DNA from: Polytrichum commune
Taxonomy: Eukaryota > Streptophyta > Polytrichopsida > Polytrichales > Polytrichaceae
Assembly (NCBI GenBank): GCA_950295325.1
Contig: OX485807.1
Location: forward strand, 21,919,666 to 21,983,665
Direction: 5' to 3'
Length of the DNA: 64,000 nucleotides
Shown: piece by piece, positions 1 to 64,000 of the stretch
Layout: each line of letters opens with the position of its first letter
Numbering within the stretch: position 1 is the first letter of the stretch
Translations under genes and position numbers: made by a program
The notes under the pieces: generated by a model
The model's input: the letters and a program-made list of their open reading frames with translations, nothing else
The model's database searches: none
Told to the model about the DNA's origin: nothing

Positions 1-276
1 TTTCATTAAAACCTAGAATCACGTGCGTTCACTGCATACTCTAAAAACCCCCTATATACAAATTATTTTTTGTGAAATGAAGTAATACACATACAATTGC
101 AACAATAAATATACAAGTGACAATATGTATACACAAAAAAACATCTATTCATATATAGTCATTAACATAAGTATACAAATATACTTTTGAACAATAATCA
201 ACCCCTATAATATGTATAACAAAATATCGTAGCTTTCATCAGCAAAGTCATTGAAAACTTTTTCATCTCCCGGATG

Positions 277-474
277 TCACTCATAAATATTTGATTCACC
301 AATATATGTCATTGTAGCCAATGCAATTATTGTCTCTAAGTCTACCATCAAATGATCAGTAAGATCATATGTCCACTTGTTGTTAGCCCCTTTTTGATAC
401 CAACATAAACCAATCTCCACGTTTGATGGATGGTGTGTACTCAAATTCAAGGACTTCCTTTCCCACGGCTTCAA
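277..474 (-). pseudogene. TE1 short ORF, C-terminal part, copy 1 (nonsense at 277)
   Basis: This frame overlaps the AUG1-like frame but is offset. From about residue 20 it reads IGLCWYQKGANNKWTYDL and then DHLMVDLETIIALATMTYIG, which matches the intact 71-aa ORF of TE1 copy 3 (40396-40611). A TGA replaces the TTA (Leu) codon of copy 3, which removes the last 15 or so residues. Copy 2 has the same stop. The first 18 or so residues of the open frame are out-of-frame captured DNA, so this is not a functional ORF. I do not know the function. Confidence 0.6.
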
Positions 475-595
475 ATGCCCCTTTCAGCCATGCCTCCACA
501 TCTGCCACATGCGATGCATCGAACACCCCATCCCCGGCACTCCCATTCCCATTTCCAATTTCCAATGTAGCAGCAACACTGCTTAAACCAACCAT
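383..595 (-). pseudogene. Captured AUG1-like (augmin subunit 1) N-terminal exon fragment
   Basis: The first ATG is at 595, giving a 70-aa reading frame; the open frame starts upstream at 613 from a GTG. Residues near the middle read VADVEAWLKGAFEAVGKEV followed by EFEYT, which resembles the N-terminus of plant augmin subunit 1 (HAUS1 family, a microtubule-nucleation complex). There the usual motif is about EVKAWL..FEAAGKEVP.FEYT. The rest of AUG1, a coiled-coil protein of about 300 aa, is absent. The frame runs about 11 codons into element sequence and stops. I recognise the family from memory of its motif, so homology needs a search. A chimeric transcript is possible but unproven. Confidence 0.55.
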
Positions 596-1589
596 GTCCT
601 CCTGAACCCTCACTGAACACTACATCACCTGCTGCAGAAGAAGAAGCCAGTGACGAGACCTAAGATTCCCTAAACCCCGAATGTTATTAATCCAAAAACC
701 CCAAGCATCTGAGCTACTTGACCCTTTCTCCCAAGCATCTTCCTACATCTCCATTTCAGACGCTCTCGTCAAATCCACCCTGCATTTGAATGATGAGGCC
801 TGACATTCCCTAAATCGAAATCTCTGCAAATGTATTTAACCCTCCAACCCCAAGCATCCGCGTTACCTAAGCAGCTTACCGCATCGTCTTCCTTTGAGAT
901 TCTCTCTCCATCCACCCTGCTTCTAAATGATGAGGCCTGAAATCTCCTAACCCACAGTCTCTGCAAATGTGGTTAACCCACTGACCCTAAGCATCTGAGC
1001 CACCCAAGGAGCTTCCTAGACCATCTTCCTTTCAGATTCTCTCTTCAAATCCACCATGCATTTGAACCATGAGCCCTAGCAAGCATTTCCTAACCCCCAA
1101 ATCTCTTCAAACGTCATAAATTCACAGACCCCAAGAATCTGAGCTACTCGCAATGAGCTCATCCGCCTTTTTCTCCCAATGAGATATTCCTAACTTACAT
1201 CTTCCATCCAGCTACTCTTTTTTTCAAGTTTCCAGTCACCGCCACCGAGCAACCTCCACCCTCGCTCTTTGGGTAGCTAGTATCAATCCCCGAAGCTTTT
1301 CTACCCGGAGAACCAAAGATTGCGTCTTCTAGCTCCGAATTTCAAAACGAGGCCATGACAATGTCAGGACTTTCGGTGATTCCCACGGCAGCAGTAACCG
1401 CAGGGACGTTGAGAAGCGCTGGAAGCAGCAGGTGAAAGAAGGAAAAGTGAAGCAGTTGTCGGCAAAAGAAGCAGGCTATGCGAGAAGAGAAAACAAAAAC
1501 CTTTGGTGTCCGACTATAAGAGAAAAGAAAAACCTTTAGCGCCCGACAAAAAGAGAAAACAAAAACCTAAGGATGGGAGGGGAAAAGGG
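419..1589 (-). other. Captured segment inserted in the TE1 ORF
   Basis: This stretch is present in copies 1 and 2 and absent from copy 3, where the flanks join directly at TCTCCTTGTTACT. The junctions share a TCC triplet. It holds the AUG1-like exon, about 60 bp of likely 5' leader, four degenerate tandem units of about 125 bp at about 655-1165, and about 2.5 units of a 37-bp CT-rich repeat near 1480-1560. It is GC-richer than the element around it. Either an ancestor captured host promoter and first-exon DNA, or copy 3 lost this segment. Confidence 0.6.
655..1165. repeat. About 4 tandem units of ~125 bp in the captured segment
   Basis: Each unit runs through AATCCACC.TGCATTTGAA, ATGATGAGGCCTGA.ATT, a TCTCTGCAAA-type stretch and CCCCAAGCATCTGAGCTAC, and the series repeats at about 780, 910 and 1040. 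Units have diverged visibly. The same array is in copy 2 around 29330-29620, 30957-31032 and 32133-32225, where two LTR insertions interrupt it. Confidence 0.75.
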
Positions 1590-1944
1590 TCCTTGTTACT
1601 TTGAGCTGAACGAATCATTTCAAAACCCTAATACTGCCTCTTTCCCCGATATTACCTTGACACCTTGTACATGGTTCATACTACCCTATAAGGTTGCTAA
1701 CGAAAATCGTTAATCCTAGTTAATCCTAATTTCATCCAATATGAAAACTTATGATATGTAGTATAGTAAAAGTACCATACAAGTACAATTATTGTATACT
1801 TTTTAAAGGCCTTCCATATATGTACGTAACTATAAATTATAACATGTATACCATATGTATACGTAATACGGCAAGGTCCAAATCAATACCCCTCCTGTGC
1901 ACTCACGTATACTCGTACATGTTTAGTACAGTGCACCCCCCGAG

Positions 1945-2319
1945 ATTGAACTCCTCAATGGCTATAAATTTTCTCTCACCTGGTCACTACCTATTTCCAA
2001 CATTCCAATTTACAGAATGATGATTACATGTGTGAAATTTCATAATTTTAGGGGACACTATGTATTAAGATTGGGTTGGTTATTGGAAATGGGTAAATCT
2101 ACCATATATGATAATAGTGAGCTCAATTTGTTAAGTGCTATGTTACCAAACCTTATGAAGCCCTTCAAATCCAATGTCATCCACCTGAGAAATCATGTAG
2201 TTGGCATCCACAATTGAAGAAGATGCAATCATACATGATTTGTGGACCTTTAGACTCAATGCACAACATTCATGTTAAATTTATTCTCATGAGCATCGGT
2301 TTGTACAATTTGGTGGGCT
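1945..2319. other. No recognisable feature
   Basis: This is AT-rich flank of TE1 copy 1. It starts with ATTGAACT, which should be the 8-bp target duplication; its partner lies left of the window. Short open frames here show no family motif. Confidence 0.4.
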
Positions 2320-2680
2320 ATGAAGGGGCACTTTGCACTAGAGAGCTTGAGGGCATGTGACCATTGAAATCTAATCTAATTTCTCTCATTGGTGTCCAAA
2401 TTGCTAACACCATCCTTGGACTTCTCGGAGGCCTAAGGGACCAAGGAAAGTTTAAATGGATAATAATCCTACACGGAGTTTTACATGGCATGCAATGGAT
2501 AATTTTTCACGGCCTATCATATTTTGCATCAAGTCCATCTCGAAGAGGTGGGTCTCACATAAAAACATGGAGATAATAATACATCAAAGTATTTATTGTA
2601 TTTTATTGTGTAGAAGGCCATACTTGAGTAGGAGGTAATGTAATAACATTCGGTTGGGAGTTTGGTCACATATGTCTTTG
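2320..2680 (+). repeat. Dispersed repeat R1, copy 1
   Basis: The stretch from GCACTTTGCACTAGAGAGCT to TGTCTTTGCACTACACTTAA matches the reverse complement of 8085-8445. Anchors include GAGGCCTAAGGGACCAAGGAA and ATGGCATGCAATGGAT. Divergence is high. The two copies face each other, so they could be the ends of one old element of about 6 kb or two independent copies. No coding signal is seen. Confidence 0.6.
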
Positions 2681-3039
2681 CACTACACTTAAAGAGCCCA
2701 CAACCACACAAATTTTAACTCAATTTTCCATGGCATATCTTTAGATGAGTTTCAAGGGCTCACACAATTTCAAGACCACGACCCTTAGCCATTGCATAAA
2801 TGGCCCATAGTAATGTTATAGTTTAAAAGGAGCTAGAGCGGTGTATTGGGTCCGCTATATTGTTTATTGGGTCCCCATTCAAAACTGCAATTAGCATCAC
2901 TAGTACCCTTCTCTCATGCCAAAAGTTTAAACAAATGGAGGAAATAAAATCAAAGGTTCCACATCATGATAAAAATGAAGTATTTTTCGACCATGTGCTC
3001 AATTGCAAACTGGCGATTGCTATACACCATTTATGGTAT

Positions 3040-3255
3040 TGGATGCCACGTACATTGTTTGCGAAGGGCCTAAACTACATGCCTAGAGCTCTCAAAATGT
3101 CACGTTCACTAATTGCTAGTATGATATTATTCGTTAACTTTCAAAAAGTGAAATTGAACGTTGAGATGCTTGAGATGGTAGTTTTGCATTTTAGTATGCA
3201 AGGGGGAAATATTATCGAGCAAACTAATAGCAAGTGTCATGTATTTACATATTGA
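3040..3255 (+). repeat. Dispersed repeat R2, copy 1
   Basis: This stretch matches 52835-53065 in the same orientation. Both run through GTACATTGTTTGCRAAGG, ATGCCTAGA, a GATATTATTC/GATGTTATTC stretch, and AAGTGTCATGT(A/G)TTTA at the end. An open frame covering 2860-3255 (131 aa) shows no known domain, and the second copy does not keep it open, so I treat it as non-coding repeat. Confidence 0.6.
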
Positions 3256-3465
3256 TAATACCATAACCAATGTAGTGCAAAGGAAAAAAAAAAATCATGT
3301 TGAAGGCAGTTGCTTTCTCATACACGTGCACATAAGTGCATCCCACTCCTCAACATCCACATGTGTTACGATGACTTATCCATTGGACAATCCGCCTTCC
3401 ATTCTCAAGCATCTTATCGTTGCAACGATTAACGTATTTGGGAGTCACTTCCACCACTAGGTATG

Positions 3466-3740
3466 ACGTAACCGGTTGGCCGCTTTGTTTCGCCGAGGTG
3501 GCACTACACGATTGGCTCTGAGCACACAGGTTTACAGACGATAACCTCGACATCCCAGCTGGTTATGATCTAAATCGGATATAGACAGATTACATAATCA
3601 CTTAAAGCCGGTTATAAGCAATTTGAAACGAATATGAGAACTATTCCGACACGTGGCATTTTAAGGATGCTCAAATTTCAACAGGTGATCCACTGTTTAG
3701 GTCACCTGCGCGGCTCAACAAAGCGGCCAACCAGTTACGT
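3466..3740. mobile_element. Palindromic MITE, 275 bp
   Basis: The ends are near-perfect inverted repeats of 24 bp (3466-3489 and 3717-3740, one mismatch) that start ACGTAAC. There is no coding capacity. No clear target duplication flanks it, so the superfamily is not assigned. The interior is rich in AACCGG motifs. Confidence 0.65.
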
Positions 3741-3742
3741 CC

Positions 3743-3831
3743 GGTAATCGTTTTATTGGAACCGGTCATCAGTGCAGAACCAGTTCTGTCAAGGTGGCAA
3801 GCCCGATAACCTTTCCAATAAAACGATTACC
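3743..3831. repeat. Short inverted repeat (89 bp) abutting the MITE
   Basis: GGTAATCGTTTTATTGGAA at 3743-3761 is matched by its exact inverse ending at 3831. It lies 2 bp from the previous MITE. It may be a separate minimal MITE or a deletion derivative. No flanking duplication is clear. Confidence 0.6.
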
Positions 3832-4440
3832 TATTACAACGGGGGTCTCATTATTGGTTCTCGTGGACTCCAAATCCACTATTACAACAATATGACCATT
3901 AATTAACCCATGCCGTGGCATGGTAAGACCACGTGATCCCCGAAAACGGTTTCTCTCTCAACGAGTGAGTCGTGTGCGACCCGTGACATCTCATTCATTC
4001 TTTGGCCCAACGTCATCGGCACCACAACACGATCATGGTCGCTCTCTCCTTTTCGAGGGCCATGGAATTTTTCTCGCAAAAAGCAAGGTGGAGGGTGGAA
4101 TGAATGTGAAGGAGGAGGAGGCAAGTCCAAAAGCGCAACTTCGACATGGCCTTGGGGATAGAGCCAGCAGCAGCATGCAGCTTCCCATGAAGCACGACTG
4201 CTCCCGTGAAGTATGTCACATGAAGCAACCCAGTACAACATAGCAGTACACTGACTCCTCAAGTGAGTGATGGGGCTTGGCTTGTTTCAGAGGTGTCAAC
4301 TGGCACACAGCCACATATTTCGCGATTTATAGGCTCCATTATTTTTATCACCAAATGGTGTGATAGCACAAGGCTACATGATTCTTGTACCCTCCCGTCC
4401 CCCCCCCCCCTCCCTCCTTTAATTCCACACACTTATTGTG
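3832..4440. other. No recognisable feature
   Basis: Overlapping open frames occur on both strands at 3903-4262, but they have no family motif and appear to be chance frames in moderately GC-rich DNA. A 14-base C run sits near 4397. Confidence 0.4.
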
Positions 4441-4830
4441 AGCATTTACTACTAAGAAATGTCGGCCCAATGAATATGCTATATCGTCTTAGAATACCAT
4501 TTCGTTCCCTTTCCCATATGGATAATGTGTTTGCAAGGGAACACAACCTCCTCCTTTGAAACCGAGGCACATTTTGTGTTGGAATGCCCCCTGTATAGCT
4601 TCATTGGTAGGGGGTTGTTTCTACGTTTCAAAATATGGAGTTTGGGTAATCTTGCGTCTTTCCACCGATTGAATCGTCGAGTTGTTGTTACCGGTTGTTT
4701 TGTAGAAGCCACTGCACTTTGGTGTTGTAGGGAATTAGCATTTCTGGCTCCTCCTTGATGCGGTTCGGGTCCCGTAAGCTTTTTGACATCCTGGAGTTTG
4801 AAAACAATTCCATTCCATTTCAATTTTTTA
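4441..4830 (+). pseudogene. LINE (non-LTR retrotransposon) 3' end fragment
   Basis: The frame 4525-4758 (77 aa) contains ETEAHFVLECPLY, the kind of motif found in the zinc-binding tail (zf-RVT) after the reverse transcriptase of plant LINEs, then ..EATALWCCRELA. The preceding stretch in another frame (RLRIPFRSLSH) fits the region just before it. The upstream reverse transcriptase is missing, so the copy is 5'-truncated, as is usual for LINEs. The 3' end is probably in the T-rich tract near 4830. Confidence 0.5.
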
Positions 4831-4902
4831 TTTATTTTATCTCACAAAAGAAAACAATAGCTTGTGTGGAACATACTTCATTTTCTAAAACCTCGTAATG
4901 TA

Positions 4903-4990
4903 AAAAAAGACTCGTGCTTTGTGGTTATAGAAAAGTTGCGAGTTCGATTCTCACACAGTGTTTCGAGATCGAGATTTAGAGCGTTTCTTT
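4903..4990 (+). repeat. tRNA-like SINE head (candidate)
   Basis: GTGCTTTGTGGTTATAG looks like a degenerate Pol III A box and GAGTTCGATTCTC (about 4940-4952) like a B box, about 35 bp apart. The body and tail were not delimited, and there is no second copy in the window. Confidence 0.35.
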
Positions 4991-6690
4991 TGAGGATTAA
5001 AGAAATGACGGTATGAGAGTGTTAGGTTTGGACGCAACGAGAACGCGTCAAAAGTGTGACATTAAGATTGATGTGTCATGTAACAACAAATGTCCCACGC
5101 CACCTTTTTTGATGTCACCCGTAGATAACAAGACCAATCATGGGGGGGGGGGGTGACGATGAATAATATGGACCACACTAAATCATGTGTATAGTGTAGT
5201 GCCACACTATTTGCAGCCCTATACTAAACAAACCTACTTTGTGGAGGATTGATGTACTCGTGTGTGGCTCCAGTTGGCTTGCTTGGCCTTTGAGGAAAGA
5301 CATAAGGGAAATGGAACAGCTGTGCTATACTGGTACACCTGCCTCTTTGACAACCAACACGAAGTAGTAGCTTATGGATGCGCCGAGAGAGGATGGAAGG
5401 AAGAAAATTTCAACTACGGAACACATGTCACGTCAATTAAAATTATTTAATCTTGATGTTGAGGAAAAAAGGGTCACGCAACTCTGGTTGCTGTTGGACT
5501 AAAGTAAAGCATGCATTAAGTGGACACGTCTTTAAGCTCTGCCTGGTTTCTCATAAGACACGATACACACAATTAGAGTGAGATGATTAGCACATCCAAA
5601 TTGTGCATGTAGCCATTTTCCTCAACTTTTTTGGAATTCGTATGAAAATCTTCATCATCGTCAAAGTGAAGATCTTCTTTTTCAATGAACGATCATATAG
5701 GTTGCTTCGATTGGATTGACTATGAACAAACTCAAGCACGCACTCCGATCTTTTGTAAAATACATGTGTTTTGGGTGTTCATTCTTAGATCCACATCAAA
5801 CCACACACCACCACTTAATCAGAATTAGCATGCTTCTTTGAGAAGTAGGACTTCGGGATTGACAACCCAAATTACGAGCAACAAAAGAATGGAGTTGGGT
5901 AAGCAATTGTCATCCGAAAAGCAAAGCGTTGGGGTTTCTCGTTGGATTTTGGAGTGTGGGTCTCCCACCTAAAGTATGTGAGCCTAAAATGGACACATCT
6001 CTTAAACGGTTCCCAATAAACAAACAACCACCCTATATTTACACTCTAGAACGACGAGACGTGCTACATTCCAAAAGAGACCATGACCACTTTGCAGTCC
6101 GTGTCCATTTTAGGTTCGTATACGTTAGTGGGAAGTATGGAGTGAAGCTCGCTCTGGCTTCACACCACACTTGGAAACCTAGCTACTTGGAAGCCTACAT
6201 GATGACGCGAAGACGTGCCGTGAACCCAAAACTTGTCAATGGAAGGAATCGCAGGATCGGGGATTATCATACTGCACGGAGGATTGTTATTATTTCATTC
6301 TAAACGTTGATCCGATTTGTTGGAAAGGGTATGTGAGAGCCTTTTGCAAGATTCCACAAATTACTAAGAATCAATCATCCAAGGCATGTAAGTAGGTCGA
6401 TAGGAGTTGGCCGACAAAGACAACAGCATAACTAACGGGCACACTCAATTCTGTCGCTAGCGTCGCACTTTATACATGGGAGACTGCTCCAATAAGTTGG
6501 CCGTGCCTTTTGAGGTCTTGCCTTTGTTATAAAGAGTGGGTTTGAGACTCGGGAGGTGGTGAGCGCAATGCAAGATGATAAGCATGCTAGAAACCATGAC
6601 ACTTGCCACCAAAAGAACTTAGTTAGACTTGGGATTCATGTTGTTTACCATATTCAACTGTTTCCAGTTTGATCTCAAGCTTGGTTTACT
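4991..6690. other. No recognised gene; one 124-aa open frame and a short inverted repeat
   Basis: The open frame 5929-6303 (+) has no known domain and ordinary composition. Inside it, a CCTAAAATGGACAC motif near 5983 recurs inverted near 6102-6115, about 135 bp apart. The frame is therefore probably a chance product of a small palindromic repeat. A 12-base G run lies near 5142. Confidence 0.4.
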
Positions 6691-6704
6691 TGTAACTTAA
6701 CATA

Positions 6705-6900
6705 GAACTGACTAGTGGGTGGCGGTTTGATTCTCGCTGTGAAATCTTCCCTGTACTTGGTAGGTAGGTAGGTAGGAAGTCAAGAGCCCACCCACCACAA
6801 GGTAGGCAGTTAATCCCACCCTACACTAAGAGGATTCTTTAGCAGGATAGGGCGAATGGGCTCAAATTCACGTCGGAGCGCCCGACGTCGGTTATTTATA
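6705..6900 (+). mobile_element. SINE family S2, copy 1
   Basis: GGTTTGATTCT at 6724-6734 is a B-box-like sequence. The following 165 bp match the reverse complement of about 53612-53850 closely, through GAAATCTTC, AAGAGCCCAC, AAGGTAGGCAGT, AAGAGGATTCTT and GCCCGACGT. A GTAG microsatellite (about 6760-6776) has expanded in this copy. The 5' part with the A box appears truncated here. Confidence 0.7.
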
Positions 6901-8084
6901 GAACCAACTAACTTGTAAATACATTATCTTGTCAAGAGGGAATTGTTGCATGTGAGGCATACCTCTCATTCGTCTAATTGAAAAGAAACCTAAACTTTTA
7001 TGCAATTTGGAGGTTTTGTTTTTTAGTCGATTTGACATTGGAATGAGCTTTGAAGGTCCCGAATGAATGTAAATAAACACATTGGAGTTGATCTAGACAC
7101 AAACCTAGACGTGGTCACTTGTTAACATGGATGGATGAGAGTTACAATAAATCCTACACTCAATGGTCTTTGCATCATATAAAATATAGGACTCATGTGT
7201 ATGATATAATGTTAATAACAAGAGGTTTAGAGGAAAAGATATTGTTTTACGAAATGTATAACATCATGTAGGGGACTTTTGTGTCATTGACATATCTAGG
7301 GTCACACTCCCTATGAAACATGTATATGGACTTATATTTTTCAACTTGTGTAGTAAATATGTACAATATTTTCTTCAAAATCATGAATATAGTATGGATT
7401 AGATAACTGATGTTTGTAGATAATTTGAGGATATGCTTGAAAACTTAAGACTTTTCAGCCGCCCACTAATATCATACAACGATATAGTACTAAATAGCTT
7501 CATAAGCATGTCTTTGCATATGTTCTTTTCATTAAGGTTATATCATGTGATGCAAAGCATGGTTCCAAGTGCTCACCTTTTAATAATAATAAAAACTATT
7601 TTTCTACATCTATTCCATACAATGATGATGTCAACACTATGGTGTATGTGGTGGATAGGGAGGTCGGTTTGGGTACATACATAATGGATAGGGTTTTGGT
7701 CTCGAACATGTGGCGGATAGGGATTTGGGCATGCATAAGGTTCATCCACCTACAACATGCTTGAGCTATGGAAGCACTTAAAGGGATTCCAAAATTTCCC
7801 AGACACTATAGCTTGCTTTCCACCTAGAGTAAGCATGTCAATTTTCTAACTTCCCTCCTTCCTACCTGATTTCTCCTCCAAACAAGAAGAGAATCCTATT
7901 TCAATTGGATTGAAAGCACGAAGTTCCATCTACAATATGGATGTTTGGATCAATAAAATCAAGGTATGTTTTAGTCTAGATATCAAGAGCTCCACTTTTC
8001 TAGTGTAAAAGTGAAGAGCCTTGAACTTCGTGAGGGGTATGGAGCATTGAAGTTGAATTTTGTGTGATCACGGACCTTCAAGTG
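6901..8084. other. No recognisable feature
   Basis: This AT-rich DNA has only short chance frames (for example 7433-7684) with no conserved motif. I found no second copy in the window. Confidence 0.4.
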
Positions 8085-8445
8085 TAGTGCAAAGACATAC
8101 GCAACGGATTCTCTACCAGATACTATTTTCTTATTTTCTTATTAATATACGGTTGTCTATATAATAAGTTGTAATTCATCAAAGGTACGGGATACTGAAG
8201 TGTCATGGTATCATGGTGTTGTGTTAGATCCACCTCTTTCAAGATGAGAATCTAATAAATCATAAAACATCATCCATTACATGGCATGTAGGACTCCATG
8301 TAGTTTCCTCACCCACTTCCTAGGTCCCTTAGGCCCTCAAGCTAGCTCCGATATAAAGCAAACTGAGATGGTCTCGGCATTTTCCACCAATGATAGATTC
8401 TACATTTTCATGGTCAAGGGCCCTCAAGCTCTAGTGTAAAGTGCA
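8085..8445 (-). repeat. Dispersed repeat R1, copy 2
   Basis: This is the inverted match to 2320-2680. Shared landmarks include CCACCTCTTTC, CCCTTAGGCCCTCAAGC and CTCTAGTGTAAAGTGC. Confidence 0.6.
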
Positions 8446-9105
8446 CAATCAGGTTGAAGAATGTTTTGTTGCTACTTTATGAATCCTGGTGAGATAAACA
8501 AAGGGGAATGCTTGGGGACATCACGATGATTATCTACAAATCCGGTTTACTTACTTATTTATTCATTCATTCATTGATTATTCACGTTCGAGTTCTTTTG
8601 GTCCAGATGACTTGAAAGGCATCAAATTCATTCTCAACGGTTCCAAATGCCGTAAGTGCGGCTTCTTTTTGCAAGTGGGCCCCCTTGTGAATTCCTAGCA
8701 TCCATTCTCCAAGATAGGCTGCATTTTCTTTCTTTCACTCACTGTAGTAGGCAGCATGCCATCTGTTCAAATGAGATTCCACTGTTGAGGACAAAAAGTA
8801 GAAAAGGAACGGCGAATCGTGCATCGACCACAGATGGGTATCGACAAAACGGAAGCATAGGAAAAGAGAGAACGGAATAAGGTACACATACCGAAAACCA
8901 ACACTAATTTTGTATGTACCAGGCTCACCATGTATGTTTGGTGGCTTCAAATGTGTGACAATTGTACGTGGTGATGGCTTTAGGTCAAGGGACGTGGGTT
9001 TGTAATGGATATTTTTAGCTATGCACCCGCTTCTCAGAGGGCAGGAAACATGCATTTAGTGTGAAAGGAGTAGCAGATCTAGATCATGCCCGTAGCCATT
9101 TCTCT
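8446..9105. other. No recognisable feature
   Basis: Overlapping open frames on both strands at 8656-9055 show no domain. A short ATTC microsatellite lies at about 8561-8575. Confidence 0.4.
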
Positions 9106-9109
9106 CGTG

Positions 9110-9400
9110 ATGTTTTGGGGATAATATTGGGGGTGCACTGTATTTACCAACCCACAGGATATAACATTGGAGGTCCACATAGCAAGTGTTGGTCTTTATG
9201 TTGGATTGAAATCAATGTGCTATGTACTATTATCTTCTTAGTGAGTGGTTATGCCTACTTAAAGCAAGGACATGCCTAGTAAAGGTGGTGTGAATCTACA
9301 ACACCTACCTATGAAAAACACCTCCGATGGCTTAAAATGATGATCATTTTGTGTCAATTGGAAATCAAAGTATCCGCACATGCAAGGCCTTCTAGGGCAT
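9110..9400 (+). repeat. Dispersed repeat R3, copy 1
   Basis: Divergent similarity to 21910-22135 in the same orientation: GGATAATATTG, CACT.T.TT.ACCAACCC, a CTTAAAGCAA stretch, TAGTAAA and AAACACCTCC. It may be part of an old LTR, but no terminus is visible. Confidence 0.45.
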
Positions 9401-9550
9401 TGAAGGAGGTGGATGTGGTGGGCTCTATCACCTTACATGACCTTTGGGCTTGGTTTTATGTACACTAATAAAGGGGAGGGGGGGTCATGCACCTACAATT
9501 TTGAGTGGCAATTCATTATGGGATTTTATGTTCCAAGGGGCAAGGGTGGA

Positions 9551-11065
9551 TGTGAGCCCAAAATGGTGCCCACATGTGTTCTTAACCCTTTGAAACTATT
9601 AGAAGTTATGTTTTGATGTTTTATGATTATTCACAAAAATATAAAAAGAGTGAGGTTTGAGTAAGTTATGTTTAGACCTTAGGTTGATTAGAAGTTTAGC
9701 GGTATGAAGAAAATTCCTTAGTTAGGTGAACATAGTGTGTGGTGAACCAATGATGGCTCCTTGAGTTAAATGTTTTAATTAGGATCTATATGTTGGTTTA
9801 AGAGTTGAAGGCTTAAATGATAGGATGAGAGCTTACAAAGTAGGAAATGATCAAAAGGTTTATCTTGAGCCTTGGGGGTGTTTACCTACTCCCTTTCACC
9901 TCACTAAATAATCCCTACTCTCCCTTCTCCCTCTCCCTCTTTTCTTTGTGCTCCTTGACACCCCACATGTTATGAGTGTGGGTGTGTGAAAAGCAAGAAA
10001 GGAGCACGTGTGTGTGCAAGGTCTCAAGGTGAAGAACCAAGACTAATTAGCCTTGAAGTTAGTTGACATTTGTTAGAAATTGTCTTTGGTTTGAGGCATT
10101 TAGAGCTTAGCTCGTTGTGTTCAACTTATAGAATTTAGACTTATATCATTTAAATTTATAGTGTTTAGAATTATGATATTTAGAATTGTAGCATCTAAAT
10201 TCATGTTAGATTTAAAGCATTCAACCTTGTAGACTTTAAGGCGGAGGCCACATAGGCTAGCTGCTGGTTTAAAGTTGGAAGCAGTCAGCTTAGTTGCTGG
10301 TTTGAAGTTGGAGGCATTCGAGCTTAGCTGCTGGTTTGAAGTTGGAGACATTCGGGCTTAGCTGTTGGTTTGAAGTTGGAGGCATTCGGGCTTAGCTGCT
10401 AGTTTGAAGTTGGAGGCAGTTAGGCTTAGCGGCCGGGTTGAAGAGGGAGGCTAGTTAGGCCTAGCGGCTGGGTTAAGTAGAGCCAATTAGATTTAGCGAA
10501 TGGGTTAAGGAGGAATCTAGTTCCAACTAGTTGTGCACTCCCGAGTCTAAGCTAGATCGACAAGCTAAGTTACTACTAGTTAGTGAGGATGGTTAATTAG
10601 ACTAATTAATTAGGCTAGAGGGTTAGGCTAGTTGATTTAGTGGTTGCATTATGAGATGAAGTTGGGAAGGATTTGTGAGGGATTTGTGGAAGAGGAGGTA
10701 ATGTTAAGTTATATAAGTATTTTTCAACACTTGTATTAAAACTTATGTGCCTCATGGAATCAACACATCATAGCCTCAGCGAGGTGTCATGCACCAGTGA
10801 AGAATCGATAGTCAGAACCAAAATTGCAAAGGGGAAATCATTGAAGGCATGCGTGACAAAGACAATGGGGTGGACTCTGGAAAAAGCCAAGGATGTGTCT
10901 ATGCACGAGGTTCACACTAATAAACTGTCATGATTTGAATTAAGTTGGAAACTCATCAAGGTAGAACGTACATCCCATGTTACCACAAGTTGTTATGTTA
11001 CGCATGTGATCTCCAAACCTATTACCCGGACTAGGACGCTTAAGGGTGGTAGGTTTGGCCTTACA
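9551..11065 (+). mobile_element. Solo LTR C (same family as LTR A and LTR B)
   Basis: It starts TGTGAGCCCAAAATGG and ends TTACA, with likely 5-bp target duplications gtgga (9546-9550) and atgga (11066-11070). The first 300 bp match LTR A (29620) and LTR B (32127, minus) closely. The TATATAA box of A and B is mutated here. The length of 1515 bp exceeds A and B, partly because of a minisatellite at about 10254-10475. No internal retroelement domains adjoin it. ORFs inside it are not genes. Confidence 0.75.
10254..10475. repeat. Minisatellite inside LTR C, about 36-bp unit x6
   Basis: The core GCTTAGCTGCTGGTTTGAAG followed by TTGGAGGCATTCGG repeats about six times with substitutions. LTR A and LTR B do not carry it, so it arose after insertion or in this sub-lineage. 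Confidence 0.8.
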
Positions 11066-11537
11066 ATGGAGGAGCTGCAATTTGTGGTCCACATTTCCAT
11101 CAACTAAGGTGTTGGGTTAGTGACAAATTTTTGATGTTTGTCACAGATTTGTGGTATTTGTCCGCATGAAGACCTTTGATTATTGGGTGCAAGATGCTAG
11201 TAGGTGTGGCCATGTGTCTACATAGTGGGAGCATAGATCACAAAGTGTACTGAAGACGGGAGGGCAATCCTTGGGTCACAACATGTATTTCATGTATTTG
11301 CTCATGTATTGGCAAATTCCATATTTTATGGTTTGTGAGAATAGGGGATGAGAGATGAAGGAGTGGTTCCCGAGGGTATTGGAAAGGAAATGGTCCAAGT
11401 GGTGTGTGTTTGTGTACGTTGGGATGAAAGGAGATTTTTTGTTTAAGTCAGTTCAAGTTTATAAATGGTAGGTGTGTATCCATGTTGCAAATGGAGTATG
11501 TACATAATGCTACATAGGAAGGAGGGAAGCTAAAACA

Positions 11538-11575
11538 TGAGTGATGAGTGATGAGTGATGAGTGATGAGCGGTGA
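11538..11575. repeat. GAGTGAT microsatellite
   Basis: About four to five head-to-tail units of GAGTGAT, decaying into GAGCGGTGAGC. Confidence 0.85.
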
Positions 11576-11857
11576 GCATTGAGCAGTGGGCAGTAAGCGG
11601 TAACACATGAGCGATGATGCCACATTTAGTAACTTGGCACAATTTTAGGGTATATACTCTAAAATTGGCACTTGTATTTTTGCAATCTAGGGATCATAAA
11701 GTACTCACATTTTGATTGAACAAGAGTGAAAGGAGCCTATTACCATGGATACTTTTAAATCATCAGTCCATTGTTGATTTTTATTATAATCATCCACACT
11801 TATACATGTCACTTACTAAAATTATCAAACATGCGGTTGAATACAACACTCGGAAAA

Positions 11858-12364
11858 TTACTCACACTCTACAACACTTGCAAGTTTAAGAAGTTGCATG
11901 ACCTCATTGTAGGAGTATGTTGGAGCGTGAATGAACTTTTCACTATCATAATCCACCTTGCACAAAAATCTAAACACATAACAAAGATGTTTGCAATACA
12001 CCCATCTCTCTTTCTTTCCCAAAGACTGAGATGACATTTTCGTAAAGTCGGAGCATGTGCATTGCGGCATGTCGCCAATTATGACACAATATGTGATGTC
12101 CTCCTTGGAGACGGTGTTGATTAGAACTCCAAATATTGGATATGAAACAACAGTTACTCCAACCATATAATAACCGTCCATGAGTCCGATGCTCTCCCAT
12201 TTGTTTTTATGATTTGCCGTCAGTGTTGCTAGATTGAGACGCACTGTCCTTCCAAACCTAGAAGTTGGATGGGCATCCGGGTTTAGTGGTACACGGAAAT
12301 CCGTTTGAGGGATTCGGAGCATCGCAATTGGAGAAAGCCTATGGCGAGGAGAGAGAGCCTCCAT
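11858..12364 (-). pseudogene. SWIM zinc-finger segment of a MULE/FAR1-type transposase
   Basis: The 168-aa open frame starts with an ATG at 12364. Residues 102-126 hold the SWIM pattern: C102-T-C104, a 19-residue spacer, then C124-K-H126. SWIM domains sit near the C-terminus of MULE transposases and of the derived FAR1/FHY3 proteins and probably bind DNA or protein. After the finger the frame continues with FIHAPTYSYNEVMQLLKLA and stops. The catalytic domain is not in this frame, so it is most likely a transposase remnant. A domesticated stand-alone SWIM gene is the alternative, and the rather long intact frame keeps that open. Confidence 0.6.
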
Positions 12365-12644
12365 TTTCTACAATTGGAACCCAACGTCATTTAGTGCCAA
12401 TACCTTCTGCCTTGAGATATTGGTACCTATCTTCATAGGCTATGTGTTGGGTACTACAAGCTAGTCTAGCACACACTTATTTTTGTTGCCACTTACACAA
12501 TGCTTGATGTTATTAAGGCAAAATAAAAACTCATATTTTTTTTCAATCCCTTGTACGTGAGAGCATGGGTGTCATGTTTGTCAATTCCGACTTTGGCATT
12601 CCACAAAGTCCCTATATTAGCTTGTATCGTTCAACATCTTTTGG

Positions 12645-12663
12645 TATATATATATATATATAT
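12645..12663. repeat. TA microsatellite
   Basis: About nine TA dinucleotides within the decayed MULE region. Confidence 0.9.
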
Positions 12664-14134
12664 CATGGATACTTAAAATTAAAATAACATTGGAAAATAC
12701 ATAGTGACGATGCACTTACAATAATCAAATGACCACGTTATTGCCTATAACAAAAGTGCCAGAACCCCAACAACACGGAGAGGTCGAGAATGCCTTCTTT
12801 TGTGGCAGCTCTAGATGATAACCACCATGAACGAATGACAAGATGTTTAGTTTTGGTTTCGTAATTTTTTTTTTTTTTGCATCTTTGTAATCCTTACATA
12901 GTTGTTTGTGTTAAAACTATAAAGATGCCTTTATGTAATTATGCAGCACCTTCTCCAAGCTCTGCGCAAATAGAATTGTATGCCATGAAACCCTTGAAGT
13001 TCATTTCTGACACTCCATTCTCTGCCATGACGGAACTTAAGTTTTCCCAGAAGAGAGTCTGAGATATGTCATATTCATTGCATGTCACAACACACAATGG
13101 TCAACACCTTGTAGTATTTGCTATTGTATATATAACACGCAAGGGTGGTGTAGTCCTTCAGACGTTTGACGTGGTCAAACATTATTCATGAATGCTCCAT
13201 ATTTCCTCCCACATGCATACGCTTAACAAAATCCACATTACCCCCCGGAAGATCTACTGACATTGTGAAGACAACTACTGCTCTTTGGACTGCCCCAGGA
13301 ATCTACTGCCATAGATGAACTTGCGAAGTGATGTCCTTCACCAATTGATGGAGATTCTAAGAGGTAGTTTTCTAAGAATTGTTTACTCGCTGCCATTATT
13401 ATAATTAAGTGTTTGGCAATGGGTGTTTTCATGACCTCATTAGCAACGCATTGGTAAGTCATGTCAAGTGACTTACAACATGTACCATTTGACACAAGGT
13501 GTTCATGAACACCAAGTTACATACAAGCCCCTGACATCCAAACAAATGTGGAGTAGACATATATTATGCAAGCATGATACAACGCAATACACACTAGTGT
13601 GGAACGACACAACTTACATGTCAATCATAATTATTTTGGGACAAAATCTCCTACAGAATATGAGATAGGAGTCGATCCAATCCATTTGGTGCAATTGTGG
13701 ACACCTCCATTGCGATACATATAATTAATATATTTTTGCGCACTGCAAATGAATGGCACGAGAAGAACATCTAAAGGAGAGTCCAAAATAATTTTGGATA
13801 TTTGTTGTTTGTGGTGTACACCAAGGATGTCCGTTGCACATCTTATCCATGCCATCTATGAAACGGAGATACGTACAAAGAACACTTATACTTATTGGGG
13901 CAAAATAAATAAAATATTATTATAAAAAAATGGTGACAAATACTTTACATCACATAGATCTCTACTATCAATATCAATTATGATAAGATCAAATTTAAAC
14001 CTCATCCTATACTTTGTCAATTTTAATGCATCAACAATATTCAAATATCAAGATTTTAAAGAAGGATGAAGAGGTGGACATTAAGATGAAGATCCATGGC
14101 GAGCCAAGTTCATGTACGACCGATTGTAAGGAAT

Positions 14135-14473
14135 TTAATCAATAGAATCCAAAACTAGAGTTAGAGTCCCAATTCTACAAGGACATGATGATGTATCAGA
14201 AAATTCAGCAACATGACAAACATCATCATCTGAATCCAACATCACAAGAACATTATCATCATTTGGTTTTATCTTTATTGTAGCCACACTAGGTAGATAC
14301 ATTGTAGATGTGCCAAACTCATTTGTTGACACAATAGTGGACACTTGCATCTGAGAATCACAAAGAGCTATAACTTTAAATGATTCTAGACCCAAAATCC
14401 AAGCATGGCCATCTTCACACATGTTCTTGTGAATCAATATTATTTCCAAGATATCATTGTCCAAGGAATACAT
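14135..14473 (-). pseudogene. MuDR-like N-terminal segment of the MULE
   Basis: The 112-aa frame ends ...VLVMLDSDDDVCHVAEF plus about 22 residues. A hydrophobic strand followed by SDxDVxxMxxF is typical of the MuDR N-terminal domain that precedes the catalytic core. It lies upstream of, and on the same strand as, the SWIM piece. It is too short and too loosely matched for certainty. Confidence 0.4.
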
Positions 14474-14640
14474 ATCTTGCTATATTTACATGGTTCCTAT
14501 CCTAAGATTGAACCTTGAACTAAGTAAATCTGTTGAGACACTCACATAACCATCATCCTCAAGAGGCAAAGTAGAGGGCACAAATGATCCATAAGCTTTA
14601 ATTGTAGCCATTTAAAAGAACAAAAAACAACACGCGTTGG

Positions 14641-17600
14641 AATGTATGGATGAGACACTATTTGTATTGGCAGTATGAGGCCAATTTACTTGAATTAAAA
14701 TATGATTACTATATAAATTGATAGAACGCGTATATAACAAGAAAATATCAACGCAATAAAATCCAATGTCTTATTCTATAAGTGTCTATTAAACACAAAG
14801 ATTGGATTAACGTCGTTATTAGCATGATAGTTATTATAAAGGCTTGTGTAACAAACTATAAATGCCAAGAAAATGATTCTAAATATCCAACAACTATGAG
14901 GGTAATAAAATTCAAGCATTAATATAGAAAAAAAGAAGAAAAAGAACAATTGGCAAGTCTCCATATAAAAATAAAAATAAAAATAAAAATAAATGATTAT
15001 AATGGATGCCCAAAAAACAGTGGAGGAAAATTTCCAACCCTAATCCTAACCATTGGATTAAATGCTACAAGCCTCCCCCCTCCCCTTGAATTTGATTCTT
15101 AAGTTTTTTGCTTATAATTATCTTTTGGATTATACATCACCAAAATTAAAATAAAATTGTACGATGTCAATATATTTTGAAATAAGTACTATAATCAATA
15201 TAAGAGAACTAGATGACAATAAGATTTAATACGCATCTGTTGGAGTATGTATCTAACTTCATGTGAGTATTATAGAGAGTGGGTTGTGTAGCATTTAGAT
15301 TTTACAATAAGAAATCTAAGATGTTGAATACCATGAAACTAATACACAATTGGATAGTAGACGAAAAAAACGGAGATGATTGTATTTTATGACAAAAATA
15401 GTTTGAAAATGAGCAAGTAGTATGAGAAAAAATTCCACATTGTAGTGCATAAATATATTGACAATTTAGCAGAGACACAGAGTTTAAAGTTGAATGATGT
15501 AGACCAAGAAAATTAAGGAGGCAAAAATAAGAGATTGATACAAATGTATCCAACAACAATGCAGAGTAATTTGAAGTTCAAGAAGAGGAGGAAAAAGAAT
15601 AAACCGAATACAACAAGATGTCTGAAGAAGATAAAAAAAACTCCGAGCATGAATACAAAGAAAATGAAGCTGGAGATGAAATCCATATCATAAGTATTCA
15701 TCGTAAAACTTCTTATGTTTTAAGCAAATCATAAAGATACAAATTATAGCAAATATTTGTGAAAATGCAAGGCTTACTAGCAGCACTGCTAATATTTCTG
15801 AGGGTACAAAATGAAAAATACTTGTAAGAGGGCAATGACTATTGGCGGCACTGCCAATACCCTTTGGATGCAAAACTAAAATTATTCATGCGAGCATTAG
15901 GGATATTGGTGGTGCTACCAATATCTTTAGGATACGAAACAAAAAATAGTTGTAAAAGTGTCAATACCCGTCATTCAAATAATTTTGTCATTCAAATGAA
16001 TTTATTTATTTAATAAGATTTATTTGTGAAAATTTTATGTATAGAATATAAAAAATCCTAAGTTCATATTTTTATATTGTTGAACCTTGAGAGGAGCGAC
16101 AAGCCGAAGAGAGGTAAATCATATTAAAACACACGAATTGTTGTAGGCTTCTATACATCAATGTGAATTTTGGGAAAATTTCCAGAGTCTACTGTTTGTT
16201 TTGGACTTAAATTTGTAATTTAATGTACAACCTTGATACATTGCAAAAGTTATCTTTTGTGATGCAAATTTCGGTTAGGCAACTTTGTGACAATTCAAGA
16301 ATTTGATAAAAAAAATTATATGAAATAAATTGGATCATATTCAATTTTGTTTAATTCTACCTCTTCTTCATACAATTTTTTTTTGCATATGACTTGGTCT
16401 TCTAGTGTTAGAAAATTGTTAAACTTCTATATGTGACATATTTTTGGTCTTAAGTTGATTGAAATGGATTGAGAGTTTCTTATTTTATAAAATTGCCTTG
16501 AAATTTTTGTTAGAGATGGAAACTAACAATTTCATAAATTATTTGATTCTTAATAGCAACTTGTGGAATGAGTTATTGGAATTCAATGTTAATGCAACTT
16601 CTAATCATAAAAAAATGCATTCTATCTTAAGTAATCATATGTTTAATTCAAAATTATTATTATTTATTATTTCAACCACCTTCAAAATCAAAATTCTTTA
16701 TTCTTTTATGCCTTTTTCAATGCTTTTGGTTTGACCGAATTTAATGTCAGATGTTCAAAAATTAAAGCAAAAATTTATTCATGAATATAGATCTAGAAGT
16801 GCAGTATTTTATGTTGAAATGGTCAACAAGCATATGAAATTTGAAGATGTCACCTCAAAGAATCCTTGGAATATGCACTAGAAAAATGCAAGTACAGAGT
16901 TTGATGAATATTCGAAAAAACACGATGATCTCAACAAATTTATGGACAAGATGTTTTGAATTTGGAATAGAAATCATCATCTGTAAGCGTGGAGGTCTAT
17001 TATCGATAAGGTTTATTCTGGAGAGGAAAATTGTCACATTTCAATGGACTCTATATTGTTGAATTCATCCCCCTATATTGTTGTGTCATTCAATGCAATA
17101 CATGACCTCAACATGTAAGTTTCTTATATATATATATATATACATGTAATCTGTCAATTTTTTCTTATGTTTTGAATTCTTATTGTATGCTCTGTATTTA
17201 GTTTTTTTTTGTTTTAATTACTTTCATCCTTTATTGCTTGCTTCCTTGGATATTGGCTACATGCTACTATCATAGTCAAATAAAGGGCCGATTGCTACTG
17301 TAGTAGTTGACTTTGTGATGATAACATAAGAAAACACCCTATGGTAACTATTTTTTTTACCATAGTAATATTTGTTGGTTGTCACACCTAGACGTGACAA
17401 CTAGAGGTCGCATCATGTCCATTTGCAAATCCCTGCTCATGGGCTCAATTGAGTATTTTTTTCTTTGGATTATGGCTAAATTACTGTGTTTTTTCTTTGT
17501 TTGCTTGGTGCAATTATTGAATTAGATGCTATGGATGAAATGGTCATTGACTCTTCCATTGGAAAATGGAAGTGGGTTTTATATGTTATAAATATTTATT

Positions 17601-18960
17601 CAATGCAAAATTTATATTTTATATATGTAGTGGAGACATTTATTACATTACATTGAAAAGCTTAGTGTCCATTTTCTACCTTGCCGTTAGTACATATACA
17701 TTTGTTTTTCTCTATAACTTCTCATATATATAGGGTTTAATTTCATAACTACCTATACACGTCATGTATGTTTCCAATGAAGAGCCCACCCCCGGGTGTC
17801 TATATGACCTTATGTGCCAACTATTTATGAATTGGACATGGTGGAAAATCACGTCAAAATATCTAGTTACAAAGTTATGTCAAGGTGTCAACCTACCAAG
17901 TTGAACCACTAAGTAGGTAGTTGTTATGAAGTATGTAAGGGTGGTCATAGAGCCTTTTGGCTCTCTTAGTTCAATGTTGCGAAGATTGCTCAGTAAGTGT
18001 ATGTGTGTATGTTTGTGAATTGTAGATCTAGTTATGTAGCACCTTTGGAGATATGTGGCAGTAAGGACGAATGGCAATCCTTGGGAAAGAAGTAGTGCAA
18101 TGTTTAGCAAGGGATTTAAATAATAGACTTACTGTTGGTATCATCTTATTGTTGATCTTCTTGTAAGATGACATATTTTTTAGGGTTGAAAAGGCTAAGG
18201 TGTCCAATATGTTAGTGAACAATTTGTATTGTAATACCTAGAGATGCATTAGGAAGTAGTTAGTGTGTGTGCTCGAACGTGACGCTCAAATTAAGAGGCC
18301 AAATTTGGACTATGTTTGCAAAAACCACCTTCAAAAGTTGGTAGATCTAGCTAAAAACTTTAGTTTGTCGCCTATGTGGAAGTGTTTAGAATGACCTGCA
18401 AAGTATACTGTGGATTTGGCCTCTCTAACCAACTTTTAGAGACTTAACACTCAATACTATTATTCTTCAATAAAGATAACTAAATCCTTTGCGCAAGGTT
18501 GACAATTGGCCATCAGTAAGATGAGGTTAATAGAAGGAAGGTCCGAGCCTTCCAGAGGTGGAAGTCGGTAATGAAATATGAGTGAAGGTGAAGTTGAATG
18601 TATCTTTAAAGTGGACACCTCAAGTAGTAAGGGTGAGCCTCTTTATTGCCGCAACTCTAGCAAGTGTCACAAATGCTAACTCACACATCACACACACACG
18701 CATGGTTTTCAATACTGCAGACCTCTAAACTCATGGCTTGGTAACTAACCCTCCTACAGATATATTCGGGACTCTCCCTTTAGTAAATAGCCAATGGTTA
18801 GTTATAAAATTTCATCCATGCAAGTCCAATCTTGAGTCCATCATCGTGTTGCTGAAGCAACACAACAATAACCCAAGGCATACTTGGCAACTATACCCCT
18901 ACAATGGGCCAACGCTCATAGAGGCCTTGCCGTTCGGCCTCAAGTTGGGTCTGTCGACAA
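14641..18960. other. AT-rich DNA, no recognised gene
   Basis: Only short AT-rich open frames occur, none with a known motif. An AAAAAT microsatellite lies at 14966-14994 and a TA tract at about 17126-17142. A duplicated motif (GCAGCACTGCTAATATTTC near 15780, GGCGGCACTGCCAATACCC near 15844, GTGGTGCTACCAATATCTT near 15909) is a three-unit tandem repeat of about 64 bp. Confidence 0.5.
15765..15965. repeat. Three-unit ~64-bp tandem repeat
   Basis: Each unit has a TTGGTGGYRCTRCCAATA-like core followed by GG(A/G)T(A/G)C.AAA..AAAA. Units begin near 15775, 15840 and 15905. No function is apparent. Confidence 0.55.
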
Positions 18961-18964
18961 TGCT

Positions 18965-20210
18965 GTCGTGATGTGGGCGGTCTATTAGTTAGAATTTAGA
19001 TATTTTATTTGTTTTCGTTATTTTTAAGTTGATCTTAGTCGGGTAAAAACCGGTCTTAAGTTGAAGACCGGATGAATTGGTAGATGGATGTGGTAGGTAG
19101 GATTGGATTTACCGGCGGGCCAATAGCTAACCACCTAGGAGTTCTAGAAGGTTTTTACTTTAAATTCCTATTGGCTTGCCGGATTAGCCTTTAGCCATAT
19201 CTTTCCTATTTCTAGCGGGATTAAGGTTCTAGAAACCTTTAACCCCATATTTTTCCTATTTCTAATAGGATAAGGGTTCTAGAAACCTTTAACCCCAAAG
19301 GTCATCCATTAGCAAGCCACTTGGAGGGGTTTTAGAGGATCTTACCTCGATGGTTTCCTATTGGCCGAAGGGGGGCAAGGTGGAAGACTATTTAAGGGGT
19401 GTTAGAAGGGTGTTTAGGGGGGACCATTAGTATTTTGAAGTTGATACTTGTGTAGGATCGAGGGAGCTTAGAGCATTTTGAGAGGAATAAGTGCTTAGGA
19501 GGCTCATCTATACAAAAGGGTGTGGAAGTGTGGCATTTAGAGTGACTAGATTGCACTAGGAGCACTACTTGTTGAGTTTATTGGTTATGAACTTTAGCAG
19601 AACTTTATAGTGAAATATTTGTCAATTATGGATGATCAGAGTGTTTAATGGATATGAAAATTTGAGGGATTGTTTATTATGAGTTATGGAAGTTGTGGTA
19701 AAAATTTGAGAGCTTCAGTCATTGGCATAAAAAAGTTATTAAGAGTTGAAGGGAAGGGTGTTTAGGAACAAAGCCAACAAAACTAGCAAGGTTTGAAAAT
19801 ATGTATCTTTTAGAGGGTTATAGATATTGATACCAAAATTTGACACCACCTTCTGAACTTACACATCTATCTTGTGTTAAAATTTGAAATTTATTGGACA
19901 TAAGAGTAGAAAGTTATTAAGGTTTTAGTGACCGGGTGTTTTATCACAACATTCATGCTAGGTAGTTAGAGTTAGAATATAATGCATAACTCTTGCATAT
20001 GAATTCTGATTGTGCTCAAATTTGGTGGAAATATTTTAGATAAGGTACTTAATATGTATACCAAATTTCACTTGAAGAAGATGAGTTGGTTTTGAGTTAT
20101 ACTATTATGAAGTTTAGATGGACCGCATTGAGAAAGATTTACATCAAGAGTGTAGGAGAAGGAAAGCTACTATATTTTTTTTAAACACTACCAGAAAATA
20201 GAAGCCCGGC
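18965..20210 (+). mobile_element. LTR-like block (candidate gypsy-type LTR)
   Basis: It begins near TGTCGTGATGTGGGCGG and continues GTTAGAATTTAGATATTT, a style common at plant LTR starts. It includes a direct 52-bp duplication (about 19201-19308, each ending GGTTCTAGAAACCTTTAACC), a TATA-like CTATTTAAG near 19391, and a long stretch typical of untranslated LTR sequence. I found no target duplication, polypurine tract or primer-binding site, so the limits are guesses. Confidence 0.35.
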
Positions 20211-21900
20211 GCTTACCGGATAGTACACATTTTCCATGACAACGCCACCTCAACATATAAGCCCGTACGACTTTGGACATGGCCCCTATCCACTGTTAGG
20301 TAATTTTTTGGTCTCTCACCTAAGAGTGTGGGCAATTAGACATTTTCCCTTAGCGGTTGGAGGTGCAGTCCCCCAACAGCTTCATACCTCCATAACTTCA
20401 TTCTTTGGTCTCTTAATGTAACAAACAACCACTTCATTGACATCTTCTTTTTGCGTAGATGCCGATAGACTCCTCACTTACCCCATTCGGGCAAGTATTT
20501 GCGGGAGTCATGGCTCTTCTAACCTCTGCAGCCTTGGACCCCACTCCCAAGTCATTGTTGTCCCACCACATTGCCCCTTGGAGTGTTGGGCGTTGTCCCT
20601 TGGCATCGCCCAATTCAAATTGTCATATTTCTTAGCTCATACCTTCGATGGAGGTGTTCTTGAGCATTCTAAAATCGGGACACCATAAACTACCCAATGC
20701 TTATGGCCTTACTCTAGTTTATGACTCGTAGTCTCTGTGGGTGGGAGGTGTTCTCAACACCCGGGGCCCTCACCCAAACTAGGATCACTTGGGCCCTCTC
20801 AGCTATGGCGCCACAAGTCCTATGTGTCACTCCGGGGTCCCCCTTGTACCCATGATATTGCAGACAATCCTCATGTAGAGTTGCGTGACATTCCTTGTTT
20901 TGCGCCTCACCGTACATCCGGTTAACTCAATGTAGCATTCCTCACCATTCATTTGATTTGGATACTTATTCCAAGGACTTAGTTCTGCCACCCTTCATCC
21001 AAATTTTTTTCATTCATTGATGATTTTGTAGTGTCAAAAGATAGACGTCACATATTATCCTACATCGTTGAGGCCAATTCTACTAACTTAAAGGTTAGAT
21101 TGAATTAACAATTTGTGAAGTAAACTTGCTTCCAACCGTTCAACCGTCTTGGCATTTTGTGACCTCAAATTGCCTAAACTTAGCATTTTGATTTCATGCC
21201 ATTGTCAGTGACCAAGTCATTCTTTTATCCATCTTTTAATCTTCTTGTAATATACGTTGACTTTAGTTTAGTCTTTTCTAAACAACCTACCAATAATGCT
21301 TTCGTATCCATTGTTTAGGCTCTCATCTATCTAAATTAATTTTCATACCTAAAATCATCATAACTCCTTCTTTACCTTGAATTCTTACAATAAAAACTTA
21401 ATCAACCAAAGAGTCAAATAAATCTTTCACACCATGCTTAATTTTTTTTGCGTACACTTACCTAAACTTCCTACTTCTAGTCTTAACCAGACTTTGAGGA
21501 GTGGTTCTTCTTTGCTAATATATTCTCTCCTATCCTTCTTTGTTATTATTTTCTTTTGCTACTAGCTCTTATCCTTACTTATTGATTTCTACTTTCCTAG
21601 TTAATATAAAAGGTCACTTCTATTTACTGTTGACATAGTGCTTATATTTTCAAATGTATTTCGTGCCTCATTGATCATGTGTTACTACTCACCGTTCATA
21701 TGATAGCATAACCCCCTCTACAGTCAACAATCTTTTTGCATCTCTCTTACTTGATTAAGTCTTGAACCAACCTTGGCACATCCATATATGCCAAGAACAT
21801 TGTTTTCACACCGTCAATGTAGTGATTTGATCCGCTTTTCTCACACATACAACGGTATATATTGTGGACCACACTATTGAGCTTCGTTCCACATCAATAA
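20211..21900. other. No recognised gene
   Basis: Open frames at 20236-20925 are short, opposed and without motif. Composition shifts from about 50% GC near 20.2-20.9 kb to AT-rich beyond. It may be internal sequence of the LTR element to the left, but no gag, protease or polymerase motif can be read. Confidence 0.4.
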
Positions 21901-21909
21901 ATAAATAAA

Positions 21910-22135
21910 GGATAATATTGTAGGTTCACACTATTCACCAACCCGCGATACTGAACACTAGAGGCCCATGTTGTAGGTTAGGATATTTCTATTCGATCGA
22001 AACAATTTGCAATGCAATGATCTACATTTGACAAGGAATACGATGTCCTTAAAGCAAACAAATGTTTAGTAAACCTTCAGAAAACACCTCCATTCGAGTC
22101 AAATGACGATATCTCCCTTCAAATCTTGTTTGACT
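21910..22135 (+). repeat. Dispersed repeat R3, copy 2
   Basis: Divergent match to 9110-9400, same orientation; see that entry for shared landmarks. Confidence 0.45.
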
Positions 22136-22504
22136 CTCCACAAAGGTGCAATCTACCTTGTAGAGCTTCTCCAACACTTTCCTTTGAGACCAATATTGCT
22201 TCCCAACTCCTACTCACTCGAAGGTAGTCGTTGCTTGATGAAACCGGAGATCAAATGACAAAGTTATGGACATCTGAAACTGCTAGAGGACTAGAGCATC
22301 GAAAACCCAGTTGTTATTCGGTGTTGCCTTCTACCCCAACTTTTGGACTGAAGAAGTGAGAATGAACTCATTAGATTCACATTCTCAATAGCTTTCATGT
22401 CATGTGCAAAGTAGGTGTGTCTACGTTATGCGCCATAATCAGTGTAGTGGCGAGGTCACATGATTCCCGCAGCAGGTGAGAGTGGAAGGGTCAACTCCCA
22501 TATA

Positions 22505-22546
22505 ACACAATACAATACAATACAATACAATACAATCGAAATGACC
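22505..22546. repeat. ACAAT microsatellite
   Basis: About eight uninterrupted ACAAT units. Confidence 0.9.
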
Positions 22547-22925
22547 TAAAAAGACCGTTAATACGCAGCTCCTCACGGCTTCCTTGTTTTTCCCCACTTT
22601 CAACACCCCCTATATAACCTAAGGCAGTCGTCACCATGTCCTTGGGTGGATCTGATCTTCACAATGTAAGTTATATGAGGGCAGGGGCGCCCAACAAGAG
22701 GCTTCATGGGATGTTAACTTATCCCCGCTGATCTTTCACCCACGAGTGCATGGCCCAGTAATTGAGAGATGACGAGTGTGTGGGAGCTAGATCCTTTGTG
22801 GAGAAGCATGTGAAGCCATTGGGGGAGACGAAAAGGAAGCAGTTTGTACGATTCAGATTTTGGTTAGTATATATCCCTAGGGCCGCAGCCATTGGGAGAC
22901 CCAAAACGCCACTAAAAGTAGAGTC

Positions 22926-22958
22926 GAGGAGAGGAGAGGAGAGGAGAGGAGAGGAGAG
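22926..22958. repeat. GGAGA microsatellite
   Basis: About six GGAGA units in a GC-richer stretch. The open frames 22719-23052 on both strands cross it and are judged chance frames. Confidence 0.9.
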
Positions 22959-23144
22959 TAGAGTGGACCCCTTTCTCATAGGTACCAACATACACACCAC
23001 AATCATTAAGGGTGGTGGGTTCACACAAGCGTCCCACTCCAATACCCCTTAACCCCCAAAAATCTCATTAAATACACTTTTGTACACCCACCCGCCCCTC
23101 ACGAGAAAAGTAAGTAACCATGCCTTTCGATTTAGATTTGCTTT

Positions 23145-23385
23145 GTGCCTGGGAAGTGTTTTTGAGCATAGTCGGTCAAGATCCTAGTGATTCTAAATCC
23201 CGCCGGTTACATGTTGGCATCATCTTTCCGGTTTTGCTTCTTTATTCATGTGAGGTATATTCTATATAGATTCCTCTAAAATGATGGGTGAGTCTCCTGC
23301 AGTCTCGAACTTCAACCGGTTATTACTCAAACTCAACCGGTTCATGTGTAACTAACCGCCGGTTCTCCCCGAGCCTTTGCTTCAT
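23145..23385 (-). repeat. Dispersed repeat R4, copy 1 (LTR-like)
   Basis: The reverse complement matches 55205-55440: GGGGAGAACCGGC, GTTAGTTACA, ACTGGTTGAGTTTGAG, GAAGTTCGAGACT, CACTAGGATCTTGA, ACTATGC(C/T)CAAAAAC. The copy at 55205 has an AATAAA near the middle, as in an LTR polyadenylation region. All copies stop after about TTCCCGGGCA, suggesting a true terminus ending in CA. Confidence 0.7.
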
Positions 23386-23499
23386 ATCTTAGGAGAAGTG
23401 GCTACAAGTGCCCGCCCCTAAGGAACACAATTTTTTTTTAAGGGACCAAGCCCCTTGTGATTTGGCATCCTCCGATGATTAGCTGAGATTAGTAGGCCT

Positions 23500-23726
23500 C
23501 ACTACACAAAATATGTTATTCAGTGTGACTTATTATTTGGGATTACACAATGTTATAATTGTCTACTGTGAATCTCATTTTTTACCAACCATGGTCGAAT
23601 TGGTTCTTTGCACACTATAGAACATCAACACCTTTACTTGGTAAAAAAAAACATTAATAATAAAAAGATACATGAACATGTAACTCCGAACAGGAAGTCA
23701 CACTAAATATCATATTTTGTGTAGTT
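23500..23726. mobile_element. Small MITE of the CTACACAAAATATG family, copy 1
   Basis: The left end is CACTACACAAAATATG and the right end inverted is AACTACACAAAATATG. The inverted similarity continues through ATTCAGTGTGACTT/ATTTAGTGTGACTT. It is non-coding. The CACTA start suggests a CACTA-type derivative, but no 3-bp target duplication is clear. Confidence 0.6.
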
Positions 23727-24771
23727 CAGCATGCACTTCATCATAAACCTCACTTTGGGAAACATAAGATTTTACCCTAAATGGGGAAGGGCAAATGTTC
23801 TATGGGTAGAGAACTCTCCTACCCAACCTTGAATATAAACAAATGGACAATAATACGGTTGATGAGTATTCCTCACGGATGACAATGCGCCAACTACAAC
23901 CATATCGGGCCACGTGAGGTAAGGTAGAAAAATCAAAAACGGTGAATGACCACTGTTGGTACACTAGACTAGGGATAGAATGATTCTTGTGTGGACCCAA
24001 AATGGCTAATTGTAAAAGAGGTGGCCCGAAAAGGATGCAGTGATTGGCCGGATAGGTGTTGTTTCATATCACTTGCACTCACTTTTGGGTGCCATTGAGT
24101 TAACCGTTTTGTGTGCATTCGTACACAAAGTAGGATATTGTGATGCTCCAATTAGGGAGACTCTATTATACAAGTCAGAGGTTTGACGTACTTGCCTCTT
24201 GAGAACATGTAACTAATCATTTACATGGAATAAGATTATGAAACAACTTGCATTCCCCATATTTTCCTCTACTCCATCTTTGAAAAATATTGAACAAATT
24301 TCTAGCCACTCTTTCTAGCCGAATTAGCTCATTTTCACCGTTTTCCATATATCTACCTTATGTGGTATTTCTTCTGTATGTTTTTTCGTGTTCTTTAACT
24401 ACTATGAATCAGATTTACAAAACACAACTTGTGGCACATTAGCAAATCCACGATGAAGTATCAACACAAATTTGACAAAAATAAATGGACCTCCCTTAAT
24501 TTAGATATGATATATAGAAGTGCATGTATGTTGAGTCCTTAAGTGAATATGCACATCCTCCCAATTGCGTTCATTATTGAGTGTGGAGTAGTTCATTAAT
24601 TTTAGAAAGCATTATCCAATCTCTTATGAACATGTGTCTTTATGGTGTTTGTTCTTTGAACACACACCAGTCGAATATAGAGGTTTGATTAGGAAACATA
24701 ACCGAATAGCACATGCATACCTTAAGCAGTTAGAACTCGATTGGAACTTGTACACTTTAAACTCCGTAGTA
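23727..24771. other. No recognisable feature
   Basis: Short frames only; no domain, and no repeat copy found in the window. Confidence 0.4.
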
Positions 24772-25326
24772 TCACACATGTGGTAACCAAAGTGCATGTG
24801 ACATTATGGAGTTATACAGTGTTAACATGGATGTGTGATAATAGAGAATTAGTGTAGAGTATGATATTATGGAATAACACAAAGTGAAACATTGTAATGT
24901 TGAAATTGATGATTTCATACATGGGACATGCAGAATCTCCCAAAGTTGCACACATACGCAAAGCTTATGGTACAATTGGGCAGTCCAAGAAGTAGAGAAA
25001 CACTTTGTACATGACCTTGGTGCAAAACCCCAACATGGAGTAGATGGGGAAGATTTTGTAGAGGGCAGTGGGAAGAATGATACAAGTATGGATCTACAAA
25101 ACTCCAGGATTTGATGAAAATTGGTCAGGTTCTCTGGTGGGTGGGCAACTGGATGATCTTGATTTTGGATTAAGTGAAGATATGAAGGCTTTGCATGTAG
25201 GAGGGAGGCATTTGGCCAACCGGGCCATTCAATGTGGGCTTTAGGAAGTTGATGTAGAAGGATGCGAACTTGATGATTTTGGACAACAACATTTGTGTTG
25301 TGAACTCTTGGTGTGTATGTGTCCAC
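24772..25326 (-). other. 184-aa open frame, probably chance
   Basis: This is the longest open frame in the window. The protein is rich in His, Ser, Leu and Tyr and has no motif, signal peptide or membrane segment that I recognise. A plus-strand frame overlaps it at 24884-25114. There is no splice or promoter evidence. I list it for completeness and do not assign a function. Confidence 0.25.
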
Positions 25327-25559
25327 ATAAGTGAACCTTTTTGAGAAGTGAATCTTACTCTTTTTGCCTTAATTTTTTTTTTTTTTTTTTGTAGATTCCA
25401 ATTCTAGTAGAAAACGAAGGAAACTTGCTATCACTGCTAATTTATGTCGTGTATGGATTAGAATAAAGTGATGATATCAAAATTTATGCAAAAATTAGAC
25501 CTTGAAGACAAGAAGTTCAAGGTGGAGTAGTTCCGATTCAAGAGAGAAGAGAAAGACTT

Positions 25560-25715
25560 TACCTTGATCCACTCCATTTAGAATAATTTATAGAATACTC
25601 CTTAATTTAGCAAAGAAACATTGAAAGATGTCAACATGTAACTAGTTGGTCTTGGAACACTAGGATCTTGACTGATTATGCCCAAAATCCTCCCTAGACA
25701 CTGACAACGTTCTTC
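25560..25715 (+). repeat. Dispersed repeat R4, copy 2 (partial)
   Basis: AAGAAACATTGAAAGATGTC, CAACATGTAACTAG, CACTAGGATCTTGACTGAT and ATGCCCAAAA match 55340-55440, same orientation. Confidence 0.65.
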
Positions 25716-27441
25716 AACAAAGACTCAACCAATGGCACAATAAACAACAACACTTGCAAAACATGGGCAGGTGATCAAAACCATTTGGAACCTAATGTTG
25801 TGAGTTACTTGCAAAGCTTGTCATGGTTTAGTCCCTTGCAATGCACACTAAAATTGTCCATTACACACCACTCAACTTCTACCTCAAACACTAGATCACC
25901 CCTAGGAAAATTGCAACACATTTCGTCTTAAAGCAAACCACCCATGTTGATGATTCTGGAGGTTCTTTGGAGACATACCGGATGCAGTCATAGAGGTTCT
26001 TGAAGAGTTGGAAGCTTGCCTGGAAGTGCTCAAACTCCCACCCTTAGGGTAAAGATTGGATCCACCACCACCACCATCAATATTGCCTCCCAAGAGTACC
26101 CAAGCCAAACCGACCTCCTTCATCTTGCACACAAACCAAGAGAGGAGGGATTGACCAAGATGAGGTGGACTGAATTGCCGAGAGATGTGCAACATAGGTG
26201 AGAAGGAGAAGACTAGGGTTCACAATTAGGGTCAAGGGTTTAGAACAAGTCCTTGCATGAGAAAATTATGGTATTATAACACATGATCCATCTCCACATG
26301 TCAACCTCCCACTTAGCCTTCCTGGGTAATGTGGCATATCCATACATCAACAGTTCAACAAGTGGCAACAGAGGAAGAAGAAGAAAAATGAGATTAAGAA
26401 GAAGACACTCCTTGTATTGGCACATGGTGCAATGTGAGGGTGTGGATTGATTCTTTGGTGGTTTGCATAAATTTCAAAATCCGTGATACAAGGGAGAGAA
26501 ATGTGACAATAGGGAGAAAGAAATCATCTGAGAATATATGTTCGCCAAGGTTCCGGGACATTAGAGAAGGAGTAACATTACGGGGGTTGATATTACGGAG
26601 TTCATGGTGTATTTTGCACTTGAGAAGACCTTGCAAGTCACTGCAAAAAATGGGAAGTCTGTAAAAAACCACCATCATTTCCCCTCATAAACTAGTACAC
26701 AATATGGCTCTTCTAAACACTTTTTTCAACACAAAAATAGGCTAAAAGAGACATTTTGACATGTGTCTAAATTTTGGTCCATGGCTTTGTAGTTGGTCCA
26801 AAAAACATTGCTTGGATTGTGTGCTAAGGGTCATTGTCCTTTTGACACAACCCAATGTTCATTAAAACACTAATAGATTCTTCATTGTGACATGGTAAGT
26901 TTTTGGTCCATTGTAAGTCTTGTGCAATAAATTCTGTCAACAATTTGCATGGGTAATTTTTAGAAATTGAAAAATCATATTAATGCCAATGAAAAGTTAT
27001 CTCTAACAAATTAGTAGGCCCTCCCCACCTAAAATGCCTAAGGCACATATCCACCTACAAGGTTAGGCCAAGGTGGTGACTAAGGGATTCAAATTTTGGA
27101 CCTCATGGCCCCCACTTGGATATATTAACCACCAACTCATTGCACAACACATATGTAGAGCTTTGAAGCACTCTATATGCCAAAGGCCGTTTTTACCTTG
27201 AAATGTATGAATCTACCAAGTAAAATACCTCTCATCCATCCAACAAAAAATTGTCTACTATAGAATTTTGGCATTTTCATCGCAAGTGACTTGGACTAGA
27301 GTAATTTGGGGTCCTTAAACCAGGTCTAGTGTCTAAATAACTCAAATAGTGAATACACATTGTTTACTATTTTAGTTTTTTTTCATGTTGGATAAAAGAA
27401 AGACACACTTGTATGCGGTAATTCCCCCTCTCTCACATTAG
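25716..27441. other. No recognised gene
   Basis: Open frames at 25902-26201 and 26394-26678 occur on both strands without motif; the first contains a CCACCACCA stretch giving a Gly run on the minus strand. I found no inverted repeats here. Confidence 0.4.
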
Positions 27442-27663
27442 CACACTAAATATGATATTTAGTATCACTTACTATTTTAATTTACATAGTGTTATATATT
27501 TTACTATAAATGTACTTTTTAACAAATAAAGTTGTTAATTTTCTATAATGTCCAAATTACCAATTTCACATCTTTTAATTAAATATAATATATATAGTAA
27601 ATAGATATAGAATTTCTTAATTCCAAATAGTAAGTGACACTAAGTATCATATTTAATGTAGTC
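27442..27663. mobile_element. Small MITE of the CTACACAAAATATG family, copy 2
   Basis: The ends form an inverted repeat: CACTAAATATGATATTTAG then TATCACTTACTATTT at the left, inverted with substitutions at 27620-27663. The interior is over 80% AT. It shares head sequence with 23500-23726. Confidence 0.6.
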
Positions 27664-27784
27664 ACTTAGAAAGGTAATTTACATCTACAACTAGATCTAG
27701 ATCGGGATCTAGATCTATAAGATCTCTTAAACTTAAAACACATAGAACATTACTTCATGACATTTAATAATAAACATGAAATAG

Positions 27785-27915
27785 ACTACACAAAAAGGAT
27801 ATTTAGTGTTTGATACACTAAATACAAACGCATACACTAAATGTCAATTAACTTACGAAAGTAAGTAATATTAAATTTAAACTCAAACACTAAATATCAA
27901 CTATGGTAATATGTG
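27785..27915. repeat. Partial member of the CTACACAAAATATG MITE family
   Basis: It begins ACTACACAAAAAGGATATTT, AGTGTTTGATACACTAAATA follows, and CACTAAATATCAACTA closes it inverted. It is shorter and more rearranged than the two other copies. Confidence 0.45.
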
Positions 27916-28022
27916 GAAGTTACTTGTTTGAATTTAGTGTTAGTAAGGGTATGAAAAAAAAACAATGATAAAAGGAGAGATCACCGAGTAGGTCGGTGGG
28001 GTGCCAACCCTAAATTGCAAGT

Positions 28023-28390
28023 TTAGTGAAATCCATGGTTTACATGTCCAACTTCCGTTTGAACATCAGAGCAAAGCAATTGGTTATCCATGTCGAGGAC
28101 AGTGGTGTGCAAAGCTTCAAAGCCTTTGAAGTCAGTAGCACTTTCAAATTCAACAAATGTCTCGATAGGTTGGATTTTGTTGTAGTATGTTCTCCCGATT
28201 GTTCTAGACTTTCCAGATGGTGCCTTCATTGACTTCATACTCCCGCCCTAGCACCTGCTTGCTCGGCGCGTTCGGCTTGCTCAACTTTGCAATGATTTCA
28301 CATCATTGGGCTTCGGTCAAGCGGGCTGCCTCAAGTTTCATCCATTTCCCATTGCGATTCATCAAATCAGAAGGTTAAGAAAGCGATATG
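28023..28390 (-). pseudogene. pogo/Tigger-like transposase remnant (N-terminal HTH)
   Basis: On the minus strand near 28340-28240 the translation reads RLTEAQ, stop, CEIIAKLSKPNAPSKQVLGR then EYEVNEGTIWKV. This is the helix-turn-helix pattern found at the start of pogo/Tigger/Jerky (CENP-B-like) transposases. After a frame break, the open frame 28238-28023 reads ETFVEFESATDFKGFEALHT and TTVLDMDNQLL, consistent with the linker to the second DNA-binding helix bundle. At least one stop and one frameshift are present. The catalytic part is absent. TE1 copy 2 starts about 110 bp to the right. Confidence 0.5.
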
Positions 28391-29619
28391 AGTAAGTACG
28401 CACCTACCAACTAAGTGCGCACCAACGGCTCCGGTTCAAAGTGTAGACTTAAGTAGGAAATTACTAATTGTAAAATCCTCTCGTAATGCCATGCGAAATC
28501 GGGGGGTGCACTGTACTAAACATGTACGAGTATACGTGAGTGCACAAGAGGGGTATTGATTTGGACCTTGCTGTATTACGTATACATATGGTATACATGT
28601 TATAATTTATAGTTACGTACATATATGGAAGGCCTTTAAAAAGTATACAATAATTGTACTTGTATGGTACTTTTATTATACTACATATCATAAGTTTTCA
28701 TATTGGATGAAATTAGGATTAACTAGGATTAACGATTTTCGTTAGCAACCTTATAGGGTAGTATGAACCACGTACAAGGTGTCAAGGTAATATCGAGGAA
28801 AGAGGCAGTATTAGGGTTTTGAAATGATTCGTTCAGCTCAAAGTAACAAGGACCTTTTTCCCCTCCCATCCTTAGGTTTTTGTTTTCTCTTTTTGTCGGG
28901 CGCTAAAGGTTTTTCTTTTCTCTTATAGTCGGACACCAAAGGTTTTTTTTTTCTCTTCTCGCATAGCCTGCTTCTTTTGCCGACAACTGCTTCACTTTTC
29001 CTTCTTTCACTTGTTGCTTCCAGCGCTTCTCAACGTCCCTGCGGTTACTGTTGCCGTGGGAATCACCGAAAGTCCTGACATTGTCATGGCGTCGTTTTGA
29101 AATTCGGAGCTAGAAGACGCAATCTTTGGTTCTCCGGGCAGAAAAGCTTCGGGGATTGATACTAGCTACCCAAAGAGCGAGGGTGGAGGTTGCTCGGTGG
29201 TGGTGACTGGAAACTTGAAAAAAATAGTAGTTGGATGAAAGATGTAAGTTAGGAATATCTCATTGGGAGAAAAAGGCGGATGAGCTCATTGCGAGTAGCT
29301 CATATTCTTGGGGTCTGTGAATTTACGACGTTTGAAGAGATTTGGGGACTAGGAAACGCTTGCTAGGGCTCATGGTTCAAATGCATGGTGGATTTGAAGA
29401 GAGAATCTGAAAGAAAGATGGTCTAGGAGGCTCTTTGGGTGGCTCAGATGCTTAGGGTCAATGGGTTAACCGCATTTGCAGAGACTGTGGGTTAGGAGAT
29501 TTCAGGCCTCATCATTTAGAAGCAGGGTGGATGAAGAGAGAATTTCAAAGGAAGACGATGCGGTAAGCTGCTTAGGTAACGCGGATGCTTGGGGTTGGAG
29601 GGCTAAATATATTTGCAGA

Positions 29620-30951
29620 TGTGAGCCCAAAATGGTGCTCATATGTGTTTTTAACTCTTCGAAACCATTAGAAGTTATGTTTTCATGTTTTATGATTATT
29701 TACAAAAATATAAAAAGAATGAAGCTTGAAGGAAGTTATGTTTAAGCATTAGGCTTGTGTGGAGTGGATTGATTAGAAGATTAGTAGTGTGAGAAAGCTC
29801 CTTAGTTGGGAAGCGTAGTAGGTGGAGAATCAAGGGTAGTTTCTTGAGTTAAAAGTTTCAATTAGGATCTAGGTTGTTCGTTTGAGGGACAAAGGCTTAG
29901 AAGATAAGATGAGAGTCTACAAAGTAGGGGAGGATAACGAAGGCTTATCTTGAGGGTGCTCACCTACTCCCTCTTAACCCACTATATAAACCCACACTCT
30001 TCCATTTCTCATTCTCTTTCCTTCGTGCTCCTTGGCACCCCACGTGTTATAAGTGTGGGTGTATAGGAAGCAAGATAGGAGCACATGTGTGTGCATGGTT
30101 TTAGGGTGAAGAGCCAAGACTAGTTAGCCTTGAGGTGGGCTTGACTTCTTGTTAGAAGTACCTTGGGTTGGAAGAATTTAGAGTGTGATTTATAGTCTTT
30201 AAATTGTAGTACTTGGATTCATGATATCCATACTTATAATTATTTACACTTACAAGGTTATGTTTGTGAAATATTGGAGCATTTAGTTTTGTTGGACTTA
30301 CAAAGTTACATTATTGAAGTAGGTGAGCTTGTATGTGTATGGAATAAAAGAGAGGCACGTAGGTATGCGATGTTATAAGGTGAAGAGTCAAGATCAATTA
30401 GTCTTGAAGATTAGCCTTACATTATTAGATGTGATTTAGACTCAAGGTATTCATGAACAAGTGCCTAGTTCTAGCATCTAGATTTTTAATATTGAAATTA
30501 TAGTATTTGGATTTATAGTATTCACTCTTATAATTTTAAAAATTATGATGTTTAGACTTATAGTGTTGGATTTACATTGGATAGGAGTACTTGGATGTGA
30601 TTTAGTATTGGATGTGGTTTAGACTCAAGGCATTCATGAATAAGTACCTAGCTCTAGCATCTAGATTTTTAGTATTGGAATTATAGTATTTGGATTCATA
30701 TTATTCACTCTTATAGTTTATAGACTTATGATGTTTAGACTTAAAGTGTTGGATTCATTAAATAGGAAGGGGTGTGTGTAACTTTTGAATGTATTGGTGA
30801 TTGACCATTGAGGTAAGTGTTTTTAAACACTCGCATTTTTTTGGTTAAAATAATTATATATTGAACTACCGAGGAGGGAGTTATTATGTGTTAGTCCAAC
30901 ATTTCACACTCGGGTTAGGACGAAATCAATGGTAAAAGATTTTGGATGACA
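29620..30951 (+). mobile_element. Solo LTR A nested in TE1 copy 2
   Basis: It starts TGTGAGCCCAAAATGG and ends GGATGACA; the flanks are gcaga (29615-29619) and acaga (30952-30956), a 5-bp duplication with one change. A TATATAA box lies at 29983-29989. It is 1332 bp. No internal retroelement domain or partner LTR is attached, so it is a recombined solo LTR. Its interruption of the 125-bp array is exact when compared with copy 1. Confidence 0.85.
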
Positions 30952-31032
30952 ACAGAGATTTCGATTTAGGGAATGTCATGCCTCATCATTCAAATGCAGG
31001 GTGGATTTGACGAGAGCATCTGAAATGGAGAT
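30952..31032. other. TE1 fragment stranded between two solo LTRs
   Basis: About 80 bp of the tandem array (GATTTCGATTTAGGGAATGT to CTGAAATGGAGAT) match copy 1 near 748-830 inverted. They show that A and B inserted independently into TE1. Confidence 0.85.
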
Positions 31033-32127
31033 TGTTACCCAAAGTTCCTCATCTTTGATTTCGTCCTAGTCCGAGTGTGGAATGTTTCACTGGCACGTAA
31101 TAACTCCCTCCTTGGTAGTTCACTGTATCATTCCAATACATTGAATCAAGTGCTCCTATCCAATGTGAATCCAACACTATAAATCTAAACATTATAAGTC
31201 TAAAAACTATAAGAGTGAATACTATAAATCCAAATACTATAATTCCAATACTAAAAATCTAGATGCTAGAGCTAGGCACTTATTCATGAATGTCTTGAGT
31301 CTGAATCACATCTAATAATGTAAGACTAATCTTCAATACTACTTGATCTTGACTCTTCACCTTATAACCTCGCACACCTACGTGCCTCTCTCTTACTCCA
31401 CACACACACAAGCTCACCTAATTCAATAATGTAACTTTATAAGTCCAACAAAACTAAATGCTTCAATGTTTCATAAACATAAATTTGCAAGTCTAAAGCA
31501 TTATAATTGTGGATAATATGAATCCGAGTACTACAATTTGAAGACTATAAATTAAATTCTAAATTCTTCCAAACCACACTACTCCTATCAAGAGGTCAAG
31601 CCTACTGAAGGCCAACTAATTTTGGCTCTTCACTTTAAAATCATGCACACACACGTGCTTCTATCTTGCTTCCCACACACCCACACTTGTAATACGTGGG
31701 GTGCCAAGGAGCACGAAGGAAAGATGAAGAGAGAAGGAAGAATGAGGGCTTATATAGTGAGTTGAGAGGCAGTAGTTGAGCACCCCCAAGGCTCAAGATA
31801 AGCCTTTTGTAATCCTCCCCTACTTTGTAGGGTCTTATCTTATCTTCTAAGCCTTTGTCCCTCAAACGAACAACATAAATCCTTATTCAAACATTTAACT
31901 CAAGAAACTACCCTTGGTTCTCCACCTACTACGTTCACCAACTAAGGAATTTCCTCACACTACTAATCTTCTAATCAATCCAGTCCACACAAGCCTAATG
32001 CTTAAACATAACTTATTTCGAGCTTCATTTTTTTTATATTTTTGTAAATAATCAATAAACATTAAAACATAACTTCTAATGGTCTCGAAGAATTAAGAAC
32101 ACATGTGAGCACCATTTTGGGCTCACA
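31033..32127 (-). mobile_element. Solo LTR B nested in TE1 copy 2, opposite orientation
   Basis: On the minus strand it starts TGTGAGCCCAAAATGG at 32127 and ends GGGTAACA at 31033. Perfect 5-bp duplications GAGAT flank it (31028-31032, 32128-32132). It has the same family TATATAA box and is 1095 bp. With LTR A it makes an inverted pair that could fold, which explains the long inverted similarity of 29.6-32.1 kb. Confidence 0.88.
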
Positions 32128-32282
32128 GAGATGTAGGAAGATGCTTGGGAGAAAGGGATAAGTAGCTTAGATGTTTGGGGTTTTGGATTAACGACATTCA
32201 AGGTTTAGGGAATCTTAGATCTCGTCACTGGCTTCTTCTTCTGCAGCATGTGATGTAGTGTTCAGTGAGGGTTCAGGAGGAC

Positions 32283-32495
32283 ATGATTGGTTTAAGCAGT
32301 GTTGCTGCTACATCGGAAAGTGGAGATGGGAATGGGAGTGCCGGGGATGGGGTGTTCAATACATCGCATGTGGCAGATGTGGAGGCATGGCTGAAAGTGG
32401 CATTTGAAGCCATGGGAAAGGAAGTCCCTGAATTCGAGTACACACCGTCCATCAAACGTGGAGATTGGTTTATGTTGGTATCAAAAAATGGCTAA
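32283..32495 (+). pseudogene. Captured AUG1-like N-terminal exon fragment, copy 2
   Basis: The ATG at 32283 gives 70 aa; an in-frame GTG at 32265 extends the open frame to 76 aa. Over 76 positions it differs from copy 1 at 10 residues. It keeps the proline of the AUG1 motif (GKEVPEFEYT) that copy 1 has lost. After IKR the frame enters TE1 sequence and stops at 32495. The rest of AUG1 is absent. See the copy 1 entry for the family evidence. Confidence 0.55.
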
Positions 32496-32601
32496 CAACA
32501 AGTGGACATATGATCTTACTGATCATTTGATGGTGGACTTAGAGACAATAATTGCATTGGCTACAATGACATATATTAATGAATCAAATGTTTATGAGTG
32601 A
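32404..32601 (+). pseudogene. TE1 short ORF, C-terminal part, copy 2 (nonsense after 32598)
   Basis: This has the same offset frame as copy 1: IGLCWYQKMANNKWTYDL then DLETIIALATMTY. The same TGA replaces the Leu codon seen in copy 3. That shared lesion groups copies 1 and 2 as sisters that share the capture. Confidence 0.6.
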
Positions 32602-32899
32602 CATCTGGGAGATGAAAAAGTTTTCAACGACTTTGCTGATGAAAACTACGATATTTTGTTATACATATTATAGGGGTTGATTATTGTTCAAAAGTATATT
32701 TGTATACTTATGTTAATGACTATATATGAATAGATGTTTTTTTGTGTATACATATTGTCACTTGTATATTTATTGTTGCAATTGTATGTGTAGTACTTCA
32801 TTTCACAAAAAATAATTTGTATATAGGGGGTTTTTAGAGTATGCAGTGAACGCACGTGATTCTAGGTTTTAATGAAAGGTGCACCGCCGAGCATGCGAA

Positions 32900-33706
32900 C
32901 CTTTACAAGGCCCATGTCACATTCCAAACTGGGCCACCATTGCTCAAATAAAACAATTCATTAGAGATGAAAATCATGGATGCATTTATTGTCATAAGTA
33001 ATTGTTGTTAATGTAAATCCAACAATACTTCAAAATTTAAGGATAAATCCAAATCTGTTAAATTTACTATATACAATACGGATCACTTTCATAGCATTCA
33101 TTGCACTTCAATGACAGTTGGGGATTCACAATGTGTATGTAAGCTCATCCGGTAACAAATTTTGGATGACTTCATTGGGTGTGTAGGATGGGACTTAGTT
33201 TATAGGGTCGGTTGCAAGTTGGTGGATAAGCCTTCCTTGTCCCCTCTTTATTAATTTCAAAGAAAAGAGGAAAACATGTGTACATGATGATCTTGGATTA
33301 TTATTTCTTAAAAGTATCAAGGCGGATCGGATGACAAGGTATGCATGATGTAGCTTTGGATCCTTCTTACTTAATTGGGAAAACAATTAATACGTGTTGT
33401 TGAAATATATCTATTATTTTATTGCCAATCCATCTTGCTTGTTACATTGCTCATATGTTTAGAATCATACTAAAAGATTGATTTTTGTTGGAAAAACGCC
33501 CACATATCTAGATACTTTCCCATAGTGTAATAGTGTAATACATGTGAAAAATATAGATATTTCATATGTATTACACTTGGTTGTGGTTAGAGTATTCAAC
33601 TAGATTTAAATTCACGGGCCAGTGTTTCAATTGACAGCATGTGTTATAGTGATACATGACCATAAGAGTAATTTATACACATATCTACCTTCATATTATT
33701 ACTTAG
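32900..33706. other. No recognisable feature
   Basis: AT-rich spacer between TE1 copy 2 and TE2, with no motif or repeat copy seen. Confidence 0.4.
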
Positions 33707-33714
33707 GATATCGA

Positions 33715-35025
33715 CTCGGGGGGGGGGGGGGCACTGGCGAAAAACGTAGGAACTACGTGCGATAAAATATAGGGTCTTGTATAAAAATTTGGCGTAAAAT
33801 TTGTAAATTATTAGATGTAGTATAGGGTGCTTTGGGATTGTGAAACATGATTATATGTAATATAGCATTTGACAAAACATGATTAAATTACCTAAGTGGT
33901 ACATATAAAATAGCATGGAGAAAAAGCGATATTTTCAAAAATTAAATACTTTGCTACCAAAATATGGCATGTTCTATATAGGAAGGGTTCAAAAGATAAG
34001 GGTGAAGGTTGGTACTAAGTGGGGCAATTGTTGACAACCCATTGACTTGATGAAACGTGTAGTCCAGAACGGAAATAGAGAAACGCTCTTCCCAACTGCT
34101 ATGGCTTACCTCCATTGGTTCAAAAAACAGCCGGGTCTCAACAAATATAAGTATGTTGAGAGTGGCTGTGTGTGGGTTGATATGGATGCTATTATCTCAA
34201 CTGTGTCTCTACTGTATGAATCAACTAGCAAAATCTACACCTTAGATGAGGTAGATGCAAACTCATTGAGTGAGTTCATTTCAAATAAAAAATAAAACTT
34301 GCTAAATTTGTACTATCTCACACATGTGGAGATATAATTTGGAAAAGGGCTGAATGATCATTAGTATACCTTGAAATCTGTAGTAATCATTTCAGTTCGA
34401 GTACCCTCATATCTCCCACATGTGTAAATGGTAGCCTAGCTAGTTTAGGTGGATTTTGCTTGCATGGCGTGGGATTTTCCTCCAATGTGTAGGATTGGAA
34501 TATCAAGGCATCAATTGTAGGGATTCTGCAAACCTTGTAAATGTGACTTTGAGACACATGTGGCTGGCCTGTTCCCTAAGACCTCAAGGTTTCTAACTGT
34601 GTTATCCAACACAACTTTTATTCGTTGGCTCGTGTTGCTTTATGACATGTAATTGCAATCTTTTGTTGTTATTGTTTAGTGTTTTGCTTTGCCCGGACTT
34701 CAGTGTGACCCTGAACCCTAAACCCTAGTAAATGTTTGTTTCTCTTACTCTGTACATGTGCTTCTAACAAGAATTCTACTGTATCATACACTTTAAGGAA
34801 TGGGGGCAATCAGGGGTAAAAAATACATATAATAAAATAGGGTACCATAAAATCAACCATCCAAGAATTTATAATTACCAATAGGGTGCATATAATTACA
34901 ACAATTTACCATTATTTCAAAAATTAGCATCCCTTATAATCCTTTCTCATAGGTAAATAGCCCCCATTTTAATAGGTCATTATCGCAGGTGTATGCAAAA
35001 TATACAAGGGAGTGCCCCCCCCGAG
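33715..35025 (+). mobile_element. TE2: TIR element related to TE1, with intact short ORF
   Basis: The ends are CTC, 14 G, CACT at the left and AGTGCCCCCCCCGAG at the right. Perfect 8-bp target duplications GATATCGA lie at 33707-33714 and 35026-35033. ACGTGCGATAA occurs 41 bp inside the left end and CATTATCGCAGGTG at the same depth inside the right end. Element length is 1311 bp. It carries an 81-aa ORF starting about 335 bp from the left end, as in TE1 copy 3. Confidence 0.88.
34050..34295 (+). CDS. TE2 short ORF, 81 aa, function unknown
   Basis: The first ATG is at 34050. The protein resembles the TE1 ORF: W[YF][QK]K...NK[WY].Y....(H/V)..VD[LM][ED][TA]II......Y/...S.IY.L ending in an acidic [FL]..F[AI]. 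Both proteins also begin M[IK]R..Q....E. I recognise no domain, signal peptide or membrane segment. It is small, mildly charged and probably alpha/beta. The ORF of TE2 has about 10 extra residues before the conserved Trp. Conservation between otherwise diverged elements suggests past selection. It may be an exon of a larger transposition protein or a DNA-binding accessory protein; neither can be decided here. Confidence 0.55.
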   Translation: MKRVVQNGNRETLFPTAMAYLHWFKKQPGLNKYKYVESGCVWVDMDAIISTVSLLYESTSKIYTLDEVDANSLSEFISNKK

Positions 35026-35033
35026 GATATCGA

Positions 35034-35897
35034 TTGTGATGTATGCTCTCAGTTGATACCCTAATTTATGGTGTCTGTGATTATAAAATTCCATGTTATG
35101 ATAGTATATTAATCATTGTATTACTTAGTCAAAGACTTTGGGAAATCACAAAATAGATATTATTCATAATTTGTGAACGTGCCAATATTGTGAATGTGGA
35201 ATTATTGGGAACATTTGATATGATGGGAACATATTGTTTTGCATATCTTTGCATGATAGACAAATAAATTTTATAAATACAGTAAATTCATAAATCATAA
35301 TTAAGAAACATGCGCCAAAGAGGCATTTCAATGACACAAAATTGGATTGTTGACTTAATACCGAAAAGAATTATGGAGTCTAAAAACTACCATCATTTGT
35401 TCTAATTATAGATTATTGGATGCACATCCATAACATAAGGATTGTATTGAATTAGATGGCACACCCTAAATCATGTACAAATTTAAATTTAATATCATAC
35501 GAGTACAAATTCCTCAATTAAAGCTTGGAATATATAATTGTATATTTGTAGGGTAAAAATTAAGAAAAAATTAATAGCACATGAAAAGTGGGTTTCCACA
35601 TCAACAACCTAAAAACTATCATACATTATATAAATTTGTATATCTTGAAGTAACCTCTATAAAATGCGCCTAATTTAATCTTCCACCCTAATGTCATGTA
35701 ATTCCTAAAATAACTAATGCATATTTCAAACAATTCCCCAAAGCTCCTACGTTATTATTCACCATCTTTATATTCAACTTCATTTCCATTCTTAACATCA
35801 TTTAATATAGTAGGAATACAAGCCAAGTTGTCACTGGCAAAATCTATATGTTTTTAGGGGATGGTCATTGTTATGATTTGGAACCTTTTCGCGGCTT
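35034..35897. other. No recognisable feature
   Basis: AT-rich DNA to the right of TE2 with no motif or repeat copy seen. Confidence 0.4.
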
Positions 35898-36092
35898 TCA
35901 AGCACAAAGTATAGTATTTTTCTTTATCCAAATTGGTTCATATGACAAGTCCACAATCCGTTTCTTGGTATCCCAACCCGAATAGGTGCGCACCATATTC
36001 GAGTCTCTAATGTTTGGGCGACAATATTCCACCTCAATTTGACGGAAATTGAGGCTAGTTCGAATAAAAGTTGGTGATGACAATGCATTCAC
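35898..36092 (-). other. 64-aa open frame downstream of the transposase remnant
   Basis: It is on the same strand as the remnant. The sequence (FRQIEVEYCRPNI, YSGWDTKKRIVDL) looks protein-like, but I recognise no family. It could be a further piece of the same element or a chance frame. Confidence 0.3.
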
Positions 36093-36185
36093 TAGCCATA
36101 TGGTTTGGGGTGGTCCTCATCTCTAGCATGTACAAAGACCGTGGCAGTCACTTGACTTTGTGGCCAAATTCCTTGTGTCAAAGCG

Positions 36186-36400
36186 GATCGAACACAATCA
36201 ATGGTTCATATGTATCCCAAACAACCTTTGTGATGCCTTCCACACACAACTCTTTTCAATATTCAATGAATCCCAATATACCCTTACAAGACCCTAAAAC
36301 GTGATTAATGATTCATGTGTATCCCAAACAACCCTTGTGATGTTTTCTTCACACAAGTCTTTCCAATATCCTATAAATCCTAATATACCCTTAATGATTT
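36186..36400. repeat. Tandem duplication, ~107-bp unit x2
   Basis: Unit 1 (36186-36293) and unit 2 (36294-36400) share GGTTCATATGTATCCCAAAC/GATTCATGTGTATCCCAAAC, TTGTGATG, and CAATATACCCTTA. The duplicated piece encodes the C-terminal end of the DUF7869-like remnant, so that end occurs twice. Confidence 0.75.
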
Positions 36401-36972
36401 CCAACCCATTCTTCATTGAGTTGGGTGCGCAAGGCTTTGGCTCTTCATCTAGTAACATACATTTGCCATGCTCATCTTGGCACCAAACAAATATTCCATC
36501 CCCTGGGTTCCAATTTGGTGAAGTGCACAACACTTGAATGGCATGGCCAAATATCATCATCACACATATAAAAGCATAATTGTTGAGCTTTGGTATGACC
36601 AACTCAGCGGTCCCCTCCTTTGAGAATGAATGGTTTGATGAACGCCTTGAAATTGGACACTTCTTCAATGAAATACGGAATGACTGGTACAATATCCAAA
36701 TCTATCTACCATTTCATGAGAAGTGAAATTGTTGGAAAATCCTCTTTGTGCAACTTCGTATTGCAATGTCTAGATGAAACATCAATATCGTCATGCGTAT
36801 GCCTGACCATCAAGAAAGAAACAAACACCTCCTTGAAAATTCCTTTGGCTACGAGCGTGGACCAAAGACAAAAACACATATCGATATTTGTTGTATCTCG
36901 CACAATATCAAGTTGCACGTGGAGAGTTGGTGGTAGTACTTTACCAAAAATGGATTGTTGAGGGGGTCCCAT
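36294..36972 (-). pseudogene. DUF7869-like transposase remnant
   Basis: Frame 36972-36706 (88 aa) contains LVAKGIFKEVFVSFLMVRHT then HDDIDVS, close to the GHTHEDID-type motif of a widespread family of uncharacterised eukaryotic transposon proteins that I know as DUF7869. An acidic strand (LHVQLDIVRD..NI) lies before it, where family members have LDN...N. After a frame change, 36692-36294 continues with a Trp-rich C-terminal part (WNPGDGIFVWCQDEHG). The N-terminal half should lie beyond 36972, but the TE4 arm starts at 36973, so it has been displaced or lost. At least one frameshift is present. Confidence 0.5.
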
Positions 36973-37500
36973 CTTGGGGGGATCACACCCCCATTACATT
37001 CTGAAACCACGTGCGATAATGGGGTATTTAATGGGGGGATATTTATGCACCTTTCAATATAAAGCTACTTTGACTTATTTTTTAGCACCCTATATTTATT
37101 TTTAATTGTTTAGAGAGGTTAATTTTTGGTACCATTTTTTTTTTATAAATCGTACAAGTATCAAATAATGAACGGAATACTATAGCATCGCAAAATCAAT
37201 TGTGTGAGAAACAAACATTCCATATCATCCATCTTGTCATTCAATCGGTCTCAATTAGGTCTACCAATGCTAAACCATTCAATGTGCCATTTGAGACACA
37301 ACCAATAGCACTTAGATACTAGTTAAAAGGTTACCAATCAACATGGAGATAACAAAATGTACAAGCTAACATAAACAAGTTGTAAACACGGATAGAAAAA
37401 AACAAGAAATACAATCAATTGTCACAAGACATGATATTTTGCACAACTATCTACTAAAAAAAAAAGATTGCATTCAAATGAAAGAAAGTAACCTCACCAT
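36973..37500. repeat. TE4 left arm (long inverted repeat)
   Basis: It matches the reverse complement of about 43870-44405 for about 500 bp. Landmarks are GTGCGATAATGGGGTATTTA, CACCCTATATTTATTT, GAATACTATAGCAT, CAAACATTCCATA, ATAACAAAAT.TACAAGCT and GTTGTAAACACGGATAGAA. The outer end CTTGGGGGGATCAC resembles the TE2 terminus, and ACGTGCGATAAT lies 37 bp inside it, as in TE2. No coding frame is intact. Confidence 0.75.
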
Positions 37501-37883
37501 GGTAGACTCAGAGAATTGCGCTTTGCCTTGGAGGAAGATGCGGTGGAGTGGTTGAAGACTTTGAAGGTTGTCCGCCTCATGTCAATAATTAGTTTTAATT
37601 ATTCCTCATCATTGGTTTTAAACCTCTTGAATATTTTTAGTCTAATCATGATATTGTAGAGGATATTGACATGTAACTTAACATGTATTGGAGGGTGCAA
37701 AGTTATATTCTAACCCTTCGCATTGTAAACATTTGGTACAAGGTTGAATGTATTTGTGAACACAATTAATGTAAATGTTTCCTATTTTTGTACATCGATC
37801 ATCTACAAAAGGTAGTTGTAGCAAAAATGCAATCAATAGAATGTTGGCATATTGGACACTGCCAACAAGACTAGTAGGCGAAC
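37501..37883. other. TE4 interior, no recognised gene
   Basis: AT-rich DNA between the left arm and the nested MITE, with no motif seen. Confidence 0.4.
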
Positions 37884-38382
37884 CACGGGTAGATCACTTA
37901 GTGCATTTTAAAAACGACGTGCAGCATAATATAGAGAGGATTAAAATCATTTGAAATAAAAATTATAAAGGAATTCCAAATAATGAAGGGGCCATTAAAT
38001 GTAGACAATCCCATTATAAGTAAGTTAGGTGGACATAAAACGTAGGCCATTATTTTTTGTAAAATGAATATAGGGGCTGAAGATAAGGATCCTAGAAGGT
38101 ATGTTTAGTATGGTATGTAAATGGGTTTAGGACTCACGGGGATGGATGATAATTGAGATTTCCGTCTGTCCAAAATTACTTAAAAAGAATATAGAGTACA
38201 AAAAATTGCAATGACTTGGACAATATAAGTAATGGAAGGGTGCAAAAAAAATGGGCCATTTTTGAAATTTAAGTAATTATAGGGAGGCTTTAATTCAGCC
38301 CTTGAAGGTAAATAGCCCCAAAACAAAAAAAAACCTCAGCCGCACGTGGTGCACAAAAATGCCTTAGAGTGATCTACCCGTG
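37884..38382. mobile_element. 499-bp MITE with 8-bp target duplication
   Basis: The TIRs CACGGGTAGATCACT at 37884-37898 and 38368-38382 are perfect. Target duplications AGGCGAAC at 37876-37883 and 38383-38390 are perfect. ACGTGC lies about 34 bp inside the left end and CACGTGC (inverted) at similar depth at the right end. It is non-coding. TIR start and duplication length fit hAT-like MITEs and the TE1/TE2 group. Confidence 0.9.
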
Positions 38383-38390
38383 AGGCGAAC

Positions 38391-39690
38391 AACAAAAACT
38401 GATGAAGAATGAACCACAAACCGACCTTAATTCTCATAATTTCATGGGTTGAAAGCTAGGGTTTTAGATTTAGAGAATTGAACATGCTCATTCAAAAATC
38501 TATACAAGACCAAACAACAAGAAAATGTGCAAATTCAAGGTTTAGGAAAACATAATACCTAGCTTCCTCCGAATTTGGATTGAAAGTTAACTCATTATCT
38601 TCATGCATTTGAAAAGTTTAATACATGCTTATCAGTTCAACCATCCAATGTTCATTAATAAACAATATCTTTAAATGAAGCAAGAGAACTTCATAAATTA
38701 AATTAACATCTACTAATTTAGAAAACATTTTCTACACCAATCATTCATAATTTGTACACTAGAAAGAAAATTAGTCATTTTGTGATATGGGTATGGGGTC
38801 ACAACCAATATCCTACATCGCTATTAATTTAATATAGATTTTTTAACAAACTCATTCAAGGAGTTTCCATTAATCGGATCAAGCCAAAGACATCTCAATC
38901 TACATCAAATGACATAGTCATTGTACAAATTACGCTATCTACATCAACCCAAATAGAATATGAGTGGTCATATTTGAATTTAAAGTGTCCAAGGACTTTT
39001 CTAAAATAATTAAGATAAACCATAAAACCGGATATGACAATACTTGTTTTTTTGTTTATCGTTGTTCACCTTTTGATTAAGAAGATCAATGGGATGCCTA
39101 CAACTTCCCCACCTTGTATTACCTTCCGTCTTATTTTCTAAACTCGTTACATACACCACGTGCCCTGGTTAACTCCATTAAGGACATATGTAATTTGCAA
39201 AATTTTGGAAGATCTTCCCCTAGTCCTCCTAACATTTGATTTAACTATAGATGAGATAGTTGTCATACTTTTCTGCATAAAATACACTCCATAATCCATC
39301 CCAAGACCCAACAACATTCATTTTGTAGAAAATGAAGCATTGATGTAATCATCAAAATCTCATCTTTCTACACTTACATTCAGGTCTTGTAACTCTTCAT
39401 CTTTCTATATCTCACATTTAGGAGGGTGTCGGAAATCAATAGCATGTCGTTGAAAAACGGTCAGTGGAAGGGAAAAATCAAGGAGTTGGAGTTTAAAATT
39501 GACTCTTACCACACGAGAGCGGAGCAAGCCAAATTTATGGCTCTCATGAAACACCCTGTGTGATTGCTATGGAGCAAAGAAAAAAGCTCCAAAAAATGTG
39601 TCTTACCTACCGCCTTTGTGCCGCTTCACTGTTTCACGCTTTACCAACGCAAGACCTCCTACCTGAACGCTTCACCACCTTCACGCCACT
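38391..39690. other. TE4 interior, no recognised gene
   Basis: AT-rich, with no convincing frame or repeat. The frame 39564-39755 has no motif. Confidence 0.4.
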
Positions 39691-40011
39691 ATGCTTGCCC
39701 AAACCCTAAGCAAGCCCAAGGGCTATTGAGAAGTCACAACATTCCTTCCCAATAAAATCCACAACATTTCCTCGGGGGGTGCACCTTTCATTAAAACCTA
39801 GAATCACGTGCGTTCACTGCATACTCTAAAAACCCCCTATATACAAGTTTTTTTTTGTGAAATGAAGTAATACACATACAATTGCAACAATAAATATACA
39901 AGTGACAATATGTATACACAAAAAAACATCCATTCATATATAGTCATTAACATAAGTATACAAATATACTTTTGAACAATAATCAACCCCTATAATATGT
40001 ATAACAAAATA

Positions 40012-40385
40012 AAGGCACCACAAACCTTGGCTTGGTGGTTAGGGCTCATGACCCCCAATGAGGAGGTTGTGGGTTCTATTCCCCGTGCCGGCGTGGTGCT
40101 CACCACCTTAGTCCACCCAACTATGGTGGGGGGTCCTTGGACCTTGTTGTATGGGTACCTCAAAGTCCTTTTGGGGGGATACCATGTCCGGTATCTTCAA
40201 GGCACTAGTGGCTAGCTAGGAACTTGTATAGTGTGTCACTATAGTGTCCATCCTCAAAAGGGGAGAGTAGTATTTGTCCCAATGTCCCCTTGTCCAGTGG
40301 GCATCAGGTTATTGGCATTACGAACGGACACTTTATTCACGCCGGCCCCTTGCTTGAAAGGGGTTGGAGTTTCTATCTATCTATT
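40012..40385 (+). mobile_element. tRNA-derived SINE (family S1) nested in TE1 copy 3
   Basis: Exact target duplications ACAAAATA lie at 40004-40011 and 40386-40393. A box TGGCTTGGTGG at 40028-40038 and B box GGTTCTATTCC at 40072-40082 are each within one base of the Pol III consensus, 33 bp apart. The 3' end is a CTAT tail (TCTATCTATCTATT). The interrupted TE1 sequence is continuous in copy 1, which gives the empty site. It is non-coding. Perfect duplications and good promoter boxes suggest a recent insertion. Confidence 0.92.
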
Positions 40386-40395
40386 ACAAAATATC

Positions 40396-40611
40396 CTAGC
40401 TTTCATCAGCAAAGTTGTTGAAAACTTTTTCATCTCCCGGATGTAACTCATAAACAATTGACTCACCAATATATGTCATTGTAGCCAATGCAATTATTGT
40501 CTCTAAGTCTACCATCAAATGATCAGTAAGATCATATGTCCACTTGTTGTTAGCCCCTTGTTGATACCAACATAAACCTATCTCCTTGTTACTTTGAGTT
40601 GAACGAATCAT
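40396..40611 (-). CDS. TE1 short ORF, intact 71 aa, function unknown
   Basis: The ATG lies at 40611, about 326 bp from the element's right TIR. The protein starts MIRSTQSNKEIGLCWYQQ and ends VFNNFADES. It aligns with the TE2 ORF along most of its length, and the start lies at almost the same distance from the element end in both. Copies 1 and 2 have this frame split by the captured segment after about codon 10 and share a later stop. No known domain, signal or membrane segment is visible. It is the best candidate for the ancestral element-encoded peptide; a role in transposition is inference only. Confidence 0.6.
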   Translation of the reverse strand: MIRSTQSNKEIGLCWYQQGANNKWTYDLTDHLMVDLETIIALATMTYIGESIVYELHPGDEKVFNNFADES

Positions 40612-41275
40612 TTCAAAACCCTAATACTGCCTCTTTCCCCGGTATTACCTTGACACCTTGTACATGGTTCATACTACCCTATAAGGTTGCTAACAAAAAT
40701 CGTTAATCCTAGTTCATCCTAATTTCATCCAATATGAAAACTTATGATATGTAGTATAGAAACAATACCATACAAATACAATTAGTGTATGCTTTTTAAA
40801 GGCCTTCCATATATGTACGTAACTATAAATTATAACATGTATACCATATGTATACGTAATACAGCAAGGTCCAAATCAATACCCCTCCTGTGCACTCACG
40901 TATACTCGTACATGTTTAGTACAGTGCACCCCCCGAGAACATTTCCTACCATACTAACGTGTTTCATTCAAATGTGGATAGAATTTACACAATATTCATT
41001 TAAGTAGTCAAATCCATAATTATTCTATTGATCCTACTACACACATTTGGGAGTATCTAATATCTATGACCCTTTTTTTTCTACTGAACACTAAAATGGA
41101 GGAATTATTCACCACCCTATTTTACATATAATCATGTAGGGGACTTATTTCCAATGCTATGGTAGATCTAACGAATTTATAAAATTTACCCTCAATGAAT
41201 TAAATTGACCTTATTTTTTATCTCACGTGGTTTCTAAAATTCAGATAGTCACCTCCCCGAGGGTCCCATCAATGA

Positions 41276-42149
41276 AGTCAAAAACACCTCCTTCCCATCA
41301 AGTATTGCCTCATATTTTGCATACATAACAAGGGCATGCAATATTGGCAAGGTCCATCTTGTCATGGATGACTATGAGAACATTCATGGCCCTCATCATG
41401 GATACTACACAATTTATGCAGTAATATTAAGGGTGCGCCCCGTGGTTGTTCACATGTTCAATGTAATTTGTTTTTCAGTTGTCTAGTGTGGGATTCAGTC
41501 CCTATAGGATGAGCGTCTCAATGACCTTTATATTTCTCATGAGTTGTGCCCCTAGCGAACTTGTTCCTAAATATTTTCAAAATGTATTCCGCAAACTATT
41601 GACACTCAACTTGGACAAAGAAATGGGACCACATCCCGCATTATTCCCCGCTTCCCCATCAATATGTTTTCCATTTTGTGCATGTTGGTAAGACCATCTC
41701 AACAACTTTCTCACTTGACGGCAATGTCTTTGTATGTGGGGCATTGCATTGGCCAAGGGCACTATGATGGTAGAGAGTGTGGTTGCACCTTACATAGGAA
41801 GAACATCAATATTTATATTGCCAGTGGACCTCAAGTTTCTTTGCCAATCACATACGAAAATTCGCAACCCACATCCCCTACTGAAGAGGATTAATTTTAT
41901 TGCATGGGAAAATTAGCAATACTTCCTAGCACAACAATCCTTTGTAGCCACATCCATAATAGATTCATCTCCCAATATGTGATCACGCTGGTGATGCTTC
42001 TCTTCTCAAGGCACATGACTGGAGTATATATTCTTAGTCCTTTTTGAGGTCACAATGTGGCCAACAAAGCTACTTAAATTTGGTTATGCCCATGGCCATG
42101 ATTCCAAAGGCTTGCTCCATTGTGCAAAGCTTGTCAATGGGGCCATTAA
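41276..42149 (+). other. TE5 interior, broken frames only
   Basis: Plus-strand frames 41479-41691 and 41664-41916 overlap in different phases and may be pieces of one decayed ORF (LYVGHCIGQGHYDGRECG in one). No family is recognised. Confidence 0.35.
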
Positions 42150-42545
42150 CCTCGGGAAGGTGACTATTAAAAGTTTAGAAAACCACATGAGAAAAAGATT
42201 CAATTTAATTCGTTTAGGGTAAAATATTTAATTCTGTTAGATCTACCATATCATTGGAAATATGTCCCTTTACATGAATCTATGTAAAATAGGGTGGTGG
42301 ATAATTCCTTCATAGTAATCAATAAAAGAAGGAGAATAGGGTCATAGACATAGGATCCCCCTAAAAGTGTGTAGTAGGATCAGTAGAATAATTATGAGTT
42401 TGATTACTTGAATGAAGTGTGTAGTTTTTGTCCAAAGTTGTATCAAGTGCGTTAGTATGAAGGGGAATGTTGTAAGATTTTTTTTGGGAAAAGGAACATG
42501 CTGGTGCTCTTCAACGGCCATTGGGTTTTGCAATGGTATTGAACA
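42150..42545. repeat. TE5 right arm
   Basis: This is the inverse of the left arm (39690-39770 plus 40938-41275). The outer limit is uncertain and no target duplication was found. Confidence 0.65.
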
Positions 42546-42876
42546 TGTGGAATCTTGCTGGATGCTTAGAATCTAACAACATCCACCGACACCCTCAACG
42601 GCGTCCTACAATCGGTTTTGGTTTTGTCACAACCTCAATCGTCAAGCTTATGTTTTATTGAGCATTTTCTAGGGTTTCTTTCATGCAAATTGATGGTGCA
42701 AAGTGGCCACTTCTTTTGAAAATTTTATGTGTGTATTTGGTTTAGGGTTTAGCTTTCATGGTTTGTCTCTTCTTTGTTGGTTTTGTGATTACGAGTTAAT
42801 TTTGGGGTTTGGATCATGGTCTTGCAAGGTTTGAATTTAGGGTTACATTTTTGGCATAAGAATGAAGAATATCCAG

Positions 42877-42894
42877 ATATATATATATATATAC
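42877..42894. repeat. TA microsatellite
   Basis: About nine TA units inside the TE4 nest. Confidence 0.9.
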
Positions 42895-43224
42895 TCACTA
42901 ATGAAGGAGCATCTTCAAAGTGCATTGAAACTATGAAGGGGAATAATGAAGATTGCTTAGCTGACCTAATAGTGCGCCTATAAGAAAACAAAGTTTTAAA
43001 GTTTGAATTTGAGTATTGGGATTAAGATGGGTGTTGTAGAATGATGACCAATTTTGAATCCCTTAACGACCTTGAGAATAAGGTTTTCATGATCCATGCC
43101 CTTTACGACATGGTTGAAGATTTAGCTTGTAAATGATAGTGCCTTGGATGTAAGTACCACTTCATAAACACAATTCAAAGTAATGAAGTTGAGGACATGA
43201 TGCCACAACCTCCCACTATCAAAA

Positions 43225-43560
43225 GTGGTGGATATGATGAAACCACCCTATTGCTCTAGAGTTAGTAGTTCAAGTGAAGAATGTCCGCCGCAATCGCAAA
43301 TTATGTCAACTAAGGTCATGCCAATGTACATGGAGGGAGACGTGAAATTGCGCAAAACATTGAAGGATGTCTCTTTGAAGGATCACAAATGGTACCTCAA
43401 GTCTTAAAATTGTCATGGCAAACTTATTGTGGTTCTTTATTGTCAAGAGTGCAAAAATGACTTTGGAGGGATTGATGGGTAACATACAAAGGAGAAAGTT
43501 TTGAATATCTTTTCCAATTTCAAAAAAGTCACATCATGAGTAATCAACACATTAGAAGTT
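43225..43560 (+). pseudogene. Decayed TE4 internal ORF with CxxC zinc motif
   Basis: The frame reads ..DHKWYLKS, stop, NCHGKLIVVLYCQECKNDFG and then continues GGI.G.HTKEKVLNIFSNFK. The C..(10)..C-x2-C pattern with a downstream His looks like a small zinc finger of uncharacterised plant transposon proteins. At least three stops break the frame before 43890. An upstream piece near 42935-43130 (ending LYDMVEDLACK) may be the N-terminus. I do not know the function. Confidence 0.4.
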
Positions 43561-43869
43561 GGTGTTTGAAGAAGGGCTTAGATTGGTACAATCACCCACA
43601 ATCAATTGCAAAATGAAAGAGATTTGTTATCCTTACCTTCGAAGATTATAGGCAGTTGGTGTTGGAAACTATAGACATATTGAATGTTGTCAATGATGTC
43701 ATTGACCCTACTAAACAAACTTTCAAAGTGAGTGGAGGAGATGTCTAAACCACTGAATTAAAGTGCTTTTGGTGGAAATCAAGTGTGTAATTTGCAATGA
43801 CATATTCAGCTTATGGCCACCATAAAAAACTTGGAAGACATCTTGAGAAGCCATCTTGTATTAATTTTT

Positions 43870-44405
43870 TATATTTAGTTCTTTTGTATTTGAATGCAAC
43901 TTTGTTTTTTGGAGTAGGTGGTTGTGCAAAATTTCATGTCTTTTCACAACTTATCGTATTACTTGTTTTGTTCTATCCGTGTTTACAACTTGTCTATTTC
44001 AGCTTGTATATTTTGTTATCTCTATGTTTATTGGTAAGCCTTTAACTATATCCAAGTGTTATTGGTTGTGTTTTGAATGATACTTTAAATGATTTAGGAT
44101 TGGTATTACTAATTGAAACCAAATTAATGACAATATGAATGGTATGGAATGTTTGTTACTCACATAATCAATTTTGCAATGCTATAGTATTCCATCCACT
44201 ATTTGGTACTTGTGCGATTTATAAAAGATAATGTGTCAAAATTTAGCCTCTCCAAACAATTACAAATAAATATAGGGTGTTAAAAAATATGTCAAAGTAG
44301 CTTTTTATTTACAAATAGGGAGGGAAAAAATATTGAGAGGTAGATAAATATCCCCCCCTTAAATACCCCATTATCGCACATGATTACGAAACGTAAGGGG
44401 GTTGG
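43870..44405. repeat. TE4 right arm (long inverted repeat)
   Basis: This is the inverse of 36973-37500. The inner landmarks agree, but the outer end stops at GTAAGGGGGTTGG and lacks the CCCCCCAAG-type terminus expected from the left arm. No matching target duplication is seen, so the outer end is truncated or mutated. Confidence 0.7.
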
Positions 44406-47400
44406 CAATAATATAATTTGTAATGTTACATACTAATAATATTTAAACACATATAGGTGTGGTTATGATTCACCCAATCTTATAGAATCTTGATCAACAA
44501 CTTCTAAAATGTCATTGAACCTTAAGAACACAAGTGACTTCACATGGTGGTGATTTGTCCAATTTCAAAGATTTAATGCACACATTATATTATTAAAATA
44601 TTGTATACATGTTTTATTTGTGAGATTCACCATATCAAGGCGATCTTATTAGAATGAAGTGATTAATAAATTCTTCCAATGTGGTAGTCTGTTGACTCCT
44701 TTAGGTATATAATTAAAGGTTAGGTGGAGACTTATTTCTATTACAACACTCTAACTATTGTAGAAACTTCATTTACATATGGTTTCATTTAGATATATTT
44801 AAGAGATATTCAACGTGATGTTCAATTGACAAATTTTATGAATAATCCCAATGATGTAATGAATGGTGACAATTACCTATGTTTTTTTAGGGAGATTGAG
44901 GATGAAAAGATAGATCACTCAAATGTTAAAAATATGCACATTCTAGCTAGATTTGGGGGATTATGAAAATATGATGAAAGTGGGAGGAGGAGGTTGAGGA
45001 CATGGTCAAGTATAATGCACTAAGATTGTCAAATTGGAATGTTGGACAAGTAGATGTGATAGTGTACATGTTAGATCCTACTGATATATTTTTTTTGTCA
45101 CCAATATTTGGAGATGTTTTTCTACAACTTAATAATGGGTGGCCCCCATTGAAAATTACCAATTGACAACACCTATGGAGGATTTGACAATCACTTATTC
45201 TAGAACTATAAGGGATACTCTCAACTTGGGACACATTCAAAGGGCCATGTTGTCTTCATATACATAGGAATGGTAGACAACATATATATGGACAGTTCAT
45301 ACACAGAGATAGGAAGATTTATTTGTGGAATGAAGCTTTTGTTAGATTTGTGAACAAATCTTTGTATACAAGTATCCTTAGATAATATTATGTTCATGAT
45401 GTTTGGAAATGCTTATGCAAATAACCAATGTATTAAGTTATAGAATACGAACAATAAAGTGTATAACGCACACTAAACTTATTTCAATATTTGTGTGAGG
45501 TTGGTGGTTTGTGTGAGCAGTTGTGTGAGGTTGGTGGTCTGTGTGAGCAGTTATGTGAGGTTTGAGAGAGGACCTCGATGCTTGAGTTTGAAAGGTTTCA
45601 ATGTAAGAATTAGGGTTTGAGTGGAATTTGTGGGTTGTGAGTGAGTGTCACTCATTTTAGGGTGGAGGGTGATTTGTGATGATTAAGATTGGATTGAGTG
45701 TTGTGGGTTAGTGCAAAATAAAAAATTCAGCGCCTTCCACCTCAATGTGAGTTTCTTTTCCTCCTGATTTTCAAATCATCCTCTTTTGCTTCCAAATGCA
45801 TCTTGAATCGTATTCAATTGAGCATCTATTCTTTCTATTCTTAAAAGCCTCTTTTCTCTCCATTTAATTCATCTTGAATCTTGCTTTAGGGTGAATTTTG
45901 CAAAGCAATGCATTGTTCCCAAATACAAAAGCAATGCTTCATTTCATGTTCTGCATTTCTTTTGCCTATGAATTTTTTAAAGAACAAATATTGAACCATT
46001 TTGATCTTTCTCTATTCATTATTCATCTTTTTCTCTATTTTTTTTCATTACCTTTCTCAAGTTTGGAATGCTTCATGTTAACCTTTCTATCAATTCTGAC
46101 ATTCTGGTTTTTTTCCCCTTAATTCTACTATAATTTATACATATTTGAATTTATTAAGCGTGATTCAATGTAATAAATCATAATTAATTCAAGTAAGCAT
46201 ATATTAGATATAATAAGCATAATTACCTTGGTGATTATAATCCCTGGTTTAATTATATTTAATTAGGCTTGATACACTTAATTACATTTATTCAGCTTAA
46301 TGAGTTCGAATGTGTATGAATACTTCTGAAAGTAGAAGGCATTAACTAAATTATTATAAACTAAACAAACTACAAATAGCACACATATATAAGTTTCATT
46401 TTAGAGTGACAAAAGACCTTTTCAAATGACAACCGTGACATTTTGAGTTTTTCCATCATGTTCTCCTAGGCTAGACAATTTGTAGAAAATCCAATTCAGC
46501 CAACGCCAAAGATATAACTACCAACCCAAAGGCACCTCCGCAGGCGCCAAAGAATTCACACCCCAACATCATCATCACCAAGAGGTTAGATCAACATAAT
46601 CTTTCAGGTTTGTATTTCTACAAAGATCATTAGCACCATGAGTGCCATGGTCATTGAGATGAACAAAGTCAAGTCCAATCCATTGCTCTTTTGAATGACC
46701 ATAACATGGTGGAAGGTATTTGTCATTGTTACCATCATCGAAGACTTCATCATAGGCGAATTTGGAGTCGGAGCAACACCTTTCACAACATTGACGACGC
46801 CGGTTCCATATCCAATGCCAAGGACATCTTCAAATTCGCTAGAGGTCCGAGGACAATTCAAAGGCCCTATCGCCTTCATCAGTGCGCAAGCACCCCGCAT
46901 AGAAGCCAAATTAAAACTTTGTTAGCAAGAAATGGACACCAAGGCACCCAGAAAGAAAGGTGGCATTGCAACTTTACAAAAGCCCGTTTGTAGACATGAC
47001 ATTAAACTATTATTGAACTACTGACAAACGTGCACATGCAACCATGAGTTCCAATCTCCTAGAGAACACGCACATGGCATGAAGGTGCATTGTGATAATT
47101 CTCTACCTTACTGGATATCAAGGAAAGAGAGCATGAAACAGTTCATCTGAGCAAACTTTGTTACGTACGTGCGCCCGCAAACAACATCTCAACAATCAGG
47201 CAGCATGTACCTAGACACATGCCCACAAACAACCTCCTCCACCATGACCCAATGGCTCCTCACATGAAACATGAGGGAAGAGAGCATGAGTCAATACATA
47301 ACAATAGAGATTGTTTGTGATCGCATACCTGTAAAATAACCCATGCACCCATGCACCATGGAAAAACTCACAAACTCCATTGCGTGGATATACACGAGTG

Positions 47401-50020
47401 TTCACTATCCAACAAAGACTTCAACACGTACTATGCATTTGTTCCTTAGGATTCAAACAAACACTTCAAACTAGTTGCCAAATTGCACCATAATTCAAAG
47501 ACTTTGCTTTGTCAACCAAGAGCTACTCATACAATGTCATTCAACTTAAAATTGGTTCGCTTTCCTCAATAAATCAATCAGATTTTTGCCTTGGACAATC
47601 TTACCACATTGAGTTGTGCATAAAAAGGAATAATCTCATAAATAACAAGGGCTTCAGACCCAATTGCTTCAATTAGACAATGGTGCTTACACAAATTAAT
47701 CCAATAAATTAATCCTTCCCTAACCTTAAACATGTGTATTGCGTGTTGAGGATAACATGTTTATGAGCATAGTTTGTAAATGAGTAAACATGGTGAGAAG
47801 CCTTGGAGTTAATGAAATTAGATACAAGGGAAATTTAAGTGTGACCATTTGTCGTGCAAAGATGAAAGTGCGATGTTTGGCAAATTGTCTCAACTGATTG
47901 AGTGACCATCTACTTAAGGAAGTAGATGCTTGATGTTGTAAGTATCACATCTGTAATTGCCTAAGACTGATATGAGAGGAAAGAAATCTTTATTTTGCAA
48001 GAAAAAAATCCCTAGGATTGTGGATTGTTTGAGGCAAATGGTCTTGTGAAATGAGATTATTCATTTGCCTAGATTTTGTGCAAGGAATGGTTGGATACTT
48101 ATAGAAATTAAATTTATTTTTAAAGTAACAGCTTGATTGATGAAGAAGCCATGGTGTGAATATCTTAAAAGGATGTTGTAATTGTGTAAGGAACTATCGT
48201 TTAGAGTGTAGTAATTTACTCAAAATCCATTGCAATCACATGATAGAGTGAGAAACTCATCATTATGAAATTGAGAAAGGAATAAGAAAGGGTGGGATCA
48301 ATCCACCACGATATCAAAGTGCATTGACCATTGCCAACCTACCGTATCTCATATATGAATAGAATTCACACATAAATTGGCGATTAAGATCAAAGATTCC
48401 TAATACATTGGACATTATTATGTGATTGTAGTCACTTTTCACTATAATGAATGAAATCATGATCAAAGGATTTTAACAATAACCCTGAATGATAAGCTAT
48501 GTAAATGAGAAGGGCCATAGTCTAAGAGAGAAGAGGAAGCCACAGCTAGCAACATGTCCATTGTCTTTTGGAGATTTAGAGGCAATGAATAGGAAGTGTT
48601 GTGAGACCATGGGTAGGTGAAAGGACAAGGCAATTGTACCAACGGCGGGGTTACCGAAGGTGAACATGGAAGTTAGATTTGTAGAAGGGATCTAAAAGGA
48701 GATGGATTAATCATGCATGCAAACATAAAACCATTGAACTAAACTATGAAGCAATCTTGAATTAGTTAATCAGTAAGCTCTAGTTACCAATGTGACAATA
48801 ATGGACTATTGTCCAATACCGTGGTTTATTGCCACAACTAAATGTCATCTAAATAATTTGAGATCATTTGTGAATTGTAATCAAATCATGTAAGAGTCAA
48901 GGAATGGACAATTTCTCTAACACTTTCCTAACCTACCATGGAAAATAGTTTTGGAAACTTACATGTGGTTGTCCTTCAATTGGTCTAGGTAAGGACAATG
49001 GCCAGATGGACTCTTTAAAATTCAAAGAAATTAGCCCAATAACCCACGAGGTTTTCATTATAGTATTTCATGATCCATTAATTGATCACTTAAATTAAAA
49101 TATGATTATGGTTCACGTTGGGATGCCTTTGGCCCAATTATATGACGTTACTAGCACTAAAAAAACAATCGATGAGCTAAGCTCCCTCCATTGAAATTTT
49201 TGTTATAGCAAGTCATTATTACTAGACTATGGTTGGTTGCAAGAAAATAAAAATTGTACCTACTACAGTGAGTAACCCTTGCAATCCACCTTCTAATCTG
49301 GTTTTCCCCCATAAAATCACATCAAACATAATCTATTATAGGTTTTGGTACCCAAGTTTTACTTAGAACTCATTGTGACCTATCAAATGGCCTAATAATG
49401 ACATCTAGAACCCCAAAGTGACACTTATTTTAGCCTACCATGTATGTTTTGTTTAGTTGAATCCGTATCAAAAACCTTTATACAAGGCCAATTGTGAGCT
49501 TGCCATGCTTCATAATTAAGTTGATTTGTTGTGGTTGCATATGCCCGTTCATAACTAGTCATAACAACAAATGACTCAGTGAAGGCCCACATTAGGCCTT
49601 CATGTTATAAGTGTTATTTAGTGAGTCACTGAGGCCAAGAGAGAGCACTCCGTCCATAGGCGAGCCTTGCATGGGTCATTTGATACTATGATTGATTATA
49701 ATCACACATCCATAACCAAATCCAGAAAACCAATGAGCATATCAACCTCACACAAGGCCTTTCCAACATTTGGTGCTTCATTTGGTCAATGGTTCTTGGT
49801 ATGCTTACGAATGAGCGTCCATAAGGTATCATCACTACCATTGACCGAGTGGAGGCTATATGGAGCTACAAAGGGTCAATGGCAACTCATATATTTTACA
49901 CGCATTCATAGAGTGGTTGCGCTACCAACAACTTGATGAGACCTCAATTCACAAGGCGCCTTGTGACCCTAAGCCCTATGGTGCTACCCATGGGATATAT
50001 ACGGACCCGTATCCATAGAC
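44406..50020. other. No recognised gene
   Basis: AT-rich DNA. The most protein-like stretch is 44850-45400 (+), where fragments such as NYLCFFREIEDEKIDHSNV and YTEIGRFICGMKLLLD occur in shifting frames; it may be a decayed transposase. Opposed frames at 46604-46993 and the frame 49667-49936 show no motif. Confidence 0.35.
45488..45570. repeat. Tandem repeat, 39-bp unit x~2.3
   Basis: GTGTGAGGTTGGTGGTYTGT followed by GTGAGCAGTT is repeated head to tail. Confidence 0.75.
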
Positions 50021-50022
50021 TA

Positions 50023-50965
50023 CCGTACGTTAAGGGCAGCTTCGACACATCTTAGCCGAATAATTAATTAAAGTTCAAAAAGTAGGTTCAACACCTAAAA
50101 ATAATGTATTCATATTTTCAGCAATTTTCTCTTTTAATTTTTAAAAATTCAGCCTAAATTCATTTTTAATTTTCTATTTAAGCTTATATCTTGTAAATCT
50201 CTCTTGCATTGAATGACAAGTAAGATGTGAGTGAAGAGTTGAGAATGCTATGTGCTTTATGCAAGTAGAGTGGAGTTGTGTTCAACAATGCATATGGGAT
50301 ATGTAAACTTTGAGGTGAAGCACCAAGTTAGACTTCATTTTTATAACACGCATAACTTTTGCATAGAGTCTTCAAATGATATAAAATTTCTTGGAGGTGA
50401 AAGATTACTTGATTTCTAAACTTTTCTTAGACAAACAAAATTCCAAAAAAGTTGATCTTCTATGCACAAATGAGCTCCGAAAAACTGTTATGAACGCATT
50501 TTAATTTTTTGATCTTTACACGGCTGCAATGTTTTGTCCATATCTTTTGCATAAAGACTTATTTTGACACAAAACTTGTTGAAGGTGGAAGAAGGATTGA
50601 TTTCTCAACTTTTGTTAGTTGGACAAAATTCTATAAAACTTCATCTTCTATGCTCAATTGGACTCCAAAAATTTGTGTACAACACATTTGAAAAGCCTCA
50701 CCTAGAGTCTTGCTACTTCTTAACCCATATTCTTTGTGGACTAATGTAAGTGAGCTTGATTACAAAAAGAGCACCTTCTCTCTTTCAAAATTCACATATG
50801 CTTCCACTGAAAGTAAAACTCTAGTGAGAAGTAAAAATTTCTTACTTTTTGGCAATTTTGAAAAATAATTAATTTTATATTCGGCAAAAAATGCCAATGA
50901 TTTTCCAAAATTTTCGGCATCTATTTTTAGAATTATTTTGTGCCGAACCTGCCCTTAACGTACGG
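50023..50965. mobile_element. 943-bp TA-inserted MITE (mariner-like)
   Basis: The ends TACCGTACGTTAAGGGCAG (50021-50039) and the exact inverse (50949-50967) imply TIR CCGTACGTTAAGGGCAG with a TA target duplication, as in Tc1/mariner. The similarity continues beyond the perfect part (TTCG.CACA). It is non-coding. The inside has two degenerate units of about 185 bp (near 50330-50500 and 50520-50690) sharing TTTTGCATA.AG and AAATTC....AAAA.TT.ATCTTCTATGC. Confidence 0.75.
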
Positions 50966-50967
50966 TA

Positions 50968-51762
50968 GCCTCGTGACCACTAGTCTATTGAAGACAATAT
51001 GCGAGTCTTTCATGAACCAATGGTTGTGGGCTAAGTTTATAGACACAGGTCCATAAACTCCTAGTATTCACAGGTATACGGTGTACTGACAAGACATACC
51101 GCATATGGAGTTGTCCATTGGAGCTTTGGTTGGGGGTTCTCCTTTCGGAACTCACGAGGACACACTCCCACCGAACCATGTGCAAAAACAATCTTTTGGT
51201 ATGGGGCTAACCCTTTAAGTACTCCTTTACACCCGACCACCTTTTAAAATAATAATAATAAATCCTATATAAGATTCCAGTCACCTATTGCCCCTATAAA
51301 TATTGCGTATAGCACATGGTAACTTCTTTGTGAAGGTATATAAGACATTGTATGGAACACTTATGCAATATGCTTATCATGATTGGACAATGACTCAACA
51401 TAATAAATGGAATCAAGAGCATCCATTAACAAAATATATAATTTTAGCATACTAAAGGATTTGTTTCACTTTGATATTCGAGCTTGGGGGTTGGGAGGGT
51501 CAGAAAGGGCTGAAGTATCTAGGGAACATTAGTAATAATGCAAAGAGTGCGTGTGTTGAATATGAGTCTATCATTCTTCAACCATGTGGAATAAGCACTA
51601 GTTTATGTATGTATGTATGTATTATAATCATATTCATGCATGAATCATCAACAATCTCCATCCCAAGATGTTAAAGGGATCCATATTTGTTGTTCATGCC
51701 AATTAAATGGTGCAAAAATAGCTAAACCGAATGCGCTACGCGCATGGCAATACCTTAGTACG
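50968..51762. other. No recognisable feature
   Basis: A short GTAT microsatellite lies at 51603-51621. Frames here are short and without motif. Confidence 0.4.
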
Positions 51763-51767
51763 TGTAC

Positions 51768-52305
51768 ATCACTTTTATATGTAGTCACAAGGGAATCGGG
51801 GCATGTTAATATGTTCACTGACTCCAAATGCACTTATATTTTTTGGGGAGTCTTGTTGTAAGGTGGCACACCCACCCTAACCTAATCATCCCCAAGCTTG
51901 CTAAACAAACATCATTATCACTCATTTGAATGTCTAATAATAGAGAACATAGGCTATTTTGGGGGCATGTAGCAAGGGAGAGCGGGACTGTGTGACCCAA
52001 GTTTCATGTTGTTCTAGTTTGATTTCATTAAATATCATCCGAGAACCTTCATCCATTGCAATTTACAAGTATCATTTGTTTTATATGTAGTCACGAGGTC
52101 AATGGGGCATGTTAATATGTTATATGACTCCAAATGCACTCCAATGTTTTTTGGAGTCTTCTTCGAAGGTGCTACACCCACCCTAATCTAATCACCCCAT
52201 ACGTCGTTAACTAAGGGTCATCATCACTAATTGACATATAAGATAATAGGAGATAAAGTCTATTTTGGGGCATGTAGCCCGAGATAGTGGGACCACATGG
52301 CCTTC
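51768..52305. repeat. Direct tandem duplication, ~305-bp unit x2
   Basis: Unit 1 (about 51768-51995) and unit 2 (about 52071-52305) share TTTTATATGTAGTCAC, GGGGCATGTTAATATGTT, GACTCCAAATGCACT, CACCCACCCTAA and CTATTTTGGGG. Divergence points to an old duplication. Confidence 0.75.
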
Positions 52306-52834
52306 AACCTGAGTACCCTATGTAGAGGTGTATGCTAAATTTCACTAGTGAACAACAAATTCACTTCTAGAACCCCAAACCTTAATTTCTAAACCCTTAA
52401 CTGTAGTAGAGCTTCAATCGTGGTCTTTCATCACACCAAGATTGTGTCCTAACTCTTAGCCATTTGGACATTGTGATCACTCAAAGACCAGTTGCTCTTC
52501 ATGTCAGAAAAATTATGTTTTCTCCCTTTATTCGTAGACCTAGAAAGTGAGTTTATGCTATTTGGATTTGCATTATCAATAGCTTCTTCAATTTGGATCT
52601 AGATCACTCCACCTATTTAAAGCGTTCTATATTTCTTGGTCCAAAATCGCTTTGTGTCCTCAAGGTTGAAATGAAATGTATCGAGTGTCCAATGTGTCAA
52701 TCAACTATTTCTAATGAAAAATCTATGAAAGTCACTGACTGTACATTCCAATTCCTTGCAATTATGACTTTTCAAAATCTTACATTTTTGTTGGTGATTA
52801 GAGTGTACTTCACTGTTTATGGAATTTAGTGTCA

Positions 52835-53065
52835 TGTACATTGTTTGCAAAGGACCTAAACTAGATGCCTAGAAGTCTCAAAGTGTCATTCCTGCTAATT
52901 GCCAATATGATGTTATTCATCAACGTAAGTTTTAAAGTAAAAAATAATTTACATTATGATATTTAGTGTAGCCTCATTGAGATATTTGAGATGATAGTTT
53001 TGTGTTTTTGTATGCATGGGGGAAATGATATTGAACATACTAATGCCAAGTGTCATGTGTTTATG
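52835..53065 (+). repeat. Dispersed repeat R2, copy 2
   Basis: Matches 3040-3255 in the same orientation. This copy has an extra stretch of about 45 bp near 52930-52975. The phrase ATGCCAAGTGTCA recurs at about 53046, 53106 and 53220, so its 3' end is locally amplified. Confidence 0.6.
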
Positions 53066-53611
53066 TTTTAGTATGCAAGAGGAAGATATTCTTGATCGTA
53101 CTTATGCCAAGTGTCACTTGTGTACATTCTAGTCAACTTGTATACCATTGTGTACAATAGGCATACACCTCATATCATTATTGAACATACTCATGCCAAG
53201 ATACGAATAAGTGCACTTGAATGCCAAGTGTCATGAGGTGATACTAATGATGAAGTTGTTGATCATTAGTGTAACCTAGCATACGCCTCAAAATAGGGTA
53301 AGTGAGACTACTATGCATATAACAAATGGTGTACTCCTAGCCCTCTTAACATACACAACTCAAAACTAAGGGCACACTTTCAAATGCTAGTTGTTTTGCG
53401 AAGCAAAATAGAGTTCGCCAACATTGACATAGTTTTCACCAATATTTTCAATCACTTCCATGTGGAGTGGGGGTGAGGGATGTGGGGATAATATTTGTCT
53501 TGTAATCCAACATGCAAGTTGGAATGTGGTTGTCCATGCACTTACCCATTTTCTGTTGTTATTGATTATAATACTTCCAAAATGATGTCAATCTTAGGGG
53601 GTTGTGGCATA

Positions 53612-53870
53612 AATTAATAACCAACGTCGGGCAATCCGATGTGAATTTCAGCCTGTTGGCCCTACCCTGCTCAAGAATCCTCTTGATGTAGGGTGGGGTT
53701 TACTGCCTACCTTGCGGTGTGTGGGCTCTTGGCTTCCTACATACCTAGCTAATATTTTGTCCGTCAAGTAGGGAGAAGATTTCACAACGGGAATCAAACT
53801 GCCAACCATTCCATTCTCCACTATGAAAATGAGTACCTCTCCACTATCACCCAGTAGTTTAGGGTCATCT
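53612..53870 (-). mobile_element. SINE family S2, copy 2
   Basis: The minus strand contains TAGTGGAGAGG (A-box-like), AGTTTGATTCCCG (B-box-like) and a body that matches 6724-6900. The 5' part is more complete than in copy 1. The 3' end in both is GCCCGACGT.GGTTATT. Overlapping frames here (53648-54007) are repeat sequence and not a gene. Confidence 0.7.
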
Positions 53871-54576
53871 TGAACCATTGCACCAAAGATGTAAAGGACC
53901 TCTGGAAAACATGATTTCCTTACTGGATTCCATGCCAAATCCTGGTACTTGGCTCGACCATTGTGCAGTTGTCTTTTCATTAACATACAATCTGTATGCA
54001 CCAACATTCCAACTGACCAAAATACATCTTATTTCATTTTCCAAGAAAAGAGTTTTATTGGTAGATGAACAAAAAACAACACAAAACCTGAAATCAAGAT
54101 GATGTACATTTTTGAATCAATATTGATACATATTAGTATGTATTTATTGTGCAAGTTTTTGGGGGTGTTGGTCTTAGCACCATCTATCAAATTGTCAAAT
54201 TATTTGGCTCCTTGGTGGGGAATAGAGTCAAGACTAGATAGTAGAGGGCGATGACACCAACCTAGCTGGTGCTTTTTCAGTTTCGTTGAATATATTTATA
54301 ATGCATCGGAATATAGTGTGCATCTACAACAATATGCATATATGTTACTGTGCTTTCCTCGTTTATAGCGTGGCCCACAATATTCACCACAAACAATGTG
54401 CCTAGAGTAGGTAAGTTTTTGTGGGTGGATGTGGTCCATGGCAAGTACATGCACCCCAAAAGGACGACAAGGACAAAAAGTATCTTGATCCATCTTTCAA
54501 GTTCTACAACCATCTTTTAGATGAAGTTCACTTGCTGTAACAAATACGAATACAATCTTATATTGAGCCTCAATAG

Positions 54577-54765
54577 CCATAACATTATTAAACAACGTGC
54601 ATTTGTTCATGTGGGACCTGAGAATATAACCATGGGATGCCTCAACCTAGTGCCAGAAGACTTAGATTAAGTTTGAACTTGCACCACGTTGGGACATCCC
54701 ATGGTTATATTCTCAGGACCCACATGAACGAACATACATTGCTTAATAATATTATGGCCCAATAG
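54577..54765. mobile_element. Hairpin (foldback) MITE, about 190 bp
   Basis: Arms of about 70 bp: CCATAACATTATTAAACAAC..TTCATGTGGG.CCTGAG and the perfectly shared AGAATATAACCATGGGATG lie inverted at 54611-54645 and 54690-54720. The loop is about 45 bp. CAATAG occurs on both outer sides and may be part of a target duplication. Confidence 0.7.
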
Positions 54766-55194
54766 GAGTAGCATAGTTATTTAACAAGGTAAATCGGAGG
54801 GGCTTGTGCTTTGTCAATTGATGCACAAATCTAGGTAGAGTCAATTGGCTTGAGTCATCCATACTCGTCACACATAAATATAAGCTAGGCCTTTTCATCT
54901 CTTCAACTTGTGAACGTACACGCATGTGGGTTTACTAAGGGGATAACCATGCGCTCCTCCCTTATGTGATTGGTTTAGGACACCGCCACCGATCATTTTG
55001 TCTGCTCATGCAAAGTGAAGAAGAGGATCGGAATTCGGAACCATAGTATACCTATATGTATGTAGCATCTATTTAAGTAGGGCACTATAGAACCATGTAT
55101 TGGAGAATGTCCATAGTGGAGTGCAATTTGGAACCTAAGGATGGGAGCCAAAGGGAATTTCCATGGGTTATTGAACCGGAACCGTTATATAAAA

Positions 55195-55440
55195 CCCTAT
55201 GCCGGAGGCCAGGCTTGGGGAGAACCGGCAGTTAGTTACAGATGAACTGGTTGAGTTTGAGAAATAATAACGATTGAAGTTCGAGACTTCAGGAGAATTA
55301 CTGATCATTCATATGAATCTACGGAAGAATATACCTTGAATGAATAAAGAAACACCGGAAGATGTCAACATGTCACCGGCTGGATTTAGAATCACTAGGA
55401 TCTTGATTGACTATGCCCAAAAACTTCCCGGGCACTGGTC
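55195..55440 (+). repeat. Dispersed repeat R4, copy 3 (LTR-like)
   Basis: See 23145-23385 for shared landmarks. AATAAA lies near 55345 and the end is TTCCCGGGCA. It is probably the 3' part of an LTR. No gag or pol sequence follows. Confidence 0.7.
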
Positions 55441-56094
55441 GGAGACAATGTTCAAGATTGAAACCCTCATATGAGTTTCATTTTGAAGGGCTCTCAAATT
55501 TCAAACCTTCAATTGAAGGGTTGGTTCAATTCCAAGACGCCAATCCAAGAATATAGAAATGAAATACAAAACTCATATTAAACTTGCGCATGAATTATAT
55601 GGTTCATGTTTCCAGTACAATGTGAAGAATTTAGAATCAACCATTTCACTTCATTTCTTGTAGTGACAATGCCCTACGCTTGTTGGTTCTTATGACGGAC
55701 AGATTGTATTGAGGACTTCAAGTCATGTCTTCATTTTCAATTTGGAATTGCATTTGGAAGGGTTGTTTTGAGAGAGGTATATTTTGAAGGGGCAAATCGC
55801 GTTTGAAGGGCATTGAAGACTTCAATCTTGGCCATGCTAGGTAGTGGTCATGTAGGAGTCTAACCGCATTGGAAACGGGATCAATCACGGCACATAGGGG
55901 CCAACATGTGCAAAGATTATGTTATCATCGTCCCTTAATTCCTAGGGATATTCTCTTGGCATGCGAGAAGATTACAAGCTCGATCTCAGCATATTATGCT
56001 TTCAACTGCATTCTAGTGACTTCCGGACAAGGTCTACAACCACCTTGGACCAGTTGTGTACAAGGTTTTGTGTATGTGGTGTTTGTAAGACATT
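55441..56094. other. No recognisable feature
   Basis: It is enriched in short GAAGGG/TTGAAG phrases but shows no clear unit or gene. Confidence 0.35.
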
Positions 56095-56097
56095 TAA

Positions 56098-56889
56098 GGG
56101 CCGGTTTACACTATGGACCATGAAGTTGGAACAGGTCTCTGCAAGGCATCTGATTGGCTATTGAAGTTGTCCCGGGACAACTTCGGTTTACACTAAGGAA
56201 AAAATGTCAAAGAGACCATGAAGGTTGAGGTCCCCAAAATATAATTTTTAAGGCCTAATAAATCCCTTGACATGGTCCAACGGGTTTTGCGGTGAGAGAG
56301 GCAAAACAAGTGGTCTGGTAGGAGAAGGCAAGGGCCCATGGCAAAGAAATGCAACTCTATTAAATTTTTAATGAATCTACCCTCTATGTGCCTTAATCAT
56401 ATCATAGCCCATGAGACATACCATTACTACCGTGCCCTACCCCTTAGACCGGCTCCCACGTGTTTCACCAAACAACGTGGGACGTCTAAAACATGTACAT
56501 TAAATACGTTAAATTTGTACATGTACAAATTAAATTGCTCATTTTTTTTGTGAATTTTTTTGTGAGAAGATTTGCAAGCCACATCCTCAACACATTTAGC
56601 AAGAAGTGAAAACAAGTGAAGCCCAAGAGAAGGCAAGAGAATGGTCAAACATTATTTATTTTTTCAAAATTGCCCTTTTTGGGCATGTATTAAAAAAATC
56701 AGCACCTTCACTTTTTGGTGCATAGTCATTCTTCTTGGTCCACATTCGGTTTACACCTAGTGAGGGGCCCAAGGCTCTCAAACCTAATTTTTTATGAAGT
56801 CGGACCATGAATGTTGGACCATGAACTCGGACCATTTACAAAGGCCATCTTCCATGGTCCGATTTCATGGTCCATAGTGTAAACCGGCC
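56098..56889. mobile_element. 792-bp PIF/Harbinger-like MITE
   Basis: The TIR GGGCCGGTTTACACTATGG continues with ACCATGAA at both ends (inverted at the right). The flanks are TAA (56095-56097) and TAA (56890-56892), a 3-bp duplication, and the start GGGCC.GTTT is typical of Tourist/Harbinger elements. A second inner pair (CGGTTTACACTAAGG near 56185 and its inverse near 56757) suggests a nested or duplicated terminus. Short frames inside have no transposase motif. Confidence 0.8.
56163..56184. repeat. Perfect 22-bp palindrome
   Basis: The core GTTGTCCCGGGACAAC is extended by GAA/TTC on either side. It sits inside the Harbinger-like MITE. No function is assigned. Confidence 0.9.
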
Positions 56890-57269
56890 CTAAGTAGCAT
56901 GTGGTTAATTAGTTTCAATCCTTCACTGACATAGTGCCATTTGTCAAGTAAGGACCATGCTCAAGGGATTTGAGCCAATTAACCCATACACTCGTTTCTT
57001 ATTGCATGCCTAAACCCTTGCCTCCAAGGAACCAGTGTACGGGTTGGTTCACCCCAGCCTGTTCAAGGTGTACCCAAAAGTTGATGCAACGACATCTATT
57101 AGGTATACATATACATGTACTCAACCAATATACGTATCATCGAAATAATGTAACCTACCAAATGCACTCACAACCACCTCCCAAACTCAACAAATGCCGG
57201 ATATTTAGATAGTAAGAAAGCTAGCCATTTGAGACCATTGATACAAGAGGCCAAAGGGGTGGCATGCTT

Positions 57270-57706
57270 GAAATGTGATAGGTCTATAATAACTTTACTG
57301 CTACCATATCTTAACTCCACTTATCTAACTGCTAGACAATTAGACAATCTGATGTATCAGATGACCAGCATAGACATTGAATACAAGATGGAATGGCCAT
57401 GTGAGGCCCTTAGGGAACAAGACCATCTGAGGTCCAGGGTATCCCAAGGGTACCGGGTTAGTTAGAGATAAACACTGGAGATTAGCTCCCGGGTATTCCG
57501 AGGGTACCAGAAAGCATTTAGGAGTCTACCAAATACCCTCCTCGGTTATCCCGAGGGTATAAACCTAGTAAGTAAAGCCGGTACAGCCAAGTGGTATTAC
57601 TTTATTAATTTACTTATTATATAAACAACTACCTATCATGGTAGTTCTACAGAATTATCCACTTACTTTGCCTCTTTGTATATTTGATAGTAGTATCCTC
57701 TCAACA
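57270..57706 (+). mobile_element. Probable 5' LTR of copia element CP1
   Basis: TATATAA near 57618 fits an LTR TATA box. The block ends CTCTCAACA, followed by CATTATGAGCACGC, similar to the internal initiator-tRNA-type primer site used by several plant copia families. A GGGTA-rich region (57435-57560) has partial repeats (CCCGGGTATTCCGAGGGTA, GGTTATCCCGAGGGTATA). The left limit is uncertain and the 3' LTR is not in the window. Confidence 0.4.
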
Positions 57707-57740
57707 CATTATGAGCACGCTCCTGGCTTTACCATTCACC

Positions 57741-57759
57741 TATATATATATATATATAT
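57741..57759. repeat. TA microsatellite
   Basis: About nine TA units in the CP1 leader region. Confidence 0.9.
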
Positions 57760-58309
57760 TTAAATTTTTTACCGCTCTCACTCACCGAAGTTTTTTTTTT
57801 CCCAAGCTATACTTCTGTTCAATCTAATCGCATTCTATCCAACCTCAGATAGATTTCTCCCGCAACATAATTAGTTTACTTCTTCAATAAAGCTCCACAT
57901 TAGGATAGAATTAGTTGTATAGACAATCTATGAGGAGACCGAGTGATCACATGAGTGAGTTCTATAGAAAATATACATTCTGGTTGCATATATATACACA
58001 CATTTTGCGCATATAGATAGAATATTTGTAGAGATCTTTTAAACTTATCTCGAAGTTTTTACCTTACCGAAATTTTGTCCAATTTTCTTCACAAAATCTG
58101 TATATAGAGGCGTTACTTTGCCCAAATTTTCCACAAAAATTCTGTCCAAATATGTCTAAATTTTGTCTATAGGAAAGTTATTATGTCAAAATTTCATCAA
58201 AAATTTTGAATTCCAATCCCATTTTCTTCCGTTGATTTCTAGATCAGTTTCGAATACCGAACTACTGCCAAAATTTTCCGATACTTTAGCTAACCTGTTT
58301 TGTGTACAT

Positions 58310-58660
58310 ATATATATATACTAATTATATATTGTCTTGTATATTCTGTTTGTATACTGACCGACCTAAATACTGAATAACATACTGTCTGTAATACTCT
58401 GTATCATGTTTATATACAATATAATTCCCGTATACTGTATTCTGCCAGTAAACGGTACCTTGTATGTATTCTGTTTGTATACAGTATACTGTCCATATAA
58501 TGTATTCTACCCATATACAGTATGACATACCCCTACTGTACTCTGTACATGCACCCTGTCCAATATTATACTGAAATACAATATGTATTTTACCCTGTAT
58601 TCTGTATTACACAGCATACAATACTGTACCTAAACACTTTCTGTCTATACACTTACTCTT
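58310..58660. repeat. TACTGTATAC-rich low-complexity leader
   Basis: Variants of (A/T)TACTGT(A/C)TTCTG and GTATACTG repeat irregularly for about 350 bp just before the CP1 gag start. This is an untranslated leader with slipped-strand repeats. Confidence 0.6.
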
Positions 58661-59131
58661 CTTGTATACTCTCCCTTTTTCCAAAATGAATACATATTCT
58701 AGAGAGTCTCATACTACATACCTAGCTACAGTAGATTCTCGCCTCCAAGCTCTTATGTTTGCTCCTCTTAATTATGATGGATCAAATTTCCTCGAGTGGA
58801 TCAATGATGCCCGAATAATCCTGAATGCAGAAGATTTAGCAAAACACTTCATCCTCAGTACCATCTACTTCATCTGAGTCTGAAGTCCAAATCCCAGCAG
58901 TCTATAAGTGGCAAGCACTGTCGTTGTCACGCCGTCACTTGGATCATGTCCTTCGCTTACAATATCTCAAAATTAACGACTCAGCCGACCTGTGGGCCGG
59001 GTTTCACGCTGGTTTTTATCATCAACAAACATTTTTTCTCCCCCAGCCGCGTAAAGATTGGATCAACTTGCGGGTGCTCGACTTCTCCGACTTCGTTTCA
59101 TTAAACTTGGAGCTTCAACGAATCACGGCGC

Positions 59132-60844
59132 TGTCGGGTAGAGAAGTCTTTGCTTTGGGAAATATTGGATTTCTGGCTGCAATTAGTTTTGGCTTAAGAC
59201 ATGGGAGGCAAGGATAATGTAAAAAAATTCATCCTTGAATACATTATATATACAAACCCGTATAAGTCTTGTACATACCTTCAAAATTCCGGATCTCTCT
59301 CTAAAATTATAATCAAACTTTAAATAACCACCAAATTAGCAGAAATACTTCAAATCAAGAGTGCTTTGGCATTTTGAAAAGCTATTAAAGTGTTTAACAA
59401 AATATAAGAGATATTAAAGGTTAGTAAGGTATTGTCCAAGGTCCATAGCTCCTTAAAGGTCATACTTCCAAATTTATTATCAACTGCACTTTCTTTCACT
59501 TCACAGGGTGTTTGTCTTCATATAAGCTTTGTCAATGCCAAGTGATAGCTTTCTGAAAAGCTAACAACATTATATAGGTTCTCTCCAAAATTTATCTTAA
59601 GAATCTATACAAAATATTTTCTATGCTCTATTGAAGTTGATACATACTTTCATTTTTAAATCTGGTTGGCAACTCAACACCCCCTCATCTTGAAAGCCAT
59701 AACTCTCTCTTCAAAATTCTAAATCAAAAATTATAAAGCTCCATACAGAGCTAATACAATAACACTTCACTTGCTCAAATCTCATAAATAAAAATATTAT
59801 AAAAAATTTTCTACAAGCTTTTCAAGTCTCGGTCTTCTAATTTTCTTCACATCGTGCACTATTCCAATCTAACACTCATAGAATTCACATAGAAAGTCCA
59901 AATAGAGCGTGCTATATCATTTCAAATCACATTGACAAGATGTAAAAACTCCCAAAATTTCATAGAAAATTTTTAGTACAAATTGAGCTCTCGTTCTCTA
60001 CACAGCACACCCTCCAAAACTCCACCTGCAACAAAATCACCAATGTACGAGCATCTTGTTGAAGGTTTTCGTGGCACCACTACTTCACACAAGGTTACTT
60101 TCACGGTCGTAAAGGCCCAACTTCTTCTTGTGGACGCTCATATAGTAGTGCAGGACTAAGTGGCAGAAGAGTACAATACGGCAGTTGAGATAGACAGAAA
60201 TCCAGCTCAAGCTCTGATTGAAGTTCTTCATCTTGAGACTCAGAAAAAACTCTCCAATTCGACATCTTGAAAAAAAATCAAAAGAACTACATCAAATTAG
60301 TGAAGCTCTAAAATGGTCATTCTTCTTATAACATAAATATTTTCTAGTAAGAAGGCGTCATTTTGAAGCTTCCCCAAAAGATGTGATTATTTCTTACAAT
60401 AAAAATTCAGTCAAATAAATATAAAATAAATAATGTATAAACAATGGATGGGGATATAAATCCCTTCAGCATGCTCTGATAAATGCCAAGCCGCGGAAGC
60501 CCAACTAGTAAAGTGTTTCAAGCGTCATAGCACTAGTCCGGGTTTGAAACCCTTTGGACTTGTATGAGCACGCGAATGGCTATGTGGTTTGGCACTGCTG
60601 GTGAAAACTAGGCATGTAACTACCAGTTGGCGCCACCTACCCACTGAGCATGTGAGAAGACGCAAAGACTAAAAGTTTCATGGTTATAACCACGTCTTTT
60701 TCTCTTCCCCCTTTATTCTTTTGATCTCTCTTTTCCCTTTTGTCTATACTTTTATTTTTCTTATTTTTATTTTTATTTTCTTTAAACCCTACTTTCAAAC
60801 CATTTCATATTATATTTACATATTAAACCATTTCTTGCACGACA
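59132..60844 (+). mobile_element. Solo LTR D splitting CP1 gag
   Basis: It starts TGTCGGG and ends GCACGACA. The flanks GCGC (59128-59131) and GTGC (60845-60848) are a 4-bp duplication with one C-to-T change. Excision rejoins the gag as RITA-HLRLCG in one frame, which supports the limits. It is 1713 bp and AT-rich, with no coding domain. It contains a SINE-like unit at about 60484-60715. Confidence 0.7.
60484..60715 (+). mobile_element. SINE-like unit inside solo LTR D (candidate)
   Basis: GGGTTTGAAACCC (about 60539-60551) is B-box-like and GCCCAACTAGTAAAGTG about 45 bp upstream may be the A box. GC content is well above the surrounding LTR. There is no clear duplication or second copy. Confidence 0.4.
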
Positions 60845-61334
60845 GTGCACCTTCGACTTTGCGGACAAATAGTTACCAACGTTGAGCTCATAGAGAAGAC
60901 ACTCTCCACATTCCCACCCGCAATAGCTATTTTGTCCCAGCAATACCAGAACATGAACTTCACCAAGCATTCCCACCTCATGTCTCATTTTCTGTTAGCT
61001 TGAAAAACACCAACAGTTGTTGCTGAAGAATCCTCAATCACGCCCTGCACGGGAGGTACACTCCACAACTGTTGTTGCCAATCTTGAACATGTTGGACTT
61101 GCATGTCTTGTTGTTGCGGAGGTGCTCGCTGCTCAAGCATCTAGAAGGCCGCCAAAAGGTTCTTATCATAAATTTCAACCTTCACACATGGCAAAAGATA
61201 TGCGAGCCTATGACAAGAGTGATGTGCATAAAGGATATGACAAGAGAGATGTGCATAGCAGGAGAGAGCAACCTAGGCCGACTGGAAATCCATATAAGTC
61301 TAGGAACTACCAACCCAAGCAGTTTCAAGGTAAT

Positions 61335-61376
61335 TGTCACAAGTGTGGACATAAGGGTCACTTAGCTAAGGAGTGT
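61335..61376 (+). other. CCHC zinc knuckle of CP1 gag
   Basis: C-x2-C-x4-H-x4-C: CHKCGHKGHLAKEC, the nucleocapsid RNA-binding motif of retroelement gag. Confidence 0.9.
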
Positions 61377-61539
61377 AGGGCTCCCTCGTACATACTCAAT
61401 ATGTAAAGGAAGTTACAACAACTCCGTAATCAAACCCGTCAAACCTACAACTTTGAGACCCCAAACCCCAACTCGTATACTAATGATGTCGAGAATTATA
61501 TGACTATCTATGAGCAGTCTACATCAGAAAATGATGTGG

Positions 61540-61935
61540 CTTTCTTAGATAGTGCATCTACCTATACCATTTTGACAAACCCCTAGTTTTTTTTATTTAA
61601 AAGGAAATGATGAACCCTGACAACATTGTAAGATAATTACAATGGCATGAAGCCGAAATATGAAATTTCGGGAGGGTCAGGCGATGGTAATTCTGCCCAG
61701 AGGATTCATTTTCAATTGCGAAAGAGCAATGTACGCTCCAGATGCCTCTTGTAGTCTGATCAGCTACAGGGATCTGAGAGCGAGGAATATCCACGTTTCC
61801 ACAGCGATGGAAAATGATAAAGAGGTTCTAGAACTCAAGCAAGGGTTGACGATCCTTGCCACCGTGAAAGCGGGAGGCAACGGTCTATATAAGATTGTCA
61901 TAAATTCCCTTGATAATGAAAGCCCATCTCACTGA
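61540..61935 (+). pseudogene. CP1 protease remnant
   Basis: FLDSASTYTILTNP at about 61544-61585 has the catalytic D-S-A of the aspartic protease in the form used by one clade of plant copia elements. A TAG follows at once. After a frame change, the frame 61660-61935 reads MYAPDASCSLISYRDLRARN then IHVSTAM, the usual end of the protease region. Confidence 0.65.
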
Positions 61936-61949
61936 TAGATGAGGAAGAG

Positions 61950-62063
61950 GTGTGCATGGCAGCTTGGGCTAGAGACCCTGAAGCAATACGCCGCAACATG
62001 GCGCAAGGAGTATCTTTCGATACTAAAGCCACGCCTAATTTATGGCATGAGAGATTAGGACAT
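61950..62063 (+). pseudogene. CP1 GAG-pre-integrase start, cut by CP2 insertion
   Basis: The translation DPEAIRRNMAQGVSFD..TPNLWHERLGH has the LWH.RLGH signature that precedes integrase. Sequence identity to the family stops exactly where CP2's LTR begins (62064). Integrase, reverse transcriptase and RNase H are not present after CP2 within the window. Confidence 0.65.
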
Positions 62064-62246
62064 TGTTAGATCAATCAATTACCTTAGAGTTTTAGACTCA
62101 CACCGTTCTGTGTTTGAACAGTCATACCTTTTAGATATACCAAGCGGTGTCTCTCTCCTTCATAAGAAGGCTTATCTCTTGTAAACATATTAACATTAAT
62201 ATGACACACATCTTCAACTTCTTGTAGCTTTGCATTCCGCACAACA
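62064..62246 (+). mobile_element. CP2 copia 5' LTR, 183 bp
   Basis: It begins TGTTAGATC and ends CGCACAACA (TGTT...AACA), followed immediately by the primer-binding site. At 183 bp it is short for a copia LTR. It is inserted after GACAT (62059-62063), the presumed target site. No second LTR lies in the window. Confidence 0.75.
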
Positions 62247-62258
62247 TGGTATCAGAGC
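62247..62258 (+). promoter_or_regulatory. CP2 primer-binding site (tRNA-iMet)
   Basis: TGGTATCAGAGC matches the 3' end of plant initiator methionine tRNA (complementary), the standard minus-strand primer site of Ty1/copia elements. It abuts the LTR without spacer. Confidence 0.9.
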
Positions 62259-62278
62259 AGAAAACTTAAAACTTCAAC

Positions 62279-63050
62279 ATGTGCCTCGCTCCAAATCCTC
62301 CTCAGGAGTGTTCCAGCAAAAATATTTTCGACACACTAGTCCGAGAGGAAGAAAGAGTTGAAAATGAAAATCAACATCACATCCAAGGCGGATTCTTTCA
62401 ACAACATCATATCCAAGAAGGATTCTTTCAACTTGCAGAAGAACTAGCAGGTGAAGACGTTGAACTCCCTTCGAATCCAAATTTCGAAATGATTTCATAC
62501 GGAATCAACAACGCACCTGAAAGCTTTATAAGCTACATCAATTTACTTAATCGAGCTGATCAGTTTGATGAGATAAATCCACAGTTCTTCGAGAACGATT
62601 CCGATAACAATGTGCCTTCTCATTTGTACCAAGAATTTTAAACCTCAACACTTCCAATTAACTTCAGCAAATCGAGTTTGGAGTATGAAACTTGAATTAT
62701 TATTAATTCGCTCTGAAATATGGGGCGTCGTAGATGGTAGCGATGTAGCTCTTGCTGCAAGTGACATAGTAGGTTTGGCAGCCTGGAAATTACATGATGT
62801 CAAGGCCCGATCAGAGTTTTTGCTCCATTGCAATGAGAAGCAGCTCCTTTCTTTACGTTCTCTCACAACCTCTAAGCAGGTTTGGGATCGTTTAAAACAA
62901 ATCTACAAGAAGTCTAAAAAAACGTCGCAAGTAAATTTGCATAAGCAACTCTGCTGCTCGACCATGTCAGATTCTGACGACATTATGTCATTCTTGGAAA
63001 CATGGTAGTTGCTTCTTCACGAAGCTACAATTGCCGGATGTGTTTTTGTC
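62279..63050 (+). pseudogene. CP2 copia gag (UBN2), truncated
   Basis: The first frame, 62279-62641 (120 aa), is Glu/Asn-rich with an internal duplication (HHIQ.GFFQ twice, 62371-62430). A frame change leads to 62610-63008, where WSMKLELLLIRSEIWGVVDG, KQVWDRLKQIYKKSKKTSQV and NLHKQLC are the UBN2 gag core. A TAG replaces Gln in LETWQ, and sequence similarity ends near 63047 after ATIAGC. The zinc knuckle and pol are absent: the copy is truncated. Confidence 0.75.
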
Positions 63051-64000
63051 AGCCCTAAACCTCCACCTTTATGCGTCGTAGTCCAGATGAGGGCCGGGGG
63101 CTCATATGAATCTCAATAATCTAGTCTCTGCTTCAACTTCTACCGTACACCAGTGGGTTGGAACACTAGGCACATATTCTTTATAATAAAAGGATAATAA
63201 CGATTTAGCATTTAGAAATGTTTTTCTCTCACTCACATGTCATTCCACTTCCCCCTTAATTAATCCTTGACAATGAAGCTATGCACTAATTATTGCCCAC
63301 TAATGATGTGCCACCTTCTATCCTTGATCATCAATTAGCTAAGTAATTATTAGAATAAAACTTGCTTCTTCTGAACCTAACCAATAACTGCCGAGAGAGA
63401 CCAGCTAAACCGTCAACCAGCTTGTCCTCGTTCCTAAGTTGTTGGGCCGTCAACCAACCTTCTACCCGTCACTGCCCGTCGTTCCCCGTCAACCCAGTTG
63501 TAGTCACCTTCCTTTTGTTGTGTTCAATTCAATCCCGAGCCAGCACCCATTGTTTCCCGCGATGGCAACCTGAGATTGCTTGCGCTCCTTCCACTCACTC
63601 TCCGAGGAGCCTTCCCCCGCATTGGGCCCATCCATTCCCCTCTGACAACTGCATTCTTCACCCTTTTTTTTCAAAGCGCAAAACATCCAACCTTCAACCC
63701 CATTGTGACCTTGTGCCAAGGCCTACTGCCAGAGCTGTGATTGTGTGAAGGCTGGTCCATTGAAACCTCTTCCCCCTGCCATGTTGGTTCTGATGACACT
63801 CATCTTTCCCCTCAGAGTTCACAGCCCAATTCGACTTGCATTCTGTGCATTCCCCCCTGGTAGAATTCGGAAATCGAATGCCTCCCTCGCTGGCGGAGCA
63901 GTTGGTTCCCTCCTTCATGCCCTTCCTCTACACTCGGACTTGCACTCATTCACCGAACTATTAGCCTGACTTGATCTTCCGAAGGCCACCCAGTATGAAT
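63051..64000. other. GC-richer DNA, no recognised gene
   Basis: From about 63360 GC content rises above 50%. Open frames run on both strands (63362-63748 plus, 63504-63918 minus) without family motifs. A short CCGTCAACC phrase repeats near 63400-63490. It could be the start of a host gene region that continues to the right, but nothing proves it. Confidence 0.35.

Follow-up and report, generated by a model that had tools for sequence, protein, structure and literature searches.

Probable capture of an AUG1 5' fragment by a TIR transposon family and its spread in the genome of Polytrichum commune

How did part of a gene for an augmin subunit come to lie within a DNA transposon at several places in the genome of Polytrichum commune? 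The question is raised by the window analysed here, a stretch of 64,000 nucleotides (C5:21919666-21983665) of the 408-Mb genome. Comparison of the window with itself revealed three copies of one element with terminal inverted repeats (TIRs), TE1, designated A, B and C, with B opposite to A in orientation. A preliminary description had placed two of them at 1-1944 and 28498-32891, which agrees with the alignment, the TIRs and the target site duplications (TSDs), except that copy A begins 14 bases to the left of the window. The features of the window are:

1..1944, (-), the sense of the captured AUG1: TE1 copy A, with 14 bases of the left end outside the window; ends and TSD ATTGAACT
1..433, (-): left arm and first bases of the 3' coding region of the element's transposase; the same DNA is present in AUG1-free copies and codes for the last part of the transposase frame
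432..1234, (-): captured AUG1 DNA of copy A, comprising the upstream region with a 137-bp tandem array, the leader and 54 codons
383..595, (-): chimeric ORF of 70 aa, consisting of 54 AUG1 codons and an element-derived tail of 16 aa
1235..1336, (-): MID, found at 10 genome places, all of them AUG1-bearing copies
1337..1589, (-): COM, the internal region common to 28 AUG1-free copies
1590..1944, (-): right arm and right TIR
28490..28497, no strand: left 8-bp TSD of copy B (CATGCGAA)
28498..32891, (+): TE1 copy B
29208..29619, (+): captured AUG1 DNA in B, upstream piece, aligning to A 1234-823
29620..30951, (+): solo-LTR-like insert in B, TG..CA, with duplications GCAGA/ACAGA (one mismatch)
30953..31032, (+): captured AUG1 DNA in B between both inserts, aligning to A 826-747
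31033..32127, (-): second solo-LTR-like insert in B, inverted, with the 5-bp duplication GAGAT
32128..32446, (+): captured AUG1 DNA in B, leader and exon-1 piece
32283..32495, (+): chimeric 70-aa ORF of B
32892..32899, no strand: right 8-bp TSD of copy B
39771..40937, (-): TE1 copy C, with no AUG1, MID or COM
40012..40377 (approximate limits), no strand: SINE-like insert in copy C

The ends of TE1 read CTCGGGGGGTGCAC and GTGCACCCCCCGAG, with small changes at the left end of A and at both ends of B. All three copies are flanked by 8-bp target duplications (ATTGAACT for A, CATGCGAA for B and AACATTTC for C), which are exact in A and B, and their flanks are mutually unrelated. The search for ends was extended to 39 copy-bearing loci (L011-L050 minus the donor locus L031), allowing at most 6 errors per end and 2 bases of slack. 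Paired ends were obtained in 35 of these loci, 32 with an exact 8-bp duplication and three with one mismatch; a further row, from L032, in which the ends of two adjoining elements were paired (3 mismatches), was set aside from this count, and no end pair was found in L020, L039, L045 and L047. Under the same scoring, random flanks gave an exact 8-bp duplication in 25 of 20,000 cases. Nine of the ten AUG1-bearing copies carry both ends and a duplication of their own, among them L035 with one mismatch, while for L039 the search did not find the right end. The TIRs and the 8-bp duplication proposed earlier were thus borne out.

To identify the cargo, the first 59 residues of the peptide encoded by 32283-32495 were used as a phmmer query. 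The best match in the PDB sequences was AUGMIN subunit 1 (9na8_A, E = 7.7e-6; next best 0.33), and the Pfam HAUS1 model gave E = 0.024 with 14.9 bits, below its cut-off of 40. As judged from sequence, the AUG1 identity of the predicted peptide is settled by a donor gene in the same genome, at C2:30234917-30238103(-), within which C2:30238036-30238830 matches window positions 432-1234 at 90.8% identity. A profile search of the genome with HAUS1 yielded eight rows. Four of them lie in order along the donor gene (profile positions 2-61, 58-108, 92-150 and 181-236); three exceed the cut-off and one, with a TAG in the matched stretch, falls below it, so the donor gene need not be intact. The other four rows overlap at C2:59300117-59300922 in three frames, two of them exceeding the cut-off only together with their neighbours, and probably represent repetitive sequence. 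As 4 of 14 control genomes also gave HAUS1 matches under the cut-off, weak rows carry little weight. Both the donor and the PDB match uphold the earlier suggestion that the ORF resembles the start of augmin subunit 1, and neither of the two outcomes named at the outset as refuting it, a lack of AUG1 similarity or of a donor locus, was observed.

The captured DNA is about 0.80 kb long (432-1234) and consists of 631 bp upstream of the ATG and 54 codons. It is cut within exon 1 at EYTP, where the donor continues RTVAHLHN, and the 16-codon tail of the ORF is element-derived, in a frame other than that of the transposase. The exon-1 codons postulated in the preliminary description are therefore present, not as a whole exon, and of its 1.17-kb AUG1 segment (419-1589) only 432-1234 stood, the remaining 0.37 kb or so not being AUG1. 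Its leader-like DNA and tandem array preceding the ORF were recovered in the donor, which contains the upstream region together with the 137-bp array. Neither a TE1 arm nor COM or MID was found in the 15 kb around the donor.

Which parts beside the cargo belong to the element was assessed over the 39 loci, AUG1 matches shorter than 120 bp having been dropped before counting. The 39 comprise ten loci with AUG1, copy C, and 28 loci without an AUG1 match of at least 120 bp. The presence of COM in these 28 loci is not independent evidence, because they were found through COM (1337-1589). The left arm is present, whole or in part, in 27 of the 28, the exception being L045. The stretch from left arm to COM was inspected in 11 AUG1-free loci; it measures about 386 bp in six, is shortened or interrupted in L021, L022, L020 and L049 and was partly seen in L045. 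This stretch begins ACGTTTGATGGACGGT, which identifies 419-433 of copy A as element DNA. Filler DNA was considered for 419-431 and rejected, as these positions are the start of element coding DNA present in AUG1-free copies; together with most of 1337-1589 they belong to the element. The stretch is coding: it ends a 505-aa open frame in L039 (P0001), and relatives lie in frames of up to 1549 aa. As for MID, all 10 first-look candidates were scored, and about 15 bp at its COM side also occur in the AUG1-free copy L021. The bulk of MID could be element DNA that has been lost in other places, or else another piece that was captured.

Copy C had been described as a third copy without the segment, and it does lack AUG1. 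Its internal deletion joins 418 to 1590 (numbering of A) with a 3-bp overlap, TCC, and since the transposase frame survives in its left arm only as a truncated 3' end, C is a deletion product. It was accordingly rejected as a demonstrated pre-capture form, and its status as a capture-free sibling does not follow. The SINE-like insert of copy C has a TCTA tail, a short duplication around ACAAAATA and what we take to be tRNA-like box motifs. The extra length of copy B is made up of the two inverted solo-LTR-like inserts (29620-30951 and 31033-32127), which are 88% alike and came after the capture, because they interrupt the AUG1 cargo. A 77% relative of these inserts lies at 9549-10172. Another AUG1 copy contains a 365-bp insert (L036:2217-2581) rich in CCCATGCCCACC-like repeats.

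The captured piece was indeed multiplied, as proposed: at least ten AUG1-bearing copies are present on the five large contigs C2, C3, C4, C5 and C7, a minimum, as 40 of 88 candidates were scored. Copies A, B, L032, L033 and L036 contain exon 1, whereas AUG1 starts from 821 on in L034, L035 and L039 and from 1011 on in L037 and L038. Joint columns that were not homologous were taken out before distances were computed. Identity to the donor ranges from 89.5 to 94.5% and identity among the copies from 92.1 to 97.7% (mean 95.8, 45 pairs). At 32 of the 785 columns the copies that cover them, four or more in each case, agree on one base where the donor has another, and the joint between MID and AUG1 is identical in the copies aligned. 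In a tree, A, B and L032 were joined with support of 91 and 95, and the other nodes were weak (18-72); as this tree was rooted on the donor alone, it is no test of single origin. The shared joint and the 32 columns, rather than the tree, give good support to one capture.

At the other side of the cargo the joints, read by eye, differ between the types. In the exon-1 copies ACCG is common to donor and element; in L034, L035 and L039 a 17-bp stretch matches, but for one difference, element DNA that lies about 40 bp beyond it; in L037 and L038 AGGA is shared. Overlaps of four or more bases are expected in about 2% of random joins, so this pattern only suggests a repair pathway, namely end joining with templated filler. 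Neither an intermediate nor an AUG1-bearing element with a complete transposase was found among the copies.

The carrier family is probably large, since the right arm gave 881 first-look candidates in the genome and the 40 scored were 99-100% identical. AUG1-bearing copies hold at most a C-terminal part of the transposase (505 aa open in L039), compared with frames of 1493-1549 aa in relatives. Two core pieces, P0002 (L059) and that of L060 (C4:55011590-55012350), show 52% identity over their aligned part and have AEDET, ASDGD, QDFxH and RQNW in common; the L060 piece adjoins a frame 94% identical to P0001. P0002 gave 96 matches, including 13 rows with frames of 1493-1549 aa, nine of these without a stop in the match. 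It is identical over its whole length at L059 (C3:22757600-22759000) and at C2:3112230-3113627. Recent activity of this transposase family, with its frames of about 1500 aa, is possible. Two further observations concern relatives of the family. Within the window, 33969-34277 is distantly related to the C-terminus of the TE1 transposase (28% identity, E 2e-7); it lies close to an GTGCCCCCCCCGAG end at 35012 and perhaps marks a related older family. L046:3884-5122 is another TE1-like element, which has about 80% identity with parts of the arms and perhaps represents a diverged subfamily.

Searches of the transposase pieces against Pfam, NCBIfam and PDB sequences gave no credible match. The best-scoring model, NUC153 in the L034 piece of 95 aa, reached 18.7 bits (E = 0.0016) and so fell short of its cut-off of 20.5; all others had E values of 0.11 or more. 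No Pfam hAT, MULE or P-type match was obtained among the library searches of the core (P0002, L060) and C-terminal (P0001, L034, L035) pieces. The hAT profile works in this genome, because the hAT dimerisation model matched 150 scored places. The P-type RNase H model PF21787 had 0 matches in the genome, a weak result, as no control matched either. Candidate relatives of core P0002 in viral contigs (4 pattern matches) and in genome contigs (47) were rejected, none being confirmed by tblastn.

TE1 shares the 8-bp target duplication and a short TIR with hAT elements and differs from them in the absence of a hAT domain in its transposase pieces and, presumably, in the TIR start CTCGG, which we take not to be of the hAT type. 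An 8-bp duplication alone would not exclude a MULE, and it fits P / THAP9-like transposases as well; the order of the family's predicted core, D (AEDET), D (ASDGD) and D-x-x-H (QDFVH), seems to us reminiscent of P-type cores. Helitrons also capture gene fragments and have neither TIRs nor target duplications, unlike TE1. The copies described here conform to Pack-TYPE elements, that is, non-autonomous TIR elements with target duplications that carry and multiply fragments of host genes: the AUG1-bearing copies have a TSD of fixed length, an identifiable donor and an incomplete transposase and, to judge from the paired ends and own duplications of nine of the ten, moved as a unit after capture. 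Classification as Pack-TYPE capture, made from the sequence at the outset, therefore stands. The remark that the TIRs are unlike those of usual Pack-MULEs fell short: the transposase pieces found no counterpart among the library families, and the carrier is thus more than a Pack-MULE of unusual form. One published study describes Pack-TYPE elements in the CACTA, hAT, PIF, Mariner and MULE groups and 8-nt duplications in all annotated hAT elements of rice and maize (PMC8903248). TE1 differs in that the examined transposase pieces of the family match no Pfam transposase model, and filing it as a Pack-hAT on the 8-bp duplication alone is not supported, because these pieces lack a credible library match. 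The evidence supports an event known in kind with a carrier that by profile fits none of the five groups. In the limited collection of literature searched, the TIR sequence was not found reported, and nothing was found on augmin gene fragments in transposable elements or on THAP9/P-element-type transposases in angiosperms; titles and abstract openings on P-like or new superfamilies gave no description of TE1.

Taken together, these results very probably reflect a single capture of AUG1 DNA by TE1, followed by spread through transposition, with a cargo that is most likely neutral. TE1 would be a high-copy family of TIR DNA transposons, in which repair of broken element DNA once joined the internal part of an element to the 0.8-kb AUG1 piece with its upstream region, leader and 54 codons. 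Because the chimera kept both ends, it could be mobilised in cut-and-paste fashion by the transposase of the family, presumably supplied in trans by other copies, and inserted at new sites with 8-bp duplications. Later end-joining deletions would have deprived some copies of exon 1 or of transposase DNA. The initial repair may have been polymerase-theta-like end joining or gap repair with template switch. Tandem insertion followed by aberrant excision is among the routes of capture covered in a review (PMC13317346), and the missing TE1 arm near the donor neither proves nor excludes that model.

Several other histories were weighed against this one. AUG1 DNA at ten or more places could also stem from duplication or retrocopying of the gene and later hits by TE1, but the same joint of element and AUG1 recurs at different sites inside TIRs whose 8-bp duplications differ, the flanks of A, B and C are unrelated, and the 631 bp upstream of the ATG would be missing from a retrocopy of the usual transcript; we regard this as the least credible account. 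It is hardly more probable that the AUG1 5' region was gained from TE1. In its favour, the upstream 631 bp with their array are common to both. Against it, exon 1 has the codons of augmin subunit 1 and runs on into further HAUS1 matches, an AUG1 match of at least 120 bp is missing from 28 of the 39 copy-bearing loci, and the donor has no TE1 arm. Movement from gene to element is well supported by the sequence of exon 1, which matches augmin subunit 1 and is followed by RTVAHLHN in the donor. That AUG1 was captured at least twice, once to give the exon-1 type and once the promoter-only type, is unlikely, if less so. The exon-1 copies have more AUG1 and less element DNA than L034, L035 and L039, so that simple deletion does not turn one type into the other; yet an ancestor with both parts explains both by deletion, in keeping with the identical MID-AUG1 joint and the 32 columns at which all covering copies depart from the donor.

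An active cargo is about as improbable as separate captures. Transcripts or small RNAs from the promoter and exon-1 copies might alter AUG1 expression, or the 70-aa chimera might be a functional peptide. The copies have kept 631 bp of donor upstream DNA with the ATG and 89.5-94.5% identity to the donor; all five exon-1 copies keep the AUG1 frame open, with full ORFs in A and B; and over the first 51 codons dS exceeds dN in all five donor-copy pairs, which is expected from selection on the donor and not separable from selection on the copies. Against it, dN exceeds dS in 7 of the 10 pairs among the five exon-1 copies, with no sign of purifying selection on the chimeric ORF in the copy-copy comparison, and five of the ten copies are without exon 1. 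A neutral passenger is the most likely reading of the AUG1 cargo.

The capture is well traced within a single genome, from the donor gene to ten descendants and their later rearrangements, with one breakpoint exact and the other approximate, and it makes models of gene pick-up by TIR elements testable on real joints. Tentatively, and with more doubt than confidence, TE1 might be placed in a gene-capturing superfamily of plant DNA transposons outside hAT, MULE, CACTA, PIF and mariner, marked by CTCGGGGGGTGCAC ends and 8-bp duplications, by a transposase whose frame in relatives is about 1500 aa long and whose D / D / D-x-x-H core is conserved, and by its presence at scores of places in the genome. 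If the carrier does not belong to the usual TIR superfamilies, gene-capturing elements of this sort would escape surveys that start from those, and gene capture would extend to a superfamily in which it has not been looked for.
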